DNA from: Scilla litardierei
Lineage: Eukaryota; Streptophyta; Magnoliopsida; Asparagales; Asparagaceae
Reading direction: 5' to 3'
DNA: 64,000 nt
NCBI GenBank assembly: GCA_030789695.1
Contig: CM061142.1
Coordinates: 156,398,714 to 156,462,713, forward strand
A model generated the notes under the pieces. It was not told where the DNA came from. It saw only the letters and a list, made by a program, of their open reading frames with translations, and made no database searches. Positions 1 to 64,000 of this stretch are shown here, piece by piece. A program made the translations under genes and the position numbers. The first letter of the stretch is position 1. Every line of letters starts with the position of its first letter.

Positions 1-37
1 CATTTTAATATGTTGCAAATGGACATCATTCTTCATA

Positions 38-42
38 AACTC
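38..42. repeat. Target-site duplication of Tekay element, left (AACTC)
   Basis: AACTC directly precedes the TG of the 5' LTR and is repeated directly after the CA of the 3' LTR. Confidence 0.93.
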
Positions 43-342
43 TGTAACGACTGGTTTTCATGTATTTGGATTATCTATATTATATATATATATATTTTTT
101 GGTGGATTTTCTCCTTATGTGTGGTTTTCGTCTACGTAGCTTTCGTTTTCGATCGTTTCGTCGTGATTTTCTAGCTTCTTCCTTAGAATCGTTGATCTTG
201 GAGTAAGTCACTCATGACGAACGTCAAATCGCTCATATTTTAGAGTTAGAGTGATCTTAGAAGCTATATGAATCTTCCTGAACCTTCGCACTTCATTTCG
301 GCACTTTTCGTGCACGTTAGTTGGTTCAAGAAGGGGGACCAA

Positions 343-734
343 CCGACTAGATTGAGATCTAGTCGGTCAGGAACTCTACTGGAACCGACTAGTTCATTGA
401 ATCAATTGTACAGGAGTTACTGTTTGCTCTTAGTCGGTCTAAGAACAACCACCGACCGACTAGATGTGAAACTAGTCGGTCAGAACTTGCTCTCAGACCG
501 ACTAGTTCCTTTGATAAATTTTACCTAAGTTACTGTTTATCGTTAGTCAGTCAATGAACACTCACCGACCGACTAGGTTGCAAACTAGCCGGTCGACGGG
601 CCTTCACAAACCGACTAATTCACTACCCAGATTTATTCTCTTTTTCGATGCTTGATTTTAGTCGGTCATAGTTGGTCGACCGACCGACTAGTTGTTGAAC
701 TAGTCGGTCAACAACCCTTCTTTGACCGACTAAT
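343..734. repeat. Palindrome array in Tekay 5' LTR
   Basis: About fourteen half-sites of AGTCGGTC or its complement GACCGACT. They form composite units of about 76 bp: TAGTCGGTC, about 12-14 nt, GACCGACTAG, about 8 nt, CTAGTCGGTC, about 14 nt, GACCGACTA. Complete units start near 431, 543 and 660, with a partial one at 343; the period is about 112-117 bp. Each unit is itself an inverted repeat. The array ends about 40 bp upstream of the TATA-like box. Confidence 0.9.
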
Positions 735-774
735 CGCTGGCGTAAACCTAGGGTTTACCCAGCCGCCGACTTTT

Positions 775-787
775 CCAATTTAAACCC
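775..787 (+). promoter_or_regulatory. TATA-like box of Tekay 5' LTR
   Basis: CCAATTTAAACCC, directly downstream of the palindrome array. The 3' LTR has CCTATTTAAACCC at the same place, so this copy has one change in the box. Function is inferred from position. Confidence 0.5.
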
Positions 788-2476
788 CCCAAACGTTTTT
801 CTTTCTTCTTTCATTTCTCCTGAGCCTCCTTCTTCGCCAAATCATCATCCAGCATTCCCTAGCTCTCCTCCTTCATCCCCCGAGCTCTCCCCCTCTTCAT
901 TAGGGCCGGCCAACTCCCCTAGGCCCCCGGAAAACCCCCAAAACCCACAAAATCCCATTTTCTCCAGATTTCTCCATCCATTCCAGATCTGAGCCATAGT
1001 TTCCCGGATCGTTCTTCCGTTGCCGTGTTTGCTCGGCATCGTTCTTCCGCTCCAATACGGTAGTGAATTGATCCCTTAATATTCACATAACCCGTTTTGT
1101 GATTTTTGTTAAACCCTAATAAAACTAGGTTGGATGTTGTTCTAATATTGTTTTGCCATGGCAGCGATCTCATCCCCATAGCTAACATTTTGTGACGTGC
1201 CTCGTTGATCGTCATCCTTGGTGCTAGGCAAGTGAAACTTGCCACTTAGGGTTTTAGGCCATGTCCTAGGCCATTTGCTTGTTGTAGGCGTAAAAGAGAC
1301 TAGGCAACGAAATGATACTCGCCTAGGCGCAATTTCAGGAGCTAGCTTGACAACGAAGCTAGATCTGTCATTTATCATGTTGCATAAAACTACCATGCCA
1401 TGTTTAATTTCAATTAACGGTACGCAAATTAATTGTCATGTCATTGCATTCTTTAAATGTTCCCGTGATTGCGTAGCACCGCTACACCTAGTGAATTGAT
1501 TGAGGCTAGGCACCTGCTTTTAGTGGGCACAACCCTACGCCTATTTGTGAACCTAAAAACAAGCTCTTGTGCGGGGCAACCCTGGCTCATTTACTGAGCA
1601 TCGTGTGCAGGGACCCTGGCTTGTTTACGTGTGGGAGGGGTAAGGGTTAAGCGGCCAATCAGCTGGGAGTCTGCCCGATCAGCAACTTCAGTTGTAAGGC
1701 GTAAACTCTGGGTTCTGGGGTAGTGTTAAGCGGCCAATCAGTGTGAATGTCCAACAGTTCAGCTGTAAGGCGTAAACATCTACAAACAACTTGAAACGTG
1801 ACTAGTGAAAAGATTGAGATTGTTAGTAGCTTGGCTACTCTTGACATGCCATGATAATTGTTCTCTTGCACTTATTGTTTCACCATGTCTTACTTGTGCA
1901 CTCTTACCATAACTGCCATGTCATGCATACTATAACTGCTAGGTTGTTAGTTTACCTTCCTTTTCAGTTTCCTTGCCCAAATCTTTTAGACTTGCTGACA
2001 TGTGCCCCTTTACTCTTTTGGGTGACACATGTTAGATCCTGAGCCTGAGTTCGTTGTTGAGGACGAGGTGTTTGCGGACGCCGAGCCGGAGCCTGTGTTT
2101 GACGAGGACTTCGTGGACACGGGCGATCAGTCGTAGAGACTGTTTGTGTTGTTGTTTAGACTGTTTTGTTGTCGGTGCGTGGCACCAATACTCTGTTTAT
2201 GTTTGTCTTTGTTGGCCTTGTTCTGGGCCTTTAGACTCTTTCGTTTAGCCTGGTGGCTTTTCTGGATGTTGAACTTAAAATTTTAATATTTGGACAATTC
2301 TGAGACTTTGAGATTTCATTTCCGTCTCTCTCTTGTGTTATTATCTTTGTTCTGTTCGTGGTTACAGGGACATGCACTTGTTTTATTGACGCTTATCAGG
2401 CGCGAAGCTTCACAGCTCCACGCTTGTGCGGACCTTCTCACGTCTCCCTCCATTTTAGGGAAGCGGGGGCGTGACA

Positions 2477-2621
2477 GGTTTTGTTGGTGGCCCATGCAGG
2501 TCCTTTCTGTAACTGCGAATTGTCGGAATAACGATAATAATATTAGAATGTCCAATAAACTAAGTTCGACATCCGAGTCATAAGCTATGAGTCTAATCTG
2601 CTTCGTTTTTTGTGTCATTAG
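2477..2621 (+). other. Tekay leader between 5' LTR and gag
   Basis: 145-bp untranslated leader. The bases after the LTR are not a clear match to the usual initiator-Met primer site, so the primer is unassigned. Confidence 0.6.
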
Positions 2622-3750
2622 ATGGCAGGAAGGCGATTTACCCGTGGTGGTGGTAGTGCGCCCCCTCATGACGAGGAGCCTGAGCGGGAGCCCACCAATG
2701 GGGAGATGATGCGGGTGATGCTTCAGATGATGCAGGTGCAGCAAGGCGTGCTCCTGCAAGTCCAGAATGCTTAACTTGCTCGAGCTGCTCGGGTAATCCA
2801 GGATGCCCCTCGCTCCGAGCCGGGAGCGAAGCAATTTCGGGAGCTGGGTCCCGCTTATTTTGATGGGACTGAGGGTCCTCTAGCTGTCGATGAGTGGATT
2901 CGGAACATTGAGGATAACTTGAAGATGGCGAAGATCGGCCCGGCTGGATGGGTTGATTTGGCGAAGCGGCAACTCAAGGATAATGCTCGGAACTGGTGGG
3001 ATGCGGAAGAGAAGATGTTGGTAGAGCCGATAGCTTGGGCTACCTTTAAGTCCAGGTTCGATGAGGAGTTCTTTTCGAAGGCTGCCAGGAAGGAGATGCT
3101 GCAGCGTTTTATTGATCTGAAGCAAGGGAGCTTGATGGTGGACCAGTACCACCAAGAGTTCACTAGGCTGAGTCGGTTCGCACCGAAGATGGTGCAGGAT
3201 GCTGATGAAAGGGCTCAGATGTTCTTGCAGGGACTTGCTTTGGAGCTTCAGAGTTTTGTGTCTTCCTCGGATCTGGACTCTTACCAGAAGGTTCTGGTAG
3301 CTGCGAGGAGGCAGGAGCTGAACCTGAGCCAGAGGAGAGGACATGTTTCTGGAGCGGGGAAGAGGCCTATGGAGCAGGCCAAGGCGGTGGTTAGGCCTGG
3401 TTTCAAGCCTAATCATCCGGTGCAGTTCAAGAGGCCAGGAGGGCCTAATCAGAAGACTTGCCATTTCTGCGGCAAGCCTGGCCACATCAAGGATCAGTGT
3501 AGAAAGTTTCCGGGCCAGTGTTTGGTTTGTGGTGATGCTTATCATGTCGCGAAGGATTGTCAGCATGCGAATCAGTTGCGGAGGGCACCTGTTGTAGCAC
3601 AGCCGTTGCAGCAGGGAGTGCCTGTTCCTGCTGGACGTGGAGCAGCTCTTGTTCCACAGAGGCAGGCTTTTCAGCAGGCTTTTCCGCCAAGGAGGCAGGC
3701 ATTTCTGATGACCGCTGTGGAGAGCGAGGCTGTGGATGAGGTTATTACAG
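2622..3750 (+). pseudogene. gag: Tekay gag, broken by a nonsense codon
   Basis: Capsid/nucleocapsid protein that packages element RNA into virus-like particles. ATG at 2622; an in-frame TAA at 2772-2774 (codon 51) interrupts it, after which the frame stays open. The Retrotrans_gag domain (around YFDGTEGPLAVDEWI to LKQGSLMVDQYHQEFTRL) is followed by two zinc knuckles, one CHFCGKPGHIKDQC and a second around CLVCGDAYHVAKDC. I end gag at 3750, where an intron-like segment begins; without splicing the frame stops at about 3782. The element could not make full gag from this copy unless the stop is read through. Confidence 0.88.
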
Positions 3751-3866
3751 GTAACCCTCAACTTAGTCGTTTCTTTCCTTAATTAGTTTTAGTTATTAGA
3801 ATATGTTTGGTTGCTTGCATATGATTGTTTTCTAGAATAGGATTTGATTGTTAAATTGCTTGTGAG
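3751..3866 (+). other. Intron-like insertion between Tekay gag and protease
   Basis: 116-bp AT-rich segment starting CAG/GTAACC and ending in AG before GTGTGG. It contains in-frame stops, yet joining 3750 to 3867 keeps the gag frame running into the protease in frame. There is a T-rich tract upstream of the acceptor. Splicing is inferred, not shown. Confidence 0.55.
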
Positions 3867-5200
3867 GTGTGGTTTTGGTGTGCACATTTCCTGCACGAGT
3901 ACTCTTTGACTCTGGTGCATCGATGTGCATTATTTCTCGGAGCTTCGCAGAGAAGCATTCCTTGTCGACGTCCCCTCTTTCCAAGAGTTGGAATATCATT
4001 ACATGGAATGGCGTGGTCTCGGTGCATCTTGGTTGCAATTCTTGCTCGTTGGTGGTTTGTGGACATGAGCTTTACGCTGATTTCATTGTCCACGACATCA
4101 TCAACTATGATGCGGTCCTTGGGATGGATTGGCTTGCAAGCTTCTATGCTACGATCGACTGTCGGAGGAAGAAGGTGGTGTTCGAGATTCCCGGACATCC
4201 AGTGTTTGAGTTCAGCCGAGGTAGCAGTTCGCTTGGCCCTGTCAGATTTCGGGCCAGGCCGGTGGAGTTCGTGGCTATGCAGATGGAGCTGGAGAGGCCA
4301 GCTGTTGTGCGGGACTTCGAAGACGTCTTCCCCGAGGAGATGTCTAGGTTGCCACCCGATCGAGCTCTCGAGTTTTCGATTGATCTTATTCCGGGAGCGC
4401 AGCCGATTTCGAAGGCGCCATATCGTATGGCACCCGCAGAGTTGGAGGAATTGCGGAAGCAGCTGGATGAGCTTTTGCAGAAGGGTTATATCAATCCTAG
4501 TGTGTCTCCGTGGGGAGCACCGGTGCTGCTGGAAAGGAAGAAGGATGGTTCGCGTCGCAAGTGTGTGGACTATCGGGAGCTGAATGCGGTGACCATCAAG
4601 AATAAATACCCGTTGCCTCGCATTGATGATATTTTTGATCAGCTTGGGGGTTCGAGGGTGTTTTCGAAGTTTGATCTGACGAGTGATTATCATCAGCTGA
4701 AGGTGAAGAAGGGAGATGTTCCGAAGACAGCATTTAGGACGAAGTATGGACACTACGAGTTTGTGGTTATGCCCTTCGGTGTAACCAATGCACCCGCAGT
4801 TTTCATGAATCTGATCTTCTATGACTTTTTAGATAAGTTTGTCGTTATCTTTATTGACGACATTCTAATCTATTCTAAGTCGGAGGAAGAGCATGCCTCG
4901 CACTTGAGGACAGTGTTGGAGATTTTAAGGAAGCATCGTTTGTATGCTAAGTTTTCGAAGTGCGAGTTTTGGCTGGACGGAGTTGCTTTTCTCGGGCATG
5001 TGGTGACTGGAGATGGTATCTCAGTGGATCCCGAGAAGATCAAGGCGATTCGGGAGTGGCCTGTTCCGCAGTCAGCGTCTGAGATTCAGAGTTTCCTTGG
5101 GCTTGCTGGTTACTATCGGCGCTTCATTAAGGACTTTTCTCGTATTGCTGAGCCGATGACCAGATTGACGCGGAAGGATGTACCTTTTTTGGTCGGGTGA
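3867..5200 (+). pseudogene. pol: Tekay pol part 1: protease and reverse transcriptase
   Basis: Aspartic protease with catalytic LFDSGAS near 3905, then the RT domain: the [19 protein letters not shown] block near 4570-4630, the FDLTSDYHQ region, and the catalytic FIDD at about 4850-4861. RT copies genomic RNA to cDNA in the particle. Within a T run at about 5186-5191 the frame shifts (equivalent to loss of two bases), so this frame ends at 5200 while RNase H continues in another frame. All obvious RT catalytic residues are present. Confidence 0.9.
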
Positions 5201-6275
5201 TTGTGAGAATTCCTTTGGTGTTCTGAGGGAGAGATTGATGACTGCCCCTATTCTTGTTGTGCCTGATCGTAGCGGTGGATTTGAGATCTTTTGCGATGCT
5301 TCTGGCAAGGGTCTCGGTTGTGTGTTGCATCAGCACGGGCATGTTGTGGCTTATGCTTCGCGTCAGCTCAAGACTCATGAGAAGAATTACCCGACGCATG
5401 ATTTGGAGTTGGCTGCTGTCGTGTTTGCGCTCAAGATTTGGAGGCACTTCCTGCTGAGTGAGAAAGTGAAGATCTTCACCGATCACAAAAGCTTGAAGTA
5501 TATTTTTACTCAGAAGGAGCTCAACATGCGACAGCGTCGATGGTTGGAGCTCATGGCGGATTATGAGATTGATTTGCAGTATCACCCTGGCAAGGTGAAT
5601 GTGGTCCCGGATGCGCTGAGTAGGCTTCCAGCGGTGATGATTTTGACTTCGCAGTGGAGATTGCAGCAGGATTTTTGCAAGTCAGGTGTGGAGATTGTTC
5701 TTCCTGGGGAGGCTTTTTCGTTGATGAGTATGCAGATTCAGTCGACGATTGTGGATCGGATCAAGGCTGGCCAGGCTGGAGATCCGAAGCTGGTGAAGAT
5801 TCGGGAGCAGGTGGAAGCCGGTCTGCGGACTGACTTTTTGATTCATGAGGATGGCTCGCTTAGGTTTGGAGCTAGGTTGTGTGTGCCAGCTGGAGATATT
5901 AGAGAGGAGTTGCTGGTTGAGGCACACAGTTCACCGTATTCTGTGCATCCTGGTGGCACCAAGATGTACAAGGATCTTCGCCTGAACTTTTGGTGGCATG
6001 GTATGAAGAGGAGTGTGGCTCTGAGTGTAGCCAAGTGCTTGGTTTGCCAACAGGTGAAGGCGGAGCATCAGCGTACGGCAGGGTTGCTTCAACCGCTTCC
6101 GATTCCGGTGTGGAAGTGGCAACACATCACTATGGATTTCGTGACTGGACTACCTCGGAGTCCGAAGCAGAATGACGCGATTTGGGTAATCGTAGATCGA
6201 TTGACCAAATCCGCGCACTTTATTCCGTTCTGAGTAGGACAGTCCACTGAGGCGCTAGCGAGGAGATACATGGAG
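5178..6275 (+). pseudogene. pol: Tekay pol part 2: RNase H and N-terminal integrase
   Basis: Continues RT in a shifted frame. RNase H begins at about 5285 ([40 protein letters not shown]). Integrase follows with an HHCC zinc finger (H near 5925, CLVCQQ near 6040) and the first catalytic Asp (MDFVTGLP near 6131). A TGA at 6231-6233 interrupts the integrase where a CGA Arg codon is likely to have decayed; coding similarity resumes until 6275, where an intron-like segment begins. RNase H removes RNA template; integrase inserts cDNA. Confidence 0.88.
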
Positions 6276-6345
6276 ATAAATTCTTTTACTCTCCGTTTTA
6301 TTTCCTTTTCCTAGTTTAGATAGTGATGTGACGTGGATCGTGCAG
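6276..6345 (+). other. Intron-like insertion in Tekay integrase
   Basis: 70-bp pyrimidine-rich insertion between two adjacent, well-conserved integrase blocks. It begins ATAAATTC and ends TGCAG before GAG. It shifts frame and has stops; removing it restores continuity. The 5' end would be a normal donor if the first A were G. Confidence 0.45.
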
Positions 6346-6926
6346 GAGATCGTACGACTTCACGGAGTCCCCGTGAGTATCGTGTCGGACAGAGACACGA
6401 GGTTCACATCTCAGTTCTGGCAGAGTTTGCAAAAGAGTTTGGGTACGCGTCTGAGTTTCAGCACGGCGTACCATCCGCAGACGGATGGCCAGTCCAAGAG
6501 GACGATTCAGATCTTGGAGGACATGCTGAGGGCGTGCATGTTGGATTTCAAGGGTTCGTGGGAGGACCATCTACATCTGGTAGAGTTCTCTTACAACAAC
6601 AGCTTCCAGGCGAGCATTGGCATGGCGCCTTTCGCCGCGCTTTATGGGAGGAAATGTCGATCACCATCGAGTTGGGATGATGTTGGTGATCGGGAGCTGT
6701 TGGGACCTGAGATGATTGTGGAGGCTGTGGATGTTGTCAGGAACATTCGGGAGAGGTTGAGGATTGCTCAGGACCGTTTTAAGCATTGGGCGGATGCTAA
6801 ACGCCGTCCTTTGGAGTTTCAGCCAGGCGACCATGTGTTCTTGAAGATTTCCCCGAATCGTGGTGTGATTCGCTTTGGGAAGCGAGGGAAGTTGAGCCCG
6901 CGATACATTGGACCGTTTGACATTCT
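6346..6926 (+). pseudogene. pol: Tekay pol part 3: integrase core
   Basis: Second and third acidic residues of the integrase core are visible: [11 protein letters not shown] near 6380 and the Glu region around [13 protein letters not shown] near 6465, followed by [20 protein letters not shown] and the GPFDIL segment of the C-terminal domain. The frame is cut at 6926 by the inverted solo LTR (6927-9625) and resumes at 9631. Confidence 0.88.
6922..6926. repeat. Target-site duplication of solo LTR, left (ATTCT)
   Basis: ATTCT before the TG of the inverted solo LTR; repeated at 9626-9630, where the integrase frame resumes. Confidence 0.92.
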
Positions 6927-8770
6927 TGTCACGACCCGCTTCCCTAAAATGGAGGCGAGTACGTGAAAAGGTCCGCACGAGAGTGGAGCTGTGAAGCCCC
7001 AAACCCGATAAGCGTCCACAATACAAAAACAGGTCCCTGTAACCACAACAGAATAGCAATAATAACACAAGGAGAGACTGAAATAAAATTCACATCTCAG
7101 AAATATTGTCCAACATCCCAAATAAGTTCAACATCCAGAAAAGCCACCAGGCTAAAAGAAAAAAAGAGTCTAAAGGCCCAGAACAAGGCCAACAAAAGCA
7201 TCAACCTAACAAGCAAAGTATAGGTGCCACGCACCGATAACAAAACAACTGTCTAACAAAAGTAAAGCACAACGCAAACACTAGGACTGGTCCCCAGTGT
7301 CCACGTACTCCCCGTCAAACACGGGCTCGGGCTCAGCGTCAGCAAATACCTCGTCCTCAACAAGGTACTCGGGCTCAAGATCTAACATGTGTCACCCAAA
7401 AGAGTAAAGGGGCACATGTCAGCAAGTCTAAAAGACTTGGACAAGGAAACTGGAAGTAAGGCAACTAGCAACCTAGCAGTTTAGTATGCATGACATGGCA
7501 GTTATAACATGAGTGCACAATTTAAAACATGGCAAGACGATTTGTACAAGAGAACAATCATCGGGACAAGACAAGACAAGACAAGACATGAGTAGCCACG
7601 CTACTATCAATCTCAATCAATTCACATTTTGAAGGTGTTTAGGCCCTTCGCTGAATGGCAAGCATTGCAGACCGATCGGCACTAAACACAATTCACATTT
7701 CACGGTTGTTTTGTAGATGTTTGCGCCCTTCGCTGAATGGCTAGCATGTCAGTCCGATCGGCCCCAAACACTACCCCACCCCAAAGAGTTTACGCCTTAC
7801 AACTGCAGTTGTTGATCAAACAGACTCCCAGTTGAATGGCCGCTTAACCCTCACCCCATCCCATACTAAACAAGCCAGGGTCCCTGCACATGAGCCCAGC
7901 TAGTGGGCCAGGGTTGCCCCGCACAGGAGCTTGTTTCTTAGTTCACTATTCAATATATCGAGCGTTGGGGTTAGCAACTCATTATGCTCGCTTCTGGTCA
8001 CGAGCCAGGAAACACGCAATTCGGGCATTGGCTATCAACCAACACATGGCCCGCTTCTGGAACACGAGCCAGGAACACTAGCAATGTAGCCAAGCTACGC
8101 AATCACTGAAATGCATGAAGGATGCAATGCCATGACAAATAATTTGCGTACCGTTAATGGAAAGTAAACATGACATGGTAATTGTGCAACATACTAAATG
8201 TCGGAATTAGCTTCGTTGTCAAGCTAATTCCCCAATTTGCGCCTAGGCGAGTATCATTTCGTCGCCTAGCCTCTTTTACGCCTACAACAAGTAAATGGCC
8301 TAAACATGGCCTAAACCCTAAGTGGCAAGTTTCACTTGCCTAGCACCGGGGATGACGACCACTTCGTCACACGAATGCCAATCTACGGGGAAATCGCTGT
8401 TATGGGGGACCAATTAACATACAACAAGAAATTATATTAGGGTTTCATAAAAATATAAATAGGTTAAGAAAACAACGGGGAATCGATTTCTTACCAAGAG
8501 GAGACGGAAGAAACACTCCAGGGAACCCTAGGATCAGATCTGGAAGCAAATGGAGAAGTTTGGGGAAACTAGGGTTTTGAGGGATTTTGGGGATTTGATG
8601 GGTTTTGATGGAGATTTGGGGAAGATGAGAGGTAGATAGGGTGAATGGATGGATTGGATGATGGATTTAGGGCTTGGAATGAAGGATTGAAGCTAGGAGG
8701 AAGATGGGGGCTCAATGGGGGAGATTTTAGGGTTTTGGGTCGTGTTGGAGAAGAAGAAGTCGTTTGGGTT

Positions 8771-8783
8771 GGGTATTTATAGG
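8771..8783 (-). promoter_or_regulatory. TATA-like box of solo LTR
   Basis: Complement reads CCTATAAATACCC, about 45 bp downstream of the array in the LTR's own direction. Confidence 0.55.
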
Positions 8784-8824
8784 TTGAGCTGGCGGCTGCC
8801 CAGAAATTAGGGGTTTAACACAGA

Positions 8825-9355
8825 CTAGTCGGTCAAAGAACAACCACTGACCGACTAGTTTGGCAACTAGTCGGTCGGTCGACCAACGCAGACCGACTAA
8901 GTGTAAACAGTAACTCCTGAACGAAAATAGGATTTAGAATTAGTCGGTCCATGAACAATTACTGACCGACTAGTTTATCATCTAGTCGGTCGATGAACGT
9001 TCTTAGACCGACTAAGGGTAAACAGTAACTAGTGTCAAAATAGTTGAAAGAGTTAGTCGGTCTGAGTACAAAACTTGACCGACTAGTTTATCAACTAGTC
9101 GGTCGGAAGATGAACATAGACCGACTAAGAAATGAACAGTAACTATACAAAAACTTAGATGAAGAGTTAGTCGGTTAAAGAAGCATTGCCGACCGACTAG
9201 TTTGCAACCTAGTCGGTCAACCAACGTTCTTAGACCGACTAACGATAAACAGTAACTCCTGAACAATTTTAGAAAGCCAACTAGTCGGTCCAAGAAGGAT
9301 TGCCGACCGACTGGATCGTCATCTAGTCGGTCGGTGGCCCTTCTTACACCGGCTA
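8825..9355. repeat. Palindrome array in inverted solo LTR
   Basis: Five composite units of AGTCGGTC/GACCGACT, each followed by a conserved spacer containing AACAGTAACT. Same unit as in the full element's LTRs but one more copy. Confidence 0.9.
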
Positions 9356-9625
9356 ATGAGCACCAAAAGTACCGATACGGAGCGCGGGGCCCCGGGATCG
9401 ATTCCTAAGACTCCTAGGCTTGATCTAATAGTTAGATATGACCGTTATGAAGTCCGTCACGAGTGACATACTTCGAAATCGATGATCCTAAGGAAGAAGC
9501 GAGAAAATACGACGAATCGATCGAAAATGAAAACTACGGAGACGAAAACCACACATGAGGAGAAAATCCATCAAAACATATATTATATTATATTAAATCC
9601 AGATACATGAAAAGCAGTCGTTACA

Positions 9626-9630
9626 ATTCT
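9626..9630. repeat. Target-site duplication of solo LTR, right (ATTCT)
   Basis: Second ATTCT copy directly after the CA at 9625. Confidence 0.92.
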
Positions 9631-9952
9631 GGAGAGAGTTGGCGAGGTAGCCTACCGTTTGGCCTTGTCGCCATCTTTGGAAGGAGTTCACAATGTTTTC
9701 CATGTGTCGCAGATTCGTCGGTACATTAGCGACCCATCTCATGCTGTGGATTTCTCGGAGATTACCGTTCGCCCTGATATGACGTAGGACCAGCAGCCAG
9801 TGCAGATTCTGGACAGGCGTCAGAAGTCGCTCCGGAACAAGGTTGTCAATCTTGTGAGGGTGATGTGGAGACACGGCTCGCCAGGAGAGTCTACTTGGGA
9901 GAATGAGGATGAGATGCGAGAGCGTTTCCCACTTTTGTTCCAGGACACGTGA
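9631..9952 (+). pseudogene. pol: Tekay pol part 4: integrase C-terminus and chromodomain
   Basis: In frame with the segment cut at 6926 once the solo LTR and one TSD copy are ignored. The start (ERVGEVAYRLALSP, HNVFHVSQIRRYI) is the integrase C-terminal domain; the end (RRQKSLRNKVVNLVRVMW, WENEDEMRERFPLLF) is a chromodomain of the plant CR type, thought to guide integration to marked chromatin. A TAG at 9785-9787 interrupts it. The stop codon is 9950-9952. Confidence 0.85.
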
Positions 9953-9985
9953 GTGTTGGGAAATTCCGAGGACGGAATTTTTCTT

Positions 9986-9998
9986 AAGTTGGGGAGGA
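9986..9998 (+). promoter_or_regulatory. Tekay polypurine tract
   Basis: AAGTTGGGGAGGA directly before the 3' LTR; primes plus-strand DNA synthesis. It follows an inverted repeat around AATTCCGAGGACGGAATT (9962-9980). Confidence 0.85.
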
Positions 9999-10292
9999 TG
10001 TAACGACTGGTTTTCATGTATTTGGATTATCTATATTATATATATATATTTTGGTGGATTTTCTCCTTATGTGTGGTTTTCGTCTACGTAGCTTTCGTTT
10101 TCGATCGTTTCGTCGTGATTTTCTAGCTTCTTCCTTAGAATCGTTGATCTTGGAGTAAGTCACTCATGACGAACTTCAAATCGCTCATATTTTAGAGTTA
10201 GAGTGATCTTAGAAGCTATAGGAATCTTCCTGAAGCTTCGCGCTTCATTTCGGCACTTTTCGTGCACGTTAGTTGGTTCAAGAAGGGGGACC

Positions 10293-10686
10293 AACCGACT
10301 AGATTGAGATCTAGTCGGTCAGGAACTCTATTGGAACCGACTAGTTCATTGAATCAATTGTACATGAGTTACTGTTTGCTCTTAGTCGGTCTAAGACCAA
10401 CCACCGACCGACTAGATGTGAAACTAGTCGGTCAGAACTTGCTCTCAGACCGACTAGTTCCTTTGATAAATTTTACCTAAGTTACTGTTTATGGTTAGTC
10501 GGTCAATGAACACTCACCGACCGACTAGGTTGCAAACTAGCCGGTCGACGGGCCTTCACAGACCGACTAATTCACTACCCAGATTTATTCTCTTTTTCGA
10601 TGCTTGATTTTAGTCGGTCATAGTTGGTCGACCGACCGACTAGTTGTTGAACTAGTCGGTCAACAACCCTTCTTTGACCGACTAAT
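10293..10686. repeat. Palindrome array in Tekay 3' LTR
   Basis: Same four-unit AGTCGGTC/GACCGACT array as in the 5' LTR. A TATA-like CCTATTTAAACCCC follows at 10727-10740. Confidence 0.9.
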
Positions 10687-10726
10687 CGCTGTCGTAAACC
10701 TAGGGTTTGCCCAGCCGCCGACTTTT

Positions 10727-10740
10727 CCTATTTAAACCCC
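10727..10740 (+). promoter_or_regulatory. TATA-like box of Tekay 3' LTR
   Basis: CCTATTTAAACCCC, about 40 bp past the palindrome array. Confidence 0.5.
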
Positions 10741-12428
10741 CCAAACGTTTTTCTTTCTTCTTTCATTTCTCCTAAGCCTCATTCTTCCCCAAATCATCAT
10801 CCAGCATTCCCTAGCTCTCCTCCTTCATCCCCCGAGCTCTCCCCCTCTTCATTAGGGCCGGCCAACTCCCCTAGGCCGCCGGAAAACCCCCAAAACCCAC
10901 AAAATCCCATTTTCTCCAGATTTCTCCATCCATTCCAGATCTGAGCCATAGTTTCTCGGATCGTTCTTCCGTTGCCATATTTGCTCGGCATCGTTCTTCC
11001 GCTCCAATATGGTAGTGAATCGATCCCTTAATATTCACATAACCCGTTTTGTGATTTTTGTTAAACCCTAATAAAACTAGGTTGGATGTTGTTCTAATAT
11101 TGTTTTGCCATGGCAGCGATCTCATCCCCGTAGCTAACATTTTGTGACGTGCCTCGTTGATCGTCATCCTTGGTGCTAGGCAAGTGAAACTTGCCACTTA
11201 GGGTTTTAGGCCATGTCCTAGGCCATCTGCTTGTTGTAGGCGTAAAAGAGACTAGGCGACGAAATGATACTCGCCTAGGCGCAATTTCAGGAGCTAGCTT
11301 GACAACGAAGCTAGATCCATCATTTATCATGTTGCATAAAACTACCATGTCATGTTTAATTTCAATTAACGGTTCGCGAATTAATTGTCATGTCATTGCA
11401 TTCTTTAAATGTTCCCGTGATTGCGTTGCACCGCTACACCTAATGAATTGATTGAGGCTAGGCACCTGCTTTTAGCGGGCACAACCCTACGCCAAATTGT
11501 GAACCTAAAAACAAGCTCTTGTGCGGGGCAACCCTGGCTCATTTACTGAGCATCGTGTGCAGGGACCCTAGCTTGTTTACGTGTGGGAGGGGTAAGGGTT
11601 AAGCGGCCAATCAGCTGGGAGTCTGCCCGATCAGCAACTTCAGTTGTAAGGCGTAAACTCTGGGTTCTGGGGTAGTGTTAAGCGGCCAATCAGTGTGAAT
11701 GTCCAACAGTTCAGCTGTAAGGCGTAAACATCTACAAACAACTTGAAACGTGACTAGTGAAAAGATTGAGATTGTTAGTAGCTTGGCTACTCTTGACATG
11801 CCATGATAATTGTTCTCTTGCACTTATTGTTTCACCATGTCTTACTTGTGCACTCTTACCATAACTGCCATGTCATGCATACTATAACTGCTAGGTTGTT
11901 AGTTTACCTTCCTTTTCAGTTTCCTTGCCCAAGTCTTTTAGACTTGCTGACATGTGCCCCTTTACTCTTTTGGGTGACACATGTTAGATCCTGAGCCTGA
12001 GTTCGTTGTTGAGGACGAGGTGTTTGCGGACGCCGAGCCCGAGCCTGTGTTTGACGAGGACTTCGTGGACACGGGCGATCAGTCGTAGAGACTGTTTATG
12101 TTGTTGTTTAGACTGTTTTGTTGTCGGTGCGTGGCACCAATACTCTGTTTATGTTTGTCTTTGTTGGCCTTGTTCTGGGCCTTTAGACTCTTTCTTTTAG
12201 CATGGTGGCTTTTCTGGATGTTGAACTTAAAATTTTAATATTTGGACAATTCTGAGACTTTGAGATTTCATTTCCATCTCTCTCTTGTATTATTATCTTT
12301 GTTCTGTTCGTGGTTACAGGGACCTGCACTTGTTTTATTGACGCTTATCAGGCGCGAAGCTTCACAGCTCCACGCTTGTGCGGACCTTCTCACGTCTCGC
12401 CTCCATTTTAGGGAAGCGGGGCGTGACA

Positions 12429-12433
12429 AACTC
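12429..12433. repeat. Target-site duplication of Tekay element, right (AACTC)
   Basis: Second copy of AACTC, immediately after 3' LTR end GCGTGACA at 12428. Confidence 0.93.
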
Positions 12434-13260
12434 CATGTGTATGAAGAATATTAAAGGGGTCCACCACGAAGGTGTTTAATATGTAGGCCGAGACAATACC
12501 TTGTTATGCCTAGGTATTACATTTCCAATGTATGATTAAAGCTATCAGATATCACAATGGTCTCTGCAGGAGATCATATTAGCTTTAAGTCGACTACATG
12601 TACGGGAATATCATAAATCCTATCAACGATCTTTCGAAAAAGATACACTGGCAGAATATTGCTTAAGATCAACTAATGATCTTTGTAGCCTTTATGTAGA
12701 AGACGTTTCTACGTCTCTCTTTCATCTCCGTGGGTAGAGTATACCCTTCTGGAAGTTTTATATAGATCTCTATATCTATATCTTACCGTATATATATGCA
12801 GTCACAACATCCATGTGCTGTATTTATTGGCTTTTTCAGAGAAGTTTAGGCTTGGTAGGAAAATGATCACATTTCCTTCATTTCACTTTCTTATGAAATC
12901 CAACTTATATTCTATAGATTTTACACATTCAGGTATATGGACTACTGGTCCCAAGACTTTGCTTTTCAAGAGTGAGTCCAGCTCTAATCTTATTGCCTCG
13001 TCCCACTTTGGCCAATCTATGTGTTTATGCTATAGAAAAGTGGGTTGACGTCATCGTCGTATTCAGCGACGTGAACGGCAATAGAGAAAGCAAAATCGTC
13101 ACCGACGACTGTGCTATTTCTATCCAGTACCTCTCCAGTACGTACGTAATATAATGATTTTTCTCCTGTTGTTTCCTCTAAAGGGGAAATTAGGAGGGGA
13201 GAAGTTGCTGGTCTGAGCTCAGCATCCTGTGGATGGACCACTTTAATATATACATGAGTC
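12434..13260 (-). pseudogene. pol: Copia A reverse transcriptase remnant
   Basis: Reading the complement, fragments of Copia RT and its N-terminal hinge are clear but frameshifted and full of stops: IDWPKWDEAIRLELDSLL near 13020-12960, MDVVTAYIYG near 12810-12780, and YCLGL near 12500. The similarity continues at 1-42 beyond the Tekay insertion. The catalytic motif region is too eroded to read. The upstream part (NSTVVGDDFAFSIA, 13150-13100) is the linker between integrase and RT. Not functional. Confidence 0.8.
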
Positions 13261-14480
13261 TTCCTCTTTCGAGGAACTTTATATTTTGAACCTGGCGGGC
13301 GTCCTCATTTCAAATGAAGTACAGCCAATTCTGCTGCCGGTGGATTGCATCCATCTTTGGGAATGTCAATCCTAGCTGGCGTGTTAGCAGCAGGGACGTG
13401 TGAACGAACAATCTTCTGGTTGTCCGTAAATTTATCCGGCAATTGATGTACTTTAGTCTGAATGTGAAGGATCTTCTGGATCTCATCTTCACACAGAAAA
13501 AGTATGCGGATCATAACGAGATTAGGACTTTTATGTCCCATGATATGGTCTCAGAAGCTTCAGGCTTCTTTAGACTGCGTGCCTATTTCAATGAGACTTT
13601 GCTCATCAAATTAACAGTTATCAAGACTTGGTGGTAAACCATAAGCAGGCGGCATTAGCAATAAGATATGGCCACAAGAGGGCTGTATCGTGATAAGCGA
13701 TGCGGAATGCAGTGTGTTGGTCCCTAAACATCAACAGGCAACTGGGATTAAAAATGGACGTGAAATCCATTGGAGTCTCTTTACCAGAGACTTTAATAAC
13801 CCATTTTGAGTATGAACATGCTACAGGATGTTCAATTTCAATGCCAGTTGCTTGGCAGGAGTCTTTGAATGATATGTGTAGTGAATTCACCCACATTATA
13901 AGCTTTTTGAGAAAGCTAGGTTGCGAGTGAATATGAAGGCACACATAAGACCATCTAGTAGATGCATCTATCAGTACAATGAGTACCGAAAATTGGCCAC
14001 TTGCGGGGTGAATAGGCCCGCAAAGGTCACCATGTATTTTCTCAATGAAGCCAGGAGACTGTAATTCCACTTTCAGGAGGGAAGGTCTCTCTATAAGTTT
14101 TCCCTTAAGACAAAGAGGGACAAGGAAAATCAATCTTTTGAAGAATCTTCAGGTTCTCCAATGGATTCATTTGATGATGCGTCCATCATCGCTGATCCAG
14201 GATGACCAAGTCCATTTTGCTAGAGTTAAAAACTCTGGTAATGAAAGGCACTTCTGGTGCTCAGTCAAGTTGGCTTTCTATAGGATGAATACCTGTAATG
14301 ATAGGGGCCCGACGGGGGTCCAATGAAATCGTAAGTAGATGGTCTTCTGGCCATCCTCTTGCCGAGTTACATATTGATATTCAACATTTATTATCCACAG
14401 TATTCAAGTTATGTTCATTTAAACGAAATATACTTGAAACTTGGAAAATTCCTATATGTTTAAGGGGAGAAGTTTGCATC
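13261..14480 (-). pseudogene. pol: Copia A GAG-pre-integrase and integrase remnant
   Basis: The complement of 13621-14133 keeps an open stretch with the integrase start: GFIEKIHGDLCGPIHP and VLIVLIDASTRWSYVCLH, the block around the first catalytic Asp. Further right (about 14160-14340) are frameshifted pieces resembling the GAG-pre-integrase domain. Below 13621 the core decays. No protease motif is recognisable between here and gag, so that part is deleted or too eroded. Confidence 0.75.
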
Positions 14481-14685
14481 TTATAGTCTCATTGTATGTG
14501 AGAGCAATATTAATGCTACACTAGTGCAACGAGGCACTGTCCACAATATTACATACTTCATCTATTAGCAAAACGAAATTTTATTTAAGTAAATGTATAA
14601 TGACATTCAAAATAAAAGTTCGTACAAAAGCAAACTAAAAATGAAGCTATATGTAATTTTAAATGCATAGACATAAAGATAGGGC
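14481..14685 (-). other. Copia A gag-pol spacer, no readable gene
   Basis: AT-rich stretch between the gag stop codon and readable pol; protease expected here but not seen. Confidence 0.5.
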
Positions 14686-15693
14686 TCAATCAAGCAGGTC
14701 TTCATTCTCGAAGTCTTTTGCAGTGAAATTCGTTGGCGGCTGAAAAGCCGCCAAGTTTGTTTCAGGCAGAGACTTCTGGCTCGCCCGATACAGTTCCTGG
14801 AGGTGGCGAAGAGTGTGGCAGTTTCTGGACCAATGTCCAGTTATGCCACATCTATGACATTTATCCTCCCAGTTCTTCTGAGGAATTGACACTTGGTCAA
14901 TGTTCTTATGCTTCCATGTGAAGTTTCTCATTTCTCTGTTGTTGTTGTTGGTCTGGGTTCCTTCTCCTCGTGATGGCTTCATTACAGCCTTCCCTTTGTT
15001 CTTTCTAGCCTTCTTGTTTTTCCACTTCTGGGGAGAAACACGGTGGGCCTCAGGGATAGTGGCAGTACCAGCTGGACGCAAATTATGAGTGGCAAGTAGT
15101 AAATCTCTATTCTGCTCTGCCCTAAGGAGGCAAGAGATCAAATCAGAGAACTTCGTGAAGTTGCGTTCACGATACTGCTGCATGAGGATTGCATCTTTCT
15201 CGTGAAACGAGGTAAATGTCTTTTCCAACATGCGTTGCTCAGTCACTTCTTCACCACACAACTTCAGGCGTGATGTGATATTATGAAGTGCAGAGTTATA
15301 CTCAGCAACGGACTTATAGTCCTGAAGTCTGAGGTTTTCCCACTCATAACTGGCACGTGGTAATTTTACATCAATTTGATGTTTATACCGTGCCTCCAGA
15401 GCTGTCCACAATTCAATTGGGTCCTCTACCGTAAGGTATTCGGCCTTTAAGGTCCGATCTATACGTCTCGTAATATAGATAATGGCTTTCGCCTTATCCA
15501 CATCGGAGACAGTGGTAGAAGTGCTGCTAGATGTAGCAGAAGCATCGGCCGCTGCTGGGGCCGATGAAGGAGCCAAAATTGAGCCAAGGAGGGCCATCGA
15601 ACGCAAGTGGAACTTCAGGTCCACTCGCCAACTCAGGTAATTTTTTCCTACAGCATCAAGAACTTCGAAATCGACGCTTGACAATTTTGCCAT
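14686..15693 (-). CDS. gag: Copia A gag, intact open frame
   Basis: 335-residue gag polyprotein, the only undamaged gene of element A. The N-terminal part (NYLSWRVDLKFHLRSM, then RTLKAEYLTVEDPIELWTAL and YKSVAEYNSALHNITSRL) is the UBN2-type Copia capsid domain, about residues 15-190. A basic linker (WKNKKARKNKGKAVMK) precedes one zinc knuckle, CHRCGITGHWSRNC, at about residue 280. It ends with its own stop rather than running into pol, as in Copia lineages with separate gag and pol frames. The start is the first Met (MAKLSSVDFEVLD). Given a dead pol, it can act only by supplying gag in trans, if expressed at all. Confidence 0.88.
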   Translation of the reverse strand: MAKLSSVDFEVLDAVGKNYLSWRVDLKFHLRSMALLGSILAPSSAPAAADASATSSSTSTTVSDVDKAKAIIYITRRIDRTLKAEYLTVEDPIELWTALEARYKHQIDVKLPRASYEWENLRLQDYKSVAEYNSALHNITSRLKLCGEEVTEQRMLEKTFTSFHEKDAILMQQYRERNFTKFSDLISCLLRAEQNRDLLLATHNLRPAGTATIPEAHRVSPQKWKNKKARKNKGKAVMKPSRGEGTQTNNNNREMRNFTWKHKNIDQVSIPQKNWEDKCHRCGITGHWSRNCHTLRHLQELYRASQKSLPETNLAAFQPPTNFTAKDFENEDLLD

Positions 15694-17706
15694 TTATCTA
15701 TGCAATTTAAAATAAGCATGAATTAATTAAAATGTAAATTCATGCATAAAGAATAAAATAAGTAAAATGTGGGGATCGGCCAGATACCCAAAAACGTACA
15801 AAGTCCAAAGTCTGATTTACAGTTCATAAAGAAAAGAAAAAATACAAGTTGGAAACCCAGAATGGGTCCCTATCAATTGCAATTTTCACCTCCGTCTTCA
15901 TAAGTTGGTACACCGGTCTTTGGCATTAATACATTTAATCCTCACTTACAAATTCTCTCAAAAGAAAATAAAAGTGCAAATAATATTAAAGGTATCTAAC
16001 TGGCCGATCCCAAAAACACATTTTAACTTATACAAACATCCACGCAGTTTTTAATATTTTACAGGCACAAAGAAACAACCACGCATATAACTCAGGCATA
16101 TATAATATGGAAAAAGAGACTATAAAATATAATAATCTCTCGGACCACGGAGAGACGTCATACACCGTTAGGTTAGATGACTAACGGCAGAGCGGTCGCA
16201 GGATCCTTAAGATAATTATATTTTGAAAAATCCTAATAATCCATAAATAATTAACAATGCAAGAGCATAATTTTAGCAATTTGACAAACTGGGCGTCATG
16301 CCCAAAATAAGAAATTAAAATAAAATTAATATTTTGATTGGGGCTGCAGGCCCATAAGTAAAATATTAATCATTTTAATAAGCAGTTTTATTAACTTGGC
16401 TTCTGGTCGAAAAAGGAGAAAAATAGCTAAATTAATCTTTTATTGACATTTGGGCTGCAGGCCCATTTGCAAAAATTTAATTAACATATTAATTTTGCAA
16501 TTTGATTAACTGGGCTTCAGGCCCAATTTAGAAGTCAAAATTAATAATTAATCTGAATGAGGTTGCTGGCCCATAAAACTTATATGCATTGTTATAAAAT
16601 GGGTTTCAGACCCAAATTGGAACACAAAATTAATTATTATTCTAATATGGGATGTAAGTCCATAAGCAAAATGAAAATCATTTTAATTAGACAATTTAAA
16701 TTATCTGGGCTTCTGGCCCAAATAACCAGACAAAACGAGTTAATTTTATGTATTAGGCTTCAGGCCTAATAATCAGCCATCAAATTTATGAAATATATTT
16801 GAACATAAGCCCTTAAATCAATTTAAAAGTTAATAGTAAGGGAATATGAACAATCCCAATATCCAAAAAATTTTAGGGGATATGAACAGTCCCAAAACTA
16901 AAAATTTTACGGATCTCGTTCTCCCCATACTCATGCGGCAGCACACAAAAGACCACCCTCGTCTTGGTGCGCGGACTGCAGAACCATCTCTCTGCCCGGG
17001 GGGCGCAGAGTCCCCACCCATCGGGATATATCATGGCATAAGGAATATGTTCTCATTGCTCGGGATAAATTCCGTCAAGACAACTAACTGGAATAGTAGT
17101 TTATGCGTTCACCCTTTTGATGACGAATTACTTTGATATTAATAAGGAATATGAGATTCCGTCAAAGCAAGACGAGACAACATGCACTAAGCATAACGAA
17201 ATAAAATGAAGCATGCAACATCAAATAATTCCGTTTAACATCAGAGTGATTACGGACATGCCTTTTTACTTTGTTCTAAGTTGAGCATCAAAGCTTACCA
17301 AACACCACACACAAGAATCCAGAGGTAATGACAAACGGAAATAAAAAAACGATTGATTTGAACCATGATCTTTGCTTATAATTTGTCACTCTCTCACATA
17401 GAGTGCATGATTGTTGGCTGACGCAAATATCAAACCAAAAGGGATAGAACGCCAGAGCCACACAAAGCAAAGTAATTCGTCTTTGCTTAAATATTGTGTA
17501 GGTATCTACGTGGTCAAAAAGAAATTACCTCTAGATCAAAGATCTAGGGAAGATCGTGATAATAAAAATCCGTAGATATTTCCGCTCCCAATACGCTCCA
17601 ACGAAAAATCCCCGCAAAGCTTCGCCGCAACAAAAGATTCCTTCGAGCGTATGGATTGAATTTTTAAGGGGAGACGGGATGAAAAGCTCAAAGAATTTAG
17701 AGCAAA
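15694..17706 (-). other. Copia A 5' leader, about 2 kb, no gene
   Basis: Long AT-rich untranslated region between gag and the primer-like site. It holds the hairpin array at 16290-16769, and otherwise nothing recognisable. The open frames are short and unconvincing. Confidence 0.7.
16290..16769. repeat. Array of about ten TGGGCTTCAGGCCCA-type hairpins
   Basis: Short inverted repeats every 40-60 bp: full forms at 16290, 16338, 16451, 16511, 16600, 16648, 16706 and 16753, and degenerate ones near 16396 and 16561. Arms vary together: TGGGT...ACCCA at 16600 and TTAGGC...GCCTAA at 16753 keep pairing while changing sequence. The intervening DNA is AT-rich and dissimilar. Confidence 0.85.
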
Positions 17707-17719
17707 CGTGCTGATAACG
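17707..17719 (-). promoter_or_regulatory. Primer-binding-like site of Copia A
   Basis: Complement reads CGTTATCAGCACG directly after the 5' LTR. This sequence recurs at the same place in plant Copia elements; I do not assign the tRNA. Confidence 0.6.
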
Positions 17720-18050
17720 TGTTGAGAAATGTTAAAAGAAGAGTAAACAATCTCGAATTAGGAGTAGCAATGGCATAAGCCATGGCTCTCTATATATTCA
17801 TTGAAATAGGATTTTAGGAGTCCAAGGGACTCCCCACTAACTTAGTGGGGAGTAATGGTGAGATGATGAGGGGAGAGAGGCCAAAGGCCTCCCTCAACTC
17901 ACAACACAGAGAAAATATGAAAATAATCATGATGTTATGAGTGGGCTTTTGTAGGCCGGAGCCCATTTAGGATTATGGTATTTACCCATTATGTAACCTT
18001 TTTACTAAAAATATAGGGCTACGGGTTCAGTAACCGTCACCTTCATAACA
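17720..18050 (-). repeat. Copia A 5' LTR
   Basis: 331 bp; on the plus strand TGTTGAGAAATG... to ...CTTCATAACA. In its own (minus) direction it holds a TATA-like GAATATATAGAG at 17787-17799. The partner LTR is outside the window. Its right edge is directly followed by another primer-like site in the opposite direction. Confidence 0.75.
17787..17799 (-). promoter_or_regulatory. TATA-like box of Copia A LTR
   Basis: Plus strand CTCTATATATTCA; the complement is a standard TATA context for minus-strand transcription. Confidence 0.5.
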
Positions 18051-18400
18051 CGTTATCAGTACGAGAGCTCTGAAATTTTCTCAAAATCCGATCTTGCGAG
18101 GGCGACAAGGAAGTGGTAGATCCACCATGCGCGGTCGTCATTTTCCACGTGTAGGCTTCGTCAAACGTCACTAGATCTGGAGGACGGATCTAGAGGTAAT
18201 CATACATAAAATCCGATCTAAACCGATTTCTTTTATAGAATATGTTTAGATCTGTTTATTTTTAAGACCAAAATTCAATGTTTAAACAGTAAAAATCAAA
18301 ATTTTATAATAAAAAATACTGATTTCAATAATAAAAATCAAATTTTTACTTAAAAAATTAGCTTTTTATTTAAAAAGAGGTATTTTTATTGGATATGTGC
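18051..18400 (+). other. Plus-oriented Copia leader fragment abutting the A LTR
   Basis: Begins CGTTATCAGTACGAGAGCTC, the plus-strand equivalent of the A primer-like site, and continues with a leader resembling the complement of 17500-17719, including a shared TCTAGAGGTAAT. It is thus the start of a related element pointing the other way, without its own LTR. Confidence 0.55.
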
Positions 18401-18637
18401 TCTTCTTTTCCCCATCCACGCCATCTAAACCATCGCCGCCGCCGCCGCCACTCTAAACGAGAGGGGGGGGGGGGCGAACCCCCCCTCCCGCTTTTACCTT
18501 GCGGCCGTCAATGAGAGACCGGGGGCCTACCACCCCAGGCAGAGATCGGGGGGGGGGGGGGGGGGCCTGTCGTAGCCTTGTATTTATAGTAAAATACATG
18601 GGCCTTATATGGGTCTACCAAAAGTTCATTCATAACA
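18401..18637 (-). repeat. Probable 3' LTR fragment of Copia B
   Basis: The complement starts TGTTATGAATGAAC next to a polypurine stretch, like the A LTR start TGTTATGAAGG. A TATA-like CTATAAATA lies near 18580. It contains runs of 11 and 18 G. Its left boundary is unclear. Confidence 0.5.
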
Positions 18638-18649
18638 CTTCCCCTTATC
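18638..18649 (-). promoter_or_regulatory. Polypurine tract of Copia B
   Basis: Plus strand CTTCCCCTTATC; complement GATAAGGGGAAG abuts the LTR start. Confidence 0.55.
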
Positions 18650-18718
18650 CATCCATCATTGTAAGTTCCACATATGAATACTGCAGGATTCACAGTGCTT
18701 ATTAATATCATGTGGATT

Positions 18719-18990
18719 TGGATACTTCTGGATCCTAAGTTAGGAGGTTTGCCTTGTCAAAACCTTTGGGTATGGAAAAAAACAATGGGAAAAACCGATA
18801 CCTAAGGAAAAAGAGTACAAATCTCCTTAACTTCCCCTAATCTGTAGATATTACTAATGGTGGATACTTCTAGATCCAGAGTTAATGTGGTTACCTCGTT
18901 AAAACTTTTGGATATGGAAAACCAGTGGGAAAAACTAATAGCCAAGAAAATAGAGTACACCTCTTCATTGACTCCCCCTATTCTGTGCAA
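18719..18990. repeat. Imperfect tandem duplication in Copia B 3' region
   Basis: Two diverged copies of about 130 bp, each starting GGATACTTCT and containing CTCGTTAAAAC-like and GGGAAAAAC stretches, ending in a pyrimidine block (CTTCCCCT or CTCCCCCT) on the plus strand. Confidence 0.7.
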
Positions 18991-21900
18991 GCTTCAGATA
19001 TGCAGGTCTCCTAGTCATCAATCCAGTTTACAACATTCCGAGAATAAATAGAAAATACAAGTATTGCTCATCAATGGCTGCTGCTAAATCCATAGGAGCT
19101 TTGAAGAGGTGTGTTCTGTCTCAGCGCCTTTGATGTACCCTCCTCTAGGTTGATCTACGAACGTGGCATGGTCTGCGAACTTGGTAGATAGCTCCATTTC
19201 TCTACTCTTTGACCCAGTCGTCACTGGTGTGTGAGGTAATTCAGGACATAACTACACACTCTTGATTTTCTTCTTGTTTGGTGAGCTTCTCGGAATGGTA
19301 TGATAATGTTGCCTTAATTGCATGCTTTGCAGATCTCCAGGATGTGGCCATTCCTTTGTGGTAGTCATCACAATGATATATTACCTGCATATGCAAATAC
19401 ATTTAACATGGAGCAAGATCCTTTATAATATTGACCTTTAGAGGTAGCACAGAATATGCGTAGTTTCGGTCTAGTGGCACGCTACAGGCACTGCAATGTA
19501 TCTGGTTAACAGATTTGTTGCTAACGCTGTATCGGGACGCGTGCAGTTTTGCTAGATAAAGAAGTTATTCGGTAAGGTACTTCAGGACCTAGTACTTACT
19601 CCCCCTCTTCCAGCGAACGGAAGGGGTCCTTATGTAAATCCATATAACCTATAAGTGTATTTAGTGGATAACAATGGTCCATGTTTATTCATCAACTTTA
19701 GGTGTATGAAGTTTAATGTCAAATGATTTTCATTTTCTGGATGAATTTTCATCTGCTGTATGATGTTTTCTGCTTCGGGATGATAAGTCTGTTAGCCACG
19801 ACATGTCTTTATTTTTTCATAGGTCTTGCATATCGTATTAGGCTTAAACAGATATTTTGGATTTCTCTTCAGGAGATCCAATGAGATTCGTTTTTTTCTC
19901 AAAACATTTTCTTTATTTATTGTATTTTATTATTTCTCATAGAATAGACATTCCAAAGCATATTCGGGCAATGAAATTAGGAATAAATCCTTATGGGTAT
20001 GCCGTCACAACATCCAAAGCAGTATATCCACAATTTCTTTTGCCAATTATGGGTGTTTCGCAACTATAAACAGGGAGTTTAATGCATCATTTATGTTTCA
20101 TAAGTGAGTCAAGCTCGTCTTACTTTATTACTTCCTGGTTTCAGTGAAAAAACCCTCTAAGCTATAGGTTATACCTTATAGCATATGAATTTATTTATGT
20201 TTTATATAATATTTACTATTTCCACATGTTTGATACCTTTTGATATCAGGACTTCAGGTCCAAATACTTCATGTTTCACAAGTGAGCCCAACTCAACTTA
20301 TTTTTGACTCGTTCCACATTTTTGGCCAATCATGTTTACTTTTTAGCAACGGAGTGTGGATCGATTACTATCATTTAAATGGAAAAAATGAATCATGCAA
20401 TAATTGTCGACAATTGTGTTTTTTTATCCAAACATCCCCCCATGTACGTATATTATTCATGTATTATTCATTTTATTCCAGAATTTCCACTTCTGGAGGT
20501 CTGGAAAAGGAGAGGATATGGAGATGAGATCACTTTCCTGTGGTAGTATTGTTTTAAGGTCTCCAGGGGTTTTCCTCTATTTGGAACCTCGTGGTCTGTT
20601 CTTTCTTCATTGAGGACATCCACTTCTGCTGCTAGTAGATTACATCCATCATTTTTGGTATGTCAATTCTAGCTGGATTTTTAATAGCATGGATGTGTGA
20701 TTTTTGACAATATTCAGATTGTCAACTACTGTGTCCGATGAATTTTTAACAGTTTCATGATAGTGGAGAATCTTCACGATCTCATCATAATTCATAATTC
20801 TCGGAGCATAGGTTTTGATATTCTAATATGGTCAACTGAGATTTAATCTCAGTAATGATTGTGACATCCAAGTTGAACATAGTACTGGGAATTTAAAGAT
20901 TTCTGAATGTGAAGGATCTTCAGGATCTCATCGTCATTATCGAATCTTTAAATGAGTGCCCATCAATGCACAATATTATGTGATGTGCTTTTAAATGCTT
21001 CCACTGTTTGAGTGCATTTGATGGTTTATATTGGTGATATGGGGATGTGGACCTATCAAGGCACAATCTATAAGATGTACTCTAAACGCCTCCTCCGTTT
21101 GGAGTTTTTGGGAACTATTTATCTGGGGTGATCAGGCCCTGATAAATAGGTTTTAAGGTGGCATTTTGATGGATTGTAATGTAATTGCATGTCCACATGC
21201 AATCACTAACAACTGGATTTTTAACGAATGAGTATTTCGTTTGAATTAATTTAATGATTTACTTATATAGCTCATTTTTGGGTGTGAACACAATCTTCAG
21301 GATGTTCAACTTTATACCAGTTTGCAAATTATTGTTGATTTCCCAGTATTTTCCAATTTACCCACCATTTAATAATGTGTACTCTTTGCTTTGAAAGTGA
21401 TGGACTGTGGTTGGATAATATGATTGCTTATGACCATTTTTAGAGTATATATGGATGAGTACTATAAGGTATTTCATCGGCCCTCTGTAGGGAGTGGATA
21501 AGTCCACTTTTATCCCTCAACTACTCTCAAGAGACCTAAAGGTCTTTTTATGATAGATTTTGTAAACAATTATATTTGAGGAATATTAAGAGTCAATGTC
21601 CACGTGTAGTGGAGATAATCTTGTAATCATTTTTCCCTTTAAATGGGACAATGAAAGCTCACCTTTCGAAGGAATCGTCGTGTTCTTCAGGTTATGATTA
21701 TAGGTTTGAGATGTGATGTATTGCATCATCACCGATCTGGGGTGGCATCTTATGTCGTATCAAAGTTAAAACTTAGACGATTTTGTGCACTTCAGGTGTT
21801 CCATTTGCTTCCTCTTTACGATTTTTTTAGGACATTTGAAAGTCCATTTGAATGCTCAGGTATGGTCTTCAGGTTATTTCTTGAATCATTCGGTATGGAT

Positions 21901-22317
21901 TTTGTTTTGACAAATATCCATCGAAACTTGGTAATTTTCTTTTTCAAAGAGTACTGGGCATCCTCATGTAGAGTATTCAAGTTTGTAATTCCCGAATCTC
22001 AAGTAAGATGTCCCAAAATAGTTTTCTGCTGAACTATTGTAAGCGTAAAATGATACTTATAGCATATGTCTTGTGGTGTCAATGTGGATAATTGTGTTAT
22101 CCACAATTAATAAGACGCACATTATATTACGGATGCTAAAAACTAAGCATAAATTTTGTAGTAATGCAATGCCTTATTAATCATAAGACGCAACAATATT
22201 ATTCATTCATGACATTTTCTAAAAGGAATACATGCCAGCAAAATCAGTTATAATGTAAAGAGAAATTGTGTCTATTACATTTATTTTGCTAAATTGAATA
22301 AAAGAAGGCATCAATCT
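18991..22317 (-). pseudogene. pol: Copia B pol remnants
   Basis: No long open frame remains, but the complement aligns by eye with element A pol: 20590-20720 parallels 13310-13440 in A (blocks such as ATTACATCCATC and GTCAATTCTAGCTGG on the plus strand match ATTGCATCCATC and GTCAATCCTAGCTGG). Frameshifts and stops throughout. Domain limits cannot be set. Confidence 0.65.
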
Positions 22318-22926
22318 AGGAGGCCGGCATTCGTAAAATCCTCGGCAGTGAGCCGAGTTGGAGCCTGGACATGATTCTCCACCAGATTTGTCTCAGCATT
22401 AGACTTCAGGCTTGCTAGATACAAAATTTGAAGGTGGCGTGGAGTATGACATATCCTGGACCAATGTCCAGTCATGCCACATCTGTGGCATTTGTCTTCC
22501 CAGTCTTTCTTAGGAGTAGATGTCTGTTCAATGTTCTGCCTCCTCCACGTAAATTTCTTCTTCCCTCATTATTGTTTTGTTGTGGGGGCACCTCTGGCCT
22601 GCTTCTTCATCCATGTGATTGTTCTTATGCTTCTTCATCCTTGTGCAGAAGAGCAAGCACACGGATAACCCCCCTCATTATTGTGCTTGTTCTTCTGCTT
22701 CTGGGAAGAAACTGTGTGTGCCTCTGGGGCAGAAGCAGTGTCAGCAGGGCGCATGTTATAGGTGGACAGTAAGAGTTATTTGTTCTGTTCGGCCATCAGA
22801 AGTCACGAGAGGAGCTCTGAGTATTTCTTGAATTTAAGTTCACGATATTGCTGCATGAGGATGTCATCCTTCTCATGGAAGGATGTGAAGGTTTTCTCCA
22901 GCCTACGTGTCTCCGTGACTTCTTCA
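22318..22926 (-). pseudogene. gag: Copia B gag C-terminal remnant
   Basis: The complement matches the C-terminal half of element A gag: a zinc-knuckle region at about 22470-22500 (CHKCGMTGHW reading), the gag tail near 22320-22400, and the stretch equivalent to EKTFTSFHEKDAILMQQY at about 22900-22850. Frameshifted between. The N-terminal half is absent because element C begins at 22927. Confidence 0.75.
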
Positions 22927-23671
22927 TGAAGGGTTATCTAGGACCCTTACGGCACAAAAACTCTATTCCTGTACTAAGTCGGACGGAACATAGACATAAA
23001 AATGCAGCGGAAAAATTATGTTAATCTAATTAACATGCAGCCCTAAGGAACCAGACCCTCTTAGCCAGGATCTCTGGCAACTTGGGATGGATCTGACCAC
23101 CCCAAGAGGGATCTAAACTACTGCAAATAATTAAAATGAAAAGCTTCTAAAAACATACCTGGAATCTCAACCCTGGGGTGGGCAAGATGTTCCGCACCGT
23201 CTTCTGAGCTGCTCCCCATCCCACGCCGAGCCGCTCCTTGAACCGCTCCCCGAACCGCTTCGCATCCCGAGGCAAGCAATCCTCGTGTCGCCGAGCCAAC
23301 CACGCGCCGAAGAAAGTTTCACGCGAGTAAAAGCCTTCGCCAAGATTTCGGATTCGAATCCGAACTCCTTCGCGGCTTTGCTAGAGCCCTCAGGAGTAAG
23401 GGAGAAATTATAGGGAGATAGAGAATATTAATTTAAGCCTAGATCCGAGAGTGCTCCTACATTTACAGGAGCCGCTCAGATCTTGAGCTTGGGACGAGTT
23501 TGAAGGAAGGGGAGAGGCCCCTATTTATATAGGCGGCTGACTCTCCCCCTTTCCGCACAACCGATGTGTGACTATTAAATTAGAGTTAATCAAATCAAAT
23601 TAGTTTGCCTTTCATAAAGGGCAAACTTCTGTGAATTTAACTCGCTCACCGTTGAGCTTCAATCTTGGTAC
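22927..23671 (-). repeat. Element C 3' LTR, left part
   Basis: Starts TGAAGGGTTATC; continues at 30458 after the S1 insertion. Contains a TATA-like CTATTTATATAGG at 23520-23532 (minus-strand sense CCTATATAAATAG). Confidence 0.85.
23667..23671. repeat. Target-site duplication of S1, left (GGTAC)
   Basis: GGTAC before the left LTR, repeated at 30453-30457. Confidence 0.93.
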
Positions 23672-25434
23672 TGTTGGATCTGGATCCTAGCCTAGAGGGG
23701 GGGTGAATAGGCTAATAAAAAATTCTTGTGCAACTCACGAGAAATCACACGCAGTTAAAAGCACAACCAGAGTAATGAAAAGTAGACACAGAGTACACAG
23801 CAGATTTTGCCCTGGTTCGGTCGTCCCAACGACCTACTCCAGCCCCCAAAGCAGAACTAGTATTGAATAGCGCAATAGGTACAAAGCCACAAGTTAGAGC
23901 ACGCTCAGAGCACCCTCTACGTCTCTACACTCGCCAGGCTCTCAGTACCCCACACACAGTGTTTCCTCTCACTATCAATCCTAGCAAAGCTTTCTACCAG
24001 CTAGTCCCAAACTAGCTGGGTCCCACTTGTCTAGCCCCAACTAGACAAGTCCCAATAGTCACAGAAAATAGGTAAAATTTTCCCCTGCGAAGATCTATCA
24101 CAATTGCTACACAAAATAATAAAGTATTGAGTTTAGAAAGCTCAGATTGTGCAGCAGCGATGTCTTCGTCAATCAGCACGGGTCAGATCTGTATCTGACT
24201 AGATGTCGTCGTATCGTCGTAGGCACCTTAGGTTGCGGCACTCCTCTCCTTGGATGATGCGGCCTTGACACTTTCTTCTGAAGTTGCGGCAATTGATGTG
24301 AGGGGGTTGATGGCACACTTCAGCAAGGACAAGCTTCGGCCTCTGTGAAAGTTTGAGGGAATTGGTCTTCAAGATATTTGTGCTTGACCTGAAACATTAA
24401 AAGAATTGTGAAGAGCTTATTATAAAATAGTCAAAAGAATATAAAACAAAGCTTGAACCCCCTTTGATGCATGCGGCAGCTTGGAGAAAAAAAAACAATG
24501 TATAAGCAATTCCCCCTTGAGACTTCGATGTGCACAGGTCAAAAATTGCGGCTTGTGCGGCTGTCCCCAGAGATTTTGATGTTTGCGTCTTGTGCTCTTC
24601 GAGATCAAAAGGAACCTCTGAAATTAAGTGCGGCTCTTGGGGTGAAATTTTTTGGCAAAAAAAGGTGTGCACCCAAAACAAGTGCAGAGGCTTGCTTGGC
24701 GTTTAAAAAGAAAACGAAATTCTTTTGTTGCCTCTCTACCGTAATTTGTTTCGGCTGCACAATGGCCGGCCTTGATGTGCAGCTCCCTTAAAAAAATGAA
24801 TCCCCTTAGAAAATGAATGGCCCTCTCTCCTTTTTAGAAAAATAGTAATAAAAAATGAAGGTGCACAATTTTTGTTTCAAAATTTCGACAGAGAGAAGCC
24901 AAAAAGAAAATCACATTGATCTTGGGATTTGTAAGTCACAGCTCAAGCTCTTTTGAAATTGATATGCAAAGGAAAATTAATGATTGCCCATGACTTGTAC
25001 AGCCTTAAAAAAATGTCCTGCGGCCGAAAATTTTATCTCCCTTTTTTTCATGCCGCGCTCTCTTAGGGTTGCTTTGAGGATGGTTTATATAGGACTAGGT
25101 GGGAATCAATAATGATCAAAGAGAATCCCTAGAGTTAAGTGATGGAAAATTTGTATTGGGATTGAATTGAAGTTTGAATAGGAAATGGGTAGCAACAAAT
25201 CTCCCTAATTGATTTGACCAAATCTCAAATAGATTTCATCTCCCATTATATTGACCAAGTCAAACTTCTTTGTGCACACACTCCCTTTCTCCCAATATGC
25301 TATACGAATAGCAATTCCGCCAAATAGTGAAAGTATATTGTTTTGCCAAGCCTGAAACACACTAAGCACACACGTTAGAAATAACAACACGTTTGTCATC
25401 ATCAAACCAAGCTCCTAGATCGTTGCTCCCAACA
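23672..25434 (-). repeat. S1 3' LTR
   Basis: 1763 bp, copy of 28676-30452. TATA-like GGTTTATATAGGA (25082-25094) read on the minus strand. A G run at 23697-23703 is 7 long here and 18 in the other LTR. Confidence 0.92.
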
Positions 25435-25448
25435 ATCTCCCCCTTTTG
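25435..25448 (-). promoter_or_regulatory. S1 polypurine tract
   Basis: Plus strand ATCTCCCCCTTTTG, complement CAAAAGGGGGAGAT, adjoining the LTR. Confidence 0.9.
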
Positions 25449-26760
25449 GTGATGACAAACACATAAAAGATTTGAGCAATAAGTATGGGTGTGTGAAGTG
25501 TGTTGAAGGGGTGTAATGATATATGATGTATGAGATGAGTCATTCAAACATTACAAAGCATGCACAACACTTAGGAAATATACAATAGCATGCTCCCCCT
25601 TCTCTCAAGCTCCCCCTTAAACAAATATTCTCTATTCTCTCAAACTCCCCATTAAACAAATAATATCTCAAACTCCCCCTTAAACAACATAGCAATTCCG
25701 CCAAATCTGCAAATCTTTTCTTTCTCCCCCTTTGTAATCACCAAAAGTGGATTAATGAAGTCACAACACTATTCCATGCAAAAATAAATCATTATTAAAT
25801 GTAGCGTGCAATTTGCATGAGTTTTCCAAAAAATAGTCAAGTCAGGCTCATAGAGTTTCATAACACGACTTCTCCACCTTTGTGTAAGTGTAATGATAGA
25901 GACAATAAAGTACACGAGGAGATTCAATTTTAGAAAATCAACCAAATCAATCCACATTTTCCAATTTTCATGTATATCACTAGGATTGATTTTTCCCACC
26001 TCATCAAAGATGAGTTCAAGTTACCGAACCCCGAAACATGGCCTAAAAGGACTTTTAAATGTGGGGTGGCATTGCTTGACGAGTTATATACACCAACGCT
26101 AATGATTACCCATTTAGCACAAGTTGGATACTCGTGGGTTGTGTATTAGCCATGAAGTGTATCCATTTTCCATACGGAGCAATTTTCATATATTTTTTTC
26201 ATTTGCAATTTTTTTTGCTCAATTTTAATTCATGGCTAAACACTTCATATCCCTTAGAAAATTCAGAAATTAATCATTCCTACATTCACTTTCCATTATT
26301 CTTCAAAAGAATCTCCAAAAGTACTAAGAAGTCAAATATCGTGAAAGTGCAAATGTAGGTGTAGAAGTCAAGTTTAAAACTTATGAGACATGTCATGGTT
26401 ACTAAAAAGAATAACATCATGTTCATGTAGCTACAACAATAATGAATTGACTTCTACAAGGGATAGATTGATCATTCATACAATACCACTTAAGAGATTC
26501 ATAAGAGGATAATCAATAAGCACAATTTTTTTTATTTTTGGTTTTTCATTTTTTTTTGTTTTTTTTCAGAAAAAAAAGCATTAAAAAATCATGCATGCAA
26601 TCACACAAAACAAAATAAATCAAGCACACAAAACAATCTATGCAGGTATGCAATGAAATGCAAAGGGGGATACAAATTATACCTTCTCGTCGCCTTTTGA
26701 CGAAGGAGCTAAAAGAATGAGACATTGAATTTAACACTCCTCGCCAAAACTCCATCACAC
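25449..26760 (-). other. S1 region between gag and 3' LTR, no gene
   Basis: 1.3 kb, AT-rich, with repeated ACTCCCCCTTAAACA stretches near 25610-25690 and T-rich runs near 26520-26570. Pol would be expected here; none of its motifs is seen in any frame. Confidence 0.75.
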
Positions 26761-28632
26761 CTACATGAAAGGTGTTAAGTGTGACCTTGGAATCCAACAA
26801 GGTCCACTAGTGTTAGCCAATATTGTTTTAGGAACCCACACTTGTTTAAACTTGATATTAGTGTTCCTAAATTTGCAATAATATGAAGTGTGGCCTACAC
26901 TATCACAAGTAAAGCACTTTGCATATTTGTTCTTTGCAATAGAGGGTACATTGTGGAATTTCTTGAATTTTTGCTTTTCAACGTTTTTCAGACCAAAACC
27001 AAGTCCTCTTCTATTATTGCCATATAATTGATTCTCTAAAATAGTGTCCAACGATTGTTTTCCTATAGAGAATTTCTTAATGGCCAATTCAAGATGAGAG
27101 ACTTTGATTTTTAATTGTTTATTCTCTTCCACAAGCATCGTGCATTTACTTATAAAAACCCTCTTGTTTTCCTCTTCCTTCTTCTCGAATTCAATCATTT
27201 TTCTTTTAAAGTCATTATCTAGCATGCAAAATTTATCCTTAAGCTCTCTTATTTCATATTCTTTTTCAGCTTCGAGCTTCATTAAATCTTGTTTAAGCAT
27301 GCTATTTTGATTTAATAAAGAGGAACACGAAATACAAGGAGCATTTTCATCAAAGCTTTCTTTTTCCTTCTTCATGATTTCAATAGTAGACTTACATGCA
27401 TTAAGTTCAATTTTAAGTTTTTCATTCTCTTTAAACACCTTATCATCTCTAACTTGCATGTCATAGTTTTGATTTTGGAGACATTCAATAGTGAACTCAT
27501 GATCTACTATTTGATTTTGCATTTCTTCACAAATTTTAAGAAGTTCAGCTTTGCTACCTGACGGTGTCTCATCTTGGATGCCCATCAAAGCCATGCAAGA
27601 ATGGGCTTCATGTTCCTCCTCGCTTTCAGCTTCGCTATCCATATCCCATGTTAATACCTTCGCTTTTCCTTTTCCTTTAGCGAGCTGAGCAGTTTCATTT
27701 GGGCAATCCTTCATCAGATGTCCTCTTCCCTTGCATTTAAAACATTGCATTCTATCAGTAGATTTCTGATCATTAAATTGCTTGGAAGAATTATTAAAGT
27801 TAGAACGATTAAACCTGGGTGCCATTTCGTTTCTCCCATGCTTGGTCTTGATGAACTTTCTGAAGTTTCTCACCATTAGCGCTATGTCTTCATCATCATC
27901 CTCTTCTTCGCTAGCTTGCAAAGCAAGGGGCTTTATGGCTTTCTCTTTCTCCTCAGGTTTCTCTCTTGCTTCAACATTTTGTAGTTCCAACTCATGGGAC
28001 ATCAAATTACCAATAAGGTCCTCCACCTTCAATTGAGACAATACCTTTGCTTCCTGGATGGCGGTGACCTTTGGTCTGAAAGAGCTTGGCAGTGCTCTTA
28101 ATATCTTTCTCACCTGTTCAAGGCTAGAATATGGCTTACCGAGCGAGCTAGACTTGTAGACGATGTTGGTGAATCTCGCAAACATTTCTGATATGGTCTC
28201 TGATGGTAGCATGCGAAATCCCTCGTACTCTGTGCTCAGAAGTGCAAGTCTAGACTCCTTCACCTGTGACGTTCCCTCGTGCGTCACCTCCAAAGTATGC
28301 CATATTTCCTGCGCAGTTAGACAATGTGAGATTCTATTATATTCAGATTTATCAAGTGCACAAATGAGAGCATTCATAGCTTTAGCATTTAAAGAATAAG
28401 ATTTCCAATCATTATCATCCCATTTGTCATTTGGTTTTTCAATCTCAGCATTTTCTACTTTAATTACAGGCAGTTTATATCCTTTTTCAATTATTTTCCA
28501 AGCCTTGTAATCAACAGAAATAAGGTAGATTTTCATACGATTTTTCCAATAAGCATAATCACCTCCGTTAAACCTAGGGGGACGGGAAACAGACTGACCC
28601 TCAGCAAAAGCACTATCCATATGGTTATTCAT
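26761..28632 (-). CDS. gag: S1 gag, intact
   Basis: Gag polyprotein of about 623 residues. I start at the ATG at 28632 (MNNHMDSAF); the frame opens further upstream only from a GTG inside the primer site. Domains: N-terminal gag segment (RFNGGDYAYWKNRMKIYL), UBN2 capsid (AMNALICALDKSEYNRIS to LPSSFRPKVTAIQEA, about residues 80-200), zinc knuckle CFKCKGRGHLMKDC near 295, a long coiled-coil-like region, and a second knuckle-like CFTCDSVGHTSYYC near 580. It ends in WIPRSHLTPFM with no protease after it. An intact gag in an otherwise empty element suggests gag itself is kept under selection or the copy is young. Confidence 0.9.
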   Translation of the reverse strand: MNNHMDSAFAEGQSVSRPPRFNGGDYAYWKNRMKIYLISVDYKAWKIIEKGYKLPVIKVENAEIEKPNDKWDDNDWKSYSLNAKAMNALICALDKSEYNRISHCLTAQEIWHTLEVTHEGTSQVKESRLALLSTEYEGFRMLPSETISEMFARFTNIVYKSSSLGKPYSSLEQVRKILRALPSSFRPKVTAIQEAKVLSQLKVEDLIGNLMSHELELQNVEAREKPEEKEKAIKPLALQASEEEDDDEDIALMVRNFRKFIKTKHGRNEMAPRFNRSNFNNSSKQFNDQKSTDRMQCFKCKGRGHLMKDCPNETAQLAKGKGKAKVLTWDMDSEAESEEEHEAHSCMALMGIQDETPSGSKAELLKICEEMQNQIVDHEFTIECLQNQNYDMQVRDDKVFKENEKLKIELNACKSTIEIMKKEKESFDENAPCISCSSLLNQNSMLKQDLMKLEAEKEYEIRELKDKFCMLDNDFKRKMIEFEKKEEENKRVFISKCTMLVEENKQLKIKVSHLELAIKKFSIGKQSLDTILENQLYGNNRRGLGFGLKNVEKQKFKKFHNVPSIAKNKYAKCFTCDSVGHTSYYCKFRNTNIKFKQVWVPKTILANTSGPCWIPRSHLTPFM

Positions 28633-28661
28633 GGTCAATCCTAGGCTAGATCCCAAAACCT

Positions 28662-28673
28662 GCTCTGATACCA
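28662..28673 (-). promoter_or_regulatory. S1 primer-binding site (initiator Met)
   Basis: Plus strand GCTCTGATACCA, complement TGGTATCAGAGC, two bases from the 5' LTR. Confidence 0.9.
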
Positions 28674-28675
28674 CT

Positions 28676-30452
28676 TGTTGGATCTGGATCCTAGCCTAGA
28701 GGGGGGGGGGGGGGGGGGTGAATAGGCTAATAAAAAAATTCTCGTGCAACTCACGAGAAATCACACGCAGTTAAAAGCACAACCAGAGTAATGAAAAGCA
28801 GACACAGAGTACACAGCAGATTTTACCCTGGTTCGGTCGTCCCAACGACCTACTCCAGCCCCCAAAGCAGAACTAGTATTGAATAGCGCAATAGGTACAA
28901 AGCCACAAGTTAGAGCACGCTCAGAGCACCCTCTACGTCTCTACACTCGCCAGGCTCTCAGTACCCCACACACAGTGTTTCCTCTCACTATCAATCCTAG
29001 CAAAGCTTTCTACCAGCTAGTCCCAAACTAGCTGGGTCCCACTTGTCTAGCCCCAACTAGACAAGTCCCAATAGTCACAGAAAATAGGTAAAATTTTCCC
29101 CTGCGAAGATCTATCACAATTGCTACACAAAATAATAAAGTATTGAGTTTAGAAAGCTCAGATTGTGCAGCAGCGATGTCTTCGTCAATCAGCACGGGTC
29201 AGATCTGTATCTGACTAGATGTCGTCGTATCGTCGTAGGCACCTTAGGTTGCGGCACTCCTCTCCTTGGATGATGCGGCCTTGACACTTTCTTCTGAAGT
29301 TGTGGCAATTGATGTGAGGGGGTTGATGGCACACTTCAGCAAGGACAAGCTTCGGCCTCTGTGAAAGTTTGAGGGAATTGGTCTTCAAGATATTTGTGCT
29401 TGACCTGAAACATTAAAAGAATTGTGAAGAGCTTATTATAAAATAGTCAAAAGAATATAAAACAAAGCTTGAACCCCCTTTGATGCATGCGGAAGCTTGG
29501 AGAGAAAAAAAACAATGTATAAGCAATTCCCCCTTGAGACTTCGATGTGCACAGGTCAAAAATTGCGGCTTGTGCGGCTGTCCCCAGAGATTTTGATGTT
29601 TGCGTCTTGTGCTCTTCGAGATCAAAAGGAACCTCTGAAATTAAGTGCGGCTCTTGGGGTGAAATTTTTTGGCAAAAAAAGGTGTGCACCCAAAACAAGT
29701 GCAGAGGCTTGCTTGGCGTTTAAAAAGAAAACGAAATTCTTTTGTTGCCTCTCTACCGTAATTTGTTTCGGCTGCACAATGGCCGGCCTTGATGTGCAGC
29801 TCCCTTAAAAAAATGAATCCCCTTAGAAAATGAATGGCCCTCTCTCCTTTTTAGAAAAATAGTAATAAAAAATGAAGGTGCACAATTTTTGTTTCAAAAT
29901 TTCGACAGAGAGAAGCCAAAAAGAAAATCACATTGATCTTGGGATTTGTAAGTCACAGCTCAAGCTCTTTTGAAATTGATATGCAAAGGAAAATTAATGA
30001 TTGCCCATGACTTGTACAGCCTTAAAAAAATGTCCTGCGGCCGAAAATTTTATCTCCCTTTTTTTCATGCCGCGCTCTCTTAGGGTTGCTTTGAGGATGG
30101 TTTATATAGGACTAGGAGGGAATCAATAATGATCAAAGAGAATCCCTAGAGTTAAGTGATGGAAAATTTGTATTGGGATTGAATTGAAGTTTGAATAGGA
30201 AATGGGTAGCAACAAATCTCCCTAATTGATTTGACCAAATCTCAAATAGATTTCATCTCCCATTATATTGACCAAGTCAAACTTCTTTGTGCACACACTC
30301 CCTTTCTCCCAATATGCTATACGAATAGCAATTCCGCCAAATAGTGAAAGTATATTGTTTTGCCAAGCCTGAAACACACCAGCACACACATTAGATATCA
30401 CGACACGCTTGTCATCATCAAACAAAGAGATCCTAGATCGTTGCGTCCAACA
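28676..30452 (-). repeat. S1 5' LTR
   Basis: 1777 bp; nearly identical to 23672-25434 except a longer G run (28701-28718) and a more diverged last 80 bp. TATA-like box at 30100-30112. Confidence 0.92.
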
Positions 30453-30457
30453 GGTAC
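30453..30457. repeat. Target-site duplication of S1, right (GGTAC)
   Basis: GGTAC directly after LTR end CCAACA at 30452. Confidence 0.93.
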
Positions 30458-30922
30458 AACCTACCAAATCGAAGGGCATTCAACGGTGAACGCATAGGAA
30501 AAAATGGCAAGTCAATCGGAGTCCGTTTGACCCTCCAATTGATCGTCCAAAGTTAGCCAAAACCATTCAAAGATGGAAAATCCAGCGGTCAAAAATCCCG
30601 GGTTTTAAAAAACCCTAACTAGAAAATTCAGGCTTGGTGGGCCTCCATTTTCGCTGGTTTCAGCCCAACAGTTTGGGCTGACTTGTTTTGGCTATAACTT
30701 GTGCATTTGGACTCCGTTTTTGACGCGGTTTGAACCTGCATTTAGAGCGGGATGATCCCGTCATCTAGGTAACCTTTTCCATGTGTTTATTATATTAAAT
30801 ATTGTCGTAAACTATTTATGACACCTTTAATCCGGTTTGCATCAAATGCAAAATAGTCCCTATCTAAGCTTAAATTTTCATTTGCATCAAATACAAATGA
30901 TCTGAGGGCATATCCCCTAACA
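30458..30922 (-). repeat. Element C 3' LTR, right part
   Basis: Resumes after TSD GGTAC (30453-30457) and ends CCCCTAACA at 30922, next to a polypurine tract. Confidence 0.8.
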
Positions 30923-30936
30923 TCTTCCACTTGCAC
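30923..30936 (-). promoter_or_regulatory. Element C polypurine tract
   Basis: Plus strand TCTTCCACTTGCAC; complement GTGCAAGTGGAAGA adjoins the LTR start TGTTAGGGG. Confidence 0.65.
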
Positions 30937-32057
30937 TCAGGATCATTTATCCCGAATGCAGGAGATAATTGCAAACATCTTTTGGAATATTCTATCCCTT
31001 GCATGAAATGCATATTCTCCCTAATCGTTTCTACCTATTACTAGACGAAGGTCGCACTCTATGTGAGATCTTACAGCCTGACCCTTACAACAGGTTTGGG
31101 CTCGAAGCCCTATACGGCAGTGACCACAAGCAGTGGTTGTCGTCCCTACTTCAGAATCATCATTATGTGGTTGACTCATCGACATGAGTATTGTCGGGAC
31201 CACCCTGACTGTATCCGTGATGAATTCTGCAGTTTTAGTCTCTTTGTCTTAACTATGTCATGTAGATCAAGTCTAGGGTACTGTCAAACTGTCAACCCCA
31301 ATAACTTGACTCCGGTTAGTTTCTATCGATCTTTAGTCAACTAATGTTGGACTTCTTCCAACATACTCTGATCAGAGATTTTACTAAAGACCGAACTAAC
31401 TCTACGACACTAACTCCCATTGACCGGGAGAGACGAATTCTCTCTTGGTCATTATTCTCCTCGTACGCTTCAAGTGACACCGATCAAAGATCTTTCGACA
31501 GGCCTAGCCTCGAAGCTAGGTCAGTGATCTAAGTGGTACCGTTCACGCACAGGTTCGTAAAATGACCTCAAGTCAAAAGACCAACTAGGCTATCATCATT
31601 GAGAGTTATCATTGACAGATTGTTCAATATAACCATATGATAACTCTTATGGATCGTTCAGTGAACTCATTCTCTAATGAGCACCTGTGTCTTGTCTTCG
31701 ACTTCGCCAAGTCAAACGATCATGAGATCATCGCCACCGCTAAACGGTGAAGACTAAGACACAATGGTCTATCCGATGTTTCGATATCCTTGTCTTAAAA
31801 CATCTACGACCACGAACCCTTTTAGACTTATGTTACAGACGGTCAAACATTTCTCCATGACCGAGATACTCATCTCAATACATGTTTGACCTTGCATGAA
31901 GTCTCAGGACTTTACCTAAGTTAATATCTAATGTTAACTATGTTATAAAATAACTTAGATAAATCATTACCAAATAGCTTACTGTTATTTCGAATAAGAC
32001 GTTTGTGCTATACACACAGAGATAAATAGCCTCGAGGGCATCATCTCTCTACATCTC
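30937..32057 (-). other. Element C 3' region or older LTR, no gene
   Basis: 1.1 kb without coding signal. Its right edge, read on the minus strand, starts TGTAGAGAGATGATGCCC after a second GCAAGTGGGAGA tract, resembling the real LTR start TGTTAGGGGATATGCCC. It may be a relic LTR-like end or the long 3' untranslated region seen in some plant Copia elements. Confidence 0.45.
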
Positions 32058-33480
32058 CCACTTGCACTCAGGTCCATTTATCTTGGCATATTATACCGTT
32101 TTTACACATAAGTTTTTCTAGACTTCATGTGGTAGAGCCATCGTGAGTGGATCTGCTAAAACCTTCTACAGTATAGACTTAAGGGGTTTATATGTTCATG
32201 TTAGACCAACCATTTGAATCTTATTCAAATAATTCACTTGGTCTTTCGGAATCCATAATATTTTATTTCCTTGGATCTTATCCAATTCATCGTACCTTAC
32301 GATAATAATTTTAAATTAGTTACTGGTCATTTCAAATGGCTCATATCTATTTCTGATAAAGTGTCAAACCTTTTTGATTACTTTATCAAAATAAATGTTC
32401 CATCCCTTTGATGCTTCACATGTGATTTATACGCTCCCACTGACTTTGAAAAATTTCTGGCTAATTCATATATGTTGTTTCGTCTAAATCATATTTAGAA
32501 AAACGAACTTATAAGTGAATGCTCCAATTTTCATGGTCAACATGAGCGTTTACATCGATTTTGGTCCGAGTAGATCTGTACACATCTGCGGGCGAAAAAG
32601 TTTTTATCATAATCCGTTTTATAGGAATTAGGATGATGACCGTTCTCGACCAACATGATTGAACTTCACTATTTTCTTTCTGCACTAATCTTTTAACTTA
32701 AAGATTTACTTGCAGAAAATGAGGAAACATTTTCATTGGGCACGTAAACTAAATTCCAAAATTTATTTACGCACACGGACCTTTTCTGATTGCATCAAGT
32801 TATAAATCGGAGTTACTACTCCGAATTTCATCCTGGAAGTTGACTAAGTCATCATCAGTTGTGATGTCTAACTCGACAATTCGTCTCACGAGATTCGAGT
32901 ATTTATACAACTTCTTAACGATTGATTTAATGAATATCTTATTGATAATGTCCTCATAGAACATTATCAAAACCTAGGCATTACTATCTGGGACTTAACC
33001 CAGAGGGGGGACTTAACTCAGAGTCACTTGCTATGGATCACACCAAGTCTAACTAAGTGTGATTCATACCTTTTAACACACCGATGTGTTAACAGACTTG
33101 ACTCGAGAGAAAATCATATTTTCTTTTGATTACGCAAGATTTTATATAGCTAAGTATTTGACCATTCGATCTAATCGAATCAGTTTAAATACTTTTGTCA
33201 TTTCGTTCTTTATTTTATCAGACTTGTGTTTCATCAAGAACACATGTCTTAATAAAATATACGAATAACTTATTTTGGTTAATCTAGACTCGGGTACATC
33301 AGTATGTATGAGATTGAGTTCGACAACTCATTCTTCCACTGTCTTACAGATGGGTTTCGGCCATTATATCTAAGAGGATAAGATTCACAAGTGTCCGTAG
33401 ACTTCATAATACAAGAGGTCAGATCCCTCTTTATGTGACTTGTGAAGCTTAGTCTCTCGATACGGCCTAGTCTATTTTGT
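32058..33480 (-). pseudogene. pol: Element C pol remnants (integrase to RNase H end)
   Basis: Stops and frameshifts throughout, but short Copia blocks read on the complement: the RNase H end LADPLT at about 32160-32130; the integrase block YLMKHKSD at 33241-33218; the degenerate relative of the LRSDRGGEYL block at 33184-33152; and a HTDV start of the integrase core near 33300. RT lies between but is not readable by eye. Order right to left is integrase then RNase H, as in Copia. Non-functional. Confidence 0.65.
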
Positions 33481-34494
33481 CATATAAGCTTGCTACTATC
33501 TTGTGTATTTATATATCAACATTTAATATATTATAGTTATTACAAATAACTAACACAAAACATTGCTTCATAAGCAAGGTGACGACATTCGTCAAAACGT
33601 GTTAGACGTCTTTTGTATAATAATTATTCTGAAATCGTGACATCAAAATATGTCACATTTTCATTTCCTCCTACTTATGCCTTTACTAATGATAAATATA
33701 ACTAACTTTCTCAATTGACTTTCCGGAGTGCCTTCTTCCTTTTCTAAATCATATTTAGATATTAAATAGCCCAACATAAATGAATAGCTATGCAAGCATC
33801 TCATGTATCCAAACGCTTGAGCTTTGCAACCTTGAGTGTAGCTCAACACGTTGCTTGTCTCAAGATCCGGTTGGGATGCATAGTCTTGCACCGCTCATGC
33901 ACTCGTATTCGACTCAAACAGTTTGATCGAATTCTCGAACTTTACGGATCAAAATTGTTTTTCCATACAACCTTGAGTGTAGCTCGACAAGTTGTAGGGA
34001 GAAACATACTTCGAATATCCTATATGTTCAAGCTGCCCCATATAGAGGCGAGTGACATGTAGCGTGAATTTATATGTTGGACCCAGAACTTAATGAAATC
34101 ATATTTCTTAAGTCTGTTCTTTAAGAAGGTCATTTTAATGTCAACGAGAATATAGTTTAATTCTATCAATTAGAATTTAACTTGATATTCAATTAATCAA
34201 CCTATTTGACCAGTTAACTAATTCAATTAAAATATTTTGATTCCTTCGGTAAACGTAGTCTTGCCCTAGTTTAGCATATGTTCAATATTAAATATAGGTA
34301 GAATGGCTTTTATCTATCTATATCCTCCCACTATTTTTACGATCATTTTTAAGCCTTAACAATGAACGATTTAATCGAATTAAATAAATGGGTAAGAGAT
34401 CCAATCACCCCGAGCCTAACAACTTTGAGTGTAGCTCAACAAGTTGCTTGACTCTGCGATCGGAAGATGACTCTTCATCGATCATATTAGATAT

Positions 34495-34680
34495 GACTCT
34501 CTTATCGGTTTTTACCCCTATTATGCCCCGGTGTTTTTGCGTCTAGCCTGACATGACCATTTGTGATCGGAGAGCACATTTGTGATCATTTGTGATCGCG
34601 TCTAGCCCCGGTTTTTACCCCTATCGGTTTTTACTCTCTTATCGGACGAGCACATTTGTGATCATGAGTGTGCTCATCCA
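34495..34680. repeat. Scrambled short repeats in element C
   Basis: Fragments such as ATCGGTTTTTACCCCTAT, GCGTCTAGCC, GCCCCGG and CACATTTGTGATCAT recur in changed order within 190 bp, and GCGTCTAGCCTGACATG returns at about 34717. Confidence 0.75.
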
Positions 34681-35493
34681 AATCACAATGTCTAGTCTAG
34701 TCGGACCCTTGTTTTCGCGTCTAGCCTGACATGCCCCGGTGCTTGGTGTATTCACGACCCGTCGGTTTGGGTCAGGTCTTAGACTACATCTAGCCAGACT
34801 ACATCATTGACTTAACTTACGCCGACGCTCGGTGTATTCACGACACGACGGTTTGGGTCAAGTTAAGATTTCATCTTATGTATTTAAGGAGTTGGTTTCT
34901 ACAAGGTTGCCATGTCACAGCTTGAGTGTAGCTCAACAACTGGAACACTGGTCCTATAGTTCCCAACCCCTAAAACAAGGAGGGCTACAGCTAATCTTAA
35001 AGAAGATTATTAACGCATTTGACTTAGATATAGTCCAGGGTGTCATACAATCATGATTCGCATCATTGCGGTCCCGCGGAACACAGCCAGGGAATTGACT
35101 AAGCCAGGATCACTATCTCTTATAGGGTGATCCAACAAACTTAGCCAAGCACATTGACTGGATCATGGTCCATTGAATGAAGCTTGTCATTTTTATATGC
35201 GTGCCATAGACTAAAAGGCTTTTATTAACAACTAATTAATCCTATCAACTAGTTGAATCCTTAAATTCAAAATTTTAGGATTTGTTTAATAACTTTTATT
35301 AAATCCTTATCAACTATAAGGTTCACGTGCTATCCTAATCGTTATTAGGATTTTAATAAATTTATTAACAATGCAAAAGCGAAGTCCTTTAATGAGAATT
35401 AATTTCATAACAATTAGAATTAAAATTTCATTAAAAGGACTACCCTAATCAGAACTTAGGTCTTAAAGTGTTGTTAATGTTTTATTAAAACAT

Positions 35494-35498
35494 AGCAT
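35494..35498. repeat. Target-site duplication of S2, left (AGCAT)
   Basis: AGCAT precedes the left LTR; repeated at 44262-44266. Confidence 0.93.
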
Positions 35499-36860
35499 TG
35501 TAATTTTAGCCTGTATGGATCAATACACTAGAAGGGGGGAATAGTGTATATAATAAAAATGTTGCAAATAAAACGTTACTGATATTTGCAAAGATGGCAC
35601 AGAAATAAAATGACAAGTACTGAAAATAAATCAATCGCAAACACAGAGATTTATCCTGGTTCGGATCCTCTTGTGATCCTACTCTAGTCTTCTACTTCCA
35701 GTAGAGATTTTCAATCCACTATAATCACTTGCCCCGCAAGCACAAACTTACAAAAATGTCGACACTCCCCGTGTCCCAAACTTTGTACAATCTCTAAATA
35801 GAGATTCAAACCTGTTAAATAGTGAAATAGAAAAACACCTATTGCCTTGGTATAAATTTCAGAGAATGAATTCAAGGATGGTGTTTAGAAGATGAACTTC
35901 AAGATGTAAAAGATATGTAATGAAGAGCAACACTTGAAGTTCTCTGGTTCATAAAAGAAGAGAGATCACTCGATTTCTTCTTGCAATTATGAACACAGAC
36001 AACTTTCCAAAATGATGTTGAAAATCCAAGTTCTTCCATTCTTAAACGAAGAAAGAAATCTAATGATTTCTTCTTACAAATAAGAAAAGAACAACTACTG
36101 GCCTAAAGCTTTAGAAAATGAAAGACTTGATTTCAACAAATAAGAGAGTAAAGAAGAGGAAAGTGAGTGAAGAGAAAGAGAGGGTCTACCCCTCTATTTA
36201 TAGTTCTTAGGGACGGTTGGGGACTGTAGTTAACATTGGAAAATGGTCAAGAACCGTCCCTGAAATTTTGGGATCAAAACGGCTAGTTTTGAAATTGGTC
36301 GACCAAAAGGACAAATTCGTCGACCAAAATTTAGAGAGAGAATTTTGACCGTTGGAAGACAGTTCTAGAATCTACACGGTTATGTGAGTTTGCATATGTA
36401 ATCCCATAGTCAAATTCGAAGGTTTAAAATTGATCGACCAAAATGGGGTTATTGGTTGCCAATTTTCAAAGTTGCGAATTTTCGAAATTGGGAAGTGTAA
36501 ATCTCTGAGTAATGGAACCTAGATGACTAAGACATATTATCACAAGGATTTGTGACTCTAATAAAGTAAATTTTACATTGATTACATAAAGCCGTAGATA
36601 GGACTGCATCTGCAACTGAATCTGAGAAATGTCTTTGCAGGAGATCCTTATCAAGTGATGATATATCCAAGTCGTGGATTAGGTGTCTTTGTCTTTCCAG
36701 CTTCATGAATGATATATCTGATTGAGTATGCATGAAGATATCTGATTGTGTGGAACTCAGCATTGATTTGGATCTGCATACATAGAGTTAGTAGCACTGA
36801 ATGTGTTTGTCATATCAAAACCATATGGGAATAGAAATATGGAATTGTGAAATTCCAACA
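35499..36860 (-). repeat. S2 3' LTR
   Basis: 1362 bp, plus-strand ends TGTAATTTTAGCC and ATTCCAACA. In element direction, palindromes around GGTCGACC (36294-36307, 36316-36328, 36428-36441) lie upstream of a TATA-like box at 36191-36206 (complement CTATAAATAG). Confidence 0.92.
36191..36206 (-). promoter_or_regulatory. TATA-like box of S2 3' LTR
   Basis: Plus strand CCTCTATTTATAGTTC; minus-strand sense CTATAAATAGAGG. Confidence 0.6.
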
Positions 36861-36880
36861 TTCTCCTCCTTTTGATGATG
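36861..36880 (-). promoter_or_regulatory. S2 polypurine tract
   Basis: Plus strand TTCTCCTCCTTTTGATGATG; the complement AAAAGGAGGAGAA adjoins the LTR. Confidence 0.85.
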
Positions 36881-37994
36881 ACAAACATGAAAAATATATA
36901 TCGTTAAAATTGAACATATCAGATATACTCCCCCTGAATATGTGGATACTCCCCTTGAGTAGATAAAATATATTCTCCCCCTTTGGAATCCTCAAAAAAG
37001 AGGCAAATACGAGGTAGGTAAAAAATAAGCGAGAAAATATGAGGGAAATATAAATGGTGATAAAAGATGGAGTATATTGCCTTAAAAAAATGAACAAAAA
37101 TTTGGTCATTAGTGGAAATTGAGTAGTAGGCCAAATAAAGTAAATAGGCTGAAATATGGTGAGCAGGCCATAAAAAGAATGAATGGACAGGCCATGAAAA
37201 TACATGCGAATGTAGGGCCATTAAAAAATATGGGTGAGGACCTGTTATGAAAAATATGTGATACTACCTGTTATATTAAAAAATAATAATGAAATAGAAC
37301 TTGTAGAGAAAAAGTTTTGAGGGATGAGAACCAAAACTTCATAACAGCAAAATTTCAAAACTGCTAAGTGATTATAACGTAGTGAAGCAGACAATCATAA
37401 TAGTGGTCTGAATAGGCTGTTGCAATGTGAGGAATGCTGTTAAAAATGAACAGGGAAGTCTTGCCTTCATAATATTATCCAAAACATAGGACAAAGCAGA
37501 GAGCACATATATAAGAATAAATATGAGTAGAGAGCCAATCATATTTATTGGGTGGAGGCCGGCGATTTAGGGTAGGGCGGTGGAGATTTGGGAAAGGAGG
37601 AGGCCGACGGGATTTGGGGGGAAAAGAGGCTTCGGTAAAAGAAAAGAAGCCTGGAGAAGATATTTTTTGTGAATGATGATCTTTAGGCAAGAATTAAATA
37701 GGGAAAAATAATCAGTTAAGGGAAGTTTTGGGAACTGAAAGTTGTCAATCGGCAGAGCCGTTGGAAAACGAATCCCACGCAAATTTGAAAACAAAAGGAT
37801 GGGTTCAGTTTTGGAACGAAAAATGGAGGGAACGGGTAACGAGAATAAGCGGGAAGACGAAGTAGTTACCGAAATAATAAAAAAAATCGACAATTGGCGA
37901 CCGATATTAGTGAATTGGTCGACCAATTTTAAAAAATAGGCAAAAAATGTAAAAAAAATTTGAAAAAATTCTAAAAATAAAAAATAAAAAACTG
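36881..37994 (-). other. S2 post-pol region with palindrome, TATA-like box and a small frame
   Basis: The LTR palindrome recurs at 37913-37928 (AATTGGTCGACCAATT). In element direction it is followed by a TATA-like CCCTATTTAATTC near 37702-37689 and a short frame (37690-37475, starting MPKDHHSQ, basic and proline-rich, unrecognised). SIRE elements can carry a third frame here, but I see no family match and do not call it a gene. The rest is AT-rich. Confidence 0.5.
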
Positions 37995-38545
37995 TCATAA
38001 GTCCGATTCACTAATAATCCCTAAATTCCTACGAAGCTTAATAAAAGTTTCTTCTTTCAAAGGTTTAGTCAAAATATCAGCAGTCTGATGTTCAGTAGCT
38101 ATAAATTTAAGAACAATATCTCCTTTTTGAACATGATCATCTAAAAAATTATGACGTACATCAATATGTTTTGTACGGGAATGATGCACATGATTTTTAA
38201 AAAGGTTAATAGCACTAGTATTATCACACATAATAGAGCAAGTAGAGCAATCAATACCATAGTCAGAAATAGTTTGTTTCATCCATAAGATTTGAGCACA
38301 TGCTAAACCGGCGGTAATATATTCTGCCTCGGTTGTAGATAATGAAACAGAGTTTTGCTTTTTGCTAAACCAAGATACTAAAGCATGACCTAAAAAGTGG
38401 CAAGTACCACTGGTACTTTTACGATCTGATTTGCAACCAGCAAAGCTTGCATCACTATATGATAATAAATCAAATGTGCTTGACTTGGGATAAAATAAAC
38501 CAAAATCAGAAGTGTGCTTAACATATCTAATAATCCTTTTACGGC
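37995..38545 (-). pseudogene. pol: S2 RNase H, in shifted frame
   Basis: Continuation of pol after a frameshift near 38545-38540. The frame 38540-37995 reads the Copia RNase H region, including DNTSAINLFKNHVHHSRTKH and the C-terminal TADILTKPL, ending at the stop at 37995. The upstream frame instead runs into unrelated sequence to 38390. RNase H is needed to remove template RNA during cDNA synthesis. Confidence 0.85.
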
Positions 38546-41023
38546 AGTTAGATGTGAAACTTTAGGATCTGCCTGAAAACGTGCACATAAACATACTGAA
38601 AACATAATGTCTGGTCTACTAGCAGTTAGATAAAGTAGAGAGCCAATCATACCTCTGTAAAGACGTTGATCAACACTCTTACCATTTAAATCTTTGTCGA
38701 GAGAAGTTGATGTACTCATTGGAGTACGTTTTTCTGTAGAACTTTCTAAACCAAAATGTTTGATGAGTTCCTTAGAATACTTGCTTTGGTGAATGAAGAT
38801 TCCTTCCTTCAATTGTTTGATTTGAAGACCGAGGAAGTAATTGAGTTCACCCATGTGACTTATCTCAAATTCTTTCTTCATAATCTTAGAGAAATCTTGA
38901 CAAAGAGATTCATTAGTAGAACCAAAAATAATATCAACATATATTTGAATAATGATTATGTCAGATTTAATGTTCTTAATAAATAACGTGGAATCTATTT
39001 TACCAATAGAATAACCAGAATTTAAAAGATAGCTTTTAAGTCTTTCATACCAAGCACGAGGTGCTTGTTTGAGACCATATAAAGCTTTCTTTAATTTGAA
39101 AACATGATTTTCTAAATTTTCATGAATAAAACCAGGCGGTTGTTCAACATAAACTTCCTCCTTAAGAAATCCATTTAAAAAAGCACTTTTGACATCCATT
39201 TGAAATAATTTAAAATCTTTAAAATATGCAAATGATAACAACATGCGAATAGACTCAAGACGTGCAACTGGTGCATATGTTTCATCATAATCAATACCTT
39301 CGTCTTGATTATAACCTTGTGCAACCAATCGTGCCTTGTTTCTAATTACCTGACCAGATTCATCCAATTTATTTTTGAATACCCACTTGGTACAAATAAT
39401 TGAATGATCTGTTGGTCTGGGAACTAATTCCCAAACATCATTTCGTTGAAATTGATTGAGTTCTTCCTGCATAGCAATAATCCATGAACTGTCTTCACAT
39501 GCATCCTTGATGTTCTTTGGTTCAATGGTTGAAAGGAAAGCACAATGCGCCATTTGTTCAATTTGACGACGAGTTCTAACTCCATCTGTAATATCTCCAA
39601 TGATTAACTCTGATGGATGGTTTGAAACTTGTGCAAATGCCTTAGGAAGGTCTGTATGATCTGAAATAGACTCAACAGAAGGTTTAGTAGCATCAATTTC
39701 ATCAAGTTTAATATTATCTAAAGAATTAGATAAAGGTAATATATTCTCTTCATCATCTATGATGGGAGAATTAGATGAGGGGTTCTCATCAAATGTTACA
39801 TGTAGTGATTCTTCAACTGTTGAAGTTCTTTTGTTATATACTCTGTAGGCTTTGCCACATGTTGAGTATCCAACAAAAATACCTTCATCAGATTTCGAAT
39901 CAAATTTATCAAGTGCATCTTTAGTATTAAGAATGAAACATTTACATCCAAATATTTTAAAATATGATACACGTGGAATGCGATTAAAGAATAATTCAAA
40001 ACAGGTTTTATTAAGCAATGGCCTTATAAGAACTTTATTCATAATGTAACAAGCAGTTACGACAGCTTCAGACCAAAAATTATTCGGTAATTTACTATCA
40101 CAAAGCATTGTTCTTGCACATTCTTGTAAAGTTCTATTTTTCCTTTCTACTACTCCATTCTGAGGAGGAGCACGAGAAAAAGAAAAATTATGAGTAATGC
40201 CATTTTCATTACAAAAATTGGTAAAAGATTCATTTTCAAATTCTCCTCCATGATCACTACGAATAGTGACAATGTTAGAGGATTTGATCTTTTGTATCTT
40301 TTTACAAAATATTGAAAATTCTTCAAACGCATCATTCTTGTTTTGTAAGAATATAACCCAAGTATATCTTGAATAATCATCAACAATGACAAATGCATAT
40401 CTACTTCTATTCAAAGAAGCTACTCTTGAAGGACCAAACAAATCTAAGTGTAAGAGTTCTAATGGTCTATTTGTTGAGATAGCATCCTTTGATTTAAAAG
40501 AAGATTTGTGCATTTTTCCTTGTTGACAAGCATCACAAAAATGTTTGTGTTTGAAAGAAATATTTGGTATTCCATTTACTAACTTGTGTTTCGAAATATG
40601 TGCTAGGTTTTTGAAATTAGTGTGTCCAAAACGTTTATGCCATAAAAGTGTATCATCTAATGTAATCATTAAACAATGATTATTAGTGGTAACAGACATG
40701 CATAAGATATAAATGTTATTCTTATGCTTACCATGGAATAAAATAGATGACATATCAGAATTATAAATGGTGCTATCATTTTGTTCAAAAACAATTTTGT
40801 AATTTTTATCGCATAACTGACTAATGGAAAGTAAATTATGTTTCAAACCGTCAACCAGGAGAACATTCTCAATGATAGGCTGATTTGTATTCCCAACTGG
40901 TCCAGTGCCTATGATTTTGCCTTTGTTGTTGTCACCAAAGGTAACTGTGCATCCATCTTTATATTTAACGGTTGAAAGCAAGTTGACATTTCCCGTCATA
41001 TGTTTTGAACATCCACTATCCAA
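38540..41023 (-). pseudogene. pol: S2 pol: protease, integrase, reverse transcriptase
   Basis: Long frame with, in order, aspartic protease ([10 protein letters not shown] at the start), GAG-pre-integrase ([29 protein letters not shown]), integrase core ([44 protein letters not shown]) and RT ([44 protein letters not shown]). The RT active site should read YVDD but here reads YVDI: the codon for the second Asp is missing next to 38933-38935, which should kill RT. A frameshift near 38540 separates RNase H. Integrase acidic residues look complete. The frame given starts at MDSGC; the real polyprotein begins further upstream. Confidence 0.9.
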
Positions 41024-41099
41024 AATCCATCTTACCTTTTTAGATACCTGAAAGATAAAACATTAAGCATTGGTACCCTTTGTTTGAGGGTCCTTGGGA
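41024..41099 (-). other. S2 gag-pol junction
   Basis: After the gag TAA at 41102-41100, the complement continues with a pyrimidine-rich TTTTATCTTTCAG (about 41060-41048) before the protease. It may be a readthrough or shift zone, or a splice acceptor; undecided. Confidence 0.4.
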
Positions 41100-42861
41100 T
41101 TAGATTTTTGGAAGCCAAACCCAAGTGGAATTTGGCTTTTTAATGTAATCACTCGAATAAACAATGGAATGTAAATAATGAGAAATATAATAATTTCTAT
41201 CTTCTAAGCATGAATTCTTAGGAACCCATATACTATTTGTAGTAGGTTTCCTAGGAAATGGTTTTGAAATGTTAGTAACATTTCTTTGTGAAGAAGAAGA
41301 AGGAATATTTACTTTCTTCGTGTAAATGAATGCGTGATTCTTCTTTTGTGGTTTAACAAAAATTGTTTTGCCACCAGAGGAAGAAGTATTATAAGACTTG
41401 GGTGTATCCTTATGAGAAAATCCCAGTCCTTGTCTATTATTTGCTGGATATTGAATTTTTAGCAAATCATCGAGATTTGTCTTTCCTTTGTTAAATTTAT
41501 TAATATTGGAAGACATCTCGTCGTATTTCATCTTTAGTGATGAAATATTTTTATCCATTTCGGATATTTGTGTATGAAGTTCTAGATTCTTAGTTTTGAG
41601 AATATCATTCTCTTTACTAAGATCTAAATTTTGAGAAGATGTATTCTCAATATGTATGGAATTTGGTGTAGTGTTCTTAGAAGAAGATAATTCTTGATAT
41701 TTAATAAGGAGATCGTCATTATTCTGTTTCAAAGATTTATGTTGACTATTTAAATTTTTGAAACGAGAATATAGATCTTTCAATGCATCTAATAATTCTT
41801 CATTACTAAAAGCACTTACCTCATCTTCATTATCTTGTGCCATAAAGCACATATTAGCACTTTCATCATGGTCATCTTCATCATCTGAAGATTCATCCCA
41901 AGTTGCTGCTAATGCTTTCTTCATCTTGTCAACCTTCCTTTCTCTTCTGGATTGATCATTGTTGTTGGAAGTTTTAAACTTTGCTTTCAGAAGTGGACAA
42001 TCTTTCTTCATATGTCCTGTCCTATTACAATTGAAACAAAGAGAAGAATCAGTATTTTTAGATTTATTATTATACTTACCTTTTTGAAAGAAATTTCTGA
42101 AGTTCTTGGCAAAGAATACCATGTCATCATCTGAATCTTCATTATCTGATGTTGTGTTGAAGGCGAGTACTTTCTTCTTTTGATCTGATTCCTCTTTTGC
42201 ATCTTGTAATGTGACTTCATGTGCCATTAAGTTACCAATTAGATCTTCCATGGATAACGTGGAAAGATCATTGGCTTCCTCAATAGCAGTGATCTTTGGA
42301 CGCCATTCTTGGGAGAGTACCTTAAGAATCTTGCGTACCTGATCAAGAGAAGAGTAAACTTTTCCAAGAGAATTAAGAGAATTAATAATGTTAGTGAACC
42401 TGGTGTTCATTTCTCTAATCGTCTCTGTGTCTTGCATCTTGAACAACTCATATTTATGAACCAAAGAGGCAATCTTGGTTTCTTTCACTTTATTGGTTCC
42501 TTCATGAGTTACCTCGAGTATGTGCCAAATCTCCTTTGCACTTTTGGCCTGAGATACGATTTAACTCATGTTTATCCATGGCACAGAATAAAGCATTCAT
42601 GGCCTTTGAGTTGTTGGTCTTTGCAGATTTGTCGTTGGCGGTCAAATCAGCAATATGTGTTGTTGGCTTTGTGTATCATGTCTCTACGATGTCCCAAATC
42701 TCATAATGCATACTTTGGAGATGAATCTCCATTCGTATTTTCCAATATGAGTAATTAGAACCATCAAATAGAGGAGGACGAACTTGAGAGTGCCCTTCAG
42801 GATGCTGATTGTAATTGTGTGGAACGGCGTTCATGTTTGATGCTGAGGAACTTGCTGCCAT
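41100..42861 (-). pseudogene. gag: S2 gag, frameshifted in its N-terminal part
   Basis: The N-terminus starts at 42861 (MAASSSASNMNAV; PPLFDGSNYSYWKIRMEIHL) and its frame ends at 42676. Gag similarity continues through a second frame and then, from about 42550, in the frame open to 41100, so at least two shifts lie between 42676 and 42488. The rest holds the UBN2 capsid (KYELFKMQDTETIREM; YSSLDQVRKILKVLSQEW), a zinc knuckle CFNCNRTGHMKKDC and a coiled-coil-like stretch, ending WVWLPKI. Not translatable as one protein. Confidence 0.88.
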
Positions 42862-42870
42862 CTTAGCCTT

Positions 42871-42882
42871 GCTCTGATACCA
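42871..42882 (-). promoter_or_regulatory. S2 primer-binding site (initiator Met)
   Basis: Plus strand GCTCTGATACCA, complement TGGTATCAGAGC, two bases from the 5' LTR. Confidence 0.9.
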
Positions 42883-42884
42883 AA

Positions 42885-44261
42885 TGTAATTTTAGCCTGT
42901 ATGGATCAATACACTAGAGGGGGGGGGGGGGGGGGGGTGAATGTGTATATAATAAAAATTTTGCAAATAAAATGTTACTGATATTTGCAAAGATGACACA
43001 GAAATAAAATGACAAGTACTGAAAATAAATCAATCGCAATCACAGAGATTTATCCTGGTTCGGATCCTCTTGTGATCCTACTCCAGTCCTCTACTCCCAG
43101 TAGAGATTTTCAATCCACTATAATCACTTGCCTCACAAGAACAAACTTACAAAAATGGCGACACTCTCCGTGTCCCAAACTTTGTACAATCTCTAAATAG
43201 AGATTCAAACCTGTTAAATAATGAAATAGAAAAACACCTATAGCCTTGGTATAAATTTCAGAGAATGAATTCACGGATGGTGTTTAGAAGATGAACTTCA
43301 AGATGTAAAAGATATGTAATGAAGAGCAACACTTGAAGTTCGCTGGTTCATAAAAGAAGAGAGAGATCAATCGATTTCTTCTTGCAATTATGAACACAAA
43401 CAACTTTCCAAAATGATGTTGAAAATCCAAGTTCTTCCGTTCTTAAACGAAGAAAGAAATCTAATGATTTCTTCTTACAAATAAGAAAAGAACAACTAAT
43501 GGCCTAAAGCTTTAGAAAATGAAAGACTTGATTTCAACAAATAAGAGAGTAAAGAAGAGGAAAGTGAGTGAAGAGAAAGAGAGGGTCTACCCCTCTATTT
43601 ATAGTGTTTAGGGACGGTTGGGGACTGTAGTTAACGTTGGAAAACGGGCAAGAACCGTCCCTGAAATTTTGGGATCAAAACGGCTAGTTTTGAAATTGGT
43701 CGACCAAAAGGACAAATTAGTCGAGCAAAATTTAGAGAGAGAATTTTGACCATTGGAAGACAGTTCTAGAATCTACACGGTTATGGGAGTTTGCATATGT
43801 AATCCCATAGTCAAATTCGAAGGTTTAAAATTGGTCGACCAAAATGGGGTTATTGGTTGCCAATTTTCAAAGTTACGAATTTTCGAAATTGGAAAGTGTA
43901 GATCTCTGAGTAATGGAACCTAGATGACTAAGACATATTATCACAAGGCTTTATGACTCTAATAAAGTAAATTTTACATTGATTACATAAAGCCGTAGAT
44001 AGGACTGCATCTGCAACTGAATCTGAGAAACGTCTTTGCAGGAGATCCTTATCAAGTGATGATATATCCAAGTCGTGGATTAGGTGTCTTTGTCTTTCCA
44101 GCTTCATGAATGATATATCTGATTGAGTATGCATGAAGATATCTGATTGTGTGGAACTCGGCATTGATTTGTATCTGCATACATAGAGTTAGTAGCACTG
44201 AATGTGTTTGTCATATCAAAACCATATGGGAATAGAAATATGGAATTATGACATTCCAACA
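42885..44261 (-). repeat. S2 5' LTR
   Basis: 1377-bp copy of 35499-36860, with a 19-G run at 42919-42937 where the other LTR has 6 G. Palindromes TTGGTCGACCAA occur near 43696 and 43831; TATA-like CTATTTATAG at about 43595-43604. Confidence 0.92.
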
Positions 44262-44266
44262 AGCAT
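44262..44266. repeat. Target-site duplication of S2, right (AGCAT)
   Basis: Second copy, directly after LTR end at 44261. Confidence 0.93.
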
Positions 44267-44925
44267 GTCATTAGAATTTATCTCATAAATTTTAATGGTT
44301 TCTTAATGGCTAACCTAAGAGGTATGTCTTGTGTTATCAAATAAGGGACAAGATGACATAGCCATTAACATAAAGGTACACTAATTTTATCGCATAAAAG
44401 AGTGTACAACTATTTAACAATTAAATAGAACAACGTTTATCAAATAAACAATTTTAGCATGCATACTTAAATTTAACATTTAAATTTAAAACTATGATTT
44501 TTAAAACATTTTATTTTATCTCATAAAAAGTTTGTTTTAAAAAATCACAAAATTTGCATGTTACTTAAAATATTTATCGCATAAAAATTTTAAACTTTTA
44601 AAATCAGTTTTAAAATTATCACATAAATTTAAAACATCATTTTAAAAATTTCATGCTTAAAAATTTATCATATAAGATTTTTAAACATCTAAAAAACATT
44701 TTAAACTTATCGCATAAAATTTTAAAGTTTTAAAATCAGTTTTAAAATTATCACATAAATTTAAAACATCATTTAAAAAAATTTCATGTTTAAAATTTTA
44801 TCTTATAAAATATTAAACATCTACAATCTTTTTAAACTTATCGCATGCATTTAAAGAAACATTTTAAAAGGCATTTAAAAGCGTTCAATTAATTAATCGC
44901 AGTCCTAGATCAGCATACAGAGATG
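44267..44925 (-). other. Element C leader next to its 5' LTR, no gene
   Basis: AT-rich leader dominated by TTTAAAA and ATCGCATAAA motifs. Two imperfect copies of a segment of about 125 bp (44577-44690 and 44705-44815) share TTTTAAAATCAGTTTT and ATCACATAAATTTAAAACAT. No gag is visible, although it would normally start near here. Confidence 0.6.
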
Positions 44926-44937
44926 GCTCTGATACCA
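44926..44937 (-). promoter_or_regulatory. Element C primer-binding site (initiator Met)
   Basis: Plus strand GCTCTGATACCA, complement TGGTATCAGAGC, one base from the 5' LTR start at 44939. Confidence 0.88.
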
Positions 44938-44938
44938 C

Positions 44939-45470
44939 TGAAGGGTTTTCTGGGATCCTTAGGGCACAAAAACTCTATTCCCGTTCTAAGTCGGACGGAA
45001 CATAGACTTAAAAATGCAGCGGAAAAAATATGTTAATCTAATTAACATGCAGCCCTAAGGAACCAGACCCTCTTAGCGAGGATCTCTGCCAACTTGGGAT
45101 GGATCTGACCACCCCAAGAGGGATCTAAAATAATGCGAATAATTAAAACGAAAAGCTTATAAAAACATACCCGGAATCTTAACCCTGGGGCGGGCAAGAT
45201 ATTCCGCACCGTCTTCCGAGCCGCTCCCCGTCCCACGCCGAGCCGCTCCTTGAACCGCTTCCCGAACCGCTCCGCATCTCGAGGCGAGCAATCCTCGTGT
45301 CGCCGAGCCAACCACGTGCCGAAGAAAGTTTCACGCGAGTGAAAGCCTTTGCCAAGATTTCGGATCCGAATCCGAACTCCTTCGCGGCTTTGCTAGAGCC
45401 CTCAGGAGTAAGGCAGAAATTATAGGGAGATAGAGAATATTAATTTAAGCCTAGATCCGAGCGTGCTCCA
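44939..45470 (-). repeat. Element C 5' LTR, first part
   Basis: Matches 22927-23455. Interrupted at 45470 by Athila1. Confidence 0.88.
45466..45470. repeat. Target-site duplication of Athila1, left (CTCCA)
   Basis: CTCCA before LTR start TGGTCGCTCC; repeated at 58373-58377. Confidence 0.93.
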
Positions 45471-45831
45471 TGGTCGCTCCGGGACGTAACCCAAAAGAAC
45501 AGTTGTAGTTTTACCGCAAGTGCACGGTGTAGCAGCGAGCGGGTTATCGAACACAGGGAGGACGAATGACCGTGCTTGTTCCGATCAACCTGGCTATTTA
45601 AGAAGAGAGAAATTTGCCTTTGGCGATCCTGTCACAATCGTCAGACAATAGTACGGAAATATCAAATCAAATAAAGAACGTCTAGGGAATGGGGAATTCC
45701 CGCTACTCACCGTATTCCGTAAAAGTGGTTCATTGGTATCAAAGTTGCTAGAATAAGATTTTGGATGAACTAGTTGCAACTGAATGTAGAACCAAGCTCA
45801 CGCTCTCGCGCTGTTGCCGGTCTATAGCTAT

Positions 45832-46134
45832 CCTAGGCTCGGGTCCAATCTCTTGCAAACCCTAGCCTAGGGAAGCTAGCATTAGGATCAACATCATCGT
45901 TCAATCGCGCACCGAGCCCAATCTCTTGCAAACTCGGTCCACGACCTAGTTTGGGATAGTTCCTACCCGTCCAATCTCTTGCAAACGGGTATTGGCGCGG
46001 AATTGGAACCGGAAACCCTAGTATCGGTCCAATCTCTTGCAAACCGATACTACGGAAATTCGATTCCAACCCAATTCGGATTTCTAGGGTTTCCTATCGA
46101 ATTGGGATCCAATCTCTTGCAAATCCCAATCGAT
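45832..46134 (-). repeat. Five hairpins with one constant loop, Athila1 3' LTR
   Basis: Each hairpin has the same 14-nt loop CCAATCTCTTGCAA (plus strand). Stems differ: CCTAGGC..GGGT (45832), ACCGAG (45911), TACCCGT (45964), GTATCGGT (46021) and ATTGGGAT (46101), each matched by its own complement after the loop. The last three stems are perfect over 7-8 bp. They lie in the transcribed part of the LTR; in the RNA the loop reads UUGCAAGAGAUUGG. Confidence 0.92.
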
Positions 46135-46520
46135 GTGAATTCCTAGCCATCCGTAGTAAATTGTTCCCAATCTAATCCCTAGTAGCAATTCTAGCAAAAT
46201 TCCTAACAATTCATCACAATTATGAAATAGGGCTTGTAGGGTTCATCCCCACGCCCCAAGACGTGGCGACTACTCACAATTCATAGCAAGATCACAAAAA
46301 TAATCAATGAAATAAGCAATGGAATTCATCACAATATTGAGATATGCAATAAAAATAGAATTTTTAGAGAAGAGAAAAGCAAACCAATGGAGTTCTTCAA
46401 TTAATCCAACAAAAGACCAATTTTTGTCTCCTCTCCAATCACAAGAATAAAACTAAAAAGCTAATCTAAAAAGCTGTAAAAAATCTAAGAGAGAGGCTCC
46501 CAAAACTAGGGTAAAAACAG

Positions 46521-46535
46521 GGGTTAAATAGCCCC
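46521..46535 (-). promoter_or_regulatory. TATA-like box of Athila1 3' LTR
   Basis: Plus strand GGGTTAAATAGCCCC; minus sense GCTATTTAACCC, about 80 bp past the palindrome array. Confidence 0.55.
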
Positions 46536-46613
46536 CAAAATCGTCCAAAAACTGTGACCAAAATACCCCTGCGCAGCCTGTTTTCCGCAATTTTCGCTGC
46601 AGGCAGCGCGTCG

Positions 46614-46994
46614 CACTCGGCCGAGTGACAAAAGTCGCTCGGCCGAGTGAAAACCCTGTAATTTTCCAGTAAGTATCGATCTTCAGGGGTCTTCACTTCG
46701 GGGGCGGCTCGGCCGAGTGAGTTGTCGTCACTCGGCCGACGGCTTCATGGTACTCGGGCGGACGGGATTATCCACTCGGCCGAGTGGGTCTTCTGAAGCT
46801 CAGGCAGCCGAAAAACAGTAACTTGGAGATTTTTGAAGGGCTTCGTCTGGGCGCCACTCGGGCGGACGGGGTCTCGTCACTCGGCCGATGTGGTATCCGT
46901 CGCTCGGCCGAGTGCACGTATGAATCGTGTCTGATCTGGTCGGCCGAGCAGTGTCTCGCTGGTCGGCCGAGTGACTCCTTCACTCGGCCGAGTG
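46614..46994. repeat. CTCGGCCGAG array, Athila1 3' LTR
   Basis: About twelve copies of CACTCGGCCGAGTG or close variants (for example at 46614, 46637, 46707, 46773, 46901, 46981), some half-changed to CTCGGGCGGACGG. Spacing is irregular, about 20-70 bp. Confidence 0.92.
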
Positions 46995-47289
46995 GGACAC
47001 AAAACATGCCCAAACTGCTTATTTTGGCCTCCTCGTCGCTCCTGCGACGTCCGTTCTTCTTCCGCTCCTCTCCAACAGCAAAATACCCCTCGGGGAGGTC
47101 GTCGGTGACCGTCTGGAGTAAGCGCATCTCGAGATCACTCCAAATCGCGCCAAATCACCTGAAATGCGACAAAAACAACAAATCGTGAAAAGCATCGCAA
47201 TATCGTCGATATATCGTGAAAAACATGATTTGGGCGATCTAAATGGCATGCAAACATGCGGGAAAAAGGTGTAAAATAAGGAGTGATCA

Positions 47290-47303
47290 AAATCCACCAA
47301 GCT
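47290..47303 (-). promoter_or_regulatory. Athila1 LTR-adjacent polypurine tract
   Basis: Plus strand AAATCCACCAAGCT; complement AGCTTGGTGGATTT adjoins the LTR. Athila2 has the same element as AGCTTGGGGGATTT. Confidence 0.75.
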
Positions 47304-49263
47304 TGCCTCTTACTCGTCCTCGAGGAAGATAAGTAAAAGGCGAACCCGGTGGATTCGGAAAACAAAAACGGCGAAAAAATGAAAAATGAAAAACGGAGAA
47401 GAGTGAAAAACGAAATAAAAATAAAGAAGAAAGAAAGAAGCGAAGAGGTAGGCTGCTAGATTATTTTCTCAGGACGTGGGTTCCGCTTACTCATATAGCA
47501 TGCACTGAATGAAAAACACATGTCAAAGAATTTTATTTTGATATCATAGTATAATAGTGCAAATAGAAATAGAAAACCCACGAACAACAATATAATCATG
47601 AAAAACGGAATAATTTTATAATTAACACCGTCTGAATCATTTAAAGCGGTATACAAATCACAGATCACACACTTTTCAATTGAATGCTTTCTATCAGGAG
47701 TATAAGAGTATCACGCTATAGAATAGAGAGAATAGAAAAGTATGGATTTCATGATATGATTGCTAGGCTTAGATTTCTGGATGTCGTAAAGCTAAAAATA
47801 ATCTCACCGAGTATAGAATATTACTTAGCCTAGGTTGTCGTGCAACGTCAAGTAGTCACTCTCTCACACATCAATGGATCCCCTCCCCCAAGCTTATCCA
47901 TAAGCGTGGTGGCATAAAAAATATTTACATCCCCATTTCTATAAAGCTCCAAAAGCAATGAAAAGAGAAGAGAAAGAAAGAAAGTGAGATGGGATCTTTT
48001 ATTGAGGATTTTCCTCTTTTCTCTTTTTTTTGATGCAAAAGCATATATACACAACGATCCCAACTCAAAGAGAGATAATCATATACAGGAATATTTTCTC
48101 TTTTTTTTATTTTCTGAATCAGAAATTTGGAGCTAGGAATTAATAACGGGGGAAATGCCGTATAATAGAATCGCTAGGGGGAGATTCACCAATGATTTTA
48201 AAAGTAGAGAAATGATGTTCAAGATTTGTGGAGAAAGAAATAAATATATCACTCGGTTCACTCTATAAGACATGCACGACAACTTCAGCAGGGTAATCTA
48301 ATCTACTCAGTTTTGATCACAAAAAAGCTAACTAATCCAGATTTATCATAGCTAACATCATTCAATCATCCTGAAGTGAAATGTACAATTCATGCATATA
48401 GAAGTGATATAGGAAAAGAAATCAGTACTCCAGACATAGGCATTCAATGCGTGAATCTTGGTGTGTTTTCTGTGATAGCATACATATGAATATTCAGACT
48501 CAGCTAATAATAAAATTTCATCCATTTTCATGTGGAAAAAGTGTGGGTTACTATCTCTAGATGCAAGGCAAGTCATAGCATATGATATCAGAAATAAAAT
48601 CTAAGACATGACAAATAAAGCATGCATATAGAATAAGCTAACTCCACGTCATCATCATCACAGAAAAGTCATCTCTAGCATGAGATGAAAAAGAAAGAAA
48701 TAAAGATAAATGGAAAATAGAACTATTTACAATGCGGCACACAGAAAAATAAGAAAAACGTGATGCATGGCAAAATAAAAGAAAAATGATGAAAAATAAG
48801 TGCTAGAGCGAAAAACGGTGTGAAAAAATAAAAATAAAGGTGGCAAACGAAAAAATAAAAATAAAGGTGGCAAACCGAAAAAGAACGTGAGAACTCACTC
48901 CCCCAAGCTAAATGGCACAGTGTCCTCAATGTGCAAAGTGGGGCACACCGAGAGACAAGTAAAGTGAGGGGCAAGTGAGGATGCATGCATGATGAAAAAA
49001 AAAGAAATGAAAATAAAAAGAAAAATAAAGAAATGAAAATATGATGCGGACATGATGCATGCAGGAATGGAGTGATACAGATATATAGATGTGTCACCAA
49101 AAACTCTCCCTCTCTCCCAGAAAAGATATGTAAATATATGGTCGACATGAGAATCCCAAAATAAGTGAGCGGAGGGGGGGGGGGGGGGGTGGACAAAACT
49201 GCAACAGGACCCAGCAGAAATGGGCAGCACAACGGCAGGAATAATCGATGGCATCAAGTGTGC
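47304..49263 (-). other. Athila1 3' non-coding region
   Basis: 2 kb of AT-rich DNA without a credible gene. It includes polypurine-like motifs (minus sense AGCTTGGGGGAG) at 47883-47894 and 48898-48909; the latter is followed by a TGTCCTCAATG block also found in Athila2. Confidence 0.7.
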
Positions 49264-50357
49264 CTAAGAAGGTGGTTCTGCGCCGTCTCCGTCCTGAGGC
49301 GGAAGTGGTGGTGGCTGAACATACCGTTGAGCGGGTGTGGGTGTGGAAGTGGTAGCAGGCTGAGTGTGTGTGGAAGTGTGGGTGGGAACCTGCTGGGTGG
49401 GTGGTGGTACGCGGGGGAGACGCTCCAGGACATGGGTAAGACAGTAGTGAATCTGGGGGATCAGGTCAAAGCGGCCAGCCATCGCAGAGACGGTGGAGGA
49501 CAGAGTCCTAAGGTCACCTCTGAGGCCACTCACCGCCCCCTCTAGAGCACGAATGCTCTGAAGTACAGTGTCGGGGGGAGGTGGTGCAGAGGGACGCACC
49601 GGTCGGGGCTGTGCAGGGCGGGGCTGGCGTACTCGGGTCGCGTATGTGACGGGCTCAGCGGGGAAGGGAACGAAAGGTGCAGTGCTCGCAAATGTGGGCC
49701 TGGCCTCAGTGTGAGGCCGGGGCACCGGCTGGTGAGACGTGGAGGCAGCAGCAACGAAAGAAGAATATAAAAGAGGCAGTAAGGCGGCCAGAGAGGTCAG
49801 TGGCACAGAAGTGTGGACAGACGCCACGACACTCTCGGAGAATACAACAGCAGTGGAGACAGAGGGCTCTCCGCACTCAACTACGGTCGGCGGGCGCTCG
49901 GGTGGTGCAAAGGAAACATGCTCAGCAGACAGAGGGCCAGTGGGGGTGGTGACAGTCGCGGGAGTGGTGGAGGTGGGCTCAGCTAAGGTACTCCTGACAC
50001 CGACAGAGGTGGGGACAGAGGTGTCAGGAGCAGCGGAAACATCAGGGATAGGCTGAGGGGCCACAGGGTCAACAGGGGCGGCAGGCTCGGCAGGGGCGAC
50101 AGGGTCTGCGGGGGCAGCGTGGGCCTGCTCGGCCTCCTCGGCCTCGAGCACGTAAGCAGCGGGGATGAGAACATCCATCGCAGGGAGCCAGTCAACGTGG
50201 GCCGGTGCAATCTGAGTCCGAGCTGGGCTCGGAAGAATCATGTAATCGGCACCGTAAGGGCCGTGCAGCCAGACCCAGTGACGCTCACCGTGGGACGAAG
50301 CATCTTCATCCGGGCCATAACATCGATCGACAAAGCAGTGGGGCCCGGTACTCGTCA
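49264..50357 (-). pseudogene. Athila1 post-pol ORF, C-terminal part in shifted frame
   Basis: About 364 residues, low-complexity, rich in Pro, Ala, Thr and Val (repeats like PADPVAPAEPAAPVDPVAP) with a more ordered stretch near the end (LQSIRALEGAVSGLRGDL). It lacks its own ATG (the frame opens at a GTG at 50358) and begins where the preceding frame stops, so it is most likely the tail of the same protein separated by a frameshift at about 50355. Function unknown. Confidence 0.6.
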
Positions 50358-51308
50358 CAAGTCATCAGGGAAGTCCTCGCCGGTCATAAGAGCAAGCAAG
50401 GTGATCAGGCCGCCGCAGCATATCGGTGAGCGAGCGCCCACCGATACAATGATGCGGTCCAAAAACCAAGCCGCGACATCAATCACGACGGCGGGGACCA
50501 GCTCATCGCCATCCCTAGATAGAGCTCTGGGACGTGTCATCGCGTAGAGCATGTAGAGCTCCGGCGTAGACATCGTGCCCGGCTCATATCTGGCCAAAAA
50601 GGTCGTCGCCATAAGGCGCTGAGCAATGCGGAGGCAGGGATGGACAATGGCCGAGGCCTTGGCCCTACTAGGGTCAAAGGCAGCGTGAAGACCCGTAATC
50701 CGGGCCCAGAAGGCACCGGCGTCGAAGGAAGGTGGGGGGATATGGGTGGGGCCGTAACCGCGATCGGCTCTGGGGACAGCGGGCCACGAGAAAAATGCTC
50801 TCATCATATCGAGAGTGACCTGGCACTCCCGGTCCATGAACTGAAACGAGCATCCCTCGTCGGTCCGGGCGATCGAACTAAGAATCTCAAGTGTCGGGCG
50901 GGTGAACGTGTCCGCCGACACCTGGAAGAAATCTCGCCAGCCCACGTTGTCGTACAATGTGAGCATCCCCTCTAGTACCCCCAGGCGTCCTAGGTCGGCA
51001 AGGTGTGCAAACCTGGAGGGTACGATCGAGCGCTTGGAGATACGCTCGAAGACGGCGTGGTGTGCGTCGTCTCGGAACGTAATCCCGAGCGGCCCGACCA
51101 GTGGAGCCGGAGGTGGTGGCTGTGGAGCGGCGGGGAGTGGCTGTGCGGGCTGTGCGGGCTGTGTGGGCGCTGCAGGCTGTGCGGGGTGGATGGGGTGTGT
51201 GGGAGACGGTGGAGGAGAGTCCTCCAACTCGTGGGAGGGGCCGGCATCATCCGACCGCTTCCGCTTGGCGGAAGCTCTCTTCGACCGCGGCCGTGTCCGG
51301 GGCGGCAT
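50355..51308 (-). CDS. Athila1 post-pol ORF, ATHILA ORF-1-like
   Basis: 317-residue frame starting MPPRTRPRSKRASAKRKRS, a basic stretch resembling a nuclear localisation signal, then a Pro/Ala-rich linker and a globular domain (about residues 95-300: AVFERISKRSIVPSRFAHLADLG, GMLTLYDNVGWRDFF, MDRECQVTLDMMRAFF). The globular part resembles the plant retrotransposon ORF family called ATHILA ORF-1 / putative plant transposon protein. It sits after pol, the position sometimes called env-like, but I see no signal peptide or membrane segment, so an envelope role is not supported. It starts about 550 bp downstream of the internal TATA-like box. The name rests on pattern recognition. Confidence 0.7.
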   Translation of the reverse strand: MPPRTRPRSKRASAKRKRSDDAGPSHELEDSPPPSPTHPIHPAQPAAPTQPAQPAQPLPAAPQPPPPAPLVGPLGITFRDDAHHAVFERISKRSIVPSRFAHLADLGRLGVLEGMLTLYDNVGWRDFFQVSADTFTRPTLEILSSIARTDEGCSFQFMDRECQVTLDMMRAFFSWPAVPRADRGYGPTHIPPPSFDAGAFWARITGLHAAFDPSRAKASAIVHPCLRIAQRLMATTFLARYEPGTMSTPELYMLYAMTRPRALSRDGDELVPAVVIDVAAWFLDRIIVSVGARSPICCGGLITLLALMTGEDFPDDL

Positions 51309-51856
51309 ATCGGCCCTGAGCGTGCGCCGAAAAGTGTAAAAAGTGTGGCGTGTGCAAAAGAATGGAAAGAGTATACCCAGACACGCCGCGAGTGCTAAGC
51401 AATGGAAGCGTGCGAAGTCAGCGCCTCTGCAAAGCCCAAAGCAGTCCGTAGAAGCTCCCCGGGGCTCCCCTAAGCTCCCAAAAACAACCTGCGCATGAAA
51501 TGGCGATATCAGCAGGTAATATTCAAAACGTATGGAGCATTAGGGGTATAATAGATAGATATAGAAATTGATTAGGGTTTGGGGGTCGTTTAATACATGA
51601 ATCCTCGAAAAACACACAAAAAGAGGAGAAATAGGGCGAATCAGGCGATACCGGAGGTGGTCGGAGCGGCGGTGGACGGCGGCGACTCCGGCGAGGCTCG
51701 GCGGGTGCTCGGCCGGCGGTGGCTGGCCGAGCGGCGACGCGGTGGTGGTCGACCGGGCGAGTGAGGGCGCGAGCGAGCGAGGGTCGGGCGAGGGAAGCTG
51801 AAGGGTCGGGCGGTTTTGGGGTTTTCGCGTTTCGAAAAACGTGCCCCCCCTCGGCC
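51309..51856 (-). other. Leader between internal TATA-like box and Athila1 post-pol ORF
   Basis: No convincing gene; GC-rich near 51650-51830 with short frames only. It would be the 5' leader of an internally started transcript. Confidence 0.5.
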
Positions 51857-51867
51857 ACTTATATAGT
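51857..51867 (-). promoter_or_regulatory. Internal TATA-like box of Athila1
   Basis: Plus strand CTTATATAGTA, minus sense TACTATATAAG, placed just past the internal palindrome array in the direction of the post-pol ORF. Confidence 0.6.
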
Positions 51868-51884
51868 AAAAGTTACGACTCGGC

Positions 51885-52205
51885 TGAATGACTATGTCAC
51901 TCGGCCGAGTGGGATCAATGGAAATATCCTCCTCGCTTACGCTTCGGCCGAGTGGCTTTGCCAGCCTCGGACGAGTGGAGTAAGTCCATTCGGCCGAGTG
52001 GCTCAAGCTACTCGACAAGACTCGCCCTAGGAGCGTATCCGTTTTACTCGGCCGAGTGAAAATATATACTCGGCCGAGTAGCAGTTATACTGAAATCAAG
52101 GAAATAAACAGAGAGTTGGGTACAGCAGACTTCCCTCGTTCGTGAGTGGCTCGGCCGGACGAACTTGTGTACTCGGCCGAGTGACTAGTATACTCGGCCG
52201 AGTGA
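51885..52205. repeat. Internal CTCGGCCGAG array of Athila1
   Basis: About ten copies of ACTCGGCCGAGTG and variants (51898, 51943, 51991, 52047, 52069, 52171, 52191), the same motif as in the LTR of this element but in unique internal DNA. Confidence 0.92.
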
Positions 52206-52533
52206 GCCTTGTTTTCTGCTGTTTGTCTTCGTTTGGGCTCTAAACTCCGTCTTTCTTCCTCCAGTCGATTTCATCTTACTCCTAAGCATCGAGCGTCTTC
52301 CTGGGGCGCTCCTCGTTGTCTCGTTCATCCTCCTCATGATGGATTTACCTATCTCCTCTCCTGTCAAGAAAAATGGGACCCGTTATCACAAAATTTTTGG
52401 GCGAACGACTCAAAAACACTAAAAATTTCTAAAACAAAAATAAAGAAAAAGTAAAAATAAAGCAATAACCATCGGGTTGCCTCCCGACAAGCGCTCGTTT
52501 AAGGTCGTGAGCTCGACCCCCTATGATTTTCAA
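52206..52533 (-). other. Athila1 spacer after pol stop
   Basis: Contains GGGTTGCCTCCC (52474-52485) and a GCGCTCGTTTAA block also present after the Athila2 frame (63070-63081). No gene. Confidence 0.6.
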
Positions 52534-55500
52534 TTAACGCGGGATGTTTGGTGCATATGAGATGCACCCATCAAACTTTCCGGGGAGAACGCTTGGATTT
52601 GGAAGTTGCGGTAGCGTGTTCTCCCGTGGTGGTCTCTCGTCTCGAATTGTGTTGGGGGGAGGCTCCCCCAAGCTAGCGTTTGCTCCGGTCAACGGCTTCA
52701 CCGGTGACGCCGATTTTCGTAGCGGCGGAGCTTTCTTCGGAGACTTTTGTTTCGAGAGCTTGCAGAGCTCTCGAATCCTTGCGACATCAGCGTCGCCTTC
52801 ATCATTTTCAGTGGAGAGGTCGGTGGAATCATCTATCTTCTCATCTTGGCCTAAATCTGGGCCTTCATCAAAATCCTCATCGAAAAGAGCGCCAATCGAG
52901 TGGGGGATCGCCTCTTCTATCACCTCATCAAGGAGGTGTGATAGATCATCCGGCCGTCCCTTAAGCAAATATATTCTATTGGTTTCGCCCGTCGGGACTC
53001 CCTCGGAATAGTGTTTGAGTCTCTGACCGTTTACTTTGAATGTGGAACCGTCTTTGCTTTCCAACTCGAAAGCTCCTCCCGGTTGTATGTGCTTGATGGT
53101 GAAAGGTCCGGACCAACGTGACCTCAACTTACCGGGAAATAGTCGGAGCCGGGAATTATAGAGCAAGACCTTGTCTCCTACTTTGAAGTCCGTGACGGTT
53201 ATGCGGGCATCGTGGAGAATCTTGGTCCTTTCTTTATAAATTCTTGAGCTTTCGTAGGCGTCTCTTCTTATCTCATCAAGCTCGTTGATGTCCAAGAGTC
53301 GCCTCACCGCCGCCCTCTTGTAATCGTAGTTAAAGGTTTTGATGGCCCAATATGCGCGGTGCTCCAACTCTACCGGTAAGTGGCAAGCTTTCCCATAAAC
53401 GAGTCGAAACGGTGTGGTGCCTATAGGAGTGCGAAAGGCCGTGCGATATGCCCATAGAGCATCGTTTAGCTTCATTGACCAATCCTTTCTAGATCGATCC
53501 ACCGTCTTTTCGAGAATTTGCTTAATTTCTCTATTTGAGACTTCCACTTGGCCGCTTGTCTGGGGGTGATATGCCATGCCGACTCTATGATTTACCCCGT
53601 ACTTCTTTAGCATGGCTTCAAACTTGTTCTCTGTGAAGTGGCTCCCCCCGTCGCTTATCAAGGTACGAGGCACTCCGAAGCGCGGGAAGATATTTTGCTT
53701 GAAGAACTTGGAGACGACCCTTACATCATTAGTAGGGGTGGCGATTGCTTCCACCCATTTGGAGACATAGTCGACGGCCAATAGGATGTATTTGTTGCCA
53801 TTGCTCGACGGAAATGGTCCCATGAAGTCTACTCCCCAACAATCAAAAAGCTCAATTTCTTGGATGGGCCTCATTGGCATCTCATTGCGCTTGGAGATAT
53901 TCCCGGTCCGTTGGCATCTATCGCACCCCTTTACAAAGTCGTGGGTGTCTTTAAACATTGTCGGCCAAAAGAACCCGCTCTGCAAAATCTTAGGGGTAGT
54001 TTTAGAGGCGGCATGATGTCCTCCGCATGGTAGACCGTGGCAATGCAAAATGATGGATGTCGCCTCCTCTTTAGAAACACACCTCCGAATGACGCCATCC
54101 TTGCATATCTTGAAAAGGTATGGATCTTCCCAAAAATAGCTACGGACCTCATGCAGAAATCTCCTCTTTTGATGCGTGGGCATCCCATGCGGTTTAATTC
54201 CACAAGCCAAGTAGTTGACGAAGTCCGCGTACCAAGGTACTTCACCGGTCCTTATGGCATATAGCCTCTCATCCACAAATGTGTCGTCGATAGGCAAACT
54301 CTCATCCTCCTTGTCGCGAATGAGCCTAGATAAATGATCCGCCACGACATTGTCCGTACCCTTCTTATCTCTGATCTCTAAGTCGAATTCTTGCAACAAA
54401 AGTATCCACCTAATCAACCGAGGTTTGGCCTCCTTCTTGTTTAAAAGATACTTCAATGCCGCATGGTCGGTGTGGACAATCACCTTGGAACCGAGGAGGT
54501 AGGAGCGAAACTTCTCTATGGAATAGACGACCGCTAGAAGCTCCTTTTCGGTAGTTGTGTAGTTTTTCTGCGCGTCATCCAATGTCTTGCTCGCATAGTA
54601 TATCGCATGAAGCTTCTTATCTTTTCTTTGTCCCAACACCGCTCCAATGGCTTGGTCGCTAGCATCACACATTAGCTCAAAAGGAAGGCTCCAATCCGGT
54701 GGTTGTATGATGGGCGCGGAGACTAGTGCTTCCTTCAAGGTGTTGAAGGCTTGCAAGCATTCTCCTGAAAAAACAAAAGGAATATCTTTAGCGAGCAAGG
54801 AAGTGAGCGGTCGGGCAATCGAGGCAAAATCCTTGATGAAACGGCGGTAAAACCCCGCGTGACCAAGAAAGCCTCTAATGCCCTTGACATTAATAGGAGG
54901 GGGAAGTTTCTCGATTACCTCAATCTTTGCTTTATCTACCTCAATTCCTCTCGAAGAGACAAGATGTCCGAGAACTATACCTTCTGTGACCATGAAGTGA
55001 CACTTCTCCCAATTGAGAGTGAGATTGTTTTGTTGGCACCTTTTTAGCACTTTAGTAAGATTTTCCAAGCAAGAGTCAAACTCACTTCCATAAACCGAGA
55101 AATCATCCATAAAAACTTCCATAATATTTTCAATGTAATCGGAAAATATGGATGTCATACACCTTTGAAAGGTGGCGGGAGCATTACAAAGGCCAAACGG
55201 CATCCTACGGTAAGCATAGGTGCCATAGGGACAAGTGAAAGTTGTCTTCTCTTGGTCATCTTCGTGCAAAGGGATTTGGAAGAATCCCGAATACCCGTCT
55301 AGATAGCAAAAGTATTTATGTTTTGCAAGGCGTTCAAGCATTTGATCGATGAAGGGCAATGGGTAATGGTCCTTTCGGGTGGCTTTATTGAGTTTCCTAT
55401 AGTCGATGCACATTCGCCATCCCGTGACGGTGCGCGTAGATATGGGCTCACCTTTTTCATTTTTTATGACAGTCATCCCCCCTTTCTTGGGGACGACGTG

Positions 55501-56067
55501 AACGGGGCTAACCCACCTACTGTCAGAGATAGGATAAATTATCCCGGCTTCTAGCAACTTTAGGATTTCCTTTTTAACCACCTCCTTCATATTAGGGTTT
55601 AACCGCCTTTGAGGCTCTATGGAGGTGGCGTCAGTATCCTCCAAATGGATCCTATGCGTGCAAAGCCTAGGGCTTATCCCTTTTAGATCGGAGATAGTGT
55701 ACCCAAGGACATCTTTGTGGCTCCTAAGAACGTCTAGGAGTTTCTCAAGTTGGTCCGGTGTGAGGTGGGAGTTTACTATCACCGGGAAAGTTAATTTGTT
55801 ACCCAAAAAGGCGTACCTTAGATTCGGAGGTAATTGTTTAAGTTCTACCTGAAGAGGCGCCGCTCCCTCTACTTCATCAGCTCGCATGAGTTTGGTTTCT
55901 TCCTTGTCAGCCGGGTCTAGCTCGTGCTCAGGTGGCGCGCTCTCTTGTGAAGAGTCAGACTCACTGCTTAGTGAGGACAATGCATCGAAATAGGCGCGCT
56001 CCGATTCTGTGCTAGCGTCATCAGAGCTTTCACTCGGCTCCGGTTCATTCCTGGAATCAAGAAACAC
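52534..56067 (-). CDS. pol: Athila1 pol: reverse transcriptase, RNase H, integrase
   Basis: Open for 1177 residues without a break. RT at about residues 130-330 ([36 protein letters not shown]; catalytic FMDD). RNase H at about 420-540 ([46 protein letters not shown]). Integrase has an HHCC finger (H..H near [19 protein letters not shown]) and core [39 protein letters not shown], so all three acidic residues are present. An acidic N-terminal stretch precedes RT. No protease: DSGA/DLGA is absent. The frame is open a little upstream of this Met. This is the best-preserved enzyme set in the window and could act in trans. Confidence 0.93.
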
Positions 56068-56435
56068 ATCAGACGACTCGTAGAAGTAAGGGTAAGTGTC
56101 AGGGGTGTAACTCCCTGAACGATGGCTTGCTCTGAAGATCCTCCCGAAGTATAGTGATCCTCGACGCTTGTTCTACCGTCTTCGAAATATAGCTTGTCGT
56201 CCATCACATCAACTCTGACGTTGCCTCCGATAGTCCCTTCCGGGGAGACTTGGTCCATCACAAAACTAGCAAACAGTTGCTCGTCAGGGTCCTTGACGTC
56301 GATAGCAAAAGCTCCGGTAGCGTGGACCTCATCGACAAGCTCCTTAAGGAGGTTTGTGAAGGAGTCATAGTCTTCCTGACTGAGTTCTATTGTTGACATT
56401 GCATCCTCCATTCTTTCTGTAAAGACCTTATGCAA
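55968..56435 (-). CDS. Athila1 short frame upstream of pol, unknown
   Basis: 155-residue frame overlapping the start of pol by about 100 bp in another frame. Its N-terminal part ([38 protein letters not shown]) looks protein-like; the part overlapping pol is probably accidental. I do not recognise it; it is not gag (no zinc knuckle, no capsid motif). It occupies the place where gag and protease should be and may be a fusion left by their deletion. Confidence 0.4.
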
Positions 56436-56528
56436 AATACAGGGAGAATATGCAAATAGAAGAAAGTAAAGAAAGAGAGAAAGAAGAAGTAACCGGGTGG
56501 TCGATGACGAACACCGTCAAAATGCCTG

Positions 56529-56546
56529 TCCCCGGCAACGGCGCCA
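56529..56546 (-). promoter_or_regulatory. Athila1 primer-binding site (tRNA-Asp)
   Basis: Plus strand TCCCCGGCAACGGCGCCA equals the 3' end of plant tRNA-Asp including CCA; its complement TGGCGCCGTTGCCGGGGA is the classic Athila primer site. Six bases separate it from the LTR. Confidence 0.92.
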
Positions 56547-56913
56547 AAAACTTGGTCGCTCCGGGACGTAACCCAAAAGAACGGTTGTAGTTTTACCGCA
56601 AGTGCACGGTGTAGCAGCGAGCGGGTTATCGAACACAGGGAGGACGAATGACTGTGCTTGTTCCGATCAACCTGGCTATTTAAGAAGAGAGAAATTTGCC
56701 TTTGGCGATCCTGTCACAATCGTCAGACAATAGTACGGAAATATCAAATCAAATAAAGAACGTCTAGGGAATGGGGAATTCCCGCTACTCACCGTATTCC
56801 GTAAAAGTGGTTCATTGGTATCAAAGTTGCTAGAATAAGATTTTGGATGAACTAGTTGCAACTGAATGTAGAACCAAGCTCACGCTCTCGTGCTGTTGCC
56901 GGTCTATAGCTAT

Positions 56914-57216
56914 CCTAGGCTCGGGTCCAATCTCTTGCAAACCTTAGCCTAGGGAAGCTAGCATTAGGATCAACATCATCGTTCAATCGCGCACCGAGCC
57001 CAATCTCTTGCAAACTCGGTCCACGACCTAGTTTGGGATAGTTCCTACCCGTCCAATCTCTTGCAAACGGGTATTGGCGCGGAATTGGAACCGGAAACCC
57101 TAGTATCGGTCCAATCTCTTGCAAACCGATACTACGGAAATTCGATTCCAACCCAATTCGGATTTCTAGGGTTTCCTATCGAATTGGGATCCAATCTCTT
57201 GCAAATCCCAATCGAT
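56914..57216 (-). repeat. Five constant-loop hairpins, Athila1 5' LTR
   Basis: Same five hairpins as 45832-46134, with one change in the first stem (ACCT for ACCC). In this LTR they lie between the transcription start and the primer site, so in the 5' leader of the genomic RNA. Confidence 0.92.
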
Positions 57217-57602
57217 GTGAATTCCTAGCCATCCGTAGTAAATTGTTCCCAATCTAATCCCTAGTAGCAATTCTAGCAAAATTCCTAACAATTCATCACA
57301 ATTATGAAATAGGGCTTGTAGGGTTCATCCCCACGCCCCAAGACGTGGCGACTACTCACAATTCATAGCAAGATCACAAAAATAATCAATGAAATAAGCA
57401 ATGGAATTCATCACAATATTGAGATATGCAATAAAAATAGAATTTTTAGAGAAGAGAAAAGCAAACCAATGGAGTTCTTCAATTAATCCAACAAAAGACC
57501 AATTTTTGTCTCCTCTCCAATCACAAGAATAAAACTAAAAAGCTAATCTAAAAAGCTGTAAAAAATCTAAGAGAGAGGCTCCCAAAACTAGGGTAAAAAC
57601 AG

Positions 57603-57617
57603 GGGTTAAATAGCCCC
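57603..57617 (-). promoter_or_regulatory. TATA-like box of Athila1 5' LTR
   Basis: GGGTTAAATAGCCCC, minus sense GCTATTTAACCC. Confidence 0.55.
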
Positions 57618-57695
57618 CAAAATCGTCCAAAAACTGTGACCAAAATACCCCTGCGCAGCCTGTTTTTCGCAATTTTCGCTACAGGCAGCGCGTCG

Positions 57696-58077
57696 CACTC
57701 GGCCGAGTGACAAAAGTCGCTCGGCCGAGTGAAAACCCTGTAATTTTCCAGTAAGTATCGATCTTCAGGGGTCTTCACTTCGGGGGCGGCTCGGTCGAGT
57801 GAGTTGTCGTCACTCGGCCGACGGCTTCATGGTACTCGGGCGGACGGGATTATCCACTCGGCCGAGTGGGTCTTCTGAAGCTCAGGCAGCCGAAAAAACA
57901 GTAACTTAGAGATTTTTGAAGGGCTTCGTCTGGGCGCCACTCGGGCGGACGGGGTCTCGTCACTCGGCCGATGTGGTATCCGTCGCTCGGCCGAGTGCAC
58001 GTATGAATCATGTCTGATCTGGTCGGCCGAGCAGTGTCTCGCTGGTCGGCCGAGTGACTCCTTCACTCGGCCGAGTG
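57696..58077. repeat. CTCGGCCGAG array, Athila1 5' LTR
   Basis: Counterpart of 46614-46994, upstream of the TATA-like box in element direction. Confidence 0.92.
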
Positions 58078-58372
58078 GGACACAAAACATGCCCAAACTG
58101 CTTATTTTGGCCTCCTCGTCGCTCCTGCGATGTCCGTTCTTCTTCCGCTCCTCTCCAACAGCAAAATACCCCCCGGGGAGGTCGTCGGTGACCGTCTGGA
58201 GTAAGCGCATCTCGAGATCACTCCAAATCGCACCAAATCACCTGAAATGCGACAAAAACAACAAATCGTGAAAAGCATCGCAATATCGTCGATATATCGT
58301 GAAAAACATGATTTGGGCGATCTAAATGGCATGCAAACATGCGGGAAAAAGGTGTAAAATAAGGAGTGATCA

Positions 58373-58377
58373 CTCCA
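58373..58377. repeat. Target-site duplication of Athila1, right (CTCCA)
   Basis: CTCCA right after LTR end GGAGTGATCA. Confidence 0.93.
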
Positions 58378-58447
58378 ACATTTACGGGAGCCGTTCAGAT
58401 CTTGAGCTTGGGACGAGTTTGGAGGAAGGGGAGAGGCCCCAATTTAT
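58378..58447 (-). repeat. Element C 5' LTR, second part
   Basis: 70 bp between Athila1 and Athila2, matching the block around 23460-23530 (GGAGCCGTTCAGATCTTGAG). It is cut at 58447 by Athila2. Confidence 0.85.
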
Positions 58448-59369
58448 TGACCGGCGCCCCGCTTGCGTTGCGGCGCCGCGGTGTCGTTTACAGCAAGTTT
58501 CACGGTTAGTGTAGGGTGCGGGAATATCGAACTCAGGGAGGCGAGGTTGTGCTTGGGTCAGGTAGGACCTAAATCACCCCGAGGGGCGAGCTAGCCCGAA
58601 TCGGTGAATGGTTGTCACGAAAGGAAATAAAAGGGTATGAACAACAAGAAAGAAAACCCGGGACTTTGGTTTCCAACCCGACGAGAGACTCTCGCCGATA
58701 CGGCCTACGGGTATGGATAGCGATCGGGATTAGGGTCTAATGGTGAGACGTTGCCTCTGAAAGTGGTACCGGCGTCCCATGGGCCCGATATTCCGGTCGG
58801 TGCCCAGGATGATACACCGGACTTCCCGGATTCGATCAGTGGGCACTCCCGTGTCCATTAACACCGATCGATCCCGGGAGCACTAAGCCCGCAACGATAT
58901 CTCCCAACGTCTCATCCTGCCGCTCCCGCGTGCTAGGATTCGGCGTCTACGCTAAGGGTGTGAGCTATGGCTAGGGAGTCAACTGCCAAGTTTATTCCCC
59001 CTTGGCCCAACGGTCAAAGGCGGTCTTTTTCCCGCCGATGGCAATGAAACACCCCGCGTAACCGTTAGATTCCTACTCCCTATCGATTTCCTAACCCTAT
59101 GGACGAATCGGGAAGAGCCCCCGAAGGGGTTTCCACCAAAATCCCAGATTTGGGAACTACTCACAAAAATTCATGAAAAAGCGATCTAAATGAAATTTAA
59201 CCGTTGGAATCATAATCGGACAATTGCAATGCGGAAGTAATAGAGTAATAAAGACAATACTAAAATTTTAGAAAGATCTGAAAACTTACAAAAGAGTAAC
59301 AATTACAGCCGTCACAAGGAGATAAAACAGTAGAAAAAATAACAGCTTCCGTTTCTGGAACCCTAGGGG

Positions 59370-59383
59370 TTTTATTTATAGAC
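59370..59383 (-). promoter_or_regulatory. TATA-like box of Athila2 LTR
   Basis: Plus strand TTTTATTTATAGAC; minus sense CTATAAATAAAA, immediately past the palindrome array. Confidence 0.6.
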
Positions 59384-59390
59384 CTTCGTA

Positions 59391-59780
59391 TCAACCGATC
59401 GGTTGACAAGTCAACCGATCGGTTGACAAGTCAACCGATCGGTTGATCCGTTACAAATTAATAACAGAAAACGGCGAGCTTTCACCCGATCACATGAACC
59501 AGTCGGGTGAGTTCTTGAGTGACCGGTTGGATCTTGGAGCAGTCGGGTGAATCGATCGGTTCGACGTCCGTGTCTTCAGCTCTTCTTCTTCAGCTACAGA
59601 TGAACCGATCGGGTGAGAGTCACCCGATCGGTTGGCGTTTTGCTTCGAGAAAACAGAGAACAGCCCCCGCTGAACCGGTCTGCGAACCGGTCGGGTGACT
59701 TCTTTGTGAGCTGCGGCAGAGACCGGGTGGTGCACGCGTGCATCACCCGATCGGTTGGAGATGACCAACCGACCGGGTGA
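59391..59780. repeat. ACCGATCGGTT array, Athila2 LTR
   Basis: Starts with three perfect TCAACCGATCGGTTGA copies at 20-bp period (59391, 59411, 59431), then variants such as ACCGATCGGGTGA, CACCCGATCGGTTGG and ACCGGTCGGGTGA to 59780. Confidence 0.92.
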
Positions 59781-60025
59781 GGGGCTGAAAGATGAATTCT
59801 TCGACGTTTGACCCCTTGGATCACGCGTGACTTCTCCCGTTGCTCCGGGGACTTGGGATATCATCGTTAAACGTCCCCTACGTGGTCAATCCCCTGCACT
59901 CATGGATAAACAAAGAAAAGTAAAGAAAACAGGAAAATACACGAAAACGAATAAGAGACGGCGGAAAAACACGGAGAAACACAAAAGAAAACGTGCGTGA
60001 ATATATGAAATATAAACGCACGTCA

Positions 60026-60039
60026 AAATCCCCCAAGCT
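60026..60039 (-). promoter_or_regulatory. Athila2 LTR-adjacent polypurine tract
   Basis: Plus strand AAATCCCCCAAGCT; complement AGCTTGGGGGATTT adjoins the LTR. Confidence 0.8.
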
Positions 60040-61781
60040 GAACTCTTCCTCGTCCTCGAGGAAGACGAGTGAGAGTAGGAGCTCGGAAGGGAAAAATAGA
60101 GAGGAAGAAAGAAAAAGAAAACTCTAAACCCTAGATCGTCCATCAGAGCCACCAAAATCAGAAACGACACACCAAGCAAACAAACGCCAAATCACACCAC
60201 TAAACCTAGGAAAGCGAGTCCAAATAAGTGTCGTGGGTCCACGCGGTGAAGCGCGAGTGAGCGTGGTCGTGTGCTAGCAAATGGTGATGCTTTCTACAAT
60301 GTGCTATGAGGCTCGATATACACAAATCCAAGATATGACCCATAATATCGATCCGAATTGAATTAAGCGGCGAATATAAGTTCAAGCATGCTTGAGAAGA
60401 GTGAGAATAGAAGCGTATCATGCATCGGGGACTCCACAACTAGGGTTAAGGAAATCACGCCACTATAGCCTAGATACTAGCTAAAAAGTTCCTAAGCCAA
60501 GTGTTTTCGATAACGACGGGGGTTGAGATGATGTGGAGAAGAACACTCGGTGCAAATTCTCGCCTACCCTTTATTCTTGGCGAGTAGGAAAAAATATTCA
60601 CACGGAAATTTTTCTGGGTTTTGGGCATTTGTATTTTTTTTTGGATTTTGGGCTATACACAATTTTTCTTTTCTTTTCTTTTTGGGTTTTTCTTTTCTTT
60701 TCTCCTTTTTTTTTTGGATTTTTGGGTTTTTGGCTATACACATGTGTACTCTCCCAAGTGGGAGAACGGTACACGACGAGGGGATTTGCACCAAGTAAAA
60801 CAAAAAAGAAGTTGAAATCTAAACACTTGGGCAAAGGAAACTATTCTCGCTAAATAGAGCATAGGCTAAATGGGTTATCCTAGTCCTTAGTTGTGGAATC
60901 CCGACGCATGCGAATTGAAGTATACGATATAAATATAGCATGCATATAGTGGAAACAAATACCGCATATTCAAATCGGAGCATGATAATCTAGGGGTCAT
61001 TCCTGGACAGGTATATAAAGTAAAATCACAAAGCAGAAGCACACCAAATGCTAGTCACGACACACGACTCACAAAAAGCTAAGTGGACCCACGATGCGTG
61101 AAATGCAAGAGGACTCGAAATCCTAGGGTTAGTGAGTGTGATTATCGATGCAATGCTAGGTGTGTGTGACTTTGTGGCGATTCATCATAGGATTCATCTC
61201 TAGGAGAAAGAGCTAAAAAGGAAGAAAAGAAAAAAAAAGAAAAACACGGAGAAAAACGACTCAAATAAACGAAAAAGAAGGACTCAAACGACGCACACAG
61301 TGCGACTCCCCCAAGCTGAAGTTTGCATTGTCCTCAATGCAATATGAGTGAGTACGGGAGGGCAATGAAGATGGGGGGGATACACACCGACACAAAAAGA
61401 AATGAAAACCAGGAAAACACATAGATGAAACTGAAAAAGAAAGAAAGATCAGAATCAAAATCAAACAACACGAAAATAAAAATAAAACCACACGACACGA
61501 CACTCAAAAAATGAAAAACAAGCACACACACAAAAATGAGAAAAACAAACAAAACACGACAGCACACCAAAATAGACGTCCCCCAAGCTAAACATGACCG
61601 TGCTAGCGAAATGATATGATCAATGAAATGCAGAGATATGCAAGGGGGTAGTCAATAACAAATAAGGTGAAATCAAAAAGCGACACGCGAATGGTCCCCC
61701 CTCCGACAGAGACAAAGCAGGGCCCCCAAAAGACAGATGGGCACAAATATGGGGGGGGGGGGCAAAAGGGGGAAAGAAAGA
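60040..61781 (-). other. Athila2 3' non-coding region
   Basis: 1.7 kb without a credible gene. A T-rich block (60600-60740) gives open frames of no meaning. Polypurine-like AGCTTGGGGGAG (minus sense) recurs at 61306-61317 and, as AGCTTGGGGGAC, at 61578-61589; the first is followed by TGTCCTCAATG as in Athila1. Confidence 0.65.
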
Positions 61782-62126
61782 TCAAGCAGGGGCACCACCC
61801 TCCGGAGGTGGTGACGGGGGCCTGCGCTGTGGACCAGGGGTCGTGGGGGGTGGAATGTGGAGCTCGGAGACGTCGGGTGGGTCTTCACGGATGTGGCGAA
61901 TGAAGCTTTGAAGAAAGGGGAGGTCTCGGTCGACGGACTCCTCGGTTATCCGACCACCCTGCCCAGCTAGGAGGATCATGGCCATGAATCGATCGGCTTG
62001 GTCTTGATCGGGGGCAGATGGGTTGGAGGTGGTGGGCTGAGCGGGGGGCTGTGCGCGACGAGCGCGACGGGTGGGCCTAGGGTTCGAAGAGCTGGCGTCG
62101 GTGGGTTTAACACGGCGGGGAGGCAT
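61782..62126 (-). CDS. Athila2 short post-pol frame, basic and proline-rich
   Basis: 114 residues beginning MPPRRVKPTDASSSNPRPTRRARRAQPPAQ, so it shares the MPPR start and basic, Pro-rich N-terminus with the Athila1 post-pol ORF, then has a short ordered part (DRFMAMILLAGQGG; DRDLPFLQSFIRHIRE) and a Pro-rich end. The large ATHILA ORF-1-like domain is missing; this looks like an internally deleted version that kept both ends. It lies downstream of the internal TATA-like box. Function unknown; coding status moderate because composition is simple. Confidence 0.5.
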   Translation of the reverse strand: MPPRRVKPTDASSSNPRPTRRARRAQPPAQPTTSNPSAPDQDQADRFMAMILLAGQGGRITEESVDRDLPFLQSFIRHIREDPPDVSELHIPPPTTPGPQRRPPSPPPEGGAPA

Positions 62127-62569
62127 TGTGCGGGTGTCTTGTGTGTGTGTGCGAGTATGTAAAAGTACAATGAATCAACACAAACACGAAATACGGCCAA
62201 CGAGCAAATGGAATATCTGGGGTAAAAATAAAAATTGAGCAAATGAGCGAGTTTACCCAAATGAGATGAAGATCGCTGCTCGTAGACGCCCTGATGCTAC
62301 GCGATAGGAGCACGCTGTGGAGCCGCGGCGATTTCTTCAACAAGTTTCGATGTTGGGGAGAATGGGTGAAATTTAGGGTTTTGTGTGTAGGGAGATGGCG
62401 GGGGAATGGAGGGAAATCGATGGTGGACGGGTAGGGAGATGGCGGGGGAAGACGATCGAGGTTGATCTTGAGAAGAAAGAAGGCAGGCGCACGAGAGGAG
62501 TCGAAACGGCGGCGATTTGGGCGATCGGGCGAGGATGGAAATGAACGGGTGGTCGGGGGGGGGGGGGGG
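62127..62569 (-). other. Leader between internal TATA-like box and Athila2 post-pol frame
   Basis: No gene; GC-rich with a 14-base G run near 62556-62569. Confidence 0.5.
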
Positions 62570-62580
62570 TTTATATAGGG
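62570..62580 (-). promoter_or_regulatory. Internal TATA-like box of Athila2
   Basis: Plus strand TTTATATAGGG; minus sense CCCTATATAAA, ten bases past the internal palindrome array. Confidence 0.6.
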
Positions 62581-62589
62581 TTTTAAGTC

Positions 62590-62935
62590 GAACCGATCGG
62601 GTGACTTGTCACCCGATCGGTTGACGGTTAGGTCGAAATTCTTGCCGAAGAAATGCTACAGGCGAACCGGTCGGGTGACTTGTCAACCGATCGGTTGGCC
62701 GCTCCACTCATTTTCCCGAGAACTTAGGGCTGCTCACCCGGTCACGTCAACTGATCGCGCTCGAACTCAACCGATCGGTTGATACTCCCCAAAATTTCCG
62801 AGAGTTCTCCCCAGCTCACCCGGTCTGCCACCCGGTCTCTTCATTACTCAACCGATCGGGTCATATGGGGGCAGATCTCGGCATGTATTTGATACATCCC
62901 AACCGATCGGGTGAGTTGTCATCCGATCGGTTGGG
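62590..62935. repeat. Internal ACCGATCGGTT array of Athila2
   Basis: Eight or more copies and variants (AACCGATCGGGTGA 62591, CACCCGATCGGTTGA 62610, TCAACCGATCGGTTGG 62683, CAACCGATCGGTTGA near 62768, ACCGATCGGGTGA 62901, TCCGATCGGTTGG 62921), the same motif set as in the Athila2 LTR. Confidence 0.92.
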
Positions 62936-63130
62936 GCCTGTTTCCTGCAAAAACCAATAGATTTGTTTAAGTCCCCAAACGGATGTTCTCGCGGCTGATT
63001 TTATTTATAAAAATAGACAAAATAAAGTCAAAAAATAACGCTGAAAAGTGGGGAAAAAGTTTAGAACATGGGTTGCCTCCCATGAAGCGCACTTGTTTAA
63101 CGTCGTTGGCTCGACGCCCGCAAGAGATGT
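62936..63130 (-). other. Athila2 spacer between protease frame and internal array
   Basis: Contains GGGTTGCCTCCC (63070-63081) matching the segment after the Athila1 pol stop. RT-RNase H-integrase would be expected upstream of this block but is absent. Confidence 0.6.
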
Positions 63131-64000
63131 TCACAGTGGTTGATACGGGTGATGCCCGAAGTTCGGCATCTCTTCTTCATTGGAGCTGAAGGCCCTTGGA
63201 GTAGTCAGCGGCTGGAGAAATATTTGCTCGACTACCCTCTCCTTGTTCTTGGGATCCGGGGGCTTCTCTTTCGTGTTGGCGCTACTCGCCATCTTCTTTA
63301 GGATCCGGACCTCGTCTTTGGTGAGGTCCATGGGCTCTTTCCCCGTTCTCCTCACAGGAGGAGCCTTGGGGAACCCGAGAGGGGTCGTTCTTGCTGCACT
63401 CGGTTTTCCAGCAGCTTCTTTGTACTTGGGGCCGTCTCCATCTTCTGAATCCCCCAAGTCATCGGGGGGGGGGGGGGGGGGGGGGGGGGGGTTTCTCAGG
63501 AGAATCTCCCAGGAGCTCTCCTCTGCAGCTTTTTCCTCTTCTACCTCGAGCAGATTGCACCGAGGGTCATCAGGGGGATCGGGGTGCTTCATGGATAATC
63601 CCAGATCAAACTCAACTTTCTCTCCGCTGACGTTCAAAGAGAGTTTTCCGTTCTTCACATCTATTAGAACGCCAGTAGTGGCCATGAAAGGCCGTCCCAG
63701 GATGATCGGGGTGTGTGCGTCTTCAGGCATGTCCATGACTACAAAGTCCACTGGCACATGCACCCCTCTCACATTCACGGGGAGGTCATCCACAATCCCC
63801 ACCGGATATTTGACCGACCGATCAGCTAGTTGTAGGGTCATACCGGTGGGCTCCAAATCACCCACTCCTATCCTTCTATACATCGACAAAGGCATCAAGC
63901 TAACACTCGCTCCTAGATCGACGAGTGCACGATGAATCTTCACCGCCCCGATCGTACAAGGAATAGAGAAGCTCCCCGGGTCTTTAAGTTTCGGCGGATT
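63131..64000 (-). CDS. Athila2 gag-protease C-terminal part, continues beyond window
   Basis: Open frame from the window edge to a stop at 63131. The start reads the conserved Athila segment before the protease (PPKLKDPGSFSIPC), then the aspartic protease active site VDLGASVSLMPLSMYRRI, flap-like PVNVRGVHVPVDFVVMD and IILGRPFMATTGVLIDV. After about 140 residues the protein becomes acidic and Pro-rich, with a run of Pro encoded by a 28-base G tract (63464-63491), and ends without an RT domain. Protease cleaves gag and pol in the particle. The G tract makes the reading frame here sensitive to length change. Confidence 0.82.
   Translation of the reverse strand, partial: NPPKLKDPGSFSIPCTIGAVKIHRALVDLGASVSLMPLSMYRRIGVGDLEPTGMTLQLADRSVKYPVGIVDDLPVNVRGVHVPVDFVVMDMPEDAHTPIILGRPFMATTGVLIDVKNGKLSLNVSGEKVEFDLGLSMKHPDPPDDPRCNLLEVEEEKAAEESSWEILLRNPPPPPPPPPDDLGDSEDGDGPKYKEAAGKPSAARTTPLGFPKAPPVRRTGKEPMDLTKDEVRILKKMASSANTKEKPPDPKNKERVVEQIFLQPLTTPRAFSSNEEEMPNFGHHPYQPL

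What the first reader, a model, noticed from the sequence alone, without database searches (positions are those of the whole stretch)
45832..46134. Five hairpins with an invariant 14-nt loop and five different self-complementary stems in the Athila1 LTR
CCAATCTCTTGCAA occurs five times within 300 bp, each time flanked by its own perfect or near-perfect inverted repeat (arms such as TACCCGT, GTATCGGT, ATTGGGAT). Simple repeat duplication would copy stems with loops; here the loop is constant and stems differ but always pair. This is the signature of RNA (or single-stranded DNA) structures under selection. Both LTRs have it; in the 5' LTR (56914-57216) it lies between TATA-like box and primer site, so in the genomic RNA leader, where packaging, dimerisation or translation signals usually lie. 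I know of no described element of this form.
Basis: partly seen in the sequence, partly recalled or inferred. Interest (0 to 1): 0.86.

Follow-up and report, generated by a model that had tools for sequence, protein, structure and literature searches.

The report
GNRA-capped RNA hairpin array in Athila retrotransposon
A very abundant plant retrotransposon carries five small RNA hairpins in its leader whose stems change freely but keep pairing while their tips stay fixed, the mark of a working RNA signal, probably one that marks the element's RNA for packaging.

Summary
In detail: five copies of CCAATCTCTTGCAA, each inside its own inverted repeat, lie in both LTRs of an Athila-type element on the minus strand. 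The host genome (3.68 Gb) holds 167,774 exact copies (reversed-pattern control 5). I compared 77 further arrays, 72-99% identical to the window's. In sense RNA the 'invariant 14-nt loop' is itself folded: U.G pair, UG bulge, 3-bp stem, GAGA (GNRA) tetraloop. The pair closing GAGA changes A-U to C-G jointly. On internal tree branches stem changes keep pairing (47 of 62 single, 10 of 11 double), GAGA never changes (0, against 20 on tips), and G.U outnumbers A.C 27:6. On tips single changes mostly break pairs (105 of 177) and the G.U bias is gone (48:42). So the hairpins were selected as sense RNA and decay after insertion. Kissing through UUGCAA is weakened, since C-G caps lose that palindrome. 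Most likely this is a multivalent packaging or Gag-binding signal; that function is inferred. The family also looks split into gag-protease and pol elements sharing the array.

The parts
45832..45871 (-). hairpin h1, 3' LTR copy (loop 45845-45858)
   Evidence: 12 of 13 positions outward from the loop pair, one A.G mismatch
45905..45944 (-). hairpin h2, 3' LTR copy (loop 45918-45931); closing pair is U.G in sense RNA, A.C in antisense
45964..45991 (-). hairpin h3, 3' LTR copy (loop 45971-45984)
   Evidence: 7 perfect pairs
46019..46052 (-). hairpin h4, 3' LTR copy (loop 46029-46042)
   Evidence: 10 perfect pairs
46096..46134 (-). hairpin h5, 3' LTR copy (loop 46109-46122), stem with one bulged base
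56914..56953 (-). hairpin h1, 5' LTR copy; one stem position is A here and G in the 3' LTR (sense strand), so one more pair is broken
56987..57026 (-). hairpin h2, 5' LTR copy
57046..57073 (-). hairpin h3, 5' LTR copy
57101..57134 (-). hairpin h4, 5' LTR copy
57178..57216 (-). hairpin h5, 5' LTR copy
45471..47289 (-). 3' LTR (TG...CA on the minus strand)
   Evidence: 99.3% identical to the 5' LTR over 1820 columns, 12 mismatches and 1 gap
56553..58372 (-). 5' LTR
45466..45470 (+). target-site duplication CTCCA, one side
   Evidence: read; same five bases at 58373-58377
58373..58377 (+). target-site duplication CTCCA, other side
   Evidence: read
57606..57612 (-). TATA-like box TATTTAA; with a start about 27 nt downstream the array would lie about 370-670 nt inside the transcript
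   Evidence: pattern only; no transcript data
56530..56546 (-). primer binding site, tRNA-Asp-like
   Evidence: sequence; the tRNA identity is recalled
52534..56172 (-). pol ORF, 1212 aa: RT, RNase H, integrase; no gag or protease domain found in this copy
50355..51539 (-). ATHILA ORF-1 family protein (PF03078, E 8.6e-9)

Best explanation
The five motifs are RNA hairpins in the 5' leader (R/U5 part of the LTR) of an Athila-lineage Ty3-type retrotransposon. Each is a stem of arbitrary sequence carrying the same cap: U.G pair, two-base UG bulge, three-pair inner stem, GAGA (GNRA) tetraloop. SHOWN (comparatively): the structure is kept by selection in the sense RNA of transposing lineages and decays after insertion; the cap's bulge and tetraloop are the most constrained parts and the stems mainly need to pair. 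INFERRED: the cap is bound by a protein, most likely the element's own Gag or a host partner, and five copies give multivalent, cooperative binding that marks genomic RNA for packaging. Unrelated stems would keep the five repeats from mispairing and from being deleted by reverse-transcriptase slippage. INFERRED: because the family looks split into gag-protease elements and pol elements with the same array, the array would let particles made by one class take in RNA of the other. My odds: selected sense-RNA structure about 0.95; protein-bound cap about 0.7; packaging role about 0.45.
For: Across the five paralogous hairpins 8 of 13 pairs change on both sides and 61 of 65 cells pair (0 of 500 shuffles as high on either). 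In 22 aligned arrays 95.1% of 1615 cells pair, against 15-47% for slid partners, and 12 of 74 pairs change on both sides. On a tree built from spacer columns only (79 arrays), counting changes from a paired state: internal branches 47 kept and 15 broken single, 10 kept and 1 broken double; terminal branches 72 kept and 105 broken single, 5 kept and 4 broken double; Fisher p 1.8e-6 for singles. With internal branches of 3 or more tips only: 34 and 8 single, 8 and 1 double. Slid partners give 0-2 kept doubles against 15. Internal G.U:A.C 27:6 (binomial p 3e-4), terminal 48:42. GAGA 0 internal and 20 terminal changes, bulge 1 and 11, inner stem 10 and 37, spacer 221 and 256. The pair closing GAGA is C-G in h2 of 17 of 22 rows and in h1 of 4 of 22. 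The pairing result holds with CpG changes left out and in both subsamples; the G.U bias is not significant in the smaller one (11:3, p 0.057). The 28 closest loci found through the other end of the LTR all carry the array. Gag-class and pol-class arrays mix in the array tree (18 arrays of 14 elements).
Against: No binding, probing or packaging data. The Gag ORFs read (L211, L213) show no CCHC zinc-knuckle pattern, the usual RNA-binding part of retroviral Gag. The inner 3-bp stem has only moderate predicted probability (0.56-0.68, lower for h2 in the 3' LTR copy), and h3 alone folds better in antisense. 'Further pair types' and 'pairs with a change on both sides' do not exceed shuffles (483 and 59 of 500 as high). 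One of 13 LTR differences breaks a stem-1 pair without compensation, as expected after insertion. In the 43-row subsample the bulge, inner-stem and outer-stem rate tests are not significant. Rows were found by exact loop match in at least one of five hairpins, so loop variation is somewhat under-sampled. Ancestral states are parsimony, alignment is automatic, some rows are the two LTRs of one element, and all arrays come from one genome.
Confidence: 0.55

Rival explanations
1. Kissing-loop dimerisation: the loop's 6-nt palindrome UUGCAA pairs between two RNA copies, as proposed for Ty3's CUGCAG dimerisation site.
For: UUGCAA is self-complementary and sits in the apical part of all five hairpins of this element; the Ty3 site is an apical palindrome with the same UGCA core (PMC11381356, passages).
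Against: A random 14-mer holds a 6-nt palindrome 13% of the time; the UUGCAA duplex is weak (-4.5 against -7.7 for CUGCAG). 57 of 395 caps are UUGCAC..GUG, which keeps the GAGA stem and loses the 6-nt palindrome, though the UGCA core stays. GAGA, which lies outside the palindrome, is the part that never changes on internal branches.
Confidence: 0.12
2. The array acts on translation, nuclear export or stability of the element's RNA (shunt, export or protective element) rather than on packaging.
For: It lies in a predicted leader of about 1 kb with 9 AUGs before the primer site and forms stable stems; export elements and shunt structures of retroelements are also leader hairpins (recalled).
Against: Nothing specific was found for or against; a shunt as I recall it needs one long stem rather than five with a frozen cap. 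Not excluded.
Confidence: 0.25
3. Neutral origin and upkeep: template switching (snap-back at the GNRA mini-hairpin) makes stems that match and repairs them, with no selection on the RNA.
For: Template switching can create and maintain perfect stems, and GNRA loops are enriched at such events (PMC8794818, passages). It may explain how unrelated stems arose. In the 37-row subsample one internal branch carries three kept double changes.
Against: Neutral upkeep should not keep pairing mainly on internal branches, should not favour G.U over A.C on one strand, and does not freeze GAGA (0 internal, 20 terminal changes). In the full set 8 of 9 internal branches with a kept double change carry it at a single pair.
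Confidence: 0.05
4. DNA-level element: palindromic transcription-factor sites or cruciforms in the LTR.
For: U3 of the same LTR does carry palindromic CGGCCG boxes, like the Sirevirus repeated motif (PMC2829016, passages). CCAAT is in the motif.
Against: Arms vary while pairing is kept; internal changes favour G.U over A.C, that is pairing in RNA of the sense strand (27:6); the array lies downstream of the TATA-like box.
Confidence: 0.03

Closest known systems
Retroviral and Ty-type leader packaging and dimerisation signals (Psi stem-loops, recalled; Ty3 5' region)
   Same: Leader hairpins near the primer site with functional apices; Ty3 uses an apical palindrome near its 5' end (PMC11381356, passages).
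   Different: Here five copies of one identical cap on unrelated stems, in a plant Athila LTR, with a bulged GNRA cap; function not tested.
Dispersed degenerate packaging signals (STNV-1 AxxA stem-loops)
   Same: A fixed loop motif on short stems, several (five putative) near the 5' end (PMC6475782, passages).
   Different: The STNV loop motif is short and degenerate, and that paper's in vivo data weigh against AxxA as a true signal; here the cap is 14 nt with comparative evidence of selection.
Sirevirus repeated motif boxes (palindromes with CGG-CCG core in U3)
   Same: Repeated dyad-symmetric motif in a plant LTR; U3 of this very LTR has CGGCCG boxes too.
   Different: Sirevirus boxes keep their arms, lie upstream of TATA and are read as DNA signals; the hairpins vary the arms, lie downstream and are selected as RNA.
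Template-switch-made RNA hairpins
   Same: Perfect stems around stable GNRA loops (PMC8794818, passages).
   Different: That is a mutation mechanism; here selection on the sense RNA is supported as well.

Membership tests
Athila lineage (Ty3-type LTR retrotransposon) | RT-RNase H-integrase order | tested here: met
   Pfam RVT_1, RNase H, H2C2, rve in this order in one ORF
Athila lineage (Ty3-type LTR retrotransposon) | ATHILA ORF-1 (PF03078) after pol | tested here: met
   50355-51539 minus, E 8.6e-9
Athila lineage (Ty3-type LTR retrotransposon) | gag and protease upstream of RT | tested here: not met
   not found in this copy; present, without RT, in L211 and L213, which lie between copies of the array
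Athila lineage (Ty3-type LTR retrotransposon) | RT phylogeny within Athila | not tested
   no RT tree was built
Structured RNA element under selection | compensatory change in stems | tested here: met
   two of five measures do not beat shuffles
Structured RNA element under selection | pairing kept in the transcribed strand (G.U over A.C) | tested here: met
   internal 27:6, terminal 48:42; 11:3 in the smaller subsample is not significant
Retroviral-type packaging signal | binding by Gag and need for encapsidation | not testable with these tools
   no experiment; Gag ORFs read show no CCHC pattern
Kissing-loop dimerisation site | conserved apical palindrome | tested here: not met
   UUGCAA lost in 57 of 395 caps that keep the GNRA stem
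Rfam families | match above gathering score | tested here: not met
   window 45300-47700: 5 matches, all miRNA models below gathering
Sirevirus repeated motif | constant palindromic arms with CGG-CCG core | tested here: not met
   the hairpin arms differ; the CGGCCG boxes of U3 are a separate feature

The most novel reading that the evidence does not exclude
A bipartite LTR retrotransposon: one class of element carries gag and protease, the other RT, RNase H and integrase. Both share LTRs and an array of five GNRA-capped hairpins that works as the common packaging code by which the two RNAs are gathered into one particle. The stems are free to diverge so that the repeated signal is not lost by recombination, a natural counterpart of engineered non-repetitive binding-site arrays (the last comparison is recalled).
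Probability: 0.3. Interest if true: 0.92.

Novelty: new variant of a known kind. Interest (0 to 1): 0.77.

Why it matters
To my knowledge packaging and leader signals of plant retrotransposons are little known. Here selection itself, read from a family whose cap motif has 167,774 exact copies in one genome (77 of 82 sampled copies lay in the array), singles out a defined RNA module, sense-strand specific and ready for binding tests. If shared by complementary gag and pol elements, it would show how split retroelements stay together, and it gives a cap (UG bulge plus GAGA on a 3-bp stem) to look for in other plant genomes.

Tried and rejected
Exact 14-mer in viral contigs: the scan stopped at 120 stretches; the 80 listed each have one match and were taken as chance. 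Two-copy array pattern: none in viral contigs or genome contigs. Pol protein: no relatives in either. Search with a spurious ORF across the array: one candidate, none scoring. Text: no paper holds the motif strings; of the 4 Athila/LTR/hairpin/stem-loop papers listed none was opened; the 20 listed of 43 do not mention Athila; of 8 I saw passages of three; searches gave nothing to the point. Short strings recalled from other plant LTRs gave nothing useful in text, and GAGA-capped perfect stems are not a general feature of the window (two AT-rich ones). Searches for engineered MS2 arrays gave no passage on variable-stem arrays, so that comparison is recalled. Kissing through UUGCAA was my favourite after and was dropped. 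The other window group of hairpins with a shared loop (TTATCGCA, 44383-44837) is AT-rich repeats. Model R1 finds the ten known hairpins in the window; the next match has 14.6 bits, E 0.55. Five of 82 stretches (L158, L162, L164, L170, L209) had one loop, no array and no flanking stem and were left out of the counts. A loop-independent sample of diverged subfamilies (query from L134) was asked for five times and never answered. The subsample part stopped with an error and was redone.

Full report
OBSERVATION. The motif CCAATCTCTTGCAA is present five times in each of two repeats; every other listed site in the window has three mismatches. The repeats are the LTRs of an element on the minus strand: 45471-47289 and 56553-58372, 12 mismatches and one gap in 1820 columns, TG...CA ends, CTCCA on both sides, and a tRNA-Asp-like primer site (identity recalled) at 56546-56530. 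The body holds a 1212-aa RT-RNase H-integrase ORF and an ATHILA ORF. The flanks of the five motifs pair far beyond chance; arms of different hairpins are no more alike than chance and the spacers between them show no clear homology.

STRUCTURE. In the sense RNA the loop reads UUGCAAGAGAUUGG. Folding shows that it is not open: U.G, a UG bulge, CAA-GAGA-UUG. GAGA is of the GNRA class. A random 14-mer contains a GNRA closed by three Watson-Crick pairs in 0.25% of cases. Four of five isolated hairpins of the 3' LTR fold better in sense than in antisense, h3 the reverse. In a 1056-nt leader from the predicted start to the primer site, the first three pairs outward from each loop reach 0.93-1.00 in all five hairpins; individual pairs further out fall to 0.47 or 0 at mismatches and ends, and the inner stem is at 0.56-0.68. 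In the 3' LTR copy with a 150-nt span h2 is lower (stem 0.68-0.72, inner stem about 0.5).

COMPARISON WITHIN THE FIVE. Eight of 13 pairs change on both sides; 61 of 65 cells pair; covariation 0.685 against 0.227 shuffled. These are paralogues, so this alone could be read as separate origins.

COMPARISON ACROSS THE GENOME. After many unanswered requests the genome search replied: 83,374 + 84,400 exact motifs in 3.68 Gb, against 4 + 1 for the reversed pattern. Only the first 100 places are listed. From the lists I took 80 stretches, 33 places and 47, and one search returned two loci (L149, L150): 82 in all. 77 hold the array; 5 hold one loop without array or stems. With the two window copies this makes 79 rows; the 77 are 72-99% identical to the window's.

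WHAT CHANGES. Whole stem segments differ between subfamilies and still pair, for example h3 ACCCG/CGGGT against ATTCG/CGAAT, h4 AGTATCGG/CCGATACT against AGATTTGG/CCAAAGCT (one pair unmatched), and h5 and h2 closing pairs turned to C-G in some rows. In the cap, the A-U next to GAGA is C-G in h2 of 17 of 22 rows and in h1 of 4 of 22, with one U.G each. Over 79 arrays 272 of 395 caps are CAA-GAGA-UUG and 57 CAC-GAGA-GUG; among the 40 commonest cap types shown, 5 caps have U.G, 1 has A.G and none C.U at that pair with GAGA intact. On the 22-row alignment A3, 95.1% of 1615 cells pair and 12 of 74 pairs change on both sides, in 74 cells against 28.7 in shuffles; two of the five measures (number of such pairs, further pair types) do not beat the shuffles.

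SELECTION OR DECAY. I built a tree from spacer columns only and reconstructed each stem column by parsimony (repeated). Internal branches represent lineages that went on transposing; tips mostly hold changes after insertion. Single changes from a paired state: internal 47 kept and 15 broken, tips 72 and 105 (p 1.8e-6). Double: internal 10 kept and 1 broken, tips 5 and 4. Changes from an unpaired state (internal 26, tips 23) are not in these counts. Sliding the partner by 1-3 columns leaves 0-2 kept doubles instead of 15. Watson-Crick pairs turned to G.U against A.C: internal 27:6, tips 48:42 (49:42 before rows with gaps were left out). G.U pairs only in the sense RNA and A.C is its antisense equivalent, so the selected molecule is the sense RNA. 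Changes per class (internal/tip): spacer 221/256, outer stem 103/183, inner stem 10/37, UG bulge 1/11, GAGA 0/20. The pairing result holds on a tree from all columns, without CpG changes, and in the 37-row and 43-row subsamples; the G.U:A.C count is then 24:6, 23:5, 11:3 (p 0.057) and 15:3. In the 43-row subsample the bulge, inner-stem and outer-stem rate tests are not significant (p 0.083, 0.34, 0.063), GAGA is (0/12).

CAVEATS. Rows were found by an exact loop in at least one of five hairpins, so loops are somewhat protected from variation; but a change in one loop leaves four others to be found by, and the C-G cap was found although it does not match the pattern. The 28 closest further loci found through the LTR end (30 of 40 scored hits became loci, two of them the window's own) all carry the array but are young, at most 3.3% from the window's, so they do not test this. 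The fuller loop-independent sample was not obtained. Some rows are the two LTRs of one element.

FUNCTION. A cap whose bulge and tetraloop are nearly frozen while stems need only pair is what a protein-binding site looks like. Position (leader, before the primer site) and copy number suggest genome packaging; this is inference. Kissing through UUGCAA is less likely because C-G caps lose the palindrome. Gag ORFs read from L211 and L213 have a Retrotrans_gag domain, with protease in the same or the next ORF, but no CCHC pattern, so RNA binding would have to use another part, or a host protein.

A SPLIT FAMILY. The window element has pol but no gag or protease found. L212 is alike; L211 and L213 have gag and protease but no RT, RNase H or integrase by tblastn over nearly the whole piece between the LTRs. 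Reading the first 1.2-1.5 kb inside the 5' LTR of other elements, and counting those four: 25 of 36 begin with gag and 11 of 36 with pol, none with both in the part read. Of the 28 loci other than the window's, 13 are gag, 2 pol, 12 show neither (probably 3' LTRs) and L229 only a weak hit at 33% identity; these last 13 are not in the 36. Array-to-array distances, by subtraction from the places and taking neighbouring arrays as the two LTRs of one element, lie mostly at 9.7-10.2 kb for gag and 10.9-11.3 kb for pol, with exceptions: L211 (gag, 10.8 kb) and L259 (gag, 11.2 kb). For most gag elements only the start was read, so a pol further inside is excluded by length alone. Arrays of both classes mix in the tree. 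This fits mutual complementation in one particle; it is not proof.

KNOWN OR NEW. No paper with the motif strings was found, nor an Athila leader-hairpin description in what I searched (listings, and passages of three papers). Rfam has no match above threshold.

Noticed in passing
window 45471-58372; L211, L212, L213, L214-L225, L228-L260: The array-bearing family seems split: 25 of 36 elements start with gag (two read nearly whole: gag and protease, no RT or integrase), 11 of 36 with pol and no gag, 0 with both in the part read. A bipartite or mutually complementing retrotransposon.
   Followed up: partly
window 57700-58073 (U3 of the 5' LTR; also in the 3' LTR): Nine CGGCCG cores, three as full 14-bp palindromes CACTCGGCCGAGTG, upstream of the TATA-like box: like the Sirevirus palindromic boxes (PMC2829016, passages), but in an Athila-type LTR.
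   Followed up: partly
LTR columns 706-1428 (sense): No difference between the two LTRs over 723 columns, while 13 differences lie elsewhere; perhaps only fewer CpG sites.
   Followed up: no
C1 places, e.g. 185989/191763/196756 and 220125/225530: Some arrays are only 5-6 kb apart, suggesting a third, short class of element or nested copies.
   Followed up: no
window 44383-44837: AT-rich repeats with a recurring TTATCGCA core inside short inverted repeats.
   Followed up: no
window 23454-23528 and 58373-58447; 22927-23226 and 44939-45238: The element sits inside another repeat that has a similar copy at 22.9-23.5 kb, in line with the CTCCA duplication.
   Followed up: no
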